NCBI GenBank assembly: GCA_003140075.1
Contig: PLIO01000070.1
Location: 96,042-160,041 of the forward strand
DNA length: 64,000 nucleotides
From: Acidobacteriaceae bacterium
Lineage (GTDB): Bacteria > Acidobacteriota > Terriglobia > Terriglobales > Acidobacteriaceae
Reading direction: 5' to 3'
Position 1 is the stretch's first letter. Every line of letters begins with the position of its first letter. The notes beneath the pieces were generated by a model. It searched no databases. It had not been told where the DNA came from and saw only the letters and a program-made list of their open reading frames with translations. A program made the position numbers and the translations under genes. Shown one piece after another: positions 1-64,000 of this stretch.

Positions 1-22
1 ACATTGACCAAGACTCCGCCGA

Positions 23-898
23 TCATGAATGCGCGAACGCCCAGTAGAGCTCTCGAGCCTTGGTATAGATCGGACCGAATGGCAGCGAACGGTCGCCGAT
101 CCGCGTCACCGGCACCACTTTCGAGTAGTTTCCCGTGGCGAAAATCTCATCTGCCTTCTCAAAGTCCGCGTAGGTGAGAGTTTTCTCCACCACAGTCACG
201 CCCGCTTTCTGTAGCAGTCCGATCACCCTTTGCCGGGTGATGCCAGCGAGAAACGTTCCATTCGGAATTGGTGTGAGAACGACGCCATCCTTTGCCATGA
301 AAACGTTCGAGGTAGCCAGTTCGGCGACGTTGCCCAGCATGTCGCAGACAATCGCATTGTCGAAGCCCCGGGCGTGCGCTTCGAAAAGTGCGCGCGAGTT
401 GTTCGGATAAAGGCATCCCGCCTTGGAATCGACTGGCATCGTCTCAATGGTAGGCCGGCGAAAGGGAGACACCGTAACCGAAAAGCCTTTCGGCGTGCGC
501 ATCGGCGCTTCGTAGATGGAGAGACACCATCGGGTGGACTCGGGGTCGTGCGCCTGAACCCACGGACCTTCATTCTCCGCCCAGTACATGGGCCGAATGT
601 AGAGCGCAGCATCTTTGTCGAAGCGCGCTACGCCCTCGCGCGCCAGCCTGATCCACTCTTCGGTCGACACCGTGGGTTTGAGGAAGAGCTTCTTTGCGGA
701 GTCGTTTACGCGTGCGCAATGGAGATCAAGATCGGGTGTGACGCCTTCAAACGCACGCGCGCCATCGAAGACAATTGAGCAAAGCCACGCGGCGTGGGTG
801 CGCGGACCCATAATCGGCACGTTGCCTTCGTGCCAGGCCCCCTCGAAATATGTCCAGGTCTTGGTCCAACCGGTTCCGAGTGTCACTTCCGTCTCCAC
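23..898 (-). CDS. ilvE: branched-chain amino acid aminotransferase-like protein (class IV PLP aminotransferase)
   Basis: 291 aa ORF; FDGARAFEG near the N-terminus, KAGCLYPNNSRA and NVAELATSNVFMAKDG motifs typical of class IV aminotransferases. Confidence 0.85.
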   Translation of the reverse strand: METEVTLGTGWTKTWTYFEGAWHEGNVPIMGPRTHAAWLCSIVFDGARAFEGVTPDLDLHCARVNDSAKKLFLKPTVSTEEWIRLAREGVARFDKDAALYIRPMYWAENEGPWVQAHDPESTRWCLSIYEAPMRTPKGFSVTVSPFRRPTIETMPVDSKAGCLYPNNSRALFEAHARGFDNAIVCDMLGNVAELATSNVFMAKDGVVLTPIPNGTFLAGITRQRVIGLLQKAGVTVVEKTLTYADFEKADEIFATGNYSKVVPVTRIGDRSLPFGPIYTKARELYWAFAHS

Positions 899-962
899 TG
901 CCTGTTCTTCGTAAGCTACGCCACCCGAATTTAGGGCGTCAATAACTCACGCGGTCCGGTAC

Positions 963-2420
963 TCATTTCGCACGGCTTGCATAACCGAAGATGGACTTCA
1001 GCTCGAGGAATTCTTCCAGCCCAGCCTCGCCCCACTCGCGGCCGTTGCCTGACTGTTTGTAGCCGCCAAAGCAACCGGCGAAGTCGACCCGCGCGTTATT
1101 GATGTGTACGTTGCCCGAACGAATTCGCTTGGCAACCCGCCGCGCGTGTTCGAGGTCTGCCGAACTCACAAAGCCTGACAAACCATAAGGCGTGTCATTC
1201 GCAATTCGGACTGCGTCGTCTTCATCTTCGTAGGGAATCATGCAAAGGACCGGGCCGAATATCTCTTCGCGCGCGACGGTCATCTCGTTGCTGACATCGG
1301 CAAACACGGTCGGCTTGACGAAGTAGCCTTTGTCTTTATTTATACCCTCGGGATTTATGCCCTCGGGACGTCCGGGACCGCCGGCGATCAAGTTTGCGCC
1401 CACTTCGATGCCCTGGGCGATTAAGCGCTGCACTTTTTCGAACTGAGCTTTGCTGGCGAGCGGGCCCATGTGCGTGGCTTCTGCAGACGGTTCGCCGACC
1501 TGGGTAGCATCCGCGGTTTTCTTCGCTGCTGCGATCGCCTGTGCCATCTTCGACCTCGGAACCAGCATGCGCGTGGGAGCGTTGCAGGATTGACCGGTAT
1601 TGCGAAAACACGCTTGCACGCCTTCCTTGACCGCTCCATCGAGATCGGCATCGTCCAAAATAATGTGGGCCGACTTGCCGCCGAGCTCCTGTGTAACCCG
1701 CTTAACCGTAGGGGCGGCGGCTAAAGCAACGGCGATTCCTGCCCGCGTGGATCCAGTGAAGGAAACCATGGCTACATCGGGATGCGAAGAAATCGCTCTA
1801 CCGACCGTGGGCCCATCGCCATTTACTAAGTTAAAAATACCGGGCGGAGTTCCCGCTTCGTGGAGAATCTCCGCAAATAAATATGCCGAGAGAGGCGCAA
1901 TCTCGCTGGGCTTGAGGACCATGGTGCACCCGGCGGCGAGAGCCGGCGCGACCTTGGCGACAACCTGGTTCATCGGCCAGTTCCAGGGTGTAATGAGCCC
2001 GCAAACTCCAATCGGTTCTTTTCGCATCAGCGTCGAGCCCTTGAGATCTTCGAACTTGAACTGCTCCAGAACTTTCACAATCTCAAACAAATGCCCCAGA
2101 CCAGCCGGAGTTTGTGCCGCTCGTGCGAGAGAAATGGGACATCCCATCTCCTGCGAAATAGTTTCGGCCATGGCTTCAGACTTGGCCTTGTAGATCTCGA
2201 TGATCCGCCGCAGAAGCGCCAACCGCTCCTCAACAGTGGCTTCCGAGTACGACTCGAAGGCGCTCTTGGCTGCGGCCACGGCTTTATCGACGTCGGAAGA
2301 GCTGCCGAGCGAGATCGTTGCGATGGGTTGCTCGTTTGCGGGATTGATGACTTCGAAGTCGTGAGCTTTGCTCGGACTGACCCATTTCCCATCGATGTAA
2401 AACTGCCGGCAATCCTTCAT
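963..2420 (-). CDS. NAD(P)-dependent aldehyde dehydrogenase family protein
   Basis: 485 aa; FYIDGKWV, TPWNWPMNQ, VSFTGSTRAG, QELGGKSAHIIL, GQSCNAPTR (catalytic Cys) and EEIFGPVL motifs. Confidence 0.93.
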   Translation of the reverse strand: MKDCRQFYIDGKWVSPSKAHDFEVINPANEQPIATISLGSSSDVDKAVAAAKSAFESYSEATVEERLALLRRIIEIYKAKSEAMAETISQEMGCPISLARAAQTPAGLGHLFEIVKVLEQFKFEDLKGSTLMRKEPIGVCGLITPWNWPMNQVVAKVAPALAAGCTMVLKPSEIAPLSAYLFAEILHEAGTPPGIFNLVNGDGPTVGRAISSHPDVAMVSFTGSTRAGIAVALAAAPTVKRVTQELGGKSAHIILDDADLDGAVKEGVQACFRNTGQSCNAPTRMLVPRSKMAQAIAAAKKTADATQVGEPSAEATHMGPLASKAQFEKVQRLIAQGIEVGANLIAGGPGRPEGINPEGINKDKGYFVKPTVFADVSNEMTVAREEIFGPVLCMIPYEDEDDAVRIANDTPYGLSGFVSSADLEHARRVAKRIRSGNVHINNARVDFAGCFGGYKQSGNGREWGEAGLEEFLELKSIFGYASRAK

Positions 2421-2555
2421 TCATGCTCCAATCGGCAACACCAGGTAAGCACAAAGGTGTTCACCCTTCATGTTACCGCGAGTTTGCGTGGAGCTTTCCA
2501 AAGTCTTGGCACCAAGGTTTTTCTTGAAGGAAGCTGATGGTGTTAAGGTGAAACC

Positions 2556-3539
2556 GTGCGCCCGCTGGCGCTTCGCACTACGCGGGCGAATGGGTGCATT
2601 TTGCAGGACACGACGAACCGAGCATCGACTTCCAAATTGTCGCCACTTCTAGTTTTTTCAATGCTGGGAGCGATTTCTCTGGCGATCTGGTGGGGTTCGC
2701 TCTTGTCTACGTTTGCTCTGGCTCTGAGCGACGAGCAATTCACCCACGTCCTGCTGATTGTGCCTATCAGCGCGGCCTTGATCATCCTGGATTGGCGCTC
2801 GCCCGAACCCTCCACCGGATCGGCCGTGAGGATTGGTTCAGCATTGCTGGCCGTCGCCGCTTTGCTGACCTGCGTTGTGAGATTGAAAGTGGCCGCGCTG
2901 GTCCCCGATTGTCAGCTTGCGGTGAACATGCTGGCGTTGGTGCTGTGGTGGATCGCGGCTTTTGTCTTTTGTTTCGGCACCGGTGCGTTCCGGCGCGCGC
3001 TCTTTCCTCTTTGCTTCCTATTCTGGCTGGTGCCTTTCCCAGATTTCGTTTTGGCTCCCGTCATTAGTTGGCTGCAGCAAGGCTCTGCCGCTTCTGCCCA
3101 TATACTTTTCGCGGCGGTGGGTGTTCCCGTGGCACAACATGGGATGCTGTTGCATATTCCAGGTCTGACGCTCGAGGTTGCGCCGGAGTGCAGCAGCATC
3201 CGTTCGAGCTTGATATTGATGGTCACGACCATGGTTCTTGCGCAGCTTCTCCTGCGCTCACCCTGGCGAAAGGCCTTGATCATCGCTGTGGCCATCCCTC
3301 TTTCTGTCGCCAAGAACGGGCTTCGCATATTTGCCCTCGGAATGCTCGCAACCCGCGCGAGCCCGAGCTTTCTGACGGGGAGACTCCATCGCCAGGGCGG
3401 GATCATCTTCTTTCTCATCGCTCTGGCTGCGGTATTCCTGCTTATTTGGATTTTGCGCCGGGGTGAATCGGAAAAGCCAAGACTCGCGTCGGGAGATGCG
3501 GTTCGAAAACAGACCGAACTTAAGGTCGATTCAACTTAG
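2556..3539 (+). CDS. exosortase/archaeosortase family membrane protein
   Basis: Multi-TM protein; APECSSIRSSL (active-site Cys), KNGLRIF (Arg) and GRLHRQGG (His) are the exosortase catalytic signature. Confidence 0.87.
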   Translation: MRPLALRTTRANGCILQDTTNRASTSKLSPLLVFSMLGAISLAIWWGSLLSTFALALSDEQFTHVLLIVPISAALIILDWRSPEPSTGSAVRIGSALLAVAALLTCVVRLKVAALVPDCQLAVNMLALVLWWIAAFVFCFGTGAFRRALFPLCFLFWLVPFPDFVLAPVISWLQQGSAASAHILFAAVGVPVAQHGMLLHIPGLTLEVAPECSSIRSSLILMVTTMVLAQLLLRSPWRKALIIAVAIPLSVAKNGLRIFALGMLATRASPSFLTGRLHRQGGIIFFLIALAAVFLLIWILRRGESEKPRLASGDAVRKQTELKVDST

Positions 3540-4051
3540 CGATGGGCAAGGTCAAACGTCACGGCTGCTGCGGAGGAGCTGATGTTCAGCATGGAGATAT
3601 ACCGTTCCATCTTGTGATGGCCGGTCTTGTGGAAGAAGTAGCTGAGCCCGACCACGCCAGCCGTCTCGCCAGCGAAGTTCACGGCAAGCCCCGCGGTGCT
3701 GCCGCTGAACACACGCGTCACAGGGTTCAGTTCCTGGCCGCCGCCGTGCAGATTGTCCTTGGTCACAACGAAATCGGCGGCGCTGAACGCGGCGTTTGTC
3801 GCAAACAGAATGCTATTTTCACGATCCCAGAATCGATGGCTCGGCGCCTCGGGAAGTCTGGTGGGTTGAACCGAGCTCACCATCGGGGCAGGTTCCATAG
3901 CCGCGGGTTGGAGCAAAGCGGCAGAGACCTCCTGGGACAGCACCGGCCGGCACAAACCCAGCACTGCCAACAAGATTGCTGCCCTGTAGCGAACGATCCC
4001 GCGAAGCCATTTTGTCTGCATAAACTTTAGTGAGTGCCGAGCATCGGCCAC
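3536..4051 (-). CDS. conserved hypothetical secreted/membrane protein
   Basis: 171 aa; N-terminal signal-like segment, hydrophobic C-terminal half; alternative start at Met11 (4021). Confidence 0.6.
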   Translation of the reverse strand: MADARHSLKFMQTKWLRGIVRYRAAILLAVLGLCRPVLSQEVSAALLQPAAMEPAPMVSSVQPTRLPEAPSHRFWDRENSILFATNAAFSAADFVVTKDNLHGGGQELNPVTRVFSGSTAGLAVNFAGETAGVVGLSYFFHKTGHHKMERYISMLNISSSAAAVTFDLAHR

Positions 4052-4053
4052 CT

Positions 4054-4183
4054 GTACTAGTACTAACGCAAGTGCCTAGCCACCGAGAATGGCTCCTAAG
4101 TGCCAGTAAGATGTTTGGAATGATTACTTTAGGTGTGACTGGAGTGACTAAAGTCACTCCCCGTATGCAAGAGCTTGCATACG
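4054..4183. promoter_or_regulatory. cluster of perfect inverted repeats in a divergent intergenic region
   Basis: GTACTAGTAC (4054-4063); GGAGTGACT-AA-AGTCACTCC (4141-4160); CGTATGCAAG-AG-CTTGCATACG (4162-4183). Confidence 0.55.
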
Positions 4184-4312
4184 CGCGAGCGTTTCTCTCG
4201 TTGGACCGACGTTGAAGGTTGATGTGAGCTAGGAAGCCGTCGCCCTCAGCGTCAAGCAGCTTGTGAGTCCGGTAGAATGCTCCGTTCTTGCGGATGAGGC
4301 GTCCGGAGGTTC

Positions 4313-4831
4313 ATGATCCGCAACGTGGGAGCGAGACAACAGGTGAGAAGCTTATCGATCTTCGTCAAACTGACACCAGCGGTTCTGGGAGTAGTCGCGT
4401 TCGTGACCTTGAGTTGCACGCCGCGGAACGAGAGCCAAACCAGGCACACACCGAGTCCCGGCGATGGAAAGGCGCCACAGTCGGCCGAAATCCCGATGTG
4501 CAGCGGAGCTCCCGCCGCTTCGTCTGACGGGCACACGCCTTCGCAGGTCAATCCGCATCCGCACTCCGTGACGCTCTCGTGGAATGCGGCCATTCCCGCG
4601 ACCAGGTCACCGCTGGATGCGATCAAGGGTTACTACGTGTATCGCAGTCTCGCGTCTCATCGATACCGCGAGAGAGATAGAATCAGCGATTCAATCGTTC
4701 TGGGCACCCGATGTATCGATACCGCTGTCGAGCCCCGAAAGACGTACTTCTACGTCGTCAAGGCAGTTACGACAGGCGGAAAGCAGAGCAAATCGTCACT
4801 CGAGATTAAGGCAGCGGTTCCCTTTCCCTGA
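4313..4831 (+). CDS. putative lipoprotein with fibronectin type III-like domain
   Basis: N-terminal hydrophobic segment ending in LSC lipobox-like sequence; VTLSWNAA...KGYYVYRS...YFYVVKAVTTGGKQS is Fn3-like. Confidence 0.6.
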   Translation: MIRNVGARQQVRSLSIFVKLTPAVLGVVAFVTLSCTPRNESQTRHTPSPGDGKAPQSAEIPMCSGAPAASSDGHTPSQVNPHPHSVTLSWNAAIPATRSPLDAIKGYYVYRSLASHRYRERDRISDSIVLGTRCIDTAVEPRKTYFYVVKAVTTGGKQSKSSLEIKAAVPFP

Positions 4832-4872
4832 CGCGCATCGAGCGCGGTCGTGATCATAGGAGAAATAGCCTT

Positions 4873-6147
4873 CTACGGGACCACCGCTTGCACTGGCGTC
4901 GAGCGAGTGCTCTCCTGTCCACTGGAGTTCACCGAAGTGGCAGCATAGTAATAAGTCTGCCCGGAGACGACCGTGCTATCGGTATAGGCAGTATTGGACT
5001 CCAGGATGGGATTTATTTTGGCATACGTGCCGTTCGTGCTCGCGCTCCGATAAACGTTGTAGCCCACTGCATCCGCGCTGGAATTCCAGAAGAGGTTGAC
5101 GCTGTAGGCAGTCACGGTACCGGTGCCATTCAGCGATTCAACCGCTTGGGAGTTGGATGCATTGCTGCCGAACGTGAGAGCGCCAGACACCGTACCGCTG
5201 CTTTGTGGCGTGAAGGCTACATTGAATGACATGCTCTGCCCCGTGGCGATCGTCAACGGGAAAGAGGCTCCATTCAAGACAAATTGCGAACTGCTGCTGC
5301 TGGCAGAGGATACCGTCACAGTTGCACCCACTGCGCTCATCGTCATTGGTTCAGTCTGTGTTGTTCCAACCGGCACGTTGCCGAAACTCAGCGGCGCCGG
5401 AGCTATGGTTAGCTGACCCGTCGTCGTTCCCGTGCCGGAAAGAGGGACGGTTAGCGCGGGACTAACCACAAGCAGGCTCCCCCCGACTGTGCCGGATGAT
5501 TGCGGGTTGAACGTGACATTGAATGTGGCGCTTTGCCCGGCAGCCAAAGTCAGAGGTAGATTAGGCCCGCTCATTGAGAATCCGCTACCAGTTGTCGTAA
5601 CCGCCAACAGGGTCACCTTCCAGGAACGGTCGTTCGTGAGCACCACGGGCACAGTGGCACTGCTCCCTACCGCCACCTGGCCAAACGAAGCACTCGATGG
5701 CGTGGCGGTCACGGACTCGCTACTCACGCCCGCGCCCTCAGCGTCAAGCGTTAAGGTGGAGTTGGACGCATCGCTGGAGAACTTGATCGTTCCCTGCGTC
5801 CACCCGTTCGCCGAGGGAGTGAAGCTCACACTCACCCCGACGCTTTGCCCCGCTGCTAACGAAAGGGGGAGGCTCAGCTGGGGCGCCGTGAACTCTCTGT
5901 TGCTGATCGTGACTTCCGAGATCGTGACACTCGTCTGCCCTGTATTCGTCACGGTCGCCATCAAGGTCTCGCTCTGACCCGTGATGATGTCGCCAAATTG
6001 AAGGCCCGTGGGATTGCAAGTGAGTTGTCGGGTGGCTGCACCGGCACTCACCGACGCTATGCCAAACAGCAGGATTGCCAAACCGATGGTTGGAAAATGG
6101 ATTGCGGGGACGGAGAAAGACTGGATGATGGACTGGGGGAGTCGCAT
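4873..6147 (-). CDS. secreted protein with tandem ASPM-SPD2-Hydin (choice-of-anchor D) repeats and C-terminal Fn3 domain
   Basis: Three roughly 100 aa repeats (LQFGDIITGQSE.., ASFGQVAVGSSA.., LSFGNVPVGTTQ..) plus VNLFWNSSADAVGYNVYRS; ORF extends to 6231 but MRLPQSIIQ at 6147 precedes the signal peptide. Confidence 0.8.
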   Translation of the reverse strand: MRLPQSIIQSFSVPAIHFPTIGLAILLFGIASVSAGAATRQLTCNPTGLQFGDIITGQSETLMATVTNTGQTSVTISEVTISNREFTAPQLSLPLSLAAGQSVGVSVSFTPSANGWTQGTIKFSSDASNSTLTLDAEGAGVSSESVTATPSSASFGQVAVGSSATVPVVLTNDRSWKVTLLAVTTTGSGFSMSGPNLPLTLAAGQSATFNVTFNPQSSGTVGGSLLVVSPALTVPLSGTGTTTGQLTIAPAPLSFGNVPVGTTQTEPMTMSAVGATVTVSSASSSSSQFVLNGASFPLTIATGQSMSFNVAFTPQSSGTVSGALTFGSNASNSQAVESLNGTGTVTAYSVNLFWNSSADAVGYNVYRSASTNGTYAKINPILESNTAYTDSTVVSGQTYYYAATSVNSSGQESTRSTPVQAVVP

Positions 6148-6559
6148 GCATCCAGTATGGGAACCCGTCACTGCGCCGAGTAGATTCCGGCAGTACATGA
6201 ACCGCATTGGCCGGTAGGCCAACAGGTCCAAATCGGAACTGATTGCCCATTAAGGGGCCCAAACTCGAATAGAAAATCGGAAGGGCATGAAGTGGTAGAT
6301 GGGCACGTCCTCGGCAACTGCCAACTGAACGGAATTATGATTTGCATGAGCGCCGGCCGTTCACAGTATTCGACTCGAACGACGCTTCGCTGCCAGCACG
6401 CTCACGGAGCATCAGGGAAGGCCACTCATTGTTTGGACAGGGAGCGCCCAAATGCCTAATACCACTTGAGTATCGGAGTGAAACGAAAAAGGTAGGAATG
6501 CGCCGGTAGAACTGAATGCTGGGAGCGCGTGTACAATCCCTCAGCATCGGGAATGCTCA

Positions 6560-6913
6560 ATGAACCCTCCCACGCAGCGTAGCTCGCGGAACTTGCCCGA
6601 TCGGGCAGAATGGGATCGGATTGCCACCAGTGCACAATTTCAAGACTTGTTGGCCAGGAAAAAAGCATTCATTCTTCCAGCCCTTCTGTTTTTTCTCGTG
6701 TACTACCTGCTTCTTCCTATTCTGGTCGGGTGCGCACCAATACTGATGTCTAATCGAGTGCTCGGAACCGTGACTCTGGCGTACCTATTCGCGCTCTCCC
6801 AATTCGCCGTGGGGTGGGCGATTGCCGGGTTATACCTAAGGGCTTCTACGAAGTTCGACAAGCTCATCGAGGATCTCCTTGCGCGGGCGAATGGTTCCGA
6901 AGGAGGGAGGTGA
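6560..6913 (+). CDS. DUF485 family small membrane protein
   Basis: 117 aa; FQDLLARKKAFILPALLFFLVYYLLLPILVG; directly abuts the symporter gene, as is typical for DUF485/actP pairs. Confidence 0.85.
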   Translation: MNPPTQRSSRNLPDRAEWDRIATSAQFQDLLARKKAFILPALLFFLVYYLLLPILVGCAPILMSNRVLGTVTLAYLFALSQFAVGWAIAGLYLRASTKFDKLIEDLLARANGSEGGR

Positions 6914-8530
6914 GTGTCGATTGCCCTGGTTGTTTTCCTCGCATTCATCGCAGGTACTCTCGGAATCACATATTGGGCTGCGAAGCGCTCCCGCGGAGCT
7001 AGCGCGTATTTCGCCGCCGGTCGTGGCATCACAGCCTGGCAAAATGGATTTGCAGTAGCGGGTGATTTCATGAGTGCGGCGTCATTTCTCGGGATTGTCG
7101 GTCTGATTGCACTGCAGGGGTTCGACGGATTTTTGTATGCGGTTGGCGGCTTTGCCGCTTTCGTGACGATCCTCCTGTTGGTCGCGGAACCACTTCGCAA
7201 CACCGGGAAATACACCATGGGAGATGTGTTGGCCTACCGCCTGCGGCCACGGCCAGTGCGGGCGCTGGCTGCTCTCAGCACACTGGCGACGATTCTGTTT
7301 TACATGATTGCGCAAATGGTTGGTGCGGGAGCGCTGGTGGCGCTGCTTCTGGCGAATTCCGGCATCAGCTACAACATGGCGGTAACCGGAGTGGGCATCC
7401 TGATGATGGTATACGTGGTTTTCGGCGGCATGTTGGCGACCACGTGGGTGCAGATCGTCAAAGCTATGCTGTTATCGACGTGCGCCTTCGCTCTGACCAT
7501 CTTGGTGTTGGGACATTTTCATTTTGATCTCGGCGAGTTCTTTGCCGCGGCCAGCCGGGTCGCATACCATCAGAAAGATCAACTGGTTGTCCGAGACTTC
7601 CTACAACCCGGTTTGCACTACAAGCCGCCCTATGGGCCGCTCGATTTGATCTCCCTAGGGCTGGTATTCGCTGTCGGAACAGCGGGGCTTCCGCACATTC
7701 TGGTGAAGTTCTACACCGTGCCTGACGCGCAAACAGCACGCAAGAGCGTAGTGTGGGCCATGATTCTGATCGGCAGCTTTTATGTAATGACCTCCGTGCT
7801 CGGCCTCGGCGCGGCCGCCATCGTGGGCCCAGACTATATTGTCACTCACGGTGGAACCAACATGAGTGGTCCGCTGTTGGCACAAGCTCTGGCGGGTGAC
7901 GTTTTTCTGGCTCTGGTGTCGGCCGTTGCTTTCGCCACGATTCTTGCCGTTGTGGCGGGCTTGACGATCAGCGCATCCACTTCCTTCGCTCACGATTTCT
8001 GGATCAATGTGATCCACCATGGAGTGGAGCGGAGGTCCGGCGAAACGGTCCTGATGGCGCGGGTTTCGGCGCTGGCGGTTGGAGCGGTTGCAATTATGAT
8101 CGCGATTGCATTGGGACCGGCGTCCAATGCCGGGATTCTCGCAACCCTCGGCATGGCGGTGGCCGCCTCCGCGAACTTTCCCGTCGTTGTGCTCTCGATC
8201 TTCTGGCGTCGCTTCAATACCGCGGGGGCCATCGCCGGTTTGTCGGTTGGCCTGCTGGCCTCGATCGGGCTCATCCTGGCGAGTCCGAACTTCATGGGCA
8301 TCGATCCACTCAACGCAACCGGGACCGTACACCACCTGATTCAAGCGAAGGCGTGGTTTCCATTGGAGAACGTAGGCATCGTGAGCGTGCCGCTCGGTTT
8401 TTTGGCGGCGATTGTAGGCACTCTGCTCAGCGATGAACCCAGTTCCGAAGCGAAGTTCAACGAGTTCATGGTCCGCGCGAACACGGGGCTGGGAGCGGAA
8501 GAAGCCGCGGCAAAAACCACCGTGAGCTGA
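6914..8530 (+). CDS. actP: sodium:solute symporter, cation/acetate symporter ActP-like
   Basis: 538 aa, multi-TM; AYFAAGRGITAWQNGFAVAGDFMSAASFLG and GLPHILVKFYTVPDAQTARKSV motifs; GTG start likely. Confidence 0.88.
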   Translation: MSIALVVFLAFIAGTLGITYWAAKRSRGASAYFAAGRGITAWQNGFAVAGDFMSAASFLGIVGLIALQGFDGFLYAVGGFAAFVTILLLVAEPLRNTGKYTMGDVLAYRLRPRPVRALAALSTLATILFYMIAQMVGAGALVALLLANSGISYNMAVTGVGILMMVYVVFGGMLATTWVQIVKAMLLSTCAFALTILVLGHFHFDLGEFFAAASRVAYHQKDQLVVRDFLQPGLHYKPPYGPLDLISLGLVFAVGTAGLPHILVKFYTVPDAQTARKSVVWAMILIGSFYVMTSVLGLGAAAIVGPDYIVTHGGTNMSGPLLAQALAGDVFLALVSAVAFATILAVVAGLTISASTSFAHDFWINVIHHGVERRSGETVLMARVSALAVGAVAIMIAIALGPASNAGILATLGMAVAASANFPVVVLSIFWRRFNTAGAIAGLSVGLLASIGLILASPNFMGIDPLNATGTVHHLIQAKAWFPLENVGIVSVPLGFLAAIVGTLLSDEPSSEAKFNEFMVRANTGLGAEEAAAKTTVS

Positions 8531-8546
8531 ATCTGGTCTCGATTCT

Positions 8547-10163
8547 TCAGCGATAGTGTGGCGGATTGACGGAGCGATCCATACCCATGCATTTCTCTCC
8601 GCCGGGTGCGACGTTGACACTGATCAGATGTGGGCGCTTCGACGAGAACGCTTGTTTCAACGCGGGTTCGAGATCTTCGGGCCGGTCCACTTCCTGCGCG
8701 GTTACCCCATAGCCCTGAGCTATTTTAACCACGTCGATGCCGGGCAAGTCCATCCCCGCAACGTTACGCCCCACCTGAGTAAAATCGCAAAAGGCCTTCA
8801 ACGCAGAGTAGTCCGCATTTCGCAGCACGATGATCACAACGGGGAGGTTGTGCTGAGCGGCACTCCAGAGAGTTTGGATCGAATATTGAATCGAGCCATC
8901 TCCAATCGGACACACGACTCGCCGGTCGGGATGTGCCATCTGGAGCCCAACGGCCGCGGGTAAGCCAAACCCCAAGATGCCGTTCGGCACAGAGTAGAAA
9001 GAGCCGGGTTCGTCCAGCATGAGATGGCGGTCGAGATCTCCTTTTGAAGACGGACACTCTTCGGAAATGATTACACTGCTCGGCATCACTCTATTCAGAA
9101 TCTCGAACAAATAAGCGGGTGTCATGGGATATTCAGGTTTCGCTTCTGCCGGATCAACTCGTCGCGGTGTAACTCTCGGTTCTTTCCTTTTGGCATGAGT
9201 GCGAAGGTATTTGGCCGCAGCAGAAATGTTGCCGACAATGCTGTTTCCGATCAATGCCGCGGCAGCTTCGTTCGGCGAGTTCGTGATTTGAAAAAGCCTG
9301 GTTCCGGGTTGGATTGCATTGCCCGGCACATATGCGTAGTAAAGAAAAACCGGCGCGCCCAAGACTACAACCGTGTCGTATTTGGCGAGCTGATCTGCAA
9401 GTGGTTGTTGAGCGGGCAGCAAGCCTCCGCGAAACAGCCGATGCGTTCGCGGGAAGGTCCAGCGCGGAGGGATTGGCTGTTGATAGACATCGGCATTGAG
9501 GTGCTCGGCGAGTGCGATGACGTCGTGCCACGCCCGGTCTTCCTCAATCTGAGAACCGGCGACGATTGCGGGCTTGCGACTCAAGTTAAGCGCGCGAACC
9601 ACTTCGTCCAACGCCGCGGGATCGGGCAACACAGTGTGATTTACTTCGCGGGCAACGACGGACTGGCATTCGTGAGTCCAGTCGTCCATAGGAATCGAAA
9701 GGAACACCGGTCCCATGGGCGGTTGCATGGCAAGGTAATAAGCTCGCGCAATCGCTGCCGGAACGTCCTCTGCGCGAAGCGGTTCGTAGGCCCATTTCAC
9801 ATAGGGTTTCACCACCTCCACCGCGCGGCTCACCAGAAACGGTTCTGCCAGGACTTGGCGGCGATCTTGTTGCCCCGTAGTCACTACGAGAGGGGCGTGG
9901 CAGTAAAAGGCATCGATCAGTGCAGAAAGTCCGTTGCCGGCGCTGGCGATGGAGTGCAAATTTACAAACGTGGCGTTTCCCCGGGCCATCGCATAACCGA
10001 GCGCCATCCCCGCCGCGGAACGTTCGTGCAATGCCAGCACGTATCGAAAATCGGACGGCAGGTCGCGCAGAAAAGGTAACTCCGTCGATCCCGGGTTCCC
10101 AAAGATGACGGTCATTCCCAAGTCGCGCAGGAGTTGATATGTGACTTCTCGTACTGTGCTCAT
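8547..10163 (-). CDS. mdlC: benzoylformate decarboxylase-like ThDP-dependent enzyme
   Basis: FGNPGSTELPFLRDLP, ALHERSAAGMALGYA, NLHSIASAGNGLSAL; ThDP motif GDGSIQYSIQTLWSAAQHNLPVVIIVLRN. Confidence 0.85.
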   Translation of the reverse strand: MSTVREVTYQLLRDLGMTVIFGNPGSTELPFLRDLPSDFRYVLALHERSAAGMALGYAMARGNATFVNLHSIASAGNGLSALIDAFYCHAPLVVTTGQQDRRQVLAEPFLVSRAVEVVKPYVKWAYEPLRAEDVPAAIARAYYLAMQPPMGPVFLSIPMDDWTHECQSVVAREVNHTVLPDPAALDEVVRALNLSRKPAIVAGSQIEEDRAWHDVIALAEHLNADVYQQPIPPRWTFPRTHRLFRGGLLPAQQPLADQLAKYDTVVVLGAPVFLYYAYVPGNAIQPGTRLFQITNSPNEAAAALIGNSIVGNISAAAKYLRTHAKRKEPRVTPRRVDPAEAKPEYPMTPAYLFEILNRVMPSSVIISEECPSSKGDLDRHLMLDEPGSFYSVPNGILGFGLPAAVGLQMAHPDRRVVCPIGDGSIQYSIQTLWSAAQHNLPVVIIVLRNADYSALKAFCDFTQVGRNVAGMDLPGIDVVKIAQGYGVTAQEVDRPEDLEPALKQAFSSKRPHLISVNVAPGGEKCMGMDRSVNPPHYR

Positions 10164-10360
10164 GCTGTGCTCACTGTCACGTCTCAATTCGACAGACGAC
10201 GAATCTGGGATGCGGAAGTTATATCACTTCGCGCGAAAGCAGAGTCAAACCCCCATCGCAACTCGACGGTTGAACTGATCTTCCGCAGGATGGTATTGTC
10301 ACTCACTCTCGCGATTCGAAGAGTTGAAAGATCCCTTGAGAAAACCGGGGTTGAACCAGC

Positions 10361-11290
10361 ATGGCTGTGAAGGTTTGCATTGTCGGATGCGGCGCGCTGG
10401 GCAGCGTGTTTGCCGCACATCTGGCACGCGTCGACGACGTCGAGGTTCACGTTTATGACGTCTCCGAAGCACATACGCACGCGATCACTGAGCGTGGCTT
10501 ACAGATCAGCGGCGCTGTCGAATTCACCGCCAAGGTCCACGCTACATCCCACCCTCGCGAGATTCCGCCTTGTGAGTTCGGCATTTTTGCGACCAAGAGT
10601 TTGCACACGCGCGCCGCTCTCGAGCAGACGGCGCACATTTTCGGAACTTCCGGCGCAGTGTGTTCGGTGCAGAACGGCCTGGGCAACGAAGAAATTATTG
10701 CCGAACATGTGAAGCACGTAATCCGCGGCGCGACAACCATGGCCGCACACCTCATCGGGCCGGGCCATGCGGGGTTTGAATTCTACAGCGACCTCTGGAT
10801 TGGGCCCTTCGAGCCCACGGGCACTTCTTACGCATGCGTCGAGCAGTTGGCGGGACTGCTGAATCGCGCCGGACTGCACGTGGTTGCGCTGCAGGACGCG
10901 CGGGGCGCGCAGTGGACCAAGCTGATTTTCAACGCCGCAGTCAATCCGGTGGATGCACTCACTCTGCTCCACCATGGCGCCGCCACGCGTTTCCCGCCCA
11001 CGGGGTCGCTCTACGAAGCCTTGTTGCAGGAAGGAGAATCCGTGGCCGAAGCTCTCGGCATTGCATTGCCATGGGATGCGCGGCAGATGATCGCCGAGGG
11101 CGCTAACGCCACTCAGAAGAGAAATGTGAGCATGTTGTTGGATGTGCTGGCCAAGCGGCCGACCGAAATCGATTTTCTGAATGGCGCCATCGCAGACTGG
11201 GGAGAAAAGCTGGGCGTCCCGGTTCCGCTGAACCGTGCGATCTGGCAATTGGTCAAGGGACTGGAACACTCGTGGACTGGTCCTTCGTGA
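10361..11290 (+). CDS. ketopantoate reductase family protein (2-dehydropantoate 2-reductase-like)
   Basis: 309 aa; VCIVGCGALGSVFAAHLA Rossmann motif; VQNGLGNEE; KLIFNAAVNPVDALT. Confidence 0.88.
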   Translation: MAVKVCIVGCGALGSVFAAHLARVDDVEVHVYDVSEAHTHAITERGLQISGAVEFTAKVHATSHPREIPPCEFGIFATKSLHTRAALEQTAHIFGTSGAVCSVQNGLGNEEIIAEHVKHVIRGATTMAAHLIGPGHAGFEFYSDLWIGPFEPTGTSYACVEQLAGLLNRAGLHVVALQDARGAQWTKLIFNAAVNPVDALTLLHHGAATRFPPTGSLYEALLQEGESVAEALGIALPWDARQMIAEGANATQKRNVSMLLDVLAKRPTEIDFLNGAIADWGEKLGVPVPLNRAIWQLVKGLEHSWTGPS

Positions 11291-11401
11291 ATATGTCGGA
11301 GGAATCCCGATCGAGCGGCCGCGCACATCGCGCTCAGAACAACACATAGCGCTGCAGAACAACTAAACCTGTGATATTTTCATTGTCCTCGGGGAGGGAT
11401 C

Positions 11402-11896
11402 ATGGCGATTACCGATACGAAAGCAAGTCTCGATTCGGTTGTGCGCGAATATGCGTTTCCGGACGTTCATATTGGCTCGAGCGAAGACGAATCTCCTTGG
11501 GTGCCCTTCAAGGAGAATTCGTTTATCCGGCACCTTGCGTTCGACGTGCGCAGCAACATGTACGCCAACGTTTTGTGGGTGACCAAGGGCGGAATGCTGG
11601 GCCGGCACCGCCATCGCGGAAGGGTCTTCGGCTATACCGTCGAAGGCAGTTGGCGATATCTGGAGTATGACTGGATCGCGCGACCCGGCAGCTATGTGCA
11701 GGAGAGCCCCGGCGTCACTCATACACTAGTCTCCGATGAGGGCATGAAAACGATCTTCTGGCTCAATGGCTCGCTGGAGTTCTACGACGATGGCGAGAAC
11801 CTGCTCGAGACACTGGATGTCTTTTGGTTCATCGATCACTATTTGAGTTATTGCCGCGAGCGCGGCATCAAGGTTAACAGGAAGCTGTTCGTGTAA
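11402..11896 (+). CDS. cupin-fold protein, 2,4'-dihydroxyacetophenone dioxygenase-like
   Basis: 164 aa; GGMLGRHRHRGRVFGYTVEGSWRYLEYDWIARPGSYVQESPGVTHTL cupin motif with conserved His/Glu. Confidence 0.72.
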   Translation: MAITDTKASLDSVVREYAFPDVHIGSSEDESPWVPFKENSFIRHLAFDVRSNMYANVLWVTKGGMLGRHRHRGRVFGYTVEGSWRYLEYDWIARPGSYVQESPGVTHTLVSDEGMKTIFWLNGSLEFYDDGENLLETLDVFWFIDHYLSYCRERGIKVNRKLFV

Positions 11897-11926
11897 GAAC
11901 CGAAGCTTCCAATCAGCGGTCAACCG

Positions 11927-13090
11927 TTATCGAATTCTTGTCCCATCAACCTTCACCCGGAAGAGCACGTACGGCTTTTGGCGCAGATCCTGACCGTTGT
12001 GGAAGGCGGCTTGCCGTTCGACTTGGTTCGCCGTGAAATAGAGGTAACCATCCGCGGCCAGCGACAATGTATCCGGCCAGAGCACGCGCCGATCGTGCAC
12101 CAGCGTTTCGATTTCGCTATTCAAGTTTCGCCGTCGAATGGCGTTGTGTTCGTAGTCGCTGAGATAGACTCGCCCCTGCGCATCGGATTCAAGACCGTCA
12201 CCCGCTCCTCCCTTTTCGCCGAGATCCTTCACGGTCGCGGCGACTTCAGCGTCGGACCTATTCTGGTCCGTAAGCGCGTCCACGCTCACCCTGTAGAGAT
12301 GCCGGCTGGTGAGGGGGCAGTAGTAGAGAATTTTTCCATCCGGGCTGATGGCAATTCCATCGGAGCCAACCGAGAACCTCGCCGGCGGCTGTCCCGGAAG
12401 TCGCATCTGCAGGATCTCTCCTTCGACCACAGGAACAAACTCTGGATCAGGTTTCGTCGATGAATGGTCGTTCAGACGGCGCCAGCTTTTACCCGTGGCC
12501 AGATCTACCACGATGATGCCGTTCGGTCCACTCGAAGTCGAATCGGTAATGAATGCCATGCCTTCGACGCCGCGGTGTAAGTCGAACCTGACGTCATTCA
12601 AATAAGTTGTGGTCAGAGCAATATCTGTGGGGAAAATAATTTTCTTGACGACTTTGTCGCTATTGAGATCCACGGCGATCAACTTCGGACCACCCAAGCT
12701 GGTCGGTCCGAATCCAATACTCCCGGTGTCGAGAATCCACAACCGATTTCCAGTTGGGTCCACCACCACACTCTGCACCGAGACTAATTTGTCGGCCTGA
12801 TTGTCGCCGCTCTTGTAGCCATTGATGTCTGCGTTGGGGTAGGGGAAGGTCTTGCCGTGTTTCACTTCTGCCACGGTGTATTCGACGTTGTCTCCCCACT
12901 TCGGAAAGTTCACGAAGATTCGCCCATTGTTCGCAACCGTGACACCGGTCGGCATCGCGCCGCTAAAAGTCGCGACCACTTCCAGTTTGCCGATAGAGCG
13001 ATCCGTCGCCAGTTCCTGAGACTGAATCACTCCAGAGAGAGCGCAGAAAAGAAGCAAAGACGCAAATTGCATCGCTGTTTGTGGTGGCAT
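11927..13090 (-). CDS. major royal jelly/Yellow-related secreted beta-propeller protein
   Basis: 387 aa with signal peptide; GRIFVNFPKWGDNVEYTVAEV, LWILDTGS, GVEGMAFITDS, SDGIAISPDGKILYYCPLTSRHLYRV are typical of MRJP/Yellow. Confidence 0.82.
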   Translation of the reverse strand: MPPQTAMQFASLLLFCALSGVIQSQELATDRSIGKLEVVATFSGAMPTGVTVANNGRIFVNFPKWGDNVEYTVAEVKHGKTFPYPNADINGYKSGDNQADKLVSVQSVVVDPTGNRLWILDTGSIGFGPTSLGGPKLIAVDLNSDKVVKKIIFPTDIALTTTYLNDVRFDLHRGVEGMAFITDSTSSGPNGIIVVDLATGKSWRRLNDHSSTKPDPEFVPVVEGEILQMRLPGQPPARFSVGSDGIAISPDGKILYYCPLTSRHLYRVSVDALTDQNRSDAEVAATVKDLGEKGGAGDGLESDAQGRVYLSDYEHNAIRRRNLNSEIETLVHDRRVLWPDTLSLAADGYLYFTANQVERQAAFHNGQDLRQKPYVLFRVKVDGTRIR

Positions 13091-13149
13091 GGCAGAAGAC
13101 TAGCAAGAAATGACTTCGGTGTGTAGCCAACCGGACTCGGAAACGCCAT

Positions 13150-14403
13150 TTGCTATCATGCAACCCCATGGGCTCTACGAGGCGTTACGAGAATACGCTG
13201 GTCGGAATTCTTTTCTTTACCTGGGGCACAGTTTTCCTCGACCGGATGTCGCCACTCTATCTGGCGCCATATTTCGCTCCGGAATTCCGTCTCGGCAATG
13301 CACAAATCGGAACCCTTGCTTCGGTGCTGGCGGTCACGTGGGCAGCGTCGACATTTTTTTTTGGCGCTCTGTCCGATCGTCTGGGCCGCAAACCGGTGCT
13401 GGTCCCCGCCGTATTCGTGTTCTCGATATTGTCCTGGATGACGGGCCTGGCTCACAGCTACCATCAACTGCTCTTGATCCGCGCGCTGATGGGCATTGCG
13501 GAAGGACCGACTTGGTCCATCATGACGGCTCTGATTGAGGAATCCTCGTCGGTCAAACGACGCGGACGAAACATAGGCCTGGTGGTCAGTGCCGCGGCGC
13601 TGGTAGGCCTGGCGGCAGCGCCGGTATTGACGACGCAAGTGGCGGCGCGCTGGGGTTGGCGGTCGGCTTTTCTTGTTGCAGGCATTCCGGGGTTGCTGGC
13701 CGGTTTCTTGATTTGGAAGTTTGTGAAAGAGCCAGACGCCGGGACAAACCACGCAAAGCCCTCGATGCTCGAATATTTTTCCATTCTGCGCTATCGCAAC
13801 ATCTGGCTGTGTTGCCTGGGCGCGACGGGGTTCATGTCCTGGCTGTTTGCGCTGAGTGTATTCGCGCCGCTGTACATCACGGAGGTGGCGCATGAACCGG
13901 CGACGACGGCCGGGTTCTTGCTGGGCGCGAGCGGATTGGGCAGCTTCTTTCTCGGCTTTCTTCTTCCTTCGCTCTCTGACCGAATGGGGCGCAAGCCTGT
14001 CCTATTGCTAATGGCAATGCTCTCCGCAGTTGTGCCGCTCGCGTTTCTTGTTCCGGTTTTGTACGTGTATCCCCTGCTGCTGGCGGCGATAGTTTTCGTC
14101 GCCAACACCGGTCAGGGCATAGCAAGCCTGATCATGGTGCTGGTTCCCACCGAGAGTGTGCCGTCGCAGTTCCGGGCTACATCGATCGGCCTCACGACTC
14201 TGGTGGGGGAAATCATGGGTGCCACCGGCGCACCGATTCTGGCTGGCACGCTGGCAGAAAAACACGGCCTCGGTTTGACCATGTGGTTGGCGGCAGGGGG
14301 CAGTGCGGTGCTGTTTCTCGCAGCGCTGTTCCTGCAGGAACCTCGCCTCGACCCAAGCAGCGTTCTACCTACTTCGTCTGCGGGTGGAGTTAGTCAGCAG
14401 TGA
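13150..14403 (+). CDS. major facilitator superfamily transporter
   Basis: 12-TM-like; GALSDRLGRKPVLVPA and PSLSDRMGRKPVLLLMAML loop motifs. Confidence 0.9.
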   Translation: MLSCNPMGSTRRYENTLVGILFFTWGTVFLDRMSPLYLAPYFAPEFRLGNAQIGTLASVLAVTWAASTFFFGALSDRLGRKPVLVPAVFVFSILSWMTGLAHSYHQLLLIRALMGIAEGPTWSIMTALIEESSSVKRRGRNIGLVVSAAALVGLAAAPVLTTQVAARWGWRSAFLVAGIPGLLAGFLIWKFVKEPDAGTNHAKPSMLEYFSILRYRNIWLCCLGATGFMSWLFALSVFAPLYITEVAHEPATTAGFLLGASGLGSFFLGFLLPSLSDRMGRKPVLLLMAMLSAVVPLAFLVPVLYVYPLLLAAIVFVANTGQGIASLIMVLVPTESVPSQFRATSIGLTTLVGEIMGATGAPILAGTLAEKHGLGLTMWLAAGGSAVLFLAALFLQEPRLDPSSVLPTSSAGGVSQQ

Positions 14404-14420
14404 CAAGCTGCGGGCTCGAT

Positions 14421-15018
14421 CTAGGCGATGTTTCCGATTGCCGGGCGCCCTAGGATCCTGCGGGCGGTATCAAGGAGAGAGACTACCGCAGTCGACTGTT
14501 CGTTTTTCCGCCATGCCATGTAAAGCTCGATCTTCGCCTCAGGTTCATTCAGTCGCACGGAAACCAGATCTATGCCAGAGACCGAACGATTAACGACCGC
14601 GCCCACTCCCAGGAATATCCCTTTGCCCGATCCAATCATAATGGCACCAGCTTCTTCATGGGGTTCAACATGCCGGGCCATCAGGTGCGACGTCAATCCC
14701 TGCTTACTGTATAAAGCCATGATCTTGTCGTAAAGCCCGGTGGAGAAGCTGCGGTTGAAAATGATCAAGGGTTCGTCTGCAATCTCTTCCAATCGGAGAA
14801 ATCTGCGTTTCGAGAGGTGGTGTGTTCTCGGCAGGACGACAACAAATTCTTCTTCGAAGAGCAACTCGCAGTCCAGGTTGACTTGGTCGACGGGAGGCCG
14901 CAAAAAGCCAATGTCAATTTCGCCCTTGCGCAGCGCCTCATTCTGAAAGCTGGAGAAGACATCCCTGCACTCGACGTCGATTGCGGGAAGCTGCGTGCGG
15001 TGCTCGAATACTACCTTG
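14421..15018 (-). pseudogene. LysR-type regulator, 3' part of a gene split by a transposable element
   Basis: Frame read up to the TSD gives SKVVFEHRTQLPAIDVECRDVFSSFQNEALRKGEIDIGFLRPPVDQVNLDCELLFEEEFVVVLPRTHHL...; matches the C-terminal half of the intact paralogue at 18197-19099. Confidence 0.88.
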
Positions 15019-15026
15019 CTAATTAG
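15019..15026. repeat. left 8-bp target-site duplication CTAATTAG
   Basis: Identical to 17805-17812; removing one copy plus the element restores the LysR frame (GGLISKVVF). Confidence 0.92.
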
Positions 15027-15051
15027 GGCAAGAATATACTTGCCTCGCCCA
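15027..15051 (+). repeat. left terminal inverted repeat of the IS1595-type element
   Basis: 22/25 match to the reverse complement of 17780-17804. Confidence 0.92.
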
Positions 15052-15090
15052 TGGCAAGTCTATACCATACTCCCATGAAGTCAAGCCGGA

Positions 15091-16602
15091 GTGCTCCCCG
15101 TGTCTAGAGGCGAGAAATTCCTTTGGGGGGCCGATTTCATGATTGGCGGAATCGGTTGGTTCTTCGGCGGACCCTATGCGGGATTGGCGTGCTTCGCAAT
15201 CGGAGCTTTGCTTATATTTTTCGGATTGACCGAGAACGCCCGCCCCCGATGGAGGCGAGTAATGTTCGAGACGGTAGAGAAGATTCACAGAGCCTTGGGA
15301 ATCGAATCGACATGGGCGTTTGTGCTGATAATCGCTTTTGGCGCAGCTCTGATTTTCGGCACCGTGGGTGGGGCGATAGCATGGATCGTAGATGCTGGCT
15401 ACAAACATTCCTCTGAATACAAGGCGGATCATCCAGACCCAAAACAGCAGACCGCGACGGCGACAAATAATTCGGCACCCCAGAGTGTCGCGGTCCCGCA
15501 GAGCACATCCATCCAAGGGGCGCAGAGCGCAAGAACGACAACAATGCCGAAATCCGGCTCAGTAAAAACCTCAGCCCAAAAAGAAGGGAATACGCAAAAA
15601 CGGCAATCTTCCAAGACGCCGGACACCGGACCTGATATGAAGATGCTGGCTGACGTGATGGCTGGCAAACCTGTACCCGCTTCGTCCCCACCATCCAAGG
15701 CTAAAGCTCCAGTTCCAGCAGGTCTACCTCCGCCCGGAACATACCGTTGCCCCGACGGGAAGTTGGTGCCTGAGCATCATGCAGAGCAGTGTGGGGCGAG
15801 CAATATAGTCATGCGATACAACACCTTTGATGGCGGCCCAAGCAACGGAAATCCAGCTGGCGGAATTTCTCCCGTAGGCGATGGGAGCCAGACTGATTGT
15901 GCACTCAGGAATAGCGCCATAACCAACAACGTCTATCGAAATGGCGTAGTGCCTGATTTATCGAGTCAGTGTGATTCTCAATTCAGCAATAACCTTACCG
16001 AGGGGCAGCCACAGGGTAAGGATCGTCCCCAACTAAAAATCGGAGGCAAGGAGAACGACATAGGGCATAACACATTTCCAGAAATGAATGTAACAACTAC
16101 GGATACGTCCGAAAGGAACAAACTGCACGACAACTTATTTCAAGCCACCAACGCACCACAGAATGCGACAGGCGCTAAGAATGGAAAAGGCGCAGATTTG
16201 GGTGCCATTAATAAGGCGCAGACGCAGAACCGATATCCCGGAGCCTACCCGGATGTGCCGTGGCCTGTTGCCAAGACCGTCTTGCATGGAACGCCTTCCA
16301 GCGTGGCGGATCAGTTAGCAGCATTTATCGACGATGCACACAAGATCGTTGCTATTTTCATTAAAGATGACAACTCGCAATCGCTCGCCGAAAGCGAAAA
16401 AGCATGGGAAGCAGAAGCGCAATCGATAATAGCCACGAACTTGGGGAAGCAGTTTGCTCAGGAGTTCGACGAGGCAGCGTCAACAAGCACCACATACCCG
16501 CCGGGTCATAATGCGAGGGGTGGCAGCATCTGCAATCTGATCGATGCCAAAGTTTCTGTTCTGTCTACATTCGTGAATCAGTTGAGGGCGGCGACTCACT
16601 AA
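15091..16602 (+). CDS. passenger protein of the IS element: N-terminal TM segments plus Asn/Gly-rich region of unknown function
   Basis: 503 aa; GGIGWFFGGPYAGLACFAIGALLIFFGL and TWAFVLIIAFGAALIFGTVGGAIAWIVDAGY TM segments; NTFDGG...ITNNVYRNG...FSNNLTEGQ...IGHNTF suggests a beta-helix-like region; GTG start. Confidence 0.75.
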   Translation: MLPVSRGEKFLWGADFMIGGIGWFFGGPYAGLACFAIGALLIFFGLTENARPRWRRVMFETVEKIHRALGIESTWAFVLIIAFGAALIFGTVGGAIAWIVDAGYKHSSEYKADHPDPKQQTATATNNSAPQSVAVPQSTSIQGAQSARTTTMPKSGSVKTSAQKEGNTQKRQSSKTPDTGPDMKMLADVMAGKPVPASSPPSKAKAPVPAGLPPPGTYRCPDGKLVPEHHAEQCGASNIVMRYNTFDGGPSNGNPAGGISPVGDGSQTDCALRNSAITNNVYRNGVVPDLSSQCDSQFSNNLTEGQPQGKDRPQLKIGGKENDIGHNTFPEMNVTTTDTSERNKLHDNLFQATNAPQNATGAKNGKGADLGAINKAQTQNRYPGAYPDVPWPVAKTVLHGTPSSVADQLAAFIDDAHKIVAIFIKDDNSQSLAESEKAWEAEAQSIIATNLGKQFAQEFDEAASTSTTYPPGHNARGGSICNLIDAKVSVLSTFVNQLRAATH

Positions 16603-16754
16603 TGCCAAATAACACTCAAGAAACATCGGAGTTTCAGAAGTTTGATGCCGTCATGCGCAAGATTCTCTCAGTCTCCAAAGAGGAACTGCAAAAGCGCGAG
16701 AAGGCATGGAAGCGCAAGCGCGAACGAGCAAAGAAAAAGCGGGCGACTTCTTAG
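16602..16754 (+). CDS. 50-aa basic coiled small protein, translationally coupled to the passenger gene
   Basis: TAATG overlap with the upstream stop; MPNNTQETSEFQKFDAVMRKILSVSKEELQKREKAWKRKRERAKKKRATS; below the ORF-track size cutoff. Confidence 0.6.
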   Translation: MPNNTQETSEFQKFDAVMRKILSVSKEELQKREKAWKRKRERAKKKRATS

Positions 16755-16760
16755 CCCGCT
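16738..16760. terminator. hairpin between convergent passenger and transposase genes
   Basis: AGCGGGC-GACTTCTTA-GCCCGCT, 7-bp perfect stem, with A-rich sequence on the 5' side (U tract for the minus-strand transcript). Confidence 0.55.
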
Positions 16761-16806
16761 GTCCTCGACCTTGCCGCCGAGCGGCCCGTGTCTGGGTAGT
16801 CCTTGC

Positions 16807-17742
16807 TCAATTTGGTTTGCCGGTTAATTGAGCGAACGTGATGCGCTTGCCGACAATCTGGCGAACGGCTATATCGAAGCGGCCAGCATCGTCGATGTCC
16901 TTGCGGTTGTTGAATCGGAACATCTGTTCGTCGAGGTAACGGTGAAGATGAAACGGCTCTACCGAAACATACGTGCCAGAGATGCCGCGCTTCAGGAGAC
17001 TCCAGAAGTTCTCCAAGCCGTTCGTGTGTACGCGGCCATCTACGTACTGAGTCGCGTGGTCAACGACTTGATGCGCGTAGTCCGCTGCCAGTCCATCGTA
17101 GGACATGAGAGCATCGCTGTAGAGAGCCGCGCCAGCAGTTACATGCTTGCGTACTTCCTCTTGCAAAACAGTTTTGCGACGGCTAGGAACCACGGCAGCC
17201 CGAACCTTTCCCCCGCGCTCAAGAATGCCCATAACGGCAGTCTTGTCCTTGGTGCCAGTTCCAGTAATCCGGCGCTTGCGCTCCGAGACGTGCATATTTC
17301 GCGCCTTGCCGCCGATGAAAGTTTCATCAACTTCGACTTCGCCGCCGAGTTTGGAACCAAAGAAATCGTCCTGCATCGCAAGGCGAATGCGTTGGAGCAT
17401 AAACCATGCAGACTTCTGGGTAACGCGAACGTCCCGCGCAATCTCGTAACTGCTGACGCCGTTCTTGCAATTCGTGAGCATCCAAGTTGCGGTAAGCCAC
17501 TTGTCCAACGAAATTGGCGAATCCTCGTAGATCGTTCCAACCTTGACAGAGAACTCCCGTTTCGGGTGATGGCTACCACACTTCCAAGTGCGGCGCTTTG
17601 CGTTAAAGCTAACCTTGGTAGCTCCGCAACCGGGACAAACCACGCCGTTCGGCCAGCGACGAACAGCAATGTAGTCGATGCAGTTGTCAGAATTCGAGAA
17701 GTAAACAATCGCTTCTTGAAGGCTCTTTGGTTCTTGGTTCAT
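16807..17742 (-). CDS. IS1595-family (ISXO2-like) transposase
   Basis: Zinc ribbon CPGCGATKVSFNAKRRTWKC; VEVDETFIGGKARNMH; YSDALMSYDGL; VHTNGLENFWSLLKRGISGTYVSV; ORF opens at 17772, likely start MNQEPKSLQ at 17742. Confidence 0.93.
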   Translation of the reverse strand: MNQEPKSLQEAIVYFSNSDNCIDYIAVRRWPNGVVCPGCGATKVSFNAKRRTWKCGSHHPKREFSVKVGTIYEDSPISLDKWLTATWMLTNCKNGVSSYEIARDVRVTQKSAWFMLQRIRLAMQDDFFGSKLGGEVEVDETFIGGKARNMHVSERKRRITGTGTKDKTAVMGILERGGKVRAAVVPSRRKTVLQEEVRKHVTAGAALYSDALMSYDGLAADYAHQVVDHATQYVDGRVHTNGLENFWSLLKRGISGTYVSVEPFHLHRYLDEQMFRFNNRKDIDDAGRFDIAVRQIVGKRITFAQLTGKPN

Positions 17743-17779
17743 CTTCGTTCTCCAGTAACGAAAATGTATCAAAAACCAG

Positions 17780-17804
17780 TGGGCGAGTCAAGTAAATTAT
17801 TGCC
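17780..17804 (-). repeat. right terminal inverted repeat of the IS1595-type element
   Basis: 22/25 match to 15027-15051. Confidence 0.92.
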
Positions 17805-17812
17805 CTAATTAG
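17805..17812. repeat. right 8-bp target-site duplication CTAATTAG
   Basis: Identical to 15019-15026. Confidence 0.92.
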
Positions 17813-18121
17813 GCCGCCCAAACCGGATGCGATGCCAATCCTGACAATCCCGGACTCTCCTTTTTGGGCGTGGCGAGCAGCCTCCATCGCATGTCCGGCC
17901 TGCAAGACGAGCTTTCTCGCTTCACCGAGAAATACCTGACCTGCCTTGGTGAGCGCAACGCGCCTCTTATCTCGCATAAAGAGCGTGACGCCCAGAGCTT
18001 CCTCTAATTGACGGATCTGACGGCTCAGCGGCGGTTGCGCGATGTGCAGTTGTTGCGCTGCCTTGCTGAAGTTGAGATATTCGGCAACCGCGATGAAGTA
18101 CCGAACGTGACGGAGTTCCAC
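17805..18121 (-). pseudogene. LysR-type regulator, 5' part (HTH) of the gene split by the IS1595-type element
   Basis: MELRHVRYFIAVAEYLNFSKAAQQLHIAQPPLSRQIRQLEEALGV...GIASGLGGLI, then reads into the IS TIR. Confidence 0.88.
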
Positions 18122-18196
18122 GGGTCGAAGCTCCTTCCTCGCGAATGAGCAGATGCAGCCTCGGAACCACGGCCTTTAAGGGCTTGAACAATCGGT

Positions 18197-19099
18197 CTAG
18201 GCAACGTTCCTGTGTGCCGAGTCCCGGAAGATGCGGCGTGCAACATCGAGGAAAGAGAACACAGCCGTCGATTTCTCGTTTTTCCGCCACGCCAGGTGGA
18301 GCTCGATCTTTGCTTCAGGTTCATTCAGCCGCACAGAAACCAAATCGCGCGAACGATGGGGAATTGCGCCCGCTCCCAAAAGAATCGCTTTTCCCGATGC
18401 CACCATAGCTGCGCCTTCTTCATTGGACTCAACGTGGGTAACCGTCAAGTGAGAGGTCAAACCCTGCTTGCTGTACAAACTCAGGATCTTTTCGTAAAGC
18501 CAACTGGAAAAGCTGCGGTCGAAAATGATCAAGGGTTCGTCCGCAACGTCTTTTAACCTTACAAACTTGCGTTTCGCCAAGTGGTGCGTCCTGGGCAGGA
18601 CGACGACAAACTCTTCCTCGAAGAGTAGTTCGCAGTCCAAGTGGACCTGATCGATGGGGGGGCGGAACAAGCCGATGTCGATTTCGTTCTTCCGCAGAGC
18701 CTCATTCTGCAGGCTGGAGCAGATGTCCATACATTCAACGTCGACGTTGGGAAACCGTTTATTGTGCTCGCGCACCGCGTTGCCGATGATTCCGCCTAAA
18801 CGGGAAGGGACGCCAATCCTTACGATTGCGGATTCTGCTTTCTGGGCCTGACGAGCCGCCTCCATCGCATGTCCGGCTTGCACAATGAGCTTTCTGGCCT
18901 CCTCGAGAAAGACTTGTCCCTCCTTGGTCAGGGCGACGCGCCGCTTGTTCCGCAAAAAAAGTGCAACTCCGAGATCCTCCTCGAGCTGGCGGATCTGGCG
19001 ACTCAGAGGCGGCTGCGCGATGTGCAGCAGTTGCGCCGCCTTGCTGAAGTTAAGGCATTCCGCAACGGCAATAAAGTATCGAACGTGACGAAGTTCCAC
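18197..19099 (-). CDS. LysR-family transcriptional regulator (intact paralogue)
   Basis: VELRHVRYFIAVAECLNFSKAAQLLHIAQPPLSRQIRQLEEDLGVALF HTH; PBP2-type effector domain; GTG start at 19099 preferred over the 19270 upstream extension. Confidence 0.92.
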   Translation of the reverse strand: MELRHVRYFIAVAECLNFSKAAQLLHIAQPPLSRQIRQLEEDLGVALFLRNKRRVALTKEGQVFLEEARKLIVQAGHAMEAARQAQKAESAIVRIGVPSRLGGIIGNAVREHNKRFPNVDVECMDICSSLQNEALRKNEIDIGLFRPPIDQVHLDCELLFEEEFVVVLPRTHHLAKRKFVRLKDVADEPLIIFDRSFSSWLYEKILSLYSKQGLTSHLTVTHVESNEEGAAMVASGKAILLGAGAIPHRSRDLVSVRLNEPEAKIELHLAWRKNEKSTAVFSFLDVARRIFRDSAHRNVA

Positions 19100-19111
19100 G
19101 GGGTCGTATTC

Positions 19112-19253
19112 TATACCCCTTAGGTATACTTTCGAAATCTTTCCTCCACCACGAATATTGAGTGTGCCCGATACAGAGACAATGGGCATCTGACCCCGAT
19201 GTCTTTTCCATGGAGGTATCCCCTCATTTTCGAGTCCATACCCAAAAGGTATG
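19112..19253. promoter_or_regulatory. two LysR-box-like inverted repeats
   Basis: TATACC-CCTTA-GGTATA (19112-19128, contains a T-N11-A core) and CATACC-CAAAA-GGTATG (19237-19253). Confidence 0.6.
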
Positions 19254-19392
19254 ACCATCCGACCAAACATGTATTGGACAGTTTCCTGGTTTCAAACGAT
19301 GCTCTCGAAAAACCAAGTGCGCTCGCGAGGAACCTGCCTAGCCGGTTGGTAACCGGCGAGCGCTTTGCGCTACGTGAGGGAGAAAGAAAGCT

Positions 19393-22300
19393 ATGAGACT
19401 ACGTTCCATGTTGAACGTTTGGTTAGTGGCCGTGGCAGCCGTTGGTCTGACTCCTCACATGCTCGGACAGGCGACAGTCAGCTTTGCGCAGCTAAATGGA
19501 ACTGTCCAGGACGCAAATGGCAGGGTTGTGGTTAGCGCCGCTGTGGTCTTGCGCGAGCTAAGCACAAACCATTCTTACAACGCCACTGCTAACACGTCGG
19601 GCTATTACTTTATTCCAAATCTTCCCCCCGGGCAGTACGAGCTTACGGTGCAATACTCCGGTTTTGCGAAATACGTGGAAACCGGGATTCCGCTGACTGT
19701 GGGGCAGACGGCGACTGTTAACGTTACTTTGAAGGTAGCGACTGCCGGTGAGTCGATCACGGTCAGCACCGAAGCCCCGGCCGTCGAACCCAGCCGCACC
19801 GAGATTAGCCAGGTCATCGACACCCATGAGATCCAGTCGTTGCCCACGTCGACCCGCCAGTTCGTCGACTTTGCCCTGTTGACGCCCGGGGTCGCGACCG
19901 GAAGGACCAGCCTGCAATCTACTTTCACCGAGCCGGACGTTACCAGGATTTCGTTCGGCGGGATGCGCGACCTGAGTAATGCGGTGACCGTCGACGGCGC
20001 CGACTACATCGACGAAGGCACCGGCTCGCAGCGCGCTACTCCTTCACAGGAGGCGGTCAGCGAATTTCGTGTGGTCAACAATAGCTTCGGAACTGAGTAC
20101 GGCCGCGCTCTCGGCGGCATCGTCAACGTAGTTACCAAGACCGGTACGAACGATTTGCACGGGTCGGTCTATGGATACGTCAACAACCAGGGCGCTGATT
20201 CAAAAGGGCTCCTCACCCAAGCGGCCTACGACCAATATCGCCGAAACCAGTTTGGAGCCACTCTAGGCGGCCCGATCCGCAAGGATAAGACCTTCTTCTT
20301 CACGAATTACGAGGGACAGAGGCTCGGGCAATCGCCCACGTATCCCGCTACCCTTATCGGCAATCTAAGCACAATCCAGGCCGTAAAGACTTCTCTTGGA
20401 CTTGCGCCTGAGAACCTCAGCACTCTCAAGACGCTCAACAACGACAACGGGTTTGTGCGGTTGGATCACCAATTCAATGCCAACAACCGCCTGTCCATTC
20501 ACTATGGAATCGTGGATGCGCGCGATCTGAATGTACTGGTCGGCGATACTCTCGATGGCGGCGGAATCGGCGCGCCCAGCGACGGACACGACGCCTTCCT
20601 GCGCGACCAGTCCCTGGTGGGATCGATCAACTCCGTGTTGAAGCCTGATTTGGTGAACACGTTCCTCGTCCAGTACGCCAGGCGTCAGTACAATTTCCCG
20701 GCAGTCACGGGACAACCCAATCTCGACGTGCCTAACACCCTCTCCTTCGGACATAATTTCGGCACGTTTGATGCCCTGGACGAAAGCCGGCAGCAGATCT
20801 CCGACAGTTTGGCATGGATCAAAGGCACCCACTACTGGAAGTTTGGCGTGGATTCGAATTTCATCCAGAATTTCGTGATTTGGCCCGGCTTCACTCCCAT
20901 GCGGATCGTTCTGCCGAACATCAACTGCATGGTGGATTTTGCCAACTTTGAAAATCCCAACCCCACGCTGGCGAATCAAATTCCGTCGGTTCCGGCGGAT
21001 GGACCGTGCCCAACTGCATCGATCACGCCCCCCGACTTCGGGCTTCCGCCCGCTGGTACAGTCGGGGGTAATCCGAACGATCCTCTCAACGGGGTGCCCA
21101 TCGTGTTTTGGGGAGCTCCGGTTGGAACCGGACCGATCGTGCAGGGCAGCCTTCCGCCGCCTGTCCCCACCACTTGGCAGAATGCCTACGTCAATCCCCA
21201 GGACTACGATGTCAACCTGCATCACAATTACTTTGGAGCTTACTTTCAGGATCAGTGGCGCATCAATCCCGAGTTCACCTTGAATTACGGCTTGCGCTGG
21301 GACGTGGAGACGGGTTTATCGCAGATCGTTAACCCGGATCACCGCAGCTTCCAGCCTCGGATCGGTTTTGCTTATTCGCCTACCAAACACACCGTCATTC
21401 GAAGCGGCTTCGGCATTTTCGACGATCACTACAACATGACGTTCTTCTTTGTGACTTACCCGCAGCGTGAGGTTGTGATTCCCAATGCACCGCAGCCCTG
21501 GGTGAGGCAAGGAAACTCAACCGCCACGTGGGTGCTCAACCAGTTGAGTTTCGACGCTCCCAACGTTGGCAACATCGTGGGCGGCGTCCCAACGCCTCTT
21601 CCCTATCCGGATGGATCGACGGTGCCCACCCCGGCGCAGGCGGCGGCGGCTATGGTATTGACGGGGCAGGCTCCGCCTAACTTCAGCACCGGCCCCGGTC
21701 CCGGACAAAGTTCGACCCTTCCCCCAGGCGGGTCGTTTGTCACCAACAGCGGCGGCGGCTTTGATCGCAATACGCGAACCGCGTACTCGGAGCAAGCCAG
21801 CCTGCAGCTCGATCAGGAGGTTGGGAAGGGGATGGTTTTAAGTGTAGGGTACCTATTCTTGCGGGCACACAAGCAGGTACGTCCGGAAAACTTGAATGTT
21901 TGCCCGTCCGCCGGGCTTACCAACTCAGCTACCACCTGTGCGCCCGCAGAGGACATTCCGGGTCCTCCCATCACGCCAACGGGACCGTTCCCAAACAACG
22001 AAATGCTTGACGGCAAGCCCGCATTCAGCGGCGTCCTCTATAACAACGCCGGCCTGATGTATTACCTGGACGGTTCCGGAAATGCCGAATACAACGGCGC
22101 TACGTTTGCGGTCACCGACCGGCTGGGCCAGTACTTGCGCTTCAGCGCGAACTACACCTTCTCCCATACTCAGGACGATGGAACCTTCACCACTTTCGTT
22201 AGCACTCCTGAGAGTCTGTACAACCGAAATCTGGAACGGGCCGACTCGGTGCAGGATGTCCGCCATCGTTTTGTCGCCAACTTTACTGCCGACACGCCCA

Positions 22301-22839
22301 AGCACAGCTCTACTGTGTTACGGAACTTGGAGTTCAGCAGCATCATTACGCTGCAATCGCCCCGGCCGTTCACCATGTTCGTGGGAAACGACGTTAACGG
22401 CGACACCAACCCGGTCACCGATCGCGTAGGATGGTCGCCGCGTAACGCCTACCGGGGCGACGATCTTTACGCCTTCGATCTTCGCCTTTCGCGAACCTTT
22501 TACTTCCACGAACACCTGGGGCTGAACCTCGCCATCGATGGGTTCAATGTGTTCAACCGGCAAAACATCAATGAGGTAACCTCGGTCTACGGCGGGGGCA
22601 CGCCGGATTTCTGCGGCGGAACAACTCCCTATAACGGGCCAGTACCCCAGCACTACAACGATGCTCCCTCGCTCGCAATCCAGCGGGGTGAGGTAACCTG
22701 TTTGGGGCAGAGCGGAATCGGCGGCCTTGGCACACTTTCCTCGATGAGTATTGCTCCAGCGCCGAACCCGCTTTTCGGGACGCCAAGGACCATGTTCAAT
22801 CCGCGGCAACTTCAAATATCGGCTAAGTTCACGTTCTAG
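19393..22839 (+). CDS. TonB-dependent receptor-like outer-membrane protein with carboxypeptidase regulatory-like domain (Oar-like)
   Basis: 1148 aa; N-terminal GTVQDANGRVVVSAAVVLRELSTNHSYNATANTSGYYFIPNLPPGQYELTVQ; plug-like region; C-terminal barrel ending in AKFTF. Confidence 0.9.
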   Translation: MRLRSMLNVWLVAVAAVGLTPHMLGQATVSFAQLNGTVQDANGRVVVSAAVVLRELSTNHSYNATANTSGYYFIPNLPPGQYELTVQYSGFAKYVETGIPLTVGQTATVNVTLKVATAGESITVSTEAPAVEPSRTEISQVIDTHEIQSLPTSTRQFVDFALLTPGVATGRTSLQSTFTEPDVTRISFGGMRDLSNAVTVDGADYIDEGTGSQRATPSQEAVSEFRVVNNSFGTEYGRALGGIVNVVTKTGTNDLHGSVYGYVNNQGADSKGLLTQAAYDQYRRNQFGATLGGPIRKDKTFFFTNYEGQRLGQSPTYPATLIGNLSTIQAVKTSLGLAPENLSTLKTLNNDNGFVRLDHQFNANNRLSIHYGIVDARDLNVLVGDTLDGGGIGAPSDGHDAFLRDQSLVGSINSVLKPDLVNTFLVQYARRQYNFPAVTGQPNLDVPNTLSFGHNFGTFDALDESRQQISDSLAWIKGTHYWKFGVDSNFIQNFVIWPGFTPMRIVLPNINCMVDFANFENPNPTLANQIPSVPADGPCPTASITPPDFGLPPAGTVGGNPNDPLNGVPIVFWGAPVGTGPIVQGSLPPPVPTTWQNAYVNPQDYDVNLHHNYFGAYFQDQWRINPEFTLNYGLRWDVETGLSQIVNPDHRSFQPRIGFAYSPTKHTVIRSGFGIFDDHYNMTFFFVTYPQREVVIPNAPQPWVRQGNSTATWVLNQLSFDAPNVGNIVGGVPTPLPYPDGSTVPTPAQAAAAMVLTGQAPPNFSTGPGPGQSSTLPPGGSFVTNSGGGFDRNTRTAYSEQASLQLDQEVGKGMVLSVGYLFLRAHKQVRPENLNVCPSAGLTNSATTCAPAEDIPGPPITPTGPFPNNEMLDGKPAFSGVLYNNAGLMYYLDGSGNAEYNGATFAVTDRLGQYLRFSANYTFSHTQDDGTFTTFVSTPESLYNRNLERADSVQDVRHRFVANFTADTPKHSSTVLRNLEFSSIITLQSPRPFTMFVGNDVNGDTNPVTDRVGWSPRNAYRGDDLYAFDLRLSRTFYFHEHLGLNLAIDGFNVFNRQNINEVTSVYGGGTPDFCGGTTPYNGPVPQHYNDAPSLAIQRGEVTCLGQSGIGGLGTLSSMSIAPAPNPLFGTPRTMFNPRQLQISAKFTF

Positions 22840-23089
22840 GATGATCCTGTATTTGGACCGGGACGAAGCGCACAGTGAAAAACGAAGTCGCGCAATGAGG
22901 CGACACGGTCAGAGATCTTTTCCGGCACTTGAGAAGCCGACTTTGCTCCCCGCTTGCTCCCCAGAGCACCCGAGCACCGCGAAACCGCAGCTGTCGAATG
23001 GGTTCGGTGAGCTAAGAGGCGCGTAAATGTAGGTGACTGAAGCGCTAAGAGCACTCATTCAAACGTGGTAAACTGTACCTCGGCACGCC

Positions 23090-23183
<94 letters not shown>

Positions 23184-23210
23184 GTTACCACAATCCCAAC
23201 CACTTAGCAT

Positions 23211-23472
23211 CTACTGAACCGTGGAAGGCTCCACGGGCAAATTGCTTTCTAGTGTCCCAGCGGTGTCCGATTGAATCTCTCCACCGTCTACGATGTGGTT
23301 TTCTAGCTTCGTCGTCGCCTTGCGAACATCGTCGGCTGCAGTTTTGATGTAGTCCGTCGCCGTGGTGCTCACGTTTGCATGTCTCAGGATTCGCTGAATC
23401 ACCATGGCAGGCACTCCGAGGCGGTACAGATCGCTTCCCAACCCGCGCCGCGCTGCGTGCCAACCGTGCTAC
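23211..23472 (-). pseudogene. C-terminal remnant of a tyrosine recombinase/phage integrase
   Basis: HGWHAARRGLGSDLYRLGVPAMVIQRILRHANVSTTATDYIKTAADDV carries HxxR, RHAN and the Tyr nucleophile; in-frame stop directly upstream; adjacent to tRNA-Ser. Confidence 0.85.
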
Positions 23473-23497
23473 TCTGGCAGCATACTGTGAGGATCGG

Positions 23498-23950
23498 ATG
23501 ACTTTCGTACGCTTCTGTGCGAGATTCTCAGCTACGTCTGCCCGTTATGGAATAGGCAAGGTATTGAGCGCGCAGCTGCTACGCTCGTTGAGCGTCGCTA
23601 TGGCGGGATTGATGTCGGTCGGCTGCGGCTCGGGCCATGCAATCCTTGAGATCAGCGCTCCCTCTAGCGCGGTAGCACGCTCACCCTTCACCATTACGGT
23701 TACTGCAGTGGATAACGGAAGCCGGGACACGATTATCAACAGCCCCATACGCTTCACCAGTTCCGATAGCGCGGCCGTCCTTCCACCCATTTACGAATTC
23801 ACCGCGGCCGATGCAGGTTCCCATACCTTCACTAACGGTGTGACCTTGATGACTCCCGGAAGTCAAAGCATCACGGCGACCGCGCCCAACGCAACTCCGA
23901 TCACGGGAACCGCCACGGTCATGGTCTCTGTGGCGACCACCGACCGGTAA
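23498..23950 (+). CDS. putative lipoprotein with Ig-like domain
   Basis: SLSVAMAGLMSVGCGSG lipobox; ISAPSSAVARSPFTITVTAVDN...TFTNGVTLMTPGSQSITATA; ORF opens at 23375 but ATG at 23498 fits the signal peptide better. Confidence 0.6.
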   Translation: MTFVRFCARFSATSARYGIGKVLSAQLLRSLSVAMAGLMSVGCGSGHAILEISAPSSAVARSPFTITVTAVDNGSRDTIINSPIRFTSSDSAAVLPPIYEFTAADAGSHTFTNGVTLMTPGSQSITATAPNATPITGTATVMVSVATTDR

Positions 23951-23979
23951 CGCAAGGTTACACTCGCCCTCAAATCAGG

Positions 23980-25083
23980 TCATGGCGAGCGGTCTCGTTG
24001 ACGCTTTCCCACTCGGACGTCGATTCCAACCAGGGGTCCGTAAACATTGATCCCATAATTGGGAAAACCCGGCTGGGACAGATAAAGATTTGATATGTGC
24101 ATCCAATTCAGACCAGCCGAAATGGAATACCGAGGGCTGAAGTTATATCGCACACCGCTGCCCATGTTGAGCGTGAACGTAAAGTTCTGTCCCTGCGAAT
24201 ATTGGACGCCTAGGGGTCCCTTCGCATCGATATCCCCAAGGCCCATGCGCCAGTCCCAATAGGGTGCGACCTTCCAACGACGCGGGACAAAATTTCGTCG
24301 AATGCCCATGATGTACGCGAAATAGCGTGTTTCGGGTCCCCTCGGAATCGCGGTGACGGACCCGCTGAACGTAAGATCCCAATTCCCGCGCAGAATCCCC
24401 GGACCTTTTACTTTGCCCGTCTGCCATCGTAGAGAAGCAATGATGGGCACCAGGGTGTACTTAAGCGGCGTTTGGTTATAGCCATCGCCCAAAAAAACGT
24501 CGAAAACAAAAGGGATATTGATGGGAAGCCATCCGAGGTCCAAGCCGAACTCAAATTTGTTCTTGTAATAGATGCTCTGGTTGAAATCAACCGGTGCAGG
24601 AGGGGGTACTACTTCGCCGGACGGAGGCTTTGAACCTTCGCCCGGCGTATCGCTTTTTGCCGGTGGTGCCGATTGAGGGTCGCCTGACTGGGAAACGAGT
24701 TCGGTGGCGGACCAACAGGAGGCGCACCTCTGCGCAGGGGCGCATAACTTGAGGTAGCTGGTGGAAGGGCGTAAGCGCGGGAATTCGATAGGAGGCTCGG
24801 TTGCCGGGTTGGCTCCGTCCACTGCCTGTGCCTTCGGTGTCGCCCGGGCGTCGAAAACGACTCCGACCTCAGGATTGCCAGGATCGTAGTCGTCTCGCTG
24901 TTCCGCTGTCCTGCTGCGTTCTTGAGAGCCAGAAACCGGGCACTGGCCGGACCGGGCCTGCAGCGGGGCTCGTAGCGCCAGCATAGCCATCAGAACCGCT
25001 CCCACTGTCGGTCGGAGGGCAATGCAGAAGAATCTGTTCCGCGGATTCACACGCTCGCCGCAATCGGTGCGAGCGGGAAGCAT
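23980..25083 (-). CDS. acyloxyacyl hydrolase/PagL-like lipid A deacylase family protein with extended proline-rich N-terminus
   Basis: C-terminal beta-barrel-like half; GVRYNFSPRYSISAGLNWMHISNLYLSQPGFPNYGINVYGPLVGIDV matches PagL-type His/Ser region; ORF opens at 25374. Confidence 0.6.
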   Translation of the reverse strand: MLPARTDCGERVNPRNRFFCIALRPTVGAVLMAMLALRAPLQARSGQCPVSGSQERSRTAEQRDDYDPGNPEVGVVFDARATPKAQAVDGANPATEPPIEFPRLRPSTSYLKLCAPAQRCASCWSATELVSQSGDPQSAPPAKSDTPGEGSKPPSGEVVPPPAPVDFNQSIYYKNKFEFGLDLGWLPINIPFVFDVFLGDGYNQTPLKYTLVPIIASLRWQTGKVKGPGILRGNWDLTFSGSVTAIPRGPETRYFAYIMGIRRNFVPRRWKVAPYWDWRMGLGDIDAKGPLGVQYSQGQNFTFTLNMGSGVRYNFSPRYSISAGLNWMHISNLYLSQPGFPNYGINVYGPLVGIDVRVGKRQRDRSP

Positions 25084-25525
25084 CTTTGCATGATGGTCCG
25101 ACACTGGGAGCTTCCTTGCGGTCGCTGGCTCACGAATCACATCGCAAATGCCGGGCTGCGAAACCTCTTGTCTCGACTTGAATCCATCACGAACTCTGGG
25201 CTCATACACCTCCTTAAGAAAGAAAGCCGAGCCTGATCTCACACGGAGAACGAGCAGATCTTTTGCAAAAGAAACGCGCAGGGTCAAGCGTGCAAAGCCC
25301 GTAGAAATCTGCGGAGCTTTGAGCTTCTGGGTTTGCATTTCCATCGAAGCCGCGGGGAAGATACAGGAGGACAAACGAGACGAGGTGGAGCGCGAGGGGA
25401 AATCAAGCGGGCAGTGCGAGGAAAACGAGGACAGGAAACCGAAGGGATGAAAACCCGCTACCTAGGACGTTGTAGATGGCGTGGCACGCTCGATCCCGCC
25501 GAAATCGAAAGTTGCCGTTGTTCCA

Positions 25526-27355
25526 TCAAGCGCTGGCAGCTTTAGTCGTGGAGTACTCGTCTGTCCCGTCTTCGTAAAGGCCAAGTCTTGTAAGCCGCAG
25601 CTCGCTGCCCTGGCAAAATGCCTGAACATCAACGCCGGGCAACAGGGTCTGCTCACAATCCGGCAGTACCACTTCGAAAACACCGTGCCGTTTGGACAAC
25701 CACTCCAAGTCGTCCAAGCGACCGAGGACTGGCCGGCCAAACACGTAACGGCAGAGGTCGGCACCTCCATTGGTATCAATGAAGCCAGCACACTCGATGC
25801 TTTGGTCACGCAAAAAGCGAAGCGCCAGTTCCGCGTGGGCCGACGTGCCCAGAATAAATACTCGTCGCTGCGCCGGTGCTTCCCCGCGGCACGTGTAGAT
25901 CGTGTCCCTAAAGAGCGCAAACGACCGCCGGATACCAAGCAACAACACCCAGGTGATCAAGGCATCGAGGAGAAATACGGCACGCGAAAAACCATTGAAT
26001 CGGTACAATCCCGTCAACGCGAGCACTGACATCAACTCACCGATGAGCATTGCTGAGCCGATGCGGTAGATATCGCTGATGGATCCCCGCCACCAGGAGT
26101 GCCGAAAGGCTCGGCATATCCACAGGCTGAGAAGTTTGATCGCTACAACGATCGGCACGGAGCGCAGCAGCAGGGCCTTGTCGCCGACAGGAATTTGGCC
26201 GCCAAAGCGCAGAGCATAGGAGAGATAGTAGGAGAGCACCATCGCCACCGGGTCCAGCAGGAAGACCAGCATGTCGCGCGATAGCAGGCGACTGGAGAGA
26301 GGGGCAGTCGCATTCGACGCGCGCGCGTCGTGTCGGACCTCGTCCTGAAAGAGATGGACCCCAAACAGCAGCAAGAAAAAGAACCAAAAGCCGATCAAGC
26401 CGGGGGCTCCAGCAGATGACGAATGCCGAGTGAGCAGAGCAACCGCTCCCGATCCCGCCGAAAGAACGTACAGCAACAAAACGGCCCGTCGTTCGTCCAA
26501 TCCCAGGCGGACCAGGCGGTGCGAGCTGTGGTCCGTGCCGCCTTGGGAGATCGCTTGTCCGCGCAAACGCCGAGTTACCGACACGAACAGAGTATCGAAA
26601 ATGGGGATGGCCAGAACTGTGACCGGTGCGAGAACAAAGGCCGGAACTCCGGCGACGTGAGTCACTTCAAGAAGAGAAGTCGCACCCAGCAGGAACCCGA
26701 TGAACAGGCTGCCGGAATCGCCCATGAAGATCCGCGCCGGACTGAAATTGAACACAAGAAAACCAGCAATCGCCCCCGCAGCCAGCGCAACAATTACAGC
26801 TTGGTCACGGTATCCGCCGCCGATATAAAAGACGGCCAGATATCCGGCTGAGATCAAAGCGATGCCAGCCGACAGGCCGTCCATGTTGTCGAGCAGGTTG
26901 AATGCGTTCGTAATTCCCACCAACCAAAGTACCGAGACAACAATATTGACGGTCAGGCTCCCACGCAGTGGATATACGACGCCGACCGAGATCAGGAGCC
27001 CGGCCGCCAGCAGCTGCGCGGCAAACTTCCGGACGGGCGCCAGACGATAAACATCGTCGACCAGGCCAAGAACAAACATCAACGACGCGATGCCGATCAG
27101 CCGCCACAGCAAGTAGTTCGACCATGGGATCAATGCAATACTCAGCGCACTGAATCCGGCGAAGAGTGGCACTCCCCCAAAGAAGGCTGGCGTGCCCTTG
27201 TGCCACCGATCAGGCCGCGGCTTGGCCACCCAACCGCGCTTCCGGCATACCCGAATCGTGAGTACAACGAACACAGCCGTCACGACGAAGGCGGACAGAA
27301 ACGCAAGCACCGCCGAGCCGACGATTCCCAATTGAAAACTCTGTAAGAAGCGCAT
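25526..27355 (-). CDS. fusion: WecA/MraY-type polyprenyl-P sugar-1-P transferase plus CapD/WbpM-type N-terminal membrane and CoA-binding domains
   Basis: N-terminal NAFNLLDNMDGLSAGIALISAG, FMGDSGSLFIGFLLG, GGTDHSSHRLVRLGL; C-terminal DPVAMVLSYYLSYALRF...RRVFILGTSAHAELALRFL. Confidence 0.88.
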   Translation of the reverse strand: MRFLQSFQLGIVGSAVLAFLSAFVVTAVFVVLTIRVCRKRGWVAKPRPDRWHKGTPAFFGGVPLFAGFSALSIALIPWSNYLLWRLIGIASLMFVLGLVDDVYRLAPVRKFAAQLLAAGLLISVGVVYPLRGSLTVNIVVSVLWLVGITNAFNLLDNMDGLSAGIALISAGYLAVFYIGGGYRDQAVIVALAAGAIAGFLVFNFSPARIFMGDSGSLFIGFLLGATSLLEVTHVAGVPAFVLAPVTVLAIPIFDTLFVSVTRRLRGQAISQGGTDHSSHRLVRLGLDERRAVLLLYVLSAGSGAVALLTRHSSSAGAPGLIGFWFFFLLLFGVHLFQDEVRHDARASNATAPLSSRLLSRDMLVFLLDPVAMVLSYYLSYALRFGGQIPVGDKALLLRSVPIVVAIKLLSLWICRAFRHSWWRGSISDIYRIGSAMLIGELMSVLALTGLYRFNGFSRAVFLLDALITWVLLLGIRRSFALFRDTIYTCRGEAPAQRRVFILGTSAHAELALRFLRDQSIECAGFIDTNGGADLCRYVFGRPVLGRLDDLEWLSKRHGVFEVVLPDCEQTLLPGVDVQAFCQGSELRLTRLGLYEDGTDEYSTTKAASA

Positions 27356-27376
27356 CGAGCGCGTGGTCCTTCGGAA

Positions 27377-28405
27377 CTAATCTGCCTGCGCGAGGGTCGC
27401 GGCAAGGTTCACGGCAACGCTCGCGTCTTCTGTTTCGCGCAGGTTTGGCTGGATGAGACTGTCAGTGACGGCTTGCACAATTTCGCGGAGACTCTTGGTA
27501 GGTGAGTACCCAATCGCGGTACGAATTCGGCTTAAGTCCGGAACGCGGCGGGACATGTCTTCAAAATCCTTGCCGTACGCCTCTTCATACGAGAGGTGCC
27601 GGATCGGCGAACTCGACCCGGTTTCTTCCTTAACGACGGCAGCGAGTTCGTTAATCGTGACCTCTTGGTCCGATCCGATATTAAAGATCGAGCCCACCGC
27701 GCCATCGTGAGTGCTCAGTTTGATAAGCGCCTGGACAACGTCACCGACCCATCCAAAACAGCGGGACTGCGTCCCATCTCCGTAGATCGTGATAGGACTT
27801 CCAGCGAGTGCTTGGCTGACGAACCGGGGCAAAACCATCCCGTAGGTTCCGGTTTGGCGCGGGCCTACCGTATTGAACAGACGAACCAGCACCACGGGTA
27901 CGCCGTGCTCGCGGTGATAGGCAATCGCGAGAAACTCGTCGATGGCTTTCGAACAGGCGTAACTCCAGCGACCTCGCACTGGCGGTCCAATCACAAGATC
28001 GTCATCTTCATGGAAAGGAATCTTTGTCGCTTTGCCATAAACTTCAGAGGTGGAAGTAATCAATACCTTCTTTTTCTTTTTCTTTGCGGCCTCCAGCACG
28101 AGTTCAGTGGCGCGAATGTTGGTGTGCAAGGTGCGCACCGGAGAATCCACGACCAAACGAACACCAACTGCAGCGGCCAGGTGGTAGACGATGTCGCATT
28201 CGTCGATCAACTCGGCGAGCACGGCGCGGTGCATGACGGAATCGATTACATACACGAATCTCCTCTCACGCTTCAGGTGTTGGATGTTCAGGATCGATCC
28301 GGTCGATAGATCGTCCAGAACCGTCACGTTGTTTCCCTGTCGAAGCAGCGCCTCAGCCAGATGAGAACCGACGAACCCGGCGCCACCCGTAATCAGAACG
28401 TGCAT
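27377..28405 (-). CDS. NAD-dependent epimerase/dehydratase (nucleotide-sugar SDR)
   Basis: VLITGGAGFVGSHLAEALL, YxxxK (WSYACSKAIDEFLA), NTVGPRQTGTYGMVLPRFV. Confidence 0.92.
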   Translation of the reverse strand: MHVLITGGAGFVGSHLAEALLRQGNNVTVLDDLSTGSILNIQHLKRERRFVYVIDSVMHRAVLAELIDECDIVYHLAAAVGVRLVVDSPVRTLHTNIRATELVLEAAKKKKKKVLITSTSEVYGKATKIPFHEDDDLVIGPPVRGRWSYACSKAIDEFLAIAYHREHGVPVVLVRLFNTVGPRQTGTYGMVLPRFVSQALAGSPITIYGDGTQSRCFGWVGDVVQALIKLSTHDGAVGSIFNIGSDQEVTINELAAVVKEETGSSSPIRHLSYEEAYGKDFEDMSRRVPDLSRIRTAIGYSPTKSLREIVQAVTDSLIQPNLRETEDASVAVNLAATLAQAD

Positions 28406-28506
28406 GGAAAACCTCCTCTCAAATTAGAAAACTTACAACCCGATCAAGATTTACATTCCGGAGAGCTGATTTGGGGAAGCCGGCGCTTCCCCGCGATAAA
28501 CGTTCG

Positions 28507-29793
28507 TCAGGACAATTCCTTTTGGACAGGTGAACAGCCGGGGCCTTCGAGACAATCGCCGGAGGCGGGAAGCTGCGCTTCCAGCGGAAGGTTCCTCTTC
28601 GACCGAGCCAGCGAAAGGTAGAGGGACTCCAAATCGTCCGCCAAACGCTGACTGGAGAAACGAGCCTTCACAAATGTCCGTCCCACCTGGCCCATCGCCC
28701 GGCGCATCTCGGGATTCTCCATCAGATACGCCACCGCATGAGCGAGCACCTTGGAGTCTCGTGGCGCGAGAATGCCGTTATTGAACACTTCGAAGCCGCC
28801 TTGCCGGGTCGCAGCGCCGACCATGAGGTCGCGCACTCCTCCTACGTCGGCCGCTACGAATGCCTTGCCTGACGCCATCGCTTCCAGCAATGCGACCGGA
28901 GTTCCTTCGTTAATCGAGGTCAAGACGATCAGGTCAAGATCGGCGTAGATGCGGTCCAGGTGTTGCTGCCATCCAGTTAAGCTGACCGCGTGGCCGAGCC
29001 GCGCAACGTCAACCTGCTCTTCACAGCGCCTTCGGAGTTCGCCATCTCCGACAAGAGCAAAGCGGACATTTCGAGAGTCACAGACCAAGTGGCTGGCGCA
29101 GCTCAAGAACAGATCCGGGTCCTTGATTGTGGTGAGTCGGCCCACCCATCCCACTAGAAAGGTCTCCGCATTACAATGGAGCGAGCTGCGCAGAGTGCCG
29201 ACACGTCTATTGACTCCAAGAAAAGGCTCGAGATCGAATCCGAGTGGAATCACCGATATCTTTTCAGCCGGCGCTATCCGGTAGACTTCGGCCAATTCCT
29301 GCTTCTGCGATTCGCTGACTGCAACAATGCGGTCGGTGTGGCACGCCAGAAAACGCTCAATGGCCAAGAAGATTCGAGTGACGAAGGGAGAGAAATATCC
29401 TCGGAACACATGTCCGTGAAAGGTGTGCACCCGGACAGGAACTCCGGTTGCCATAGCCGCTAATCGGCCGAGCGTGCCCGCCTTGGCGGTGTGAGTATGG
29501 AGGACAACCGGTTTTTCCCGATGGAGGATTCGAACCAATTGCCAGAGAGTCGTCAAGTCTTTGTACCAGGAGATCCTGCGGGACATCGTTCCAATCTTCA
29601 TTGGCACAACATCCTTTTGCAGGGCGAGGTATTCCATACTGCCCTCAGTGGCCGGTACCTCACCCGTCAGCAAGAGCGTCCGGTACCCTTTTTGGCGGAA
29701 AGCATCGGTCATCAGGATCGCCTGAATCGCCGGCCCACCAATGTTCAGACGGGCAATGACTCTCGCAATCGTGAAGTTGTGTCCGGAATTCAC
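28507..29793 (-). CDS. GT4-family glycosyltransferase
   Basis: HTHTAKAGTLGRLAA, GWVGRLTTIKDPDLFL, TSINEGTPVALLEAMASGKAFVAADVGGVRD. Confidence 0.92.
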   Translation of the reverse strand: MNSGHNFTIARVIARLNIGGPAIQAILMTDAFRQKGYRTLLLTGEVPATEGSMEYLALQKDVVPMKIGTMSRRISWYKDLTTLWQLVRILHREKPVVLHTHTAKAGTLGRLAAMATGVPVRVHTFHGHVFRGYFSPFVTRIFLAIERFLACHTDRIVAVSESQKQELAEVYRIAPAEKISVIPLGFDLEPFLGVNRRVGTLRSSLHCNAETFLVGWVGRLTTIKDPDLFLSCASHLVCDSRNVRFALVGDGELRRRCEEQVDVARLGHAVSLTGWQQHLDRIYADLDLIVLTSINEGTPVALLEAMASGKAFVAADVGGVRDLMVGAATRQGGFEVFNNGILAPRDSKVLAHAVAYLMENPEMRRAMGQVGRTFVKARFSSQRLADDLESLYLSLARSKRNLPLEAQLPASGDCLEGPGCSPVQKELS

Positions 29794-29868
29794 TGTGCTC
29801 TTAGGCTTGCACTTCAGAGTTCGACGATGCTCGTTTGGCGTGCGTGACTTCGACTGACAAACTGTCTT

Positions 29869-31854
29869 TCAGGCCGTTGCCAGGCTGGAAGGCCGAAGTT
29901 GCCGGTCCGACTGATGCTCCAGCCAACTCTGGAACATGAGGATGTCCCATAAGTGGTACTGCCAGGCTCCGCGACCTTGGAGGTGTGCGTCCCACTTTCG
30001 TCGAACGACCGCGGAATCGAAGAATCCTTCCTGCTGCAGCCGCCTCGGGTCCAGCAAAGCTTCAGCCCAATCACGCATCGATGTGCGAAGCCATGAATCG
30101 AGCGGGATGCCAAATCCCATCTTTGATCGCTCCGTCAACTGTGAGGGGACGTAACGCCGCAGCAACTGGCGAAGAATCCATTTTCCATGGTGTGGCCTGA
30201 CCTTCATTTCGAGGGGCAGTCGCCAGGCAAACTCCACAACGCGATGATCTAGGTAGGGGATTCGGCTTTCTAAGCCGAATGCCATGCTCGCCCGGTCAAG
30301 TTTCGCCAAGATATCGTTTGGCAAATAGGTGATGGTGTCGAGATACATTGCCTGAAGTGCAAAGTCTGGCAGTGTGAGCCATTCTTGTTTGCTAAAGTGG
30401 GGCGACGAATCCAAGACCGTTTCCCGAACCACCCGCTCCGAAGGAAGCCAATGCGAGGCCATCTTCATATACAGGTCTTTGCGATCCAGAGAAGACAACA
30501 AGCGTGCCAACTGGTGCAGTTTGTAGCCAGGACTGCGCTGTCGAAAGCTGGCGGGGAGGATCGGGCGCAAAACGCCAAAAATCGCCTCCCAATTCTGCGG
30601 TTCGACCCCGGTGATTGCAGCCGCTGTCAGCTGCCGCAACGTGCGTGGAGTGAGCCTGAGCGAGTTCCACAAACGGCCGCCCCAAGTGTACCGGTTGTAT
30701 CCTCCGAACACTTCGTCGCCGCCATCGCCCGAAAGGCTTACAGTCACATGCTGCCGGACGAGCTGAGAGATCAACAAGGTGGGAAGCTGGGAGGAATCAG
30801 CAAATGGCTCGTCATACACTTCGGGCAAGCAGCTGACCAACCCGATCGCTTCCGCCGGACTAACATACAACTCCGTGTGCTCGGTTCCCAGGTATCGTGC
30901 TACTGCCCGCGCTTCCGGTGCCTCGTCGTAAGACGCATCCTGGAATCCAATCGTGAACGTGCGGATCGGAGAGCTACTCTGCGCCTGCATAAGTGCGACA
31001 ACCAGTGAAGAATCGATTCCGCCGGACAGAAATGCACCGAGGGGTACATCCGCGTGCATGCGCAGCCGGACAGCATCGCGCAAAAGCCAATCAAGCTCCG
31101 CCACCGCGTCCTTCTCCGAACCTCGGAACGGGTGCGATGCAGCATCTTCCACGCACGCCAGCACCGACCAGAACGCGCTGATCCGGGTTTCGCCGCATTT
31201 ATAGCGAAGCATCGTTCCGGGAAGCAGCTTGTGGATGCCACGGTAGATGGAATCGGGAGCCGGGATACAGTTGAACTGCAGGTACCGAACCAAAGAATCG
31301 CGGTCGATTTCTGCATCGAAGGCCGGGTGCTCACGGAACGCCTTGAGCTCGGAGGCAAAAAGAAACACGCCGCCGGCCGTACCATAATAAAGAGGCTTTT
31401 CGCCTAGTCGGTCTCGCGCCAGTAACAGCGTACGCTCGTGACGGTCCCACAATGCGAATGCGAACATTCCGTTCATTCGCTTTAGCGACGACTCGACTCC
31501 CCATTCCTCGAAGGCGGCGAGCATCACTTCGGTATCGGAATGGCCGCGAAACCCGAGGCCGGGATTGGCCCTCTGTAAGTCCTGCCGGACTTGCTCGTAA
31601 TTGTAGATCTCGCCGTTGTACGAAATCACAAACCGGCCGGCCGGGGAGACCATGGGCTGGTGGCCGGCAGAGGAAAGATCCAAAATCGAGAGACGGCGGT
31701 GACCGAGAGCGACGCCGGTCTCGGGGTCGGCCCAGACGCCGTGACCATCGGGGCCGCGGTGCGACAGCGCATCGGCCATCCGAGCAGCGATGAACTCCAA
31801 GCCATCGCGATTCGTTCTTCCTGCTGAATCGACGCACCCCGCGATGCCGCACAC
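29869..31854 (-). CDS. asnB: asparagine synthetase B-type (glutamine-hydrolysing) protein
   Basis: MCGIAGCVDSAG class II amidotransferase N-terminus; SGGIDSSLVVALM; SLSGDGGDEVFGGYNRY. Confidence 0.95.
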   Translation of the reverse strand: MCGIAGCVDSAGRTNRDGLEFIAARMADALSHRGPDGHGVWADPETGVALGHRRLSILDLSSAGHQPMVSPAGRFVISYNGEIYNYEQVRQDLQRANPGLGFRGHSDTEVMLAAFEEWGVESSLKRMNGMFAFALWDRHERTLLLARDRLGEKPLYYGTAGGVFLFASELKAFREHPAFDAEIDRDSLVRYLQFNCIPAPDSIYRGIHKLLPGTMLRYKCGETRISAFWSVLACVEDAASHPFRGSEKDAVAELDWLLRDAVRLRMHADVPLGAFLSGGIDSSLVVALMQAQSSSPIRTFTIGFQDASYDEAPEARAVARYLGTEHTELYVSPAEAIGLVSCLPEVYDEPFADSSQLPTLLISQLVRQHVTVSLSGDGGDEVFGGYNRYTWGGRLWNSLRLTPRTLRQLTAAAITGVEPQNWEAIFGVLRPILPASFRQRSPGYKLHQLARLLSSLDRKDLYMKMASHWLPSERVVRETVLDSSPHFSKQEWLTLPDFALQAMYLDTITYLPNDILAKLDRASMAFGLESRIPYLDHRVVEFAWRLPLEMKVRPHHGKWILRQLLRRYVPSQLTERSKMGFGIPLDSWLRTSMRDWAEALLDPRRLQQEGFFDSAVVRRKWDAHLQGRGAWQYHLWDILMFQSWLEHQSDRQLRPSSLATA

Positions 31855-32852
31855 TAGCTTGTTTCTCCCTTAACGGATACAACTGCATTCACGTTCTCGA
31901 CAAGAATCAAGTCTTCGGTGAACCCATCCAACACACCTCGCCACAAACTTCGCAGCCGGGTGAATTTGAGATCTCGCACCAGCACAACCAATCCGAATTC
32001 CAAGAGCGCGCGATAAACGACCGCAGCATAAAAGAGCGGCCGGTTGCGTGAGCGTCGTACGGCAAGAATCAGGTTTCGAAAGCTGTAGTAAGTTCTCCAG
32101 GCTGGCTTGTCGATGGTCTTTGCCAGCCACCTTTGCTTGTACTCGTAGTTATCGCAGTAAATGGCATCGCTGACGATTACCTGGCGGTAGCCGAGATCCG
32201 AGAGTCGCCATCCGTATTCCAGGTCTTCCCAACCCATCCACATTGCGGGCCAGGGGAGAACCCCCCGCTTCACAGGATCTGTGGAATAAAGAGCACCGTT
32301 GCTGCTGCTCCAGAACACGTCAATCAGGCGATCTGGCGGTGGCGATGCAACGAGTATCGCTGGAAGCGGCAGTTCGCGCGTTCCGGTGAGATTAAAACGC
32401 TTGGCCGTGGTCAAATAACCCAGCGGATACGCCACACCGAGATTCTCGAGGAACCTGGCAGCGTCGAGCAGTGCCCGAATGACTTGAGGATCAAAGTTCC
32501 CGTCGTGGTTGAGTGCGTAGGCGTAGTCTGCGCCGCCTTCAGCTGCGATCCGCAACCGCTCGCACAGGTTCGCGCCCGAACCCAAATTCCGATCGTAGGA
32601 TCTGTAGAGTACGTGGTGCCATCCGCGATCCGCGAGAATCGACGGAATCGTACCTGTGCCGCGGGAGTCCACTACGAGGATGCGTTCAAAAATATCCTGA
32701 CCGGATGATTGCACCTGATCCAGAATGCGCATGACGTCGGCGTCGTTTTGGTAAGAAGAGATGACCAGCCAGACTCTGGAGGACTGCATTTCAGAACATG
32801 GCAGCATCTCTCCCGCGTTATCAGTTCTCGTTGAAGACACTTTAGAGGTCAA
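31854..32852 (-). CDS. GT2-family glycosyltransferase
   Basis: ILVVDSRGTGT...NLGSGANLCERLRIAAEGGADYAYALNHDGNFDP; GWEDLEYGWRLSDLGYR. Confidence 0.8.
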   Translation of the reverse strand: MTSKVSSTRTDNAGEMLPCSEMQSSRVWLVISSYQNDADVMRILDQVQSSGQDIFERILVVDSRGTGTIPSILADRGWHHVLYRSYDRNLGSGANLCERLRIAAEGGADYAYALNHDGNFDPQVIRALLDAARFLENLGVAYPLGYLTTAKRFNLTGTRELPLPAILVASPPPDRLIDVFWSSSNGALYSTDPVKRGVLPWPAMWMGWEDLEYGWRLSDLGYRQVIVSDAIYCDNYEYKQRWLAKTIDKPAWRTYYSFRNLILAVRRSRNRPLFYAAVVYRALLEFGLVVLVRDLKFTRLRSLWRGVLDGFTEDLILVENVNAVVSVKGETS

Positions 32853-33779
32853 CTATTGCGACAGACAGCGCCCCGAAGAAAACAAATCGTCAAAGCTAAG
32901 GTGTGAACACGGCATTGTCTGATTGGGTTCGCACAGGAAAGGAGCCTTCTTCCGCCACTCGGCATCGGCCTTTAAAATATTGGGATTCTTTGTCTGAGTC
33001 CGGTCGACAGTTGGGCTGAGTGTCTGGGCCAGCACAATGATGTGATATGGACGCTCCACAGCGACATTCAACACGTCCATGCCAGCATAATCGAACATGT
33101 GGACCAGAAGGTCCGGGCTGAATACATGATGATGCATTGCGCGAACCGACGCGTTCATCAGACAACGCTCTCGGAACTGCTCCATCATGCCAGCTCCAGG
33201 ATCCAAGGCGAGATCGTGAAGCTCTAAGACTTCCGGCAGATGCGTCAGGTCGGCTTCCGTCACGTTTCTTCGATAGTCCTCCTCGATATGGGAAAAGGTG
33301 GAAAATGGCCGCCGGTGGTCAAAGGTGCCGGCTTTGTGCGGCACGACCACCAGGACAGCGCCGCCTAGCCGGAGGATTCGCTTCCATTCCATGAGGGCCC
33401 GCAGCGGGTTCGCCAAGTGCTCCAAGACGTGCGAGGCCAGAACAAACTCATAGCTTTCATCCTTCAAGCCCGACGGGCTCGCTGCCTCGGCCACGACCGA
33501 TTCTCTCGTAGAAGCCCAAATTACATCTTTCGAGAAATTGCATTGGTCTACTCGCCGTGAAATTGGATAAACAGGGATAAGGCGTGTTCTAGTAAAGATC
33601 GGGCTCGGACCTCCGAATTCGATGCCAATCCGGTCCCGAAAAAATGGCTCCATCTGCCCGAATCCAAAGCACGTTTTACTGGTGGCACGAGCGAACAGCA
33701 CATGGGGTAAAGCTCGAGCCGCCCACAAATAGTAGGGGTAGCGGCTTACTGGCTGCGTGCTATTGCTGATTCTTCTCAT
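32853..33779 (-). CDS. SAM-dependent methyltransferase-like protein in the EPS locus
   Basis: LKDESYEFVLASHVLEHLANPLRALMEWKRILRLGGAVLVVVPHK. Confidence 0.8.
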   Translation of the reverse strand: MRRISNSTQPVSRYPYYLWAARALPHVLFARATSKTCFGFGQMEPFFRDRIGIEFGGPSPIFTRTRLIPVYPISRRVDQCNFSKDVIWASTRESVVAEAASPSGLKDESYEFVLASHVLEHLANPLRALMEWKRILRLGGAVLVVVPHKAGTFDHRRPFSTFSHIEEDYRRNVTEADLTHLPEVLELHDLALDPGAGMMEQFRERCLMNASVRAMHHHVFSPDLLVHMFDYAGMDVLNVAVERPYHIIVLAQTLSPTVDRTQTKNPNILKADAEWRKKAPFLCEPNQTMPCSHLSFDDLFSSGRCLSQ

Positions 33780-33863
33780 TTCACGATTTCACAGGATCGG
33801 CCCGCGCATGTTATTCCCACCTCCCACGTATGGCTCGCGTACAATCAAGCGGCCGGAGTCACT

Positions 33864-34682
33864 TTGGAAAAACCAAGAAATCTGGATGATGCAACCGTTG
33901 AAGGCTTCGGGAAGGAATGGAGCAAATTCACCCAGGAGCCTCTCAGCGCGGCGGAGCGAGAGCAACTCTTTGCCGAATACTTTTCGCTCATCGATTGGAG
34001 TAAGAAACCCAGAAGAGTCTTGGACATGGGGTGCGGCAGTGGGAGATGGGACGTGCTTCTTGCTCCTCTCGTGGGTGAACTTGTGGCCGCCGATGCGAGT
34101 CCCGAAGCTCTTGAGGTGGCAAAGCGTATTGTTCGTGCGCCTAATGTATCGTTCGTGGAATGCAGCCCGGAGACTCTTCCGTTTGCAGATGGACATTTTG
34201 ATTTCATCTTCTCGCTCGGCGTGTTGCATCATCTGCCCGATACCGAGGCGGCGATCGAAAGTCTCGCCTGTAAGCTTACCCCTGGCGGACGGCTGCTTCT
34301 TTACCTGTACTATGCATTCGACAATCGTCCAAGATGGTTTCGTTTCATTTGGAAGCTAACCGACTTGGTCAGACGTTGCGTCTGCAGGCTTCCTTTTTCT
34401 CTGCGGTACGCGCTGTCGCAAGTGATCGCGCTTTTTGTCTACTGGCCGCTAGCCCGCGCCGCCAAGTTTTTCCCAGTTCCTGGTTCTTGGCCGCTCAGGT
34501 TCTATGCGGATCGTAGCTTTTACGTCATGCGCACCGACGCTTTGGATCGGTTCGGGACAAAGCTGGAAAAGCGATTCACAAAGCAGCAAATCGTCGCAAT
34601 GCTAGAAGCCGCTCGGCTAGAGGACATACGGTTTTCAGACGATGCCCCGTATTGGGTGTGTGCGGCGAGCAAGCGCATGTGA
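33864..34682 (+). CDS. class I SAM-dependent methyltransferase
   Basis: RVLDMGCGSGRWDVLLAPLVGELVAADASPEAL...FDFIFSLGVLHHLPDTEAAIESLACKLTPGGRLLLYLYY. Confidence 0.92.
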   Translation: MEKPRNLDDATVEGFGKEWSKFTQEPLSAAEREQLFAEYFSLIDWSKKPRRVLDMGCGSGRWDVLLAPLVGELVAADASPEALEVAKRIVRAPNVSFVECSPETLPFADGHFDFIFSLGVLHHLPDTEAAIESLACKLTPGGRLLLYLYYAFDNRPRWFRFIWKLTDLVRRCVCRLPFSLRYALSQVIALFVYWPLARAAKFFPVPGSWPLRFYADRSFYVMRTDALDRFGTKLEKRFTKQQIVAMLEAARLEDIRFSDDAPYWVCAASKRM

Positions 34683-34689
34683 ACCCAAC

Positions 34690-35027
34690 GGACGATGTGA
34701 CCTCGCAACCCACGATTGTGTGGTTATTGAGGGTCTGCAACCCATATGGATTATTAGAAAGCGCTTCCATCTGAAAGACCCTGTGAACGACTTCGTCCCA
34801 GCGTGTGTGTTGTTCCCGGTAAAGGAGTTAGCCGAATCTGTGCTTGGAACCATGACCCATGTGTCGGCGGGTCCGCACTGGCAAGAGAGAAATGTGTCTG
34901 ATGTGGCGTACAAATCACCCGCGGAACAACTGATCGAGCTTGATGCGAATGTTCCGACCGTCACGCCACCGACTTGAGCCTGAACGGCGGGAGCTAACGA
35001 GCAAAACATATAGGAGACTTCGTACAT
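34690..35027 (-). pseudogene. remnant of a larger surface/hypothetical protein
   Basis: VQAQVGGVTVGTFASSSISCSAGDLYATSDTFLSCQCGPADTWVMVPSTDSANSFTGNNTHAGTKSFTGSF looks like the end of a secreted-repeat protein; no intact partner. Confidence 0.35.
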
Positions 35028-35044
35028 TCATTTTTCTGCTCCAT

Positions 35045-36013
35045 TCAAGATGCTATTTGCACTCGCGCGAGCCGATTCTGTTTAAACAATGACTTTGCCA
35101 ACCAAACCCAAAGCATGGTGTAGGCCTTAACAGTGTCACCGATTTCGAGGATACCGCCGCGAGAAACTGCGTAGACCATCCGTGACAAGGGTTCAATGAG
35201 CAGGGTCGCAAGGGTCACGGCCGTCGCCGACGCCCAGCCAAAATACTTGTAGCAGTAGATAATCCGGCTGCGGAGCGAATAGAAAAGCCGTAGATCTTTA
35301 GCCTGAGCGGAGCATCCTCCACCTTTGTGATAAGCCTGAGTGGTTGTCAGGTAGTACGATTGCAATCCCGCAGCGTGAACCGAGTGGAGAAAGTCGACCT
35401 CTTCGTAGTAAACAAAGAAACGCTCATCGAATCCGCCTACCGTTTCGAATATCGGCCGGCGCACCAGAAGAAACGCCCCCATCACGATATCGACTGGCCT
35501 GGTTTCACGGTGGTCCCAATCCCGCATGAGGTTGCCCTGAAACCGTCGCGGGAAGACGTGGCTCAACCCAAACATGTGTCCATAGAAGTGCTGCGGTTTT
35601 GGAAATCGCGAGCAGGTCAGCGCTATCTCGCCTTGATCATTCGCGAGTTGTACTCCGCAAACAGCGACCCGTGAATTCTCCTTCGACTCCAGAAAACGAA
35701 CGGCTGCAGAAAGTGTCCCGCTGGTTAACACGATATCGGGATTGAGAAACAACAAATAGGAGGCTCGGCTCCGAGACCCTCCTTTATTGCACGCAGCCGC
35801 GAAACCACGGTTTGCCCCGTTCCGAATGGTGGACAGCGGAAGGCTTCCCATTTGCAGGTTGTCGGCGGAGCCATCAGACGAGCTGTTGTCGACTACAACC
35901 ACGCGCGATAGTTCAAGCCCGTCAAGACTTGCGTCCCTGATGGAATCGAGACACTGCTGCAGTTGCGCACCTGCATTCCAGTTAACGATGACGATATCAA
36001 GGCTAGGAAGCAT
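35045..36013 (-). CDS. GT2-family glycosyltransferase
   Basis: DIVIVNWNAGAQLQQCLDSI, VVVDNSSSDGSADNL, NRGFAAACNKG, DIVMGAFLLVRRPIFETVGGFDERFFVYYEEVDF. Confidence 0.92.
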   Translation of the reverse strand: MLPSLDIVIVNWNAGAQLQQCLDSIRDASLDGLELSRVVVVDNSSSDGSADNLQMGSLPLSTIRNGANRGFAAACNKGGSRSRASYLLFLNPDIVLTSGTLSAAVRFLESKENSRVAVCGVQLANDQGEIALTCSRFPKPQHFYGHMFGLSHVFPRRFQGNLMRDWDHRETRPVDIVMGAFLLVRRPIFETVGGFDERFFVYYEEVDFLHSVHAAGLQSYYLTTTQAYHKGGGCSAQAKDLRLFYSLRSRIIYCYKYFGWASATAVTLATLLIEPLSRMVYAVSRGGILEIGDTVKAYTMLWVWLAKSLFKQNRLARVQIAS

Positions 36014-37253
36014 CTATCGCTCTCGGCAACCACTGTGCCTTATGCGCTTTGCGTCCGATTCTGAAGTACAGGTAGCCTAGCAACAAGTACTTAAGCCAGG
36101 ATTCGAACGGAGCGAAATATTGATCCGTGAAGGTCATTACGGCTAATGGGAAGAGGCTGACAGCGTAGTAAAACAGGTATAGCGGATCACCTTTGATCGC
36201 CCTGGCGTAGCAGTACGTAGACATTGCTCCGATCGCGCAGAACACAACGACCACTCCAACGATGCCAAAATCAATGAAGGGAGGTTGTAGCGCCGTATAG
36301 ACGTTCCATGGGAAAGGAACGTTCACCTCTTCTTGAATCGGCGAGATTAGTGTGCCGCCAGTAAAACGGCGAACGACATTTACCCCTGCGACGAAGGTGT
36401 TCGTGCCGTATCGAAACGGAGGATCGGAGCGTACAACTTGATCAAATGCAGGGATGCTTCCAAGAGCGTATTGAGCTAGTGACTCCTGGACCGAAGCGCG
36501 ATTATCGCGGATCGCAGAATCGAGGCTACCACCCTTTCCCAGAATCACGGCAAAGGTGGCAAATACAAACAAGAAGGCCAAGCCTGCACCAACGAACGTC
36601 TTCCAGTTCAGGCGACCCCGCATCGACGAAATGCCCAGCAATGGGACAAAAAGCAATAAAAAAGAAGTCCGACCGGTTGCGAGAACAGCGTAGGCAGCCG
36701 AGAACGCGATTGCGCAGTAGTATTGGAGTCGTTCCTTGCGTCCCGTACCGACCTCAATAGCCCAAAGAAACGTCGTGACGAAGCTCAGGATCGAAGCGTT
36801 TCCCAATAGGCCGTAAGGCGAAGCTCCCACGTCGGATGTCTCAATTCTCAAGGCGATCAGCCAGTTGCCGATTCCCGACTGCTGGGCGATAGCGTTTGCT
36901 TTTGCCAGCACGAAGGGGAAGAGGGCACCTGATATGAGTAAGAGAAGTAGTCGTGCGCGCGGATGATGCGGCGAGGTTAACTGAACTTCACACCGCTGGA
37001 CGGGAATAGCCAGTGGTGCTGGATACAGGAGGAGAGCCAGTTCCGCACCACCAGTGAATGCCAGCACAACGGCCAAGAATATCAGTAGCGTTAGAATGCT
37101 GATGGAGTCGATGGTGATTGGGCGGAAGCAGTAAAGCGTGAGTACCCCCAACCACAGGGCGCTCGCGATAAAAGCGGGATACCGATAATCACGGAACCGG
37201 CGGTAATTGAATATGGTCAGCAGCGCCAACAGCGCTAGAATAATGATTTTCAT
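36003..37253 (-). CDS. O-antigen/EPS polymerase (Wzy-like) membrane protein
   Basis: 416 aa multi-TM protein between GT2 genes; large loop with RYGTNTFVAGVNVVRRFTGG. Confidence 0.7.
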   Translation of the reverse strand: MKIIILALLALLTIFNYRRFRDYRYPAFIASALWLGVLTLYCFRPITIDSISILTLLIFLAVVLAFTGGAELALLLYPAPLAIPVQRCEVQLTSPHHPRARLLLLLISGALFPFVLAKANAIAQQSGIGNWLIALRIETSDVGASPYGLLGNASILSFVTTFLWAIEVGTGRKERLQYYCAIAFSAAYAVLATGRTSFLLLFVPLLGISSMRGRLNWKTFVGAGLAFLFVFATFAVILGKGGSLDSAIRDNRASVQESLAQYALGSIPAFDQVVRSDPPFRYGTNTFVAGVNVVRRFTGGTLISPIQEEVNVPFPWNVYTALQPPFIDFGIVGVVVVFCAIGAMSTYCYARAIKGDPLYLFYYAVSLFPLAVMTFTDQYFAPFESWLKYLLLGYLYFRIGRKAHKAQWLPRAIDAS

Positions 37254-37290
37254 ATGCAGCGCCGTTCAGAAATAGGCAACCGCCGGTGGA

Positions 37291-38271
37291 TCAAGCGAAA
37301 CGATCCGTTTTTCCGCGGATGCCGTCCAGAGCGCCGAGCAAACAATAAGCAAGCTTATTGAAGCGTTTCTTCTCGAAGAGACAGATCAGCAGCAGTGACT
37401 TCAGCCGCGAGCAAAGGGTCGTAAGAACCCACCTTGGTTCGCTGCCCAGATACTCCCCCGCAAGGATCAACGTATTCCGGGTCATGAAATACTGTCTCCA
37501 GGGTGAGTGATTACTGGCTCCCGTCGTCTTCCATGGCAAGCGATGTTCTATTAGGTTTCCGATGGAATGTTGCATCAATGGTTTGGAGGTCATCACGATA
37601 TGGAATCCTTGCGAGCGGGCGCGGAGGCAGTATTCCAGATCGACACAATCCACAAAGAACTCTTCTCGAAATCCACCAATTTCGTGAAACGCCTGCAGTG
37701 AGACTAGACTGCCTGATGTGATGACTGCCGTCACCTCCGCTCCCCAAGAACTGTTTCCGTCTTGGTTTGCGGCGGCTGGTTTCCCATTCACCGAGCTGGT
37801 GTAATTTGAACCGATCACCGCGAGGCTGCTCTGCTTAGGAAATGCGTGATAGGCAGCCGTGAGAGAGTCAACCAGGTCGGAAGCAACGACCGTATCCTGA
37901 TCCAGGCTCAGAATCCAGCGATACCCCTGTTGCGCAGCCCACTCTGCACCCTGGTTGAGGGCGCGGGCGACCCCTTCGTTTCTGTAGTTCAGAATTATGT
38001 GCACGTCCTGGTTGTCCACCAATTGCTGAAGCCGGCCTACGCCTGATTCTGACCCATTATCTACAACCGCAATGTGAGCAACTTGCGGTATCACTTTCTG
38101 TGTGCGGGAGAGAAGATCGCCGTCGGGATTACGGGTGACAATCACGGCGCATATTGTCTCCCGCGCCGGTGCATTTTGATTGGCTTGAACGGAACTTGCT
38201 CTTTGCGTATTCAATTCAGTGCCAACATTGTCAGGAGTGACCGTGCCGCGATCGGTTTCAAGCATCGTCAT
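37291..38271 (-). CDS. GT2-family glycosyltransferase, rhamnosyltransferase-like
   Basis: VAIVTRNPDG-type start; VVDNGSESGVGRLQQL; NYRNEGVARALNQGAEWAAQQGYRWILSLDQDTV; GFREEFFVDCVDLEYCLRARSQGF. Confidence 0.9.
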   Translation of the reverse strand: MTMLETDRGTVTPDNVGTELNTQRASSVQANQNAPARETICAVIVTRNPDGDLLSRTQKVIPQVAHIAVVDNGSESGVGRLQQLVDNQDVHIILNYRNEGVARALNQGAEWAAQQGYRWILSLDQDTVVASDLVDSLTAAYHAFPKQSSLAVIGSNYTSSVNGKPAAANQDGNSSWGAEVTAVITSGSLVSLQAFHEIGGFREEFFVDCVDLEYCLRARSQGFHIVMTSKPLMQHSIGNLIEHRLPWKTTGASNHSPWRQYFMTRNTLILAGEYLGSEPRWVLTTLCSRLKSLLLICLFEKKRFNKLAYCLLGALDGIRGKTDRFA

Positions 38272-38324
38272 GAACTAACCCCATATCCGAAACCTAGGGA
38301 CTATGCGTTCACCCGACTACGGTT

Positions 38325-39695
38325 TTAAAGAATCACAGATTCGACCGGCAAGCCGGCAACCTGGGGGGAAGGATTTCTGCCTATCCAATGAGCAAGAACG
38401 ATCAGCAACCCGGCGTCGATGGACGCGCGCAGCATCCAAGCCACCGCGGCTCCAGTCACACCGTAGGTCTGAATAAGCCAATACAGGGCGACGGCATAAA
38501 AGGGAAGTTCCACCAGGTTCAACTTCGCCGGGATGTCAGGTCGGCCCAGTCCTTGAAGAAGTGCGAATGGCAAGGCTCCGACCGCCAATGCCAATGTGCC
38601 GACCAGAAGCAACTGGGCAATCCGATAACTGTGCATTGAGAAGTCCGGCCCCAGCCACAGCGAAAGCCCCGGTCTCGCGATCGCGATGAGCACCCCCGTG
38701 AGCGGAAGCAGGAGCGCAAGCAGGTACAAGGTCGTACTGCGATAAAGAGTTCCCAACCGATGGCGATCCTGGGCCGACGAAAGACTAAATGCAGGAAACA
38801 TAACTGCAGAAACCGCGCCGGAGACAATCAACAGTTTGGTAACCACTTCGTACGGAGTCGCGTAGTAGGTAACGGCGGCCGTCGAGACTAAGGCGCCAAT
38901 AACAAAGCGGTCGATGTACAGCATCAGCGGGCCAACGACATTGCTTACGGTCATCCAGCCACCCAGAGAAAAGAGCGACCCTATATGCTGGGGGCGGACC
39001 GCCAGTTCACCCGCTAATGCTGACGATACGCGGAAACAGAGAAGCAGGTGTGCCATCCATCCAGCAATTCTGCCAGCTACGAGGACGACGGTGATTGGGA
39101 AAATATGGTTTGAGAAGGGCAGCACAAGCAGAGGCCCGGCAAAGGTGAATATCCCCATCGGTGTGCGGACCAGGTTGATCAGCCCAAAGGCTTGCTGAGC
39201 CTCCAGGAAGCCGCGCAATCCTGCAGTGCTAATTACAACCGGGATCGAAACGGCGAGAGCATAGAAGGAGTACAGGGCATCACTGCGGATAGCGATTGGA
39301 ATTTTCAATATCCCATAAACCAGCAAATGACTTCCCAGGGCGAATATCGCCGCACCCACCAAACCCAACGCCATCATCATGGTCTGGCTGGTCCAGAATA
39401 GCTCCGGGATCTCCTCTTGCCGGCCGCTTCCCAGCTTCTCAGACACAAGTTTTGTCAAAGCGCGACCCAAACCCAGATCAAACAATCCAGCATATCCAAT
39501 GAGCGTCCAAGCGAGGGCAATCACGCCGAAACGATCTGTGCCCAGTCTATGGATAAGGATGGGAATGGAAACGAAGGCGACCAACAACGGACTTCCCGTT
39601 CCCAACAGATTCCATATTACGTTCCTGACCAGAAGCGGCCCTTGAAGCAAGTAATGATGTTTTGTAGGACTCTCAGTCATGGGAGATGTCGGCAT
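38325..39695 (-). CDS. polysaccharide flippase (Wzx/MATE-like)
   Basis: 456 aa multi-TM; FVSIPILIHRLGTDRFGVIALAWTLIGYAGLFDLGLGRALTKLVSE. Confidence 0.88.
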   Translation of the reverse strand: MPTSPMTESPTKHHYLLQGPLLVRNVIWNLLGTGSPLLVAFVSIPILIHRLGTDRFGVIALAWTLIGYAGLFDLGLGRALTKLVSEKLGSGRQEEIPELFWTSQTMMMALGLVGAAIFALGSHLLVYGILKIPIAIRSDALYSFYALAVSIPVVISTAGLRGFLEAQQAFGLINLVRTPMGIFTFAGPLLVLPFSNHIFPITVVLVAGRIAGWMAHLLLCFRVSSALAGELAVRPQHIGSLFSLGGWMTVSNVVGPLMLYIDRFVIGALVSTAAVTYYATPYEVVTKLLIVSGAVSAVMFPAFSLSSAQDRHRLGTLYRSTTLYLLALLLPLTGVLIAIARPGLSLWLGPDFSMHSYRIAQLLLVGTLALAVGALPFALLQGLGRPDIPAKLNLVELPFYAVALYWLIQTYGVTGAAVAWMLRASIDAGLLIVLAHWIGRNPSPQVAGLPVESVIL

Positions 39696-41049
39696 CTGAC
39701 GCCGGGCCGCTGCCGTGCCCGTTGCGCGAGATCCAGGGAACCTTCCCTTTCAGGCTGGAGACCACTTCCAGGGCAAGAATCTTGCGCGGATCCTGGGGGT
39801 CTGAAGTGTGCCAGGTTGCCGAACCCACGACCCAGGCAATCGAGGCGCAGAAGACGAGAAAACCTCCGAGGATTGTGATGAGCAAGCGCGGCGGAGATGA
39901 TTTTTTCTCCGCAACCTTCGGTCGATCCAGCACTTTGACGCTTGGAGTCTCTTTGGCCTCCTGAATTTTTGCCAGTTCATACTGCTGGGTCAGCAGTTCG
40001 TACACAGTTTCCTGAATCTTGGCGCGGCGGTAGTAATCTGCATATTTCACCCCCAGCAAGGGCAAGTTGCGCAGGCTGGGGTAGGGCATATCAATCGATC
40101 GCGCGTCCAGCGACGCCGCGGTTGCTCTGGAATCGACCAGGGGATCCGATCCAGCCGGCGTGCTTCTCGTGCCGCCCAGCTTTTCCAAGTCTCTCCGCAG
40201 TTCCCCGACCCGGGCGTCAAGGGAGCGAACCCTGGGATTACTGTCGGAATAAATCTGGCGCAAGCCTTCCAGTTCGGATTGCGCGACGATGAGTTCTCCG
40301 GCGAGAGTTCCGGCGGCCTCCAAAGCTGCTTTCCCCATGGTTTGAATGTCGACTGTGCCGCTCTGGCTGGAGAACTGGGCCAGGCCGTTGGAAGCGTCAT
40401 CCAGTTCGTGTTTGGCTACTCTGAGGCGCTCTTCGAGAAACACGCGCTCACGATGTGCGGACGAGGTGGAGAGCTCGGCAATGAGAGAATTCAACTGGTC
40501 CACGTAGGCCCGCGCCAGGGCCGCGGCGCGTTCGGGGCTGCGATCCGTCACACTGATGCTGATGATGCCGCTCTTTCGGTCTTCTGAAATAATCGTGCGC
40601 TCGTCAATATTTGCGCGTGCCTCCTGCTCCAGACGCACACCGTAGACCTTTCTCAAGTCGAATTGCTCGACCAGCCGCGATTGGGCAGCGTCGCTGCGCA
40701 GGATGCCGACAAACAGCGCTCCCGTACTGTTCAAACCCAACAGGTCGGCTGCCATGGATCCCAGGCCGCCCGCGCCTTTTGCCGCCAGCGTTGCCATCAT
40801 GGCGATCCCCGTAGTGGACTGAGTATCAGGCGGCATCAACTGCGCGGTTGAGGTGTAGGTCTTTGGAATCAAGAACGCGAGCAAGGCCGAGGCCGCCAGC
40901 CCAATCGCGGTGGCGCGAACCAGCAGTCGGCGATGATCCCAGAGAAGGCGCAAATGGTCAGCCTGCCAGGCGCGCCGATTCTCCAGCGAAATTTCCTGGA
41001 GTGACAACTCGTCGCGAATCGGGTTCGGTTTGGTAGCAATCAGACTCAT
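39673..41049 (-). CDS. Wzz/GumC-type chain-length determinant protein (no kinase domain)
   Basis: Two terminal TMs, TYTSTAQLMPPD, long coiled coil, DRPKVAEKKSSPPRLLITILGGFL. Confidence 0.9.
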   Translation of the reverse strand: MSLIATKPNPIRDELSLQEISLENRRAWQADHLRLLWDHRRLLVRATAIGLAASALLAFLIPKTYTSTAQLMPPDTQSTTGIAMMATLAAKGAGGLGSMAADLLGLNSTGALFVGILRSDAAQSRLVEQFDLRKVYGVRLEQEARANIDERTIISEDRKSGIISISVTDRSPERAAALARAYVDQLNSLIAELSTSSAHRERVFLEERLRVAKHELDDASNGLAQFSSQSGTVDIQTMGKAALEAAGTLAGELIVAQSELEGLRQIYSDSNPRVRSLDARVGELRRDLEKLGGTRSTPAGSDPLVDSRATAASLDARSIDMPYPSLRNLPLLGVKYADYYRRAKIQETVYELLTQQYELAKIQEAKETPSVKVLDRPKVAEKKSSPPRLLITILGGFLVFCASIAWVVGSATWHTSDPQDPRKILALEVVSSLKGKVPWISRNGHGSGPASDADISHD

Positions 41050-41086
41050 ATCATTCGAGAAGCGTGGCCTCGCGCCTAGCTTTCTT

Positions 41087-43576
41087 TCACTTCCGCCTCT
41101 GCGGCCAATAGCTGAATTCGAGCGAGGCCGCGATATTCGATTGCGGTCCTGTCGCCAGCAGAGGAATCTGCCAGCTTTCGTATTGCAGCTTGCCCGTAAG
41201 TCGCAATCCCGACCCCAACAGAAAATCTGAATTCACCGCGACATCGTTCTGCGTCCCGCCTTGCGGGAGCCATTGCGCATCCACCTTCCGGTGGCGCAGT
41301 TCGATTCCGATTCTCTTCGTCGGGCTCAGCCAATAAGTGCTTCGGACGGATTCACCCTGTGCCGCGCGTCCCAGCCAGGTGCCCATCAGCACGCCATTGT
41401 TGGTGTATCCGTTGAGGTATTGCAAATTGTAGTAGTAGCAGCCATTGCACGTGGGGAAGTTGATTGGACTTGTGGTACCACCTTCGATTCTCAAGTCAAC
41501 CTTGGGAACACTCGGAAGTTTGGCAAGATAGATGCCAGTCTGGAAGGCTGCCTTGTAGGGACGGTTTACTGGGGAAATCTCGTCTGTCTGTAACGCGTCA
41601 ACATAGAAGCTGAGCCAATCGCGCATCCCTGGGATGCGATAGGTGAAATCCAGCCCTGCGTGGCCGCTGCCCAGGGATGATCCGTTCACGTGAACTGCGA
41701 ATGTGCTTTCCCACAGGGTCTTAAACGTCAACGGATTTTGCGGCCCACCGTAAAGGGTTGTCTTGGACGCGCTGATTTCAAAATTCGGCGTGAGCTTCAA
41801 ACTGACTTTGCCGCCGCTCAGAAATGGCTGCTGCGCGAGATTTTTCCCATACTGGCCTATGAGGGCCGGGTTGAGGGAACCTTCTAGAGCCGAGTTATCG
41901 ATGAACTGCTGTCCTGCGACCTGCCCGATGAAGAACTGCATGCGAATATCACCGAAAAGTCCGAGAAAGGAAGGCAGCCGAAAAGGACTGACTCGATTGA
42001 TGATGAACATCTTGTTGAGCGGCTCGGCGTTGTTGGTGAATATCATCGCGCCTTCTTCACCCGGACCCCACCACAGACTCTGTCTGCCAAACGAGAGCTG
42101 CCAGTTGGCCAGATTCATTCCGACATAAGCGTCCAGAAGCTGAAAGCGGCTGATCGCTGCGAACGGCATCGCGGGTGGGTTGGGAGGCAAATGGTCGATC
42201 TCGCTGATAAAATTCAGAGCGGCCGGAGACAACGAAGGAGCGGAGGGAGCCGATTGATACTCGCCGCGCACGTAGATCACGAACGGACCAGCCGTGGTCC
42301 ATCCCGAACTGCCAACGATGCTGTTGAAGCCCTCCTGATATGGCCTTCCATAGTCGTTTAAGATCGTTTGGCCGAAATGAAAATTGTCGGTAAGCGGTTT
42401 GCCCGATATACTCGTGCCTCGTGCATAAACGGACTCAATTTGCGCGTGAACGTTGTCTCCGCTCTCGGTGGCATTGAGTTCGCTTTCAAACTCGCTAGAC
42501 AGTGACCGATAAAGTTCTTGTACTTCCAACGGCCCGTCCGCGCCGGATTGGCGTTCCGACGCTTCGCCCAACAGTCGGGCACACTCGAGGCGGGTCCAGG
42601 GACGCAACCCAAGAATCGTCGTCTTGATGTAGCCCATGGCCGCGAGTCGCTCCAGCGCCGGATAGATCCAGCTATCGAGCGGAACGTACGGCGATCCCAT
42701 GAAAGAAGGGATTCGGGTTGTTGGTTCGTTCACGAATTCGCGGGGCGACTCCCATGATCCGCCGCCGAGTTCGGCATCGTGACGTCTGCTGTAAACACTT
42801 TGGGATACCAGATATCCCAGTACGCCGCCCACGAGCACATCCGAAGGAAAGTGCTGACGCGCGCGAACCCGTGAGAAACTGACAGCCGAAGCCATCCCGT
42901 AGGCGAACAGCTTTGGCCATGTCCCTTGATACTCATGCGCAATCACGCCCGCAATCGACCAGGCGACGGCAGCATGTTCGGAGGGGAACGACGTGCCCCC
43001 CTGAAAAAATGCGCCACTGCCGTTGTCCTGATAGGGCCGCTCCCGGCGGAAGGAGTATTTCAAGGCCTCGGTTGCCAGCAGAGTGTTCACAGCCGCTTCC
43101 CCGGCCAGAAACCCGGTCTCGCGCCAGTGCTCGTTGTGCATTGGGAAGCTGAACAGATAAAGTCCGGCTCCGGCGCCAATCAGGCTTGCCACCCCATAGT
43201 TGGAAACCGTCTTGTAGTGGCTAATGGTTGCGGGATTTTGCGGGAGCGATGCGCTGTACTGGCGATCAGTCACGAAAAGACCTGCCGCGAGTCCGCCGAG
43301 CGGTACCAGCCAGGTTGCGTCCGACAAGCGAACACGCAGGGGACTGGTCCAGATTTGTTTCTGATCGTCGACAAAATCTGAGATGTGGCCTGCGAAACTC
43401 GGCGAATCGCGGGAAGTGATCGCGGGCAAACCGGCCGGGGCCATCTTCACTTCAGAAGGTGTAGACATTTGAGGAGCGATCGTTGGGAAACTGTCTGGCG
43501 GCTTCTCGCTGGTTGCGTCCTGCGCCGCGGCTTTGGGTATCGAAAACGCCAAGCCAGCCGCCAGCAACATCGCCAT
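41087..43576 (-). CDS. fusion: PAP2-family phosphatase plus Wzi-like capsule assembly outer-membrane protein
   Basis: RRERPYQDNGSGAFFQGGTSFPSEHAAVAWSIAGV...SRVRARQHFPSDVLVGGVLGYLVSQ (PAP2), then YVPLDSWIYPALERLAAMGYIKTTILGLRPWTRLECARLL...FGRQSLWWGPGEEGAM (Wzi); likely Met51 start with signal peptide. Confidence 0.88.
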   Translation of the reverse strand: MAMLLAAGLAFSIPKAAAQDATSEKPPDSFPTIAPQMSTPSEVKMAPAGLPAITSRDSPSFAGHISDFVDDQKQIWTSPLRVRLSDATWLVPLGGLAAGLFVTDRQYSASLPQNPATISHYKTVSNYGVASLIGAGAGLYLFSFPMHNEHWRETGFLAGEAAVNTLLATEALKYSFRRERPYQDNGSGAFFQGGTSFPSEHAAVAWSIAGVIAHEYQGTWPKLFAYGMASAVSFSRVRARQHFPSDVLVGGVLGYLVSQSVYSRRHDAELGGGSWESPREFVNEPTTRIPSFMGSPYVPLDSWIYPALERLAAMGYIKTTILGLRPWTRLECARLLGEASERQSGADGPLEVQELYRSLSSEFESELNATESGDNVHAQIESVYARGTSISGKPLTDNFHFGQTILNDYGRPYQEGFNSIVGSSGWTTAGPFVIYVRGEYQSAPSAPSLSPAALNFISEIDHLPPNPPAMPFAAISRFQLLDAYVGMNLANWQLSFGRQSLWWGPGEEGAMIFTNNAEPLNKMFIINRVSPFRLPSFLGLFGDIRMQFFIGQVAGQQFIDNSALEGSLNPALIGQYGKNLAQQPFLSGGKVSLKLTPNFEISASKTTLYGGPQNPLTFKTLWESTFAVHVNGSSLGSGHAGLDFTYRIPGMRDWLSFYVDALQTDEISPVNRPYKAAFQTGIYLAKLPSVPKVDLRIEGGTTSPINFPTCNGCYYYNLQYLNGYTNNGVLMGTWLGRAAQGESVRSTYWLSPTKRIGIELRHRKVDAQWLPQGGTQNDVAVNSDFLLGSGLRLTGKLQYESWQIPLLATGPQSNIAASLEFSYWPQRRK

Positions 43577-43613
43577 GAGTCTTGTCCTGATCCGCAAATC
43601 TGCAGCTCCGGTG

Positions 43614-46600
43614 TTAGGGATGGATGTAAGCCACAGTAAGAGCCGCTGAGGACGCAACCTGCGCGGCCTGCATGAGCGTCGCCCAATTTCGCGGAGCAAG
43701 CCTGGGCGCCTTCTCTGGCACGACAATCGAGTCTCCCGGCTTCAATACGGCGCTGAGCGGATCACCCATCCAGAACTCCGAGACATTCCTGGCGGAAAGT
43801 ACGGAGCCGTCGGCCCGCACAACGAAGATCCCGCTCCGATCCGCGATTTGAGTCAGTCCGCCGGACTGGCTCAAATACCACTTGGCACTTCTGCCCGGAA
43901 TATAGCTGACCGCGGTGGGATTGAAGACCTGGCCGCTAACGGTCACGTAGTCCGCTTTCTTGGGAATAATGAGTACGTCCCCGTCTCGCAGGGGAATATC
44001 CGACGCCGTCTTCGCCAGCCGTTTAAGGTCCGAGGGAATGTGGATCACAACGCGTCCAACCGGTGCCGTCGCCTCGAGTTGTTGGAGCGCCGTATCGGTC
44101 TGGGCGATGGCAGTGAGTTTCGCTTCTTTCTGGTCAGCATCGCCGTCCGGCATAGCCTTCAGGTAACCCTGCTCTGCTTTGAGTCGGTTTACCAATTCCA
44201 AATGGGATTTCATTTCCAGGTCTCGAACTTCCTGACGGAGCAGCACAGCTCCGTAAGGAAAGGCTTCAGCGGTGAAACCATTGCAGCGCATCAGCAGCGA
44301 GCTGAGACGCTCGTCCGGCTGAATCCCGTATGTGGCAGGATGCTGCACTTCTCCCTTCACCGTGACGGACGCTCCCAGATCGCTCCATTGCGGAATCTGC
44401 CGAATGGCCAGAACATCTCCATTGCGCAACGTAATGTTTTCGTTGACATCACTCGACCGTGCGGCCTCCAGCTTCACCTCAAGATGTTCGCCGACGCCGT
44501 TGCCGGCCGCGAATCGCGTAAGATCGGCGCTGCCGGCAAATGCGCTTCGCTTGAGTCCGCCCGCGACCCGAATCAGGTCTTCAACCCGCATGTCGGTGGT
44601 CAGCGGATAGCGCCCAGGCTTCGCGACTTCACCTTTGATGTCGACGGTTGGAGCATCCACTTTGGCCAGGTTGCGGTGCACCAGCAGGCGATCCCGCGCC
44701 TGCAAAATGACGTCGTCCACCGGATTCCCCGCGAGGGCTTCGCGCAAATCCACACTCAAAATCCTCATGGTGCCGTCGGCTTGATTGCGGAACAACTGGG
44801 CGGAATCAAGCGCCGCATCCGGTGTAATTCCGCCGGCCAGAAAAATCGCATCGCGCAAATGAGCCTGACCGGATGTGCGATACGAACCGGGCCGATGGAC
44901 CTCACCGCCCACCCACACTTCGGGCGGAGCCTCAAAATCGTAGCGGCTAAAGATTCGCACCGTGTCTAAGGGCTTCAGGGCCGGAGCTGTCGCCGGGTTT
45001 GCCAGTGCACTCGAGATGTCAAAGCTTTCGACGCTGGGATGAAAATCCGGAGGATTCAGGCGGATGATTTCCGCATAATGAGGCGCGGGTTCGGGGAGAA
45101 GATCGCCATACGATGAAATGAGGTCTGTCAATTTCATTCCCGGCTTGTAGGAATAGCGGCCCGGGCGTAAGACGTGCCCCTGAAGGTAAATGGCATCCTC
45201 GTTATATGCGGCGATCGGAAAGATGTGCACTTGATCGCCGTCGCGAATCTTGAAAGCCTGCAGCTGCTGGTTGACATCCGCAGGATCAGCGATCGAGGGC
45301 AGGTCCAGGGTCAGCATGGTGCGCTTTTCGTGGGCTTCGAGCCGCTGCACTTCGATATGGCGCAACGCCGCAGCCGGCAGGATTCCACCGGCCAGTTCCA
45401 GGACTTCGGCCAGCGAAGTCTCATCCAGCAGTTCATATACTGCGGGGCGGCGCACCATCCCTTCTACTGTCGCCTGAGGTCCAATCGGCGGTACAAGTAA
45501 AGTGTCGCCATTTTCCAGCCGCTTTAAGTCGGAGCGGAGGCCGTGCAGAAGCAGGTCATAGGCGTCCACCTGCTCTACAAGTTGCTTGCCGCGGAAGTGC
45601 CTGAGGGAGCGCAAGGATCCCCGTCCCGTGATCCCTCCAGCGGCAAACAGCGCGTTCAGCGGAGTTGATAGCGAACTGATGTCATATGCACCCGGTTGCG
45701 CGACCTCTCCGACCACATAGACGCGCACCGTTCGCAGGCGGGAAACCGACACATCGGCGGACACATCCCGGAACGCAGTCCTGAGCGCACGCTGAACTTC
45801 CAGCTGCACATCACCGAGATTCTTGCCGGTTACCAGCACCGGACCGGTCTCCGGCAGCGCGATCCGCCCCTCCCGATCGACCAGGCGAACCAGTCGCTGG
45901 GTGACGCTGCCCCACACATCGATAGACAAACTGTCGCCCGTTCCCACCACATAGTCAGGCCCCACAGGCAGGTCCATTGGAATCGTGTCCGGCTGGTTTA
46001 TCGTGTTGCGGAATATTTCCGAGCCGAACCGCTCCGCCGGACGCTGCCAGGCAGACGCCTGCACGTACATATCGTAGAGCGAAGGGACGTCGGCATAAGG
46101 ATTGGCCGGACGCACCATTTTCACAGGCGTCACATCTTCTTCCCGTTCCATGGGTCTGGGCCGCTCCCAGTTCGAACGCATGGACTGTGCGGGAATGTCG
46201 TTTCTGGCGCTTCCTTCACGTGAACCGGCTCTGTCGCCGTAGGGGCGGCTGCTCCGCCCCGTAGACAAGTCGTCGAGTGCGGGCATGGCGGAACCTTGAG
46301 AACCGTACGGTAAGTCGGCGCCGGACTTGATCGAGTTGGACGCCAACTCGATCTTAGGGGTGGACATCTGGTCCCGCAGGCCAAGCTCATCGGTTGAAAG
46401 GTCGGTCCGCAGCGTACTCGTCGGAGGGGCCGAAGGTTGCGTATCGGGCGATCCCGGATTTGTGTCCGGAATCGACGGCTCGTTCTCCAGTGCACCGTTA
46501 GACTGACGATTCCGCGCGCCAGTTTTTTCGCAATCGCTGTCTTGTTTAGGATTACAGGTTGTGGTGCGCTCCACCCGTTGTTCTTGATCGTTCCTTTCCG

Positions 46601-47114
46601 GCCGCAGGGATTCGCTATCTTCTTGCGCTTCAATCTGCACCAAACGCCGTGCGCGTTCCTTCAGGACAAATTCCTCTTCTTTGGCGAAGTTCGAATCCGG
46701 ATTTGGCGATGGCAGCAAGTACCCATACCGCTGGAGCAGTCGAGTCGCGACCGAACGAAAGGCGACATCTCGATCAAGACGGTCGAATATGGCCTGGTCG
46801 GATAGATTCGAGTCTTCCACGACCTGTCCGTTGTCAGTGGCTTCCTTGGCTACCCCTTCCTTTAACTCCACCAACAGCCCTGCATCCTTGACGAGCACTG
46901 CCCTGATCTGCACCGAAGACGCCGCCACACGATTGAGGTTGTCTTTTGCAAGGTCGGACAACCCGGCCGCGCGATTCCCCTGAGCATTGCCTTGCTGGGT
47001 ACCGGCACGTCCGTTCATTTGGCCGTACATGAACGGGCAGAGGATGAGCGCTACCACGCCAACTGCTGATCTCCCGAGCAACTTCTTGGAGATGAACGAC
47101 AAGGTTAGACTCAC
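43614..47114 (-). CDS. Wza-like polysaccharide export protein with many SLBB domains
   Basis: 1166 aa; PVGPDYVVGTGDSLSIDVWGSVTQRLVRLVDREGRIALPETGPVLVTGKNLGDVQLEVQRAL; repeated VxGEVxxPGxY SLBB motifs. Confidence 0.93.
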   Translation of the reverse strand: MSLTLSFISKKLLGRSAVGVVALILCPFMYGQMNGRAGTQQGNAQGNRAAGLSDLAKDNLNRVAASSVQIRAVLVKDAGLLVELKEGVAKEATDNGQVVEDSNLSDQAIFDRLDRDVAFRSVATRLLQRYGYLLPSPNPDSNFAKEEEFVLKERARRLVQIEAQEDSESLRPERNDQEQRVERTTTCNPKQDSDCEKTGARNRQSNGALENEPSIPDTNPGSPDTQPSAPPTSTLRTDLSTDELGLRDQMSTPKIELASNSIKSGADLPYGSQGSAMPALDDLSTGRSSRPYGDRAGSREGSARNDIPAQSMRSNWERPRPMEREEDVTPVKMVRPANPYADVPSLYDMYVQASAWQRPAERFGSEIFRNTINQPDTIPMDLPVGPDYVVGTGDSLSIDVWGSVTQRLVRLVDREGRIALPETGPVLVTGKNLGDVQLEVQRALRTAFRDVSADVSVSRLRTVRVYVVGEVAQPGAYDISSLSTPLNALFAAGGITGRGSLRSLRHFRGKQLVEQVDAYDLLLHGLRSDLKRLENGDTLLVPPIGPQATVEGMVRRPAVYELLDETSLAEVLELAGGILPAAALRHIEVQRLEAHEKRTMLTLDLPSIADPADVNQQLQAFKIRDGDQVHIFPIAAYNEDAIYLQGHVLRPGRYSYKPGMKLTDLISSYGDLLPEPAPHYAEIIRLNPPDFHPSVESFDISSALANPATAPALKPLDTVRIFSRYDFEAPPEVWVGGEVHRPGSYRTSGQAHLRDAIFLAGGITPDAALDSAQLFRNQADGTMRILSVDLREALAGNPVDDVILQARDRLLVHRNLAKVDAPTVDIKGEVAKPGRYPLTTDMRVEDLIRVAGGLKRSAFAGSADLTRFAAGNGVGEHLEVKLEAARSSDVNENITLRNGDVLAIRQIPQWSDLGASVTVKGEVQHPATYGIQPDERLSSLLMRCNGFTAEAFPYGAVLLRQEVRDLEMKSHLELVNRLKAEQGYLKAMPDGDADQKEAKLTAIAQTDTALQQLEATAPVGRVVIHIPSDLKRLAKTASDIPLRDGDVLIIPKKADYVTVSGQVFNPTAVSYIPGRSAKWYLSQSGGLTQIADRSGIFVVRADGSVLSARNVSEFWMGDPLSAVLKPGDSIVVPEKAPRLAPRNWATLMQAAQVASSAALTVAYIHP

Positions 47115-47698
47115 ATAGCCTCCAGATCAGCCTCATCCACTTCGACGGCTACCGAGCGCATGATCAGGTCGATCGAAAAAATAACGCGGCAACGGTCTTT
47201 CCTGCGCACGATGATGCCCTCCAATCCCTGCATGGGGCCGCTACGTACCCGCACTCGCCGTCCAGCGCGCAGATAGGGATGCGGTTCGATCCTCAAACCG
47301 TCAGACAGCCGGCGTTGCAACGCTTCGACTTCGTCACTCGGCAAGGCGGCGGGTTGTCCGTTGAATGACACGAGTCGTACGACGCCGGGCAACTGGAGAA
47401 CCTGCAACCTGTTCTCGAGTGCCATGCGGACGAACACGTAACCGGGAAACAGGGCCAGCTCTAATTCCTTGCGGCGGTCCTTCCAGCGCCGCACCGAGCG
47501 GTATAGGGGAAGGAAGCAGGAGAAACTGCGCCGTTTGATTTGTTCGGCTACGCGCTTCTCGTGGCGCGGAAAAGTGTAAAGGGCATACCAGTCCGCTCTG
47601 CGGGGAGCCTCAGGCGCCAGCGCTGGTACCTCCACTCCGATGGTTAGCGACATCACGCTCATTCCTTCACCACGCTGGCCGTAGCTTCGCCCCCTCAC
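47111..47698 (-). CDS. UpxY/NusG-RfaH-like transcription antiterminator
   Basis: WYALYTFPRHEKRVAEQIKRR...LFPGYVFVRM...GRRVRVRSGPMQGLEGIIVRRKDRCRVIFSIDLIMRSVAVEVDEADLE; 4-nt overlap with the Wza-like gene. Confidence 0.92.
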   Translation of the reverse strand: MRGRSYGQRGEGMSVMSLTIGVEVPALAPEAPRRADWYALYTFPRHEKRVAEQIKRRSFSCFLPLYRSVRRWKDRRKELELALFPGYVFVRMALENRLQVLQLPGVVRLVSFNGQPAALPSDEVEALQRRLSDGLRIEPHPYLRAGRRVRVRSGPMQGLEGIIVRRKDRCRVIFSIDLIMRSVAVEVDEADLEAM

Positions 47699-47780
47699 TT
47701 ACAGGCTTACTGTTAGCTAAGCCGTTTAGTTTAAGATAGTTACAAACAACGTCGCGCAACGAATCTCCGGATCTGTGAGC

Positions 47781-48159
47781 CTAAACTGACGCCAAACCAA
47801 CCACGGCTGGCCGCTGCCGGACTGCATTCAGAATGCCAGCCTCCGAGCTTTCCAGGGGTTTGCAACGGATGTCGACGATTGCCCAGTAAAAGAGGGCACG
47901 GTTTTGTTCCGGAGCCAGCGCAAGAATCCTCATCTCCGGGTAGCGTCCAAGCAAGAACCCGCACTGGACACGATGTTTCTCCCGATCGTCCATGGCAAGA
48001 ATTAGCACGTCCGGTCGAACTTGTTCGACTGCTTCGGTGACGTCATCCTGGTTGCCAACTTCCCCGACTAACTCGATGTCGGGCTGATCGGCGATGGTGG
48101 TCATGATGAGTTCCCTCATCAGGCGAGGTTGATTGGCAACCAGCACGCGGACTCGCTTC
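47781..48159 (-). CDS. stand-alone degenerate receiver-domain protein
   Basis: RVRVLVANQPRLMRELIMTTIADQPDIELVGEVGNQDDVTEAVEQVRPDVLILAMDDREK...; no HTH; ORF extends to 48221. Confidence 0.65.
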
Positions 48160-48292
48160 ACATGGTTTCTCCGACGCTGAACGTGAGGGCAGAGTATCGC
48201 TTCTATGCTCCGCATCCGCAAGGTTCAAAAGAGATCTATCCTGAGGCTGGGTTTGAACAAGGACACGTAAGTAGCAGGATTCCGATGCTGGC

Positions 48293-48340
48293 GTACTAAG
48301 ACAGTACCGAACCAGTACCAAAGCAGTACCGCCAAGTACC
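48293..48340. repeat. five helically phased GTAC motifs (AGTACC repeats)
   Basis: GTAC at 48293, 48304, 48315, 48326 and 48336 (spacing 11, 11, 11, 10 bp); last four within (C/A)AGTACC. Confidence 0.75.
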
Positions 48341-48644
48341 TACCTTGTTGTCACCTCCCAGAAGGGGAACAAATGCTTCAAGCTTGAATTATGTAACGCA
48401 CACCACTTGACGCGACGTGCCGCGCGTGTAAACTTGGTCATTCCCCGCTACACAATTAAAGGATTGTCCGGAGCTTCGTATCTTTTGTCATTCTTAGCTT
48501 CTTGAGCAACTTTTCTTCGGGATTGGAGTTACATGGAAACAAGAGAGAGCATAGCTCAACTCTTGCCATAGAGATGATCCGGATCAGAGGTAGCGGCGGG
48601 TCCGAGTTTCAGGATTTAGCAAAGACTGTATTCGACGCATCGTA

Positions 48645-48676
48645 GCCCAACGATTCGTTAACGAAACGAATTGGGC
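48645..48676. promoter_or_regulatory. nested dyad symmetry upstream of a response regulator gene
   Basis: GCCCAA (48645-48650) / TTGGGC (48671-48676) enclosing perfect palindrome TTCGTTAACGAA (48654-48665). Confidence 0.45.
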
Positions 48677-48726
48677 ATGGGGAGTGAGAGGGGCACGCCC
48701 TGTGTCTTCAATGGTCACGCGCTCTC

Positions 48727-49410
48727 ATGGTGACCAGGGAGTGCCCGATGGAACCACAACCAGTTGCCGAAGTTTTTCTTCTGGCTGAAAACCGGCTGCT
48801 CCGTGAAGCGCTGATCCGGATCCTCACCAAGAAGACTGATATCCGCGTCGTGGGCGCTGCCCCATATTCGCCGGCCACGCTGGAACGGATCATTGCCACC
48901 CGCCCCGGGGTTGTTCTGCTGGATTCCGTCGGTCCGGTGTTTTCCGACGACAGACTTGTGTCCGCCCTGCACGCTGCGGTTCCCGGTGTGAGGGTCGCCA
49001 TGATCGACATGGATCTCGATCAGCACACCTTTTTGAGAGCCGTCCGCGAGGGCGTAGTTGGATACGTCTTAAAGGATGCTTCGGCCACGGAAGTGGCGGG
49101 CATGATCCGCGCGATTGCCATGGGAGAGGCAGTGTGCCCGCCGCTTCTATCCATGGCTCTATTCCAGGTGGTCCGGCAGCATCTCTTCGCCGGAGCCGCG
49201 AGCCGGGTATTAAGCCGAAGGGAGCAGCAACTGGTGACGCTGCTGCGTGAGCGGCTAACGAACAAGGAGATTGCGGCGCGGTTAAACCTGTCGGAGCAGA
49301 CGGTGAAAAACCACGTACATCGAATGTTGCGAAAGGTCGGAGCGCAAGACCGCGTGGCCATCGTCGAGCGCTGCGAGTTGGAAGGTCTTGGTGAAAACCT
49401 GGCTTCTTGA
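48727..49410 (+). CDS. NarL/LuxR-type response regulator
   Basis: Receiver-like N-terminus; LSRREQQLVTLLRERLTNKEIAARLNLSEQTVKNHVHRMLRKVGAQDRVAIV LuxR HTH; possible start at 48748 (MEPQPVAEV). Confidence 0.9.
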   Translation: MVTRECPMEPQPVAEVFLLAENRLLREALIRILTKKTDIRVVGAAPYSPATLERIIATRPGVVLLDSVGPVFSDDRLVSALHAAVPGVRVAMIDMDLDQHTFLRAVREGVVGYVLKDASATEVAGMIRAIAMGEAVCPPLLSMALFQVVRQHLFAGAASRVLSRREQQLVTLLRERLTNKEIAARLNLSEQTVKNHVHRMLRKVGAQDRVAIVERCELEGLGENLAS

Positions 49411-49818
49411 GCGCGGGAGATCACGCGCAGCATAAACGAACGCTGAATGATGAATAACACAACTGGGACTTTCATCTGGCGATGCGGAGGGGGCGGAAGA
49501 TCGCCAAGGTTAGTGATGGCGCGGAGGCTCGCCGTTCGCCTGTACTGGATGTGGCGCAAAGGATTGGATTACGAGCAGTTGACCGAGTTCGGTTCGCACG
49601 CGGGATAGCCTGGGTATCGCCATGTTGTGCAGTCGAACACCGAGTAATTGATGGGGCGTCCCGCTTCCCTTCGCAAACCCTTTAGCTGCCAGCGTGCGGA
49701 TAAGCTGAGAGTTTGACGCTTCCCATTAAGCCCGTTTCTGGATAGTCTCCGATTTGCCGACCATCCAGGAATTAGGAAGATCGGTAAATTCCCGGCCGAT
49801 TTTGAACCGTACCGCAGT

Positions 49819-51645
49819 TCAGAGCCTGGTGAAGCCGTCCGGGGTCCACTGTTCTGAGCCGACTCCGTTGTGGACGAAGAAGAGGCCGTCGGGATCGTAT
49901 TTCTCTTTGATTTGGGCGAGGCGGGCGTGGTTGTCGCCCCAGTAGGAATGCTCAAAGTCGGACTCGAAAAAGTTGCTTTCGGAGACGTAAGCTCCGCCGT
50001 TGGAAGCGACGGCGCGGAGTTCGTTCATGCAGCGGTGCACCGAGTCCGCAGCTTTGCGGCCCTTCGCAAGGTCGGGCTCGCGATTGGGAATTCCGGGATA
50101 CGCGGGGCCCTGGCCGTCGGCGACGATGGCGAGAGCAAAGGCACCGCACACCGTGGGATTCATAGCGGTGTCTTTTGCAGCCTCGATGGCTTCCGGAGGC
50201 GCACCCGCCAGCCCCTTATTGAAATGAAGCTCGACTTTGCTAAAGCGGGAAGCTGAGAATAATGCGTTGGCCAATTTTTCTTGTGAGTCGTCTTGCAGAA
50301 GGGATGCGGGCATCCAAAGCGACTCGAAACCCCAGACGACCCAGCCGACCTGGGCGGCGTCGCCGTTCCACCAGACATTGCTGGGGGCGGAACCCGGTCG
50401 GAAGTCTGCCTTGAAAACATCATGGTGATGTTCTTTGCGCCAGTCGACGTCCCACCAATGCCGGAAGGGCATGCTGCCGATTTCAGGCTCAGATTCGATT
50501 GTGTAAGCGCCAGAAGACTGCGCAAGCCAATTGAGGAACGGCTGCCACACTTTTCGCGATTCCTCGGTGTCCAGCCCCAGGTGAACCATGCTGATTTCCA
50601 GCTTATTATCTGGAAAGATGTGCGCTTGTTCGCCCCAATGATCGTTGAAGAGAGCTTCTCGGTAGAAACCAACGAAGTGGCGGATCAGGCGGCGATAGGC
50701 ATCATCGGAAGAGGCTTTGACAGTGAAATTGGCGCCGCCGGCGAGTTCTGGAAGATCGCGCACGCGCAGGGTTAATTTGCCGACCACGCCGAAGGTGCCT
50801 CCTCCCCCTCCTTTCAAAGCCCAGAACAAATCTGGATTGGTGCAAGCGTTTGCGATTCGCACTTTGCCATCGGCGGTAACGACTTCAGCTTCAAGGAGGC
50901 CGGCCGCGGCCATGCCGTAATGTTTTGAGAAGCTGCCGAAACCGCCGCTTTGAATTAGCCCGGCGACGCCGACGGTGGTGCAGCCGCCGCCTTGAACATA
51001 GGCGCCGGCCTTGGTGGTGACGGCGTCGTAAGCTTGCAACCAAATTGTTCCCGAGCCGACAGTGATGGCCCGCTGAGGAGCGTGAGCGGACTTGCAACCA
51101 CTAGGAATGAAATCTTGCTGGATGGTAGCGTCATGCGTATGACGTGTCCAAATCAGGAGAGAATCGGGCGCGTTCGATGTGCCCTGATAGCTGTGGCCAC
51201 CTCCTTTGACGACGAGGCGCAGGTTGTTGTCGCGGGCAAAATCTACGGCGGTTGCGATGTCGTCGGCATTTCTTGCAGCGACAGCGTAGACACTAGGTTT
51301 GGTGGCCCAACCGTCGACCCATCCCAGGGTTTGGGTGATGCCGGGGTTGTCGCCGATATAGTAGGGGTCTTTCAGATTTGCGAAGAGGGTTTTGCAGTCT
51401 ACGCTCTGGGACGAGGACACGCATGCGTTCATCGGAAAATCGACTTGAATCAGGTTGCCGCCGACCGCCTCGTTTAGGCGCTTCCACGCTTCTTTGGAGG
51501 GCCAACCTGGGTCGGAAGGACGCGCTCGGCGGATGGCGGGACTTGCGAACGCGCTGCCGGGCCACAGCTGCGAAAGTGATAATGCCCCGGACGCCTTCAA
51601 AAACTCTCTTCGGTTCAAGGCTACTACCTGCTTTCTCAGCGTCAC
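49819..51645 (-). CDS. Tat-exported FAD-dependent oxidase of the berberine-bridge type
   Basis: NRREFLKASGALSLSQLWPGSAFA Tat signal; KGGGHSYQGTSNAPDSLLIWTR and VQGGGCTTVGVAGLIQSGGFG (bicovalent FAD-type His/Cys sites); C-terminal DHARLAQIKEKYDPDGLFFVHNGVGSE. Confidence 0.92.
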   Translation of the reverse strand: MTLRKQVVALNRREFLKASGALSLSQLWPGSAFASPAIRRARPSDPGWPSKEAWKRLNEAVGGNLIQVDFPMNACVSSSQSVDCKTLFANLKDPYYIGDNPGITQTLGWVDGWATKPSVYAVAARNADDIATAVDFARDNNLRLVVKGGGHSYQGTSNAPDSLLIWTRHTHDATIQQDFIPSGCKSAHAPQRAITVGSGTIWLQAYDAVTTKAGAYVQGGGCTTVGVAGLIQSGGFGSFSKHYGMAAAGLLEAEVVTADGKVRIANACTNPDLFWALKGGGGGTFGVVGKLTLRVRDLPELAGGANFTVKASSDDAYRRLIRHFVGFYREALFNDHWGEQAHIFPDNKLEISMVHLGLDTEESRKVWQPFLNWLAQSSGAYTIESEPEIGSMPFRHWWDVDWRKEHHHDVFKADFRPGSAPSNVWWNGDAAQVGWVVWGFESLWMPASLLQDDSQEKLANALFSASRFSKVELHFNKGLAGAPPEAIEAAKDTAMNPTVCGAFALAIVADGQGPAYPGIPNREPDLAKGRKAADSVHRCMNELRAVASNGGAYVSESNFFESDFEHSYWGDNHARLAQIKEKYDPDGLFFVHNGVGSEQWTPDGFTRL

Positions 51646-51962
51646 GCGGAGATTATTTCTCGATGGTTGTCCACAAATTCAACCATGAATGGTCGTGTGA
51701 AGCAAGGGGTCGCTTTCGGTACCAATCGCAACCTGACGCTCTGCCGGTAGCGACCCTGAATCTGCTCGTGCCTGATTGAAGGAAAAAGGGGAGTGAGGCC
51801 CAACGACGATACTGGAAAGATGTTGGCTTCGAGGAGAGCGCCATTGATCTCCTCGAAGCCCGTTTCTGGACCGCGAGTAAACCGCTGAAGGGCTCACAGA
51901 TTACTTCCGCATTGCCGAACCTCCATCCGGAACTCCTTCTGGAAACCGGCGGAGCACCGCAA

Positions 51963-52370
51963 CTAAAGAAGCACGTCGTTCACTGGACGCCTTGGGCTTG
52001 GCGAGACCTGGCGAACCGGATAGCCTAAGCGAAACATGAACGTTGGCTGCCATTCCTTCTCTCCAATCAGTTCAGAGAGCTCGGCCATTGCTTGTGGTTC
52101 CTGATTGAGTGACCGCTGGTGATCGATCAACTCGACCACCTCATTGACCGGTCTTCCGGCAACATGGCGCGCAGTCGCCAGCAGATGGGCACGTTGCCAG
52201 GTGCGGCCTGCGCGCAGACTCTGCTCACGATCATAGCGGTCGCGCACCGTTATCACTCCAAAAAGCGGCGTGGCATGCAGCAAGTCCTTATAGGACATCA
52301 TCCGCAGCAATTTGTGCCTGAAAGCGAAGCCCCGTCCCCAGGGAGGCATGAACTTTATGATTCCGACCAT
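51963..52370 (-). pseudogene. C-terminal fragment of an Acg/nitroreductase-like FMN protein
   Basis: AGRTWQRAHLLATARHVAGRPVNEVVELIDHQRSL...WQPTFMFRLGYPVRQVSPSPRRPVNDVL; N-terminal half missing. Confidence 0.55.
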
Positions 52371-52958
52371 CAGCGGAGACTGCCCGTACCGCGAGGAATC
52401 GTCTCATGGTGTTCCTTGCCCGAGATATAAGTTGAAAATATAGGACTGCCCTGTTGAACACCGTTTACGGTGCATTTAGGTGAACAAACCGCGTGAATTC
52501 GATGCGGCGGGCGAAACTAAGGGGACATGTTAGTTTACTCGTTATGGAAAAACGACATTGGATAATCGTCAACCCGCGTTCGAAACTCTTGTAGCACGAG
52601 AAGACTTCCGCCCGGACAATGACCGAGCCGGAAGGAGTGCCTCTGAATCAGGAGCGGAAATTCCTGCTCAGCTGCAAGCGGCTCGTAGGATTTCGTTGTG
52701 GCTCTGAAGGTAGATAAATCGTCTTTCGAACCGAGCAATTGTGAACATCACGCCATCCTCCACAAGGCGCATCATCTCAGTAGGATAGGGACGGGTCGCG
52801 GCTGGAAGTTGTAACGGCGAAGCTGATTGCGGCAACCGCCGGAGTGGCCACCGCATCTTCTTTGTTGGACCAGGCCGTTCGGTTGTAACTTTCGCCAGCG
52901 CCCCATTCGGCCCGTCGACAACTGAAGCCCGAAAACCGTTGTGCGGAAGGAATCCTGC

Positions 52959-53786
52959 ATGTTGATTCAGATCGGCTACGAATTGGTCTTTTACTGTCCA
53001 CAAGAAACGCCGATGATCCTTATGGTCAACGTCCATTATTCTCGCGCCGCGGATATCGTCACCCCCGATCTTCTGATTACAGATCCGGAAACGCCAATCA
53101 ACGCGTATCGGGACGGCTTCGGAAACTGGTGTACCCGGATTGTGGCGCCCACCGGGAGAATCCGCCTGACCAGCACCGGGGTGGTTCGAGACTCGGGGGA
53201 AACCGACGTGCTGACGCCCTCCGCTCAACAGCACCCTTTGCAGGAATTGCCGGAAGAAACTCTGGTCTTCCTGTTGGGCAGCCGGTATTGCGAGACCGAT
53301 CTGCTGTCCGACGCAGCGTGGTCGCGATTCGGCCAATCGACGCCGGGATGGCCGCGCGTGCGGGCGATCTGCGATTTTGTCCACAACCATATCGCTTTCG
53401 ATTATCAGAAAGCGCGCCCCACGCGCACAGCTTGGGAGGCGTTCAACGAGGGTGTGGGCGTCTGCCGCGACTTCGCGCACCTGGCAATCGCGCTCTGCCG
53501 CTGCATGAATATCCCGGCGCGGTATTGCACCGGATACCTTGGCGACATGGGGACGCTGCCGCCTTACGGCCTGATGGATTTTGCCGCCTGGATTGAAGTC
53601 TATCTCGGTGGTGCCTGGCACACGTTCGATCCACGGAACAACGTACCCAGGATTGGACGAGTGCTGATCGCGCGCGGCCGCGATGCAACCGATGTCGCCA
53701 TCGCCACCACGTTTGGCCCATATACCCTGGAGGGCTTTAAAGTCTGGACGGATGAGATCGCGGAGAATGTGCCAAAGGCGGGCTAG
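52959..53786 (+). CDS. transglutaminase-like cysteine protease-fold protein
   Basis: FNEGVGVCRDFAHLAIALCRCMNIPARYCTGYL; FAAWIEVYLGGAWHTFDPRNNVPRIGRVLIARGRDATDVAIATTFG (Cys-His-Asp triad). Confidence 0.92.
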   Translation: MLIQIGYELVFYCPQETPMILMVNVHYSRAADIVTPDLLITDPETPINAYRDGFGNWCTRIVAPTGRIRLTSTGVVRDSGETDVLTPSAQQHPLQELPEETLVFLLGSRYCETDLLSDAAWSRFGQSTPGWPRVRAICDFVHNHIAFDYQKARPTRTAWEAFNEGVGVCRDFAHLAIALCRCMNIPARYCTGYLGDMGTLPPYGLMDFAAWIEVYLGGAWHTFDPRNNVPRIGRVLIARGRDATDVAIATTFGPYTLEGFKVWTDEIAENVPKAG

Positions 53787-54200
53787 TCCGCGAATCCGAT
53801 TGTAGGGCAGGTCCTTCTCATCGTACGGCACATCACGGCCTTCTCCTGATATCAGGTTCTGGCTACCCACGCTGCTCTCGTCAGCGGTCTGGGGCAGCGT
53901 TGGCCGGAAGCTACATCTTGGCGAAATCAACTCATCGCGCTCACAACCCAGTCAATGAGCTGCTATGGCGATGTTTCGCCAATTGACATGCTAGGTGACC
54001 GCTGGGTAACTTCCGGTTGGCCGACGACTCAGGAATTAAGGGCGATAAGTGTGTTTGCGACGCGATGGCTATATTCTGTCGAGCACGTTGCAGGGTGTTC
54101 GATGTATTTTGGGTAATCGAGGATTGGTCCCGGTTTTGAGACGATCACAGTCACTCTCGAATAACGGGCGGATCCCGAAGTTAAGTCTTTCATTTAGAGG

Positions 54201-55178
54201 CTAGGTCGTGATTTCCACGAGATTTCCTTCGGAGTCTGCAATCACGGCTTCATAGTATCCATCTCCCGTAGCTCTTGGTCGGCTGACAATCTGAACGCCC
54301 GCTTCTTCCATTTCCTTGACCAAACGATCCACCGCTTGGCGCGAACCGACCGAAATGGCGATGTGAGCGTGGCGCGGGGGCTCCTGGGGAGAGACCATCA
54401 GTTCAAGGCGCGGGCCCCCACCGAGCGACAGGAAACGGGATCGAAAGTCGTGCTTTGCACTCGAATACTCGGGAGTCGAGGCAGCATGAAACCAGCGCTC
54501 GTAAAAACCACGGGCGCGATCAAGATTGGAAACCCAGGCCGCAACGTGTTCGACGCGTGCTCTTGATCGCAACAACCCAAGCTGCAACAGTTCCTCACGC
54601 AGCGAAGACGGATCGCTAAATCGAATCGCATGCATGCCAACGCTGCGGGCCGCTTCCACGTTGTGCTGTAGGTCATCAACGTAGATTATTTGCTCCGGGA
54701 TCAGAGCAAATCTTTCACAGAAGCATTGAAAGATTCGTGGATCGGGTTTGACCAGGTGCACCTCGGCAGAGAGGAAGATTGCACGGAACCAGTGCAGGAA
54801 CTCGAATCTTCCCTGTGCAAAAGGGAAGGTTTCCGCTGACCAGTTACTCAGGCCGTAGATGGGAACTTCCTGCTCCCGCAGCTCAGACAGAATGTCGACC
54901 GTACCCGCGATCGGTCCTGCGATCATTTCATCGAAACGCTCGAACCACGCGTCGATCATTTCGGCGTTGCTGGGATGCTCGAGTTTCAGTGCTGCGCAGG
55001 CTTCCGCAAAGGTTCGCCCGGCATCTTGCTGCAGATTCCACTCTGTCGTGCAGATGTTCGCCAGAAAATGTTCCATGTCGGCTTCATGTTGAAACAATTT
55101 GCGATAAAGATAGCGCGGGTTCCAATCGATCAGTACTCCGCCAAGATCGAACACCGCTACAGAACGGGGAGCTGTCAT
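54201..55178 (-). CDS. fusion: HAD-superfamily hydrolase plus VOC/glyoxalase-fold domain
   Basis: VAVFDLGGVLIDWNPRYLY, YGLSNWSAETF, KPDPRIFQ, YVDDLQHNVEAA; then VEHVAAWVSNLDRARGFYERWFHA...SEGNLVEITT. Confidence 0.88.
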   Translation of the reverse strand: MTAPRSVAVFDLGGVLIDWNPRYLYRKLFQHEADMEHFLANICTTEWNLQQDAGRTFAEACAALKLEHPSNAEMIDAWFERFDEMIAGPIAGTVDILSELREQEVPIYGLSNWSAETFPFAQGRFEFLHWFRAIFLSAEVHLVKPDPRIFQCFCERFALIPEQIIYVDDLQHNVEAARSVGMHAIRFSDPSSLREELLQLGLLRSRARVEHVAAWVSNLDRARGFYERWFHAASTPEYSSAKHDFRSRFLSLGGGPRLELMVSPQEPPRHAHIAISVGSRQAVDRLVKEMEEAGVQIVSRPRATGDGYYEAVIADSEGNLVEITT

Positions 55179-55307
55179 GTAGTGATTTTAGCGAATGAGA
55201 CTGTCCGCGAGCGGCTGACGAACAAACCGGAAGTAGCTGTTGAAACCAGGCGACTACACTCGTTGAGACCGCAAGTGTACCGTGTCAAGGTATTGGCTCT
55301 GCGGCAA

Positions 55308-56213
55308 TTAGGAATCGACCGGCTCCATGTCGACGGCGACGTTGAGCGTATGAGCTCCGCCGCCCAGGATTAACCCCCGCAGAGGACTTACGTCACCGTA
55401 ATCCCGGCCCCAGGCGAGCGTCACGTGGCCGTTCGTGGGGACAACGTTGTTCGTGGGATCCAGATCAAGCCAGCCGATTCCCGGACAATAAGCTGACACC
55501 CAGGCGTGGGATGCGTCGGCGCCCACCAGCCTGGGCCGCCCGGGAGGTGGATAGGTTCGAAGGTATCCACTTACATAACGTGCCGCGAGATTTAGGGAAC
55601 GAAGGCAGGCGATTTGCAAGTGTGCGAAATCCTGGCAGACGCCCCGCCGTTTCCGAAAGACCTCTTCGGTTGGCGTCCGGACGTTGGTGACCTTCGAATC
55701 GAAGCGGAAGTCCTTGTAGATGCGTGCGGTCAGGTCCAGAAGCGCCTCCGGCAATGGCCTTCCTGGCGTAAACGACTGGAGAGCATAGGAAGCAAACTCA
55801 GGCCTGACCCGGATGCGCGGCGATTCAAATCCAAACTGGTAGGCTTCGAGGCCCGCTGCGCTGTGATCGCCTGGAAGCGATTTGGCTGCCTCTTCCCAAG
55901 GCAGCGGCAGTTGAGGCAAAGGCTTCGCATTGGCTTCCATGGTTACTTCGCTCCGCGCCTCGACCACCAACTCACTGTGCGGCTCCTGAATGGTGAAAAA
56001 GCAAAGAACGTTTCCAAAAGAATCCACACGTTCGGTGCGCGTTGCCGGATGCGGTTTGATATGCAGCTCGCTGTGCGCCACCTGGTGATGCGGCAAAGCG
56101 CGCGGCTTCAGGCACGCCACGTGGGTTCCGGCCGACACGGGATATTTATATTTGTACGTAGTCCGGTGAACGATTCTATAGATCATTGTCTTGAGATCAT
56201 TAGCGAAGGTCAT
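55308..56213 (-). CDS. transglutaminase-like protein with N-terminal beta domain
   Basis: IVHRTTYKYKYPVSAGTHVACLKPRA; RKRRGVCQDFAHLQIACLRSLNLAARYVSGYL; DASHAWVSAYCPGIGWLDLDPTNN. Confidence 0.93.
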   Translation of the reverse strand: MTFANDLKTMIYRIVHRTTYKYKYPVSAGTHVACLKPRALPHHQVAHSELHIKPHPATRTERVDSFGNVLCFFTIQEPHSELVVEARSEVTMEANAKPLPQLPLPWEEAAKSLPGDHSAAGLEAYQFGFESPRIRVRPEFASYALQSFTPGRPLPEALLDLTARIYKDFRFDSKVTNVRTPTEEVFRKRRGVCQDFAHLQIACLRSLNLAARYVSGYLRTYPPPGRPRLVGADASHAWVSAYCPGIGWLDLDPTNNVVPTNGHVTLAWGRDYGDVSPLRGLILGGGAHTLNVAVDMEPVDS

Positions 56214-56223
56214 ACAATAAAGA

Positions 56224-58719
56224 TCATTGGCCTATGGTGATGGGCAAGGTCCGTGCGTGACTAAAGTATCTGCTCGATAAGTTGTTCGACCAGGAAGGCA
56301 GCAATCCTTCCAGCTCCTTCAGGAAACCTGCAAGCCGGCTGAGCCCATCGGAGCCATTCGCCGCCGAGGCGCCCGGCAATGGATACTTTAGCTTTCGTAA
56401 ATCGAAACTGCGCAATAATGCCAAAGCAGACCGCATTGCTTTTAAGTCAGCCGGGAGGTGCCGGGGAAGCTTTTGATAGAGATCGGCGAGGTGGCTCAGT
56501 TGAAAGTCCAAAGAGCGGGGATTCGTCTCATCCGCCATGAGCACATCCAGCACGGCTAAGGGATGTAGGGTCGTGTAGTATCGGGTCCGATAAGTCATAG
56601 AGCTATCCGCAACCTCGAGCAAGCAGTCCAAAAGCAACCAATCCTGCTCGGCCAGGGGCGTGGTGATCTCGCGGAGTTGCCAGGCCAGATAGATCGCGCG
56701 CTCCAGCCGCCGGCCAATGGTCATGAACAGCCAGCCCAAACCGCGGTTGATGTTTTCCCGCTCCATTCCGGAGAATGCAGAAAGTAGTTCCAAACAGTCG
56801 GTCAACATACCCGGATACTCGAGAAACGGCGTGCCGCTCCCAATCTGAATCGAGTCCCGCAGCTGACCGATGAGGAACATCATATCGGCCGACAATCGCT
56901 CGCGAATAGTGCCACCAGTCCGGTATACCTCGGCCAGAGTGCACGCCAGACTGTCAGGCCGCCTGGCATCCGTCAGCAGTGAGGTCACTTCCTGTTCAAG
57001 TTCCGCCGAAGTCGGCCGCCGGCGTTTCGCTTTTGGCAACTTGCTGTGCCTCGATTCCAGGCATCGGTGCAGCCGGATCAGGCAGCCGAGATCCGCTTCC
57101 TCTGCGCGCCGAACACGAGGGATCATGGCGCGCAAGATCCGAGCGATGTTTTCGGCTCGCTCGACATATCGGCCTAACCAGAAGGCATTGTCGGCGACAC
57201 TGCTCGGCACAACTCGCGAGACCCGGCGCAACTCCACTGGCTCATGCCGCGGGCGCAGCATACTGAACGTATCGACGGGGCTATCCCACAGGACCCATGC
57301 GTCCTTGCTGTGGCCGCCGCGCTGCATCGAAACGACCGATCCTTCCGCTTCGGCGACCCGTACCAGTCCTCCCGGAATCGCAATCCACCCGCTGCCGGTA
57401 TTGAGCACGTAAGTGCGCAGCACCAGGCTGCGTGAGTTGAGACATCCGTTATCCCACACCGGCGCAGTGGACAAAGCGACCTGCTCCTGCGCCACATACT
57501 CGTGCGGGCGGGCCCGCAGTCGCTCGGCAAACTTGCCCTTCTCGGCGTAAGGGAGTTCGGCCCCAAAGACCGGTTCCATACCGCTCGAGGGAAATGCCGG
57601 TTTCACCACCACCGAGTCGAGATGGTCGAGCACCCAATCGAGGGCGTACGGCTGCCCGCACCACCAGGTAGCGACGGACGGAAGTTTAAGCTTCTCGCCC
57701 AGCAATTGTGTGGAGAGGCCGGGAAGAAAGGGCATGATCGCGGCCGTCTCAATCAAACCGCTGCCCAGTGCGTTTGCCACCTTCACATTTCCCGCGACGA
57801 TAGCGTCGACGAGGCCGGGCACGCCGAGAAGCGAATCGCCCCGCAGTTCGAGAGGATCGCAAAAGCTGTCATCCACACGGCGCAAAATCACATCGACCCT
57901 CTCCAGTCCGTCGACGGTCTTGAGATGCACGCGGCGGTGGCGCACCGTCAGGTCCTTGCCCTGGACTAGAGTGAACCCCAGATAGCGCGCGATATAGGAG
58001 TGTTCGAAGTAAGTCTCGTTGAGCGGTCCGGGAGTAAGCAACACGATACGCGGATTGTCGCGTTGGGCGAGGCTGGTGAGCGCATCGCGTTGCGCACGAA
58101 AAAACGGAGCGAGGCGCAACACGTTCGAAATGCGGAAGAGATCGGGCAAAACGTCGGCGACGATGATGCGGTTCTCCAGCGCATAGCCGCTGCCCGAAGG
58201 CGCTTGCGTGCGATCGGCCAATACCCACCACTGGCCGTCGGGCGAACGGGCAAGATCGACTGCCAGCATATGCAGATAGCTGTGTGAGGGAACACGCACG
58301 CCCACGAGCGGCCGCAGAAATGCGGGGTTGCCGTAGAGAAGTGCGGCAGGAAAGCGGTTCTGCGCCAGCAGGTCCTGCTTTCCGTAGAGATCCTTGAGCA
58401 GCAGACTGAGCAACTGGGCGCGCTGAACAATGCCCGCTTCGATGTAGCGCCACTCGTCCGCCGGAATCAGCAGCGGAACGATATCGATCTTCCAAACCCG
58501 GCTTGCCCCGAGTGGATCGCCGTAAATGTTGTACGTGATCCCGTTCTCGCGAATGCGGCGCTCGGCACGGGCCCATCGTTGTGCCAGTTCTTCGTGGCCG
58601 ATCGCCCGAAGTGACTCCATCAAGTGGGTCCAGTGCGGGCGAGGAGTTACGCCATCGGCCGATAATTCGTCGTAGGCAGTTCCGTAGCGGAGCGGAGGCT
58701 GACATAAATCCACCGTCAT
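56224..58719 (-). CDS. fusion: circularly permuted ATP-grasp (COG2308-type) plus alpha-E domain (COG2307-type)
   Basis: DRTQAPSGSGYALENR...LRRVDDSFCDPLELRGDSLLGVPGLVDAIVAGNVKVANALGSGL...RGGHSKDAWVLWD; then VVPSSVADNAFWLGRYVERAENIARILRAMIPRV; start MTVDLCQPP overlaps the upstream stop. Confidence 0.92.
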   Translation of the reverse strand: MTVDLCQPPLRYGTAYDELSADGVTPRPHWTHLMESLRAIGHEELAQRWARAERRIRENGITYNIYGDPLGASRVWKIDIVPLLIPADEWRYIEAGIVQRAQLLSLLLKDLYGKQDLLAQNRFPAALLYGNPAFLRPLVGVRVPSHSYLHMLAVDLARSPDGQWWVLADRTQAPSGSGYALENRIIVADVLPDLFRISNVLRLAPFFRAQRDALTSLAQRDNPRIVLLTPGPLNETYFEHSYIARYLGFTLVQGKDLTVRHRRVHLKTVDGLERVDVILRRVDDSFCDPLELRGDSLLGVPGLVDAIVAGNVKVANALGSGLIETAAIMPFLPGLSTQLLGEKLKLPSVATWWCGQPYALDWVLDHLDSVVVKPAFPSSGMEPVFGAELPYAEKGKFAERLRARPHEYVAQEQVALSTAPVWDNGCLNSRSLVLRTYVLNTGSGWIAIPGGLVRVAEAEGSVVSMQRGGHSKDAWVLWDSPVDTFSMLRPRHEPVELRRVSRVVPSSVADNAFWLGRYVERAENIARILRAMIPRVRRAEEADLGCLIRLHRCLESRHSKLPKAKRRRPTSAELEQEVTSLLTDARRPDSLACTLAEVYRTGGTIRERLSADMMFLIGQLRDSIQIGSGTPFLEYPGMLTDCLELLSAFSGMERENINRGLGWLFMTIGRRLERAIYLAWQLREITTPLAEQDWLLLDCLLEVADSSMTYRTRYYTTLHPLAVLDVLMADETNPRSLDFQLSHLADLYQKLPRHLPADLKAMRSALALLRSFDLRKLKYPLPGASAANGSDGLSRLAGFLKELEGLLPSWSNNLSSRYFSHARTLPITIGQ

Positions 58720-61700
58720 GGGACAAGCCCCGGCTTCTCGATGCCGCTCTGTTTTCCAGGAGGAGGAAAGCGCAGGTCCAGAGTCATAGGAAAGATCGGG
58801 TTGGTCTCTTCGTCTGGCACCGCAATGGGCCCGGACGGCGGCCCGGATACTTGGAAGCGCTGCCGGCGGCGGCCCTCGGCCTCCGTTGCGTTTACAGGGC
58901 GGGCTGTATAAGCGCGGCCATCGGGTGATCCCACATGGTAGGTGCATCGGCCTATGGAACGCTCTTTCCAGCGGTCAATCATGTCGAAGGTTAAGGGCGC
59001 ATGCACGGGAACTGTTGGATGTAACACGGCCGAGAGCTGGCGGGCGCGAAAACGTACGCCAGCTATGGCCGCTCCTTGTTCACTATGAGAAGGTTCGCCC
59101 GTGGAATAGAGTGGCACCCTGCGACCGTTGCATGTAACTGCATAGCGAGATTCCGTGGCGAACCCAGACACCTTTACCTGAATCCGCTCGAACGACGAAT
59201 CCACCGCGCGAACCGTTTGACCGGAAGTTGTCTCTTCCGCAAGCACATTCCATGGCTCAAGGGCGTGACGCAGTTCGAGTTCGACTCCCTCAGCAGCGAC
59301 CGACCCGATCTTCGGAAAGCGAAACTCCATGTGCGAAGCAAACCACTTCTCTTCGAAATTGTAGCCGGAACCGCGCAAGCAGGTAAGCACATCGAAAAAG
59401 TCGCGCCTGACAAAATGCGGCAGCAAAAAACGATCATGGAGCGCAGTACCCCAACGGACGAGGCCACCTTCGAATGGACGTTTCCAAAACATCGCTACCA
59501 GCGCACGGATGAGCAGCATCTCGATAAGACCCATTCTCCCATGTGGAGCCATTTCGAAGGCACGCAATTCGAGCAAACCGAGGCGCAACCCGCGCCCTTC
59601 CGGGGGAAAGAGTTTGTCGATGCAGAACTCGGCGCGATGCGCGTTACCCGTGACGTCGACGAGCAGGTTGCGGAACAATCCATCCACCATGGCCGGCGGG
59701 CAGTCGTCCGTGGGCAGATTACTAAAAGCGACCTCCAGCTCGTACAAGGCGTCCATGCGCGCCTCGTCGACGCGTGGAGACTGGCTGGTCGGGCCGACGT
59801 ACATGCCGGAAAACAGATACGAGAGCGATGGATGGTTCTGCCAGAACGCCAGCATGCTGCGCAGCAGATCCGGACGGCGCAGGAAAGGGCTGTCCAGCAC
59901 GGTCGCTCCGCCGATCACGATGTGGCTGCCGCCGCCGGTGGCGAGATGGCCGCCGTCATAGCCGAACTTTTCCCCGGTCAGCCGATTATGGCACGCTTCT
60001 TCAAACAGCACTGTGTTGATCTGTTCGAGTTCGTCCCAATTGCTCGCCGGTGGCAAGTTTACTTCCAGAACTCCGGGATCGGGTGTGAGGCTGAAGGATC
60101 GCAACCGCGGATCGGAAGGCGGGGCGTAGCCCTCCAGCCACACCGGCTTCTGCAGAAACTGGCACGTATCCTCGACGGCGGCGACCAGGTCCAGGTAATC
60201 CGCAAGCTTGGACGCACATGGCAAAAGCACGTGCAAGCGGCCTTCTCGAGCCTGCACGCAGAGCGCGGGCCGGATCAGTTCCGGCGCAGTTTCCGCGGTC
60301 GCCGAAAGGGCAGGCAGCGGATCGGCCACGGGATTTTTCTGGAAGAGATCCATCCGCCGGCTCGGGCGTGATGGAAGCTTGATCCGGCCTTCAAGTTGCG
60401 CAGCGCACGGCGCAGCCTCGTACTCGTATTCGAGCTCATCAGGTGCCACCCAGGGCATCGCTTCGGTCGCTATGCGGTAGCCGAGGGGGGAATCGCCGGG
60501 CGACAATAGCAGGCGTTCCGGGCGAGGGAACCACAGCTGGCTCGACCAGCACAACTGGCCCGCCGGCTGACGGCGACGAATGGGCAGGATGTATCCCGCC
60601 GGGTCCGCAGACTTAATTTCACCGTCGTAGGCGGCCAATACGTTTTCGGAGCTTACCCCAAGCCGGTGGGTGAGCGCTTCCATGAACTTCAAAGCATCGG
60701 CCGCGCCGAAACCGTAATCCTGACCCTCGCGAGCGATGAGATCGATATTCTCCCAAACGGGGATACGGTCGAGGCGCCAAGAGCAGCTCAGCGCCCAACG
60801 CGGCAAAGGCTCGCCGGGATACCATTTGCCTTGCCCGAAGTGAAGCAGTGCGCCGGGCGCCAGCTTCTCGCGGAGGCATCGGATGAGAGACAAGCCTCGA
60901 GTTCTCTTAATTGGTCCCAGAGCATCGATGTTCCATTGCGGGCTCTCAGGCTCGTCGATGCCGACGAATGTAGGTTCGCCGCCCATGGTCAGTCGCACGT
61001 CCTGCGCTTCCAAGTCCGCGTCGACGTGATGCGCTACCTGTTCGACCTGCAGCCAATCCTCCTCGGTGAAGGGCTTGGACGGCCGCGGTGCGTCATTCAA
61101 GCGGCGAATGGACATGGAATGGCTGAAGTCCACGTTGGCCAGCTCAACCGTGCCCTCGATGGGCGCGGCCTTGGAAGCGTTCGGGGTGCAGACGAGCGGG
61201 ATGTGACCCTCACCGGCGAACAGGCCCGAGGTCGGATCCATCCCAATCCAGCCCGCACCCGGCAAAAATACTTCCGCCCAAGCATGGAAGTCGGCAGAGT
61301 CGGTTTGCGGACCGCTCGGTGCGTCTGAGCCTGCTTCGTCCGGCGCTCTCTCGTCCGCTGCCAACTGAATCAGATACCCGGAGACGAAGCGTGCCGCGAT
61401 TCCCAAATGTCGGAGAACCTGCACCAGCAGCCATGACGAGTCACGGCAGGATCCAGTGCCCTTTTCCAGGGTCTGCTCGCATGTCTGGACGCCGGGATCC
61501 AGCCGCGTCACGTAGCCAATTTCGTTGCGTATTCTCCGATTCACGTCGACCAAAAAACTGATCGTTCCTTGCTTCTCGCGGGAAAGCTTCCTCAGAAAAG
61601 TCTGGAGCAGGGGTCCGGCCGGCTCGGCCGAACGATAGGGTTCGAGATCCTTAGCCAGATCCGGAGCGTAATCAAAAGGGTAGTTTTCGACTCCTGGCTC

Positions 61701-61985
61701 CAGGAAGAAATCGAACGGATTGAAGGGAGATAGCTCCGCGACGAGGTCCACCTCAACCACAAACTCGTTGGTCTTGTCCGGGAAAAGAAGGCGCGCCAGA
61801 TGATTGTTGTGGGCGTCGAGCTGCCAACTAAGAAGGTGAGCGGGCGGGCTGACGCTAAGCGAGTAGCTGTGGATTGGCGTTCGACAATGCGGGGCAGGAC
61901 GCAATCGTATAACCTGCGGACCGATTGAGACCGCCTTGTCGTAACGGTACCGTGTCCAATGATTGAGAGCAACCTGTATGCTCAT
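58716..61985 (-). CDS. transglutaminase domain plus DUF2126 (COG4196-type) protein
   Basis: N-terminal TGase (EKGTGSCRDSSWLLVQVLRHLGIAARFVSGYL; DFHAWAEVFLPGAGWIGMDPTSGL) followed by DVRLTMGGEPTFVGIDEPESPQWN...FGYDGGHLATGGGSHIVIGGATVLDSPFLRRPDLLRSML. Confidence 0.93.
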   Translation of the reverse strand: MSIQVALNHWTRYRYDKAVSIGPQVIRLRPAPHCRTPIHSYSLSVSPPAHLLSWQLDAHNNHLARLLFPDKTNEFVVEVDLVAELSPFNPFDFFLEPGVENYPFDYAPDLAKDLEPYRSAEPAGPLLQTFLRKLSREKQGTISFLVDVNRRIRNEIGYVTRLDPGVQTCEQTLEKGTGSCRDSSWLLVQVLRHLGIAARFVSGYLIQLAADERAPDEAGSDAPSGPQTDSADFHAWAEVFLPGAGWIGMDPTSGLFAGEGHIPLVCTPNASKAAPIEGTVELANVDFSHSMSIRRLNDAPRPSKPFTEEDWLQVEQVAHHVDADLEAQDVRLTMGGEPTFVGIDEPESPQWNIDALGPIKRTRGLSLIRCLREKLAPGALLHFGQGKWYPGEPLPRWALSCSWRLDRIPVWENIDLIAREGQDYGFGAADALKFMEALTHRLGVSSENVLAAYDGEIKSADPAGYILPIRRRQPAGQLCWSSQLWFPRPERLLLSPGDSPLGYRIATEAMPWVAPDELEYEYEAAPCAAQLEGRIKLPSRPSRRMDLFQKNPVADPLPALSATAETAPELIRPALCVQAREGRLHVLLPCASKLADYLDLVAAVEDTCQFLQKPVWLEGYAPPSDPRLRSFSLTPDPGVLEVNLPPASNWDELEQINTVLFEEACHNRLTGEKFGYDGGHLATGGGSHIVIGGATVLDSPFLRRPDLLRSMLAFWQNHPSLSYLFSGMYVGPTSQSPRVDEARMDALYELEVAFSNLPTDDCPPAMVDGLFRNLLVDVTGNAHRAEFCIDKLFPPEGRGLRLGLLELRAFEMAPHGRMGLIEMLLIRALVAMFWKRPFEGGLVRWGTALHDRFLLPHFVRRDFFDVLTCLRGSGYNFEEKWFASHMEFRFPKIGSVAAEGVELELRHALEPWNVLAEETTSGQTVRAVDSSFERIQVKVSGFATESRYAVTCNGRRVPLYSTGEPSHSEQGAAIAGVRFRARQLSAVLHPTVPVHAPLTFDMIDRWKERSIGRCTYHVGSPDGRAYTARPVNATEAEGRRRQRFQVSGPPSGPIAVPDEETNPIFPMTLDLRFPPPGKQSGIEKPGLVP

Positions 61986-62034
61986 GCACCCTCATGCGGC
62001 CCACGCCTGGAGTTTCCGGTTCGTTCAGACTTCG

Positions 62035-62997
62035 CTACTGTTGTTGCTGAGCATTGACCAAGTGTATTTGTTGGCTTTCGTCAAGAAATTGGGACCACTC
62101 TTCGTCCGCCGCAAACTCTTCGTCGGGAGGGAGCACGGCTTGGGACGGCGTGACCCGAACTCGAACTTGGAGCTGCGTGTCTGCTCTTCCCATCATCATA
62201 CCCATGGTGGGTGGAACGTCGGCATAATCGCGGCCGATTGCGGTGCGAATGTGCCCCTCGCCTGCGAGGCGATTAATTGTCGGATCGAAACCTACCCAGC
62301 CCACACCAGGTAGAAGGGCTTCCACCCAGGCATGCGTGGCAGCGTCCGCCAAGAGATGCGTGCTTTCGCTGCTGTGGTAAACATATCCACTGACATAGCG
62401 GCAAGGAATGTTGGCGTTTCGAACCAGTGCGATCATGATATGAGCAAAATCCTGGCATACACCCTGTTTCAACCGAAGGGCATGCTCGATCGGCGAATTT
62501 ACCGCGGTGCTTTTCTTGACGTAGCTAAAACTGCGCTGCACACCGGCGGCAATATCCAGTAGAAATGCCAAAGGACTGCGTCCGTTCCTTTCAGTCGCGC
62601 CAATCTCCTTTGCCAACTCTGCAAGCTCCGGGGATGGGCGCGCAAAATGACTCGGCATCAGCATGTCCCAGTAATCTTTTTTCTCCACGAGCTGTTCCAG
62701 ATCACTCCACGCTTCGTAGTCCATGACCTCGGGGACCGAGGGCTGAGGGTCAATATTTACTAGAGCGTCCGTGATGATGGTCAGCTGGCCATGGCGGGAA
62801 GGCAAGTCGAAGTGATGCACCAGATTGCCATAGGAATCGGTATAGCCAAAAATGCGGGCTCGCGGATTGACCGACAGCTGAAAAACAAAGCAGCGCTGGT
62901 TGCCCTCGCTCCTGGGGTGCATGCGAACTTCCATCATGCTCTGCCAGACGGAATGGCTGTAGCGATAGCGCGTGAAATGGCGAATAGCATAGAACAT
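62035..62997 (-). CDS. transglutaminase-like protein with N-terminal beta domain
   Basis: AIRHFTRYRYSHSVWQSMMEVRMHPRS; LKQGVCQDFAHIMIALVRNANIPCRYVSGYV; AATHAWVEALLPGVGWVGFDPTINRLAGEGHIRTAIGRDYADVPP. Confidence 0.93.
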   Translation of the reverse strand: MFYAIRHFTRYRYSHSVWQSMMEVRMHPRSEGNQRCFVFQLSVNPRARIFGYTDSYGNLVHHFDLPSRHGQLTIITDALVNIDPQPSVPEVMDYEAWSDLEQLVEKKDYWDMLMPSHFARPSPELAELAKEIGATERNGRSPLAFLLDIAAGVQRSFSYVKKSTAVNSPIEHALRLKQGVCQDFAHIMIALVRNANIPCRYVSGYVYHSSESTHLLADAATHAWVEALLPGVGWVGFDPTINRLAGEGHIRTAIGRDYADVPPTMGMMMGRADTQLQVRVRVTPSQAVLPPDEEFAADEEWSQFLDESQQIHLVNAQQQQ

Positions 62998-63929
62998 CAG
63001 GTTTGGAAGGCACCCTCAATCGGATATTCGATATAGAGTTCGTGAACCGCCGCATGCAGTTCACGACATTGGTCGATAATTGCCGCAAGATATTTGTGTA
63101 AGTCGGCAATGATTTCGCCAACCTGTACGTAGGCGACCATCGATTGCAAACGCCCGATCAATCTTTCGACTTTTTCCGTCCTGCGGCTCAAGGAAAGATT
63201 GCTGATTGACGTCAAAGCCTCGTGCATTCGGTCCAGGGAATAACGGACCGAATAAGGGAACTCGGGCTTCAGCAGGAGGAAATTCGCTATCCTTTCCGGT
63301 TTGAGTTCGGCCGTGCATGCCTTGCAATAAGCTTCAAACGCAGCACAACTGCTTAGCAGGCCCACCCAATCTAAATCATCGGCATGCTTGTCGACGACAA
63401 AATAGGCATCCAGCAGGACGCTGAGATTACAGGCTCTCTCTATGTATTTGCCGAGCTGGATAAAATGCCAGGCCTCGTCGTGATTCATAGTGGCGGCGGT
63501 AATTCCACTGAACCTGTACGAGCCTTCGCGAACCAGGCTCACCGCTCGCATGGCGCCTGCGTCATCATTGGGTTGCAGCTCAATGCCAGTCACCTCGTGG
63601 AAAAGGCGATTCAGGTGCTCCCACATCTCCGAACTGATCTCCTCGCGAACCTGCCGGGCATTCTCGCGGGCAACGCTGATGCAATTCACAATCGAAAAAG
63701 CCCCTTCCGTATCCGCTACCAACAAAAACAGGGCACGCTGCGGGTCGACGTTGCTGGAAGCTGCACCGGGGGCTAGCGATGAAACAGCGCGAAACCAACG
63801 CTCTTCCGTGGAAAACTTTGCAGGATTTAGAATCAGGCCATAAGTCGCCTTCAGCACACGCGAGGCGTTGTCCGCCCTCTCGAAATAACGGCTCATCCAG
63901 TAGAGACTGTCGGCTACGCGAGAAAGCAT
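62997..63929 (-). CDS. alpha-E domain protein (COG2307-type)
   Basis: MLSRVADSLYWMSRYFERADNASRVLKATYGL; overlaps the start of the downstream TGase gene. Confidence 0.92.
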   Translation of the reverse strand: MLSRVADSLYWMSRYFERADNASRVLKATYGLILNPAKFSTEERWFRAVSSLAPGAASSNVDPQRALFLLVADTEGAFSIVNCISVARENARQVREEISSEMWEHLNRLFHEVTGIELQPNDDAGAMRAVSLVREGSYRFSGITAATMNHDEAWHFIQLGKYIERACNLSVLLDAYFVVDKHADDLDWVGLLSSCAAFEAYCKACTAELKPERIANFLLLKPEFPYSVRYSLDRMHEALTSISNLSLSRRTEKVERLIGRLQSMVAYVQVGEIIADLHKYLAAIIDQCRELHAAVHELYIEYPIEGAFQT

Positions 63930-63958
63930 GGCGTTGTGTATCCCACTTCTTCAAAATC

Positions 63959-64000
63959 TCAATTCTGCAAGACCCACGTGTCTTTCGAGCCGCCGCCTTG
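63959..64000 (-). CDS. 3' end of a second circularly permuted ATP-grasp gene (truncated by window edge)
   Basis: Minus-strand frame reads GGSKDTWVLQN*, matching RGGHSKDAWVLWD in the CP-ATP-grasp at 56224-58719. Confidence 0.6.
   Translation of the reverse strand, partial: QGGGSKDTWVLQN

Follow-up and report, generated by a model that had tools for sequence, protein, structure and literature searches.

A helically phased GTAC array as a probable enhancer-like operator of an exopolysaccharide operon in Acidobacteriaceae

Five GTAC-centered units spaced at one helical turn (48292..48342, minus strand) were found in the window, by which we mean the whole 64,000-nucleotide stretch of Acidobacteriaceae DNA that was analyzed. 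The array lies between a gene for a NarL-type response regulator (48748-49410, plus strand) and a minus-strand operon for a pseudo-receiver, a UpxY-family protein, and polysaccharide export. Its phasing and its register with the promoter are conserved among relatives where the sequence itself diverges. Sequence comparisons suggest that the array is probably a cooperative, enhancer-like operator through which the NarL-type regulator switches on the exopolysaccharide (EPS) operon.

The GTAC starts are at 48293, 48304, 48315, 48326, and 48336 (spacings of 11, 11, 11, and 10 bp), and at the last four sites (48304, 48315, 48326, and 48336) GTAC is contained in AGTACC. Read on the operon strand, the five units are TAGGTACT (48342-48335), GCGGTACT (48332-48325), TTGGTACT (48321-48314), TCGGTACT (48310-48303), and TTAGTACG (48299-48292). 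They are of the type TTRGTACY, in which the core RGTACY is itself palindromic and the flanking TT gives the unit its orientation. A sixth, degenerate unit, CTGCTACT (48270..48277, minus strand; CTACT, core at 48271), lies on the operon side at 22 bp, or two turns, from the array.

The five sites and spacings described in the original prediction were confirmed in the sequence and are far beyond chance. When the window was simulated 300 times with a first-order Markov model, the longest chain of GTAC sites at 10–12 bp had three members and occurred once, compared to five in the window. The array was placed at a single locus: pattern searches of the whole 5.77-Mb genome for AGTACCN5AGTACC returned two overlapping matches, both in this array, and the reversed control returned none.

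Phasing was compared upstream of pseudo-receiver orthologs at 21 loci of the genus, which includes Candidatus Sulfotelmatobacter. Adjacent GTAC sites were 10–13 bp apart in 41 of 76 spacings and 21–25 bp apart in another 21, and none of the 76 fell between 14 and 20 bp. Loss of the phasing in close relatives had been named as an outcome that would speak against the array; instead, GTAC recurred and the phasing was kept while the sequence between the sites had diverged and was not alignable. When 35 loci belonging to the genus and to other families were pooled, periodicity scored 0.56 at 11.5 bp, compared to a null maximum of 0.185 from 2000 random placements. GTAC was the most over-represented of the 256 tetramers upstream of the pseudo-receiver gene, both within the genus (97 vs. 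18.9 expected) and at 51 loci outside it (146 vs. 31.2 expected). Outside the genus the phasing was looser, with 30 of 98 spacings at 10–13 bp, 19 at 21–25 bp, and 15 at 14–20 bp, a spread that weighs against activation by a NarL-type regulator. That the sites clustered by chance, or form a curvature element that no protein binds in a sequence-specific way, is hardly credible. Helical phasing alone would fit curvature, but it is GTAC, rather than A-tracts, that shows enrichment at this position across dozens of species, five-unit chains never appeared in the simulations, and the conservation already contradicts this reading.

An alignment of 19 loci revealed a conserved box, TAGATCNTTTTTGAACCTTG (48219..48237, minus strand), ~50–70 bp before the pseudo-receiver start. 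The box lies just upstream of a −35-like hexamer and overlaps it, with TTGYNN at the box end. The promoter-like layout in relatives is TTGYNN, 17 bp, and then GATACT or TATGCT; in the window, the pair TTGCGG–17 bp–GATACT (48193..48221, minus strand) has weak hexamers and a fixed distance from the box. Because a scan for sigma-70 consensus promoters did not call this pair, we infer from its conservation that it is the operon promoter. Relative to the box, the GTAC lattice falls near −44, −55, −66, −77, −88, −100, and −111, spanning ~44–120 bp. The degenerate unit CTGCTACT occupies the promoter-proximal place at about −44, where many relatives have GTAC. The box-anchored concentration R of 100 GTAC sites was 0.56 at 11.3 bp, which was equaled by 0 of 5000 controls in which the internal GTAC spacing of each locus was kept and its offset from the box was shifted at random. 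The GTAC sites are in register with the promoter box and therefore lie on the same face as each other and relative to the promoter.

This arrangement also bears on the idea that the array is a transcribed, ops-like leader element to which the UpxY antiterminator is recruited as elongation proceeds. One unit reads GGCGGTAC on the operon strand and resembles ops. UpxY-type factors can indeed act on their own operon (PMC7593976). However, the conserved box and the −35/−10 pair separate the array from the gene, and since the promoter-like pair sits between the array and the pseudo-receiver gene, the array would not be transcribed from that pair. Helical phasing and promoter register point to binding of double-stranded DNA, and a search for Rfam RNA elements at the array gave no match. 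A leader element is thus a very improbable reading.

The first gene of the operon (47781..48161, minus strand) encodes a stand-alone protein of 126 aa, which the original prediction called a stand-alone receiver. It does stand alone, but ortholog alignment and fold search identified it as a degenerate pseudo-receiver rather than a canonical receiver: the phospho-acceptor Asp is missing in all 14 aligned orthologs, and VAN replaces the acidic pocket. A Pfam search of the 126-aa protein gave no match; its structural model (mean pLDDT 80) retrieved the receivers of CheB, NarL, and DosR over ~80 residues. The second gene encodes a UpxY-family NusG paralog, the antiterminator (47111..47653, minus strand; NCBIfam NF033644, 121.6 bits, cut-off 100). 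It is followed on the same strand by genes for an SLBB/Poly_export polysaccharide export protein (43614..47114), a PAP2 and Wzi capsule assembly protein (41087..43600), Wzz (39673-41049), a flippase (38325-39695), and then glycosyltransferases. The order receiver–UpxY–SLBB–Wzi–Wzz was repeated in most of the genus loci examined. At two loci (L022, G010 C368; L023, G030 C161), the pseudo-receiver frame keeps only its first ~57 residues before unrelated sequence, with the change at the same place in both genomes and a GHMP-kinase-like frame in L022; both loci retain the promoter box and GTAC sites. In the nearest relative (G012), the regulator gene is flanked on its other side by another gene for a UpxY-like NusG paralog (L063 7162-7638).

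The array looks like an operator with one target, rather than a regulon motif, because it was found at the pseudo-receiver gene in 12 of the 13 genus genomes having a three-unit array, and occurrences at other places were no more frequent than in the control. Three-unit arrays at other places (one in G026 C6, preceding a peroxiredoxin gene, and one in G068 C116) were rare and did not exceed the reversed-pattern control, and a global regulon motif was rejected. The former (L080 5794-5822) consists of GTACTAATCGCG three times in tandem just before the peroxiredoxin gene and is the only other three-unit array found in G026. We assigned the array to the operon and rejected an operator of the divergent gene because the divergent neighbor varies between species and the array stays with the pseudo-receiver. 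An autoregulatory operator was likewise rejected, as regulator genes without a neighboring pseudo-receiver had no arrays beside them. The original prediction had offered a cooperative array or an iteron-like operator. The comparative evidence upholds an operator array before the receiver and EPS antiterminator genes; a replication-type iteron was discarded, since the array is flanked by a regulator gene and an EPS operon and no initiator gene was present among the neighboring genes examined.

The regulator gene named earlier (48727-49410; 48748..49410 in our analysis, plus strand) is the best candidate for encoding the array binder, as suggested by its co-occurrence and linkage with the pseudo-receiver. 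Its product is a NarL/FixJ (LuxR-HTH) response regulator, matching the Pfam family GerE with its C-terminal HTH at 54.4 bits (cut-off 23.5) and Response_reg with its N-terminal receiver at 29.5, just under the cut-off of 30.2. It aligns over its full length with DevR and VraR, and of the proteins with solved structures, DevR/DosR, VraR, and NarL are the most closely related to it. The acceptor aspartate is present (VVLLDSV, compared to VAVLDVR in DevR), and the usual acidic pair DD is AE here. Among 299 genomes of the class, the pseudo-receiver was found in 53, the NarL/DosR-type regulator in 52, and both in 46; this co-occurrence is clade-structured, and the proximity of the two genes could reflect common inheritance. 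In the stretches fetched, 40 of 55 loci had the regulator 0.2–0.8 kb from the pseudo-receiver, in codirectional or divergent orientation, and the array lay between the two genes. One genome (G018) has the pseudo-receiver and promoter box, with no regulator detected and GTAC absent, a single case that is weakly suggestive because the draft is 86% complete. At four loci (L228, L230, L231, and L264) the regulator adjoins the pseudo-receiver, yet there are 0 or 1 GTAC sites. L264 (G011 C55) is a second pseudo-receiver copy whose one GTAC is distant; another second copy, L116 (SRVP_4), has four GTAC.

Which protein binds the array is the least secure part of this reading. The array may instead be the operator of a different protein, such as a ring-forming or head-to-tail regulator whose gene lies elsewhere, with the NarL-type neighbor acting otherwise. 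Direct repeats at 11 bp are used by OmpR/PhoB-type and ring-type binders. The NarL-type regulator is unlinked in several array-keeping genomes, being tens of kilobases off or on another contig (G014, G026, G031, G003, and others), and, as noted above, its homologs lack an adjoining array where the pseudo-receiver is not a neighbor. Against a different binder, the NarL-type gene tracks the pseudo-receiver and adjoins the array in both orientations. RemA was rejected as the binder, with 0 matches to PF04025 in the genome. Taken together, we consider another binder unlikely, though appreciable enough to be weighed, and binding by the NarL-type regulator remains the preferred reading.

We infer from sequence and its comparison which protein binds, that it binds cooperatively, and that it activates. 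In the proposed mechanism, the array would control the pseudo-receiver/UpxY/EPS operon from upstream as an enhancer-like operator, and the linked regulator would bind its units side by side and cooperatively. The filled row of sites would let the regulator contact or wrap the weak promoter, switching the operon on, and UpxY, the product of the second gene, would then help RNA polymerase to continue along the whole length of the operon, which is long. The position of the array, ~85–165 bp ahead of the presumed start, and the weak −35/−10 hexamers favor activation over repression. A more speculative extension, which we regard as rather doubtful, is an EPS switch specific to Acidobacteriota in which the lattice acts as a graded enhancer and the pseudo-receiver exerts feedback on the regulator, or on UpxY, through mimicry or capping of a receiver dimer.

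Exopolysaccharide is thought to be important for the persistence of Acidobacteriota in soil, and the literature searched contained no account of EPS regulation in this group. No fitting example emerged when the literature was searched for EPS operons with phased LuxR/NarL arrays or for EPS regulators of Acidobacteria. The present work names a concrete operator, a likely regulator, and a target operon for EPS in soil Acidobacteriota, and the TTRGTACY motif is open to in vitro testing with two purified components.

Several known systems resemble parts of this arrangement. In Bacillus, RemA is an oligomeric protein that binds repeats upstream of an EPS operon. The RemA-bound eps promoter is similar to the present one in having repeats upstream of an EPS operon, but the genome studied here is without a RemA-family gene. 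In the UpxY capsule operons of Bacteroides, as here, a UpxY-family antiterminator is encoded within the polysaccharide operon that it presumably serves. Unlike in Bacteroides, the operon here is preceded by a phased operator, a pseudo-receiver gene takes the place in which one might expect UpxZ, and the phylum is Acidobacteriota.

The regulators closest to the candidate binder offer a further comparison. The HTH sequence TVKNHVHR of the regulator resembles TVKNYVSR of DosR, and the Dev-box half-site GGGACT resembles GGTACT. DevR/DosR promoters, like the one described here, combine a NarL-subfamily regulator with several sites, and DevR has been shown to bind cooperatively to multiple, closely packed sites (PMC3029386). 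At narG, NarL acts as an activator from upstream sites (−89 and −195) that do not have the 7-2-7 arrangement, and the NarL heptamer TACCCCT has TACC in common with the unit (PMC4549865). In contrast to the array, no regular one-turn lattice was described at narG, and NarL prefers inverted 7-2-7 pairs. We therefore did not class the array as a typical NarL site, since its direct TTRGTACY repeats at ~11 bp differ from inverted heptamers 2 bp apart, a layout that also counts against activation by a NarL-type regulator. Dev boxes are dimer sites, the promoter-proximal one overlapping the −35 element, whereas the units here are single and oriented, are repeated at one helical turn, and end well upstream of the −35.
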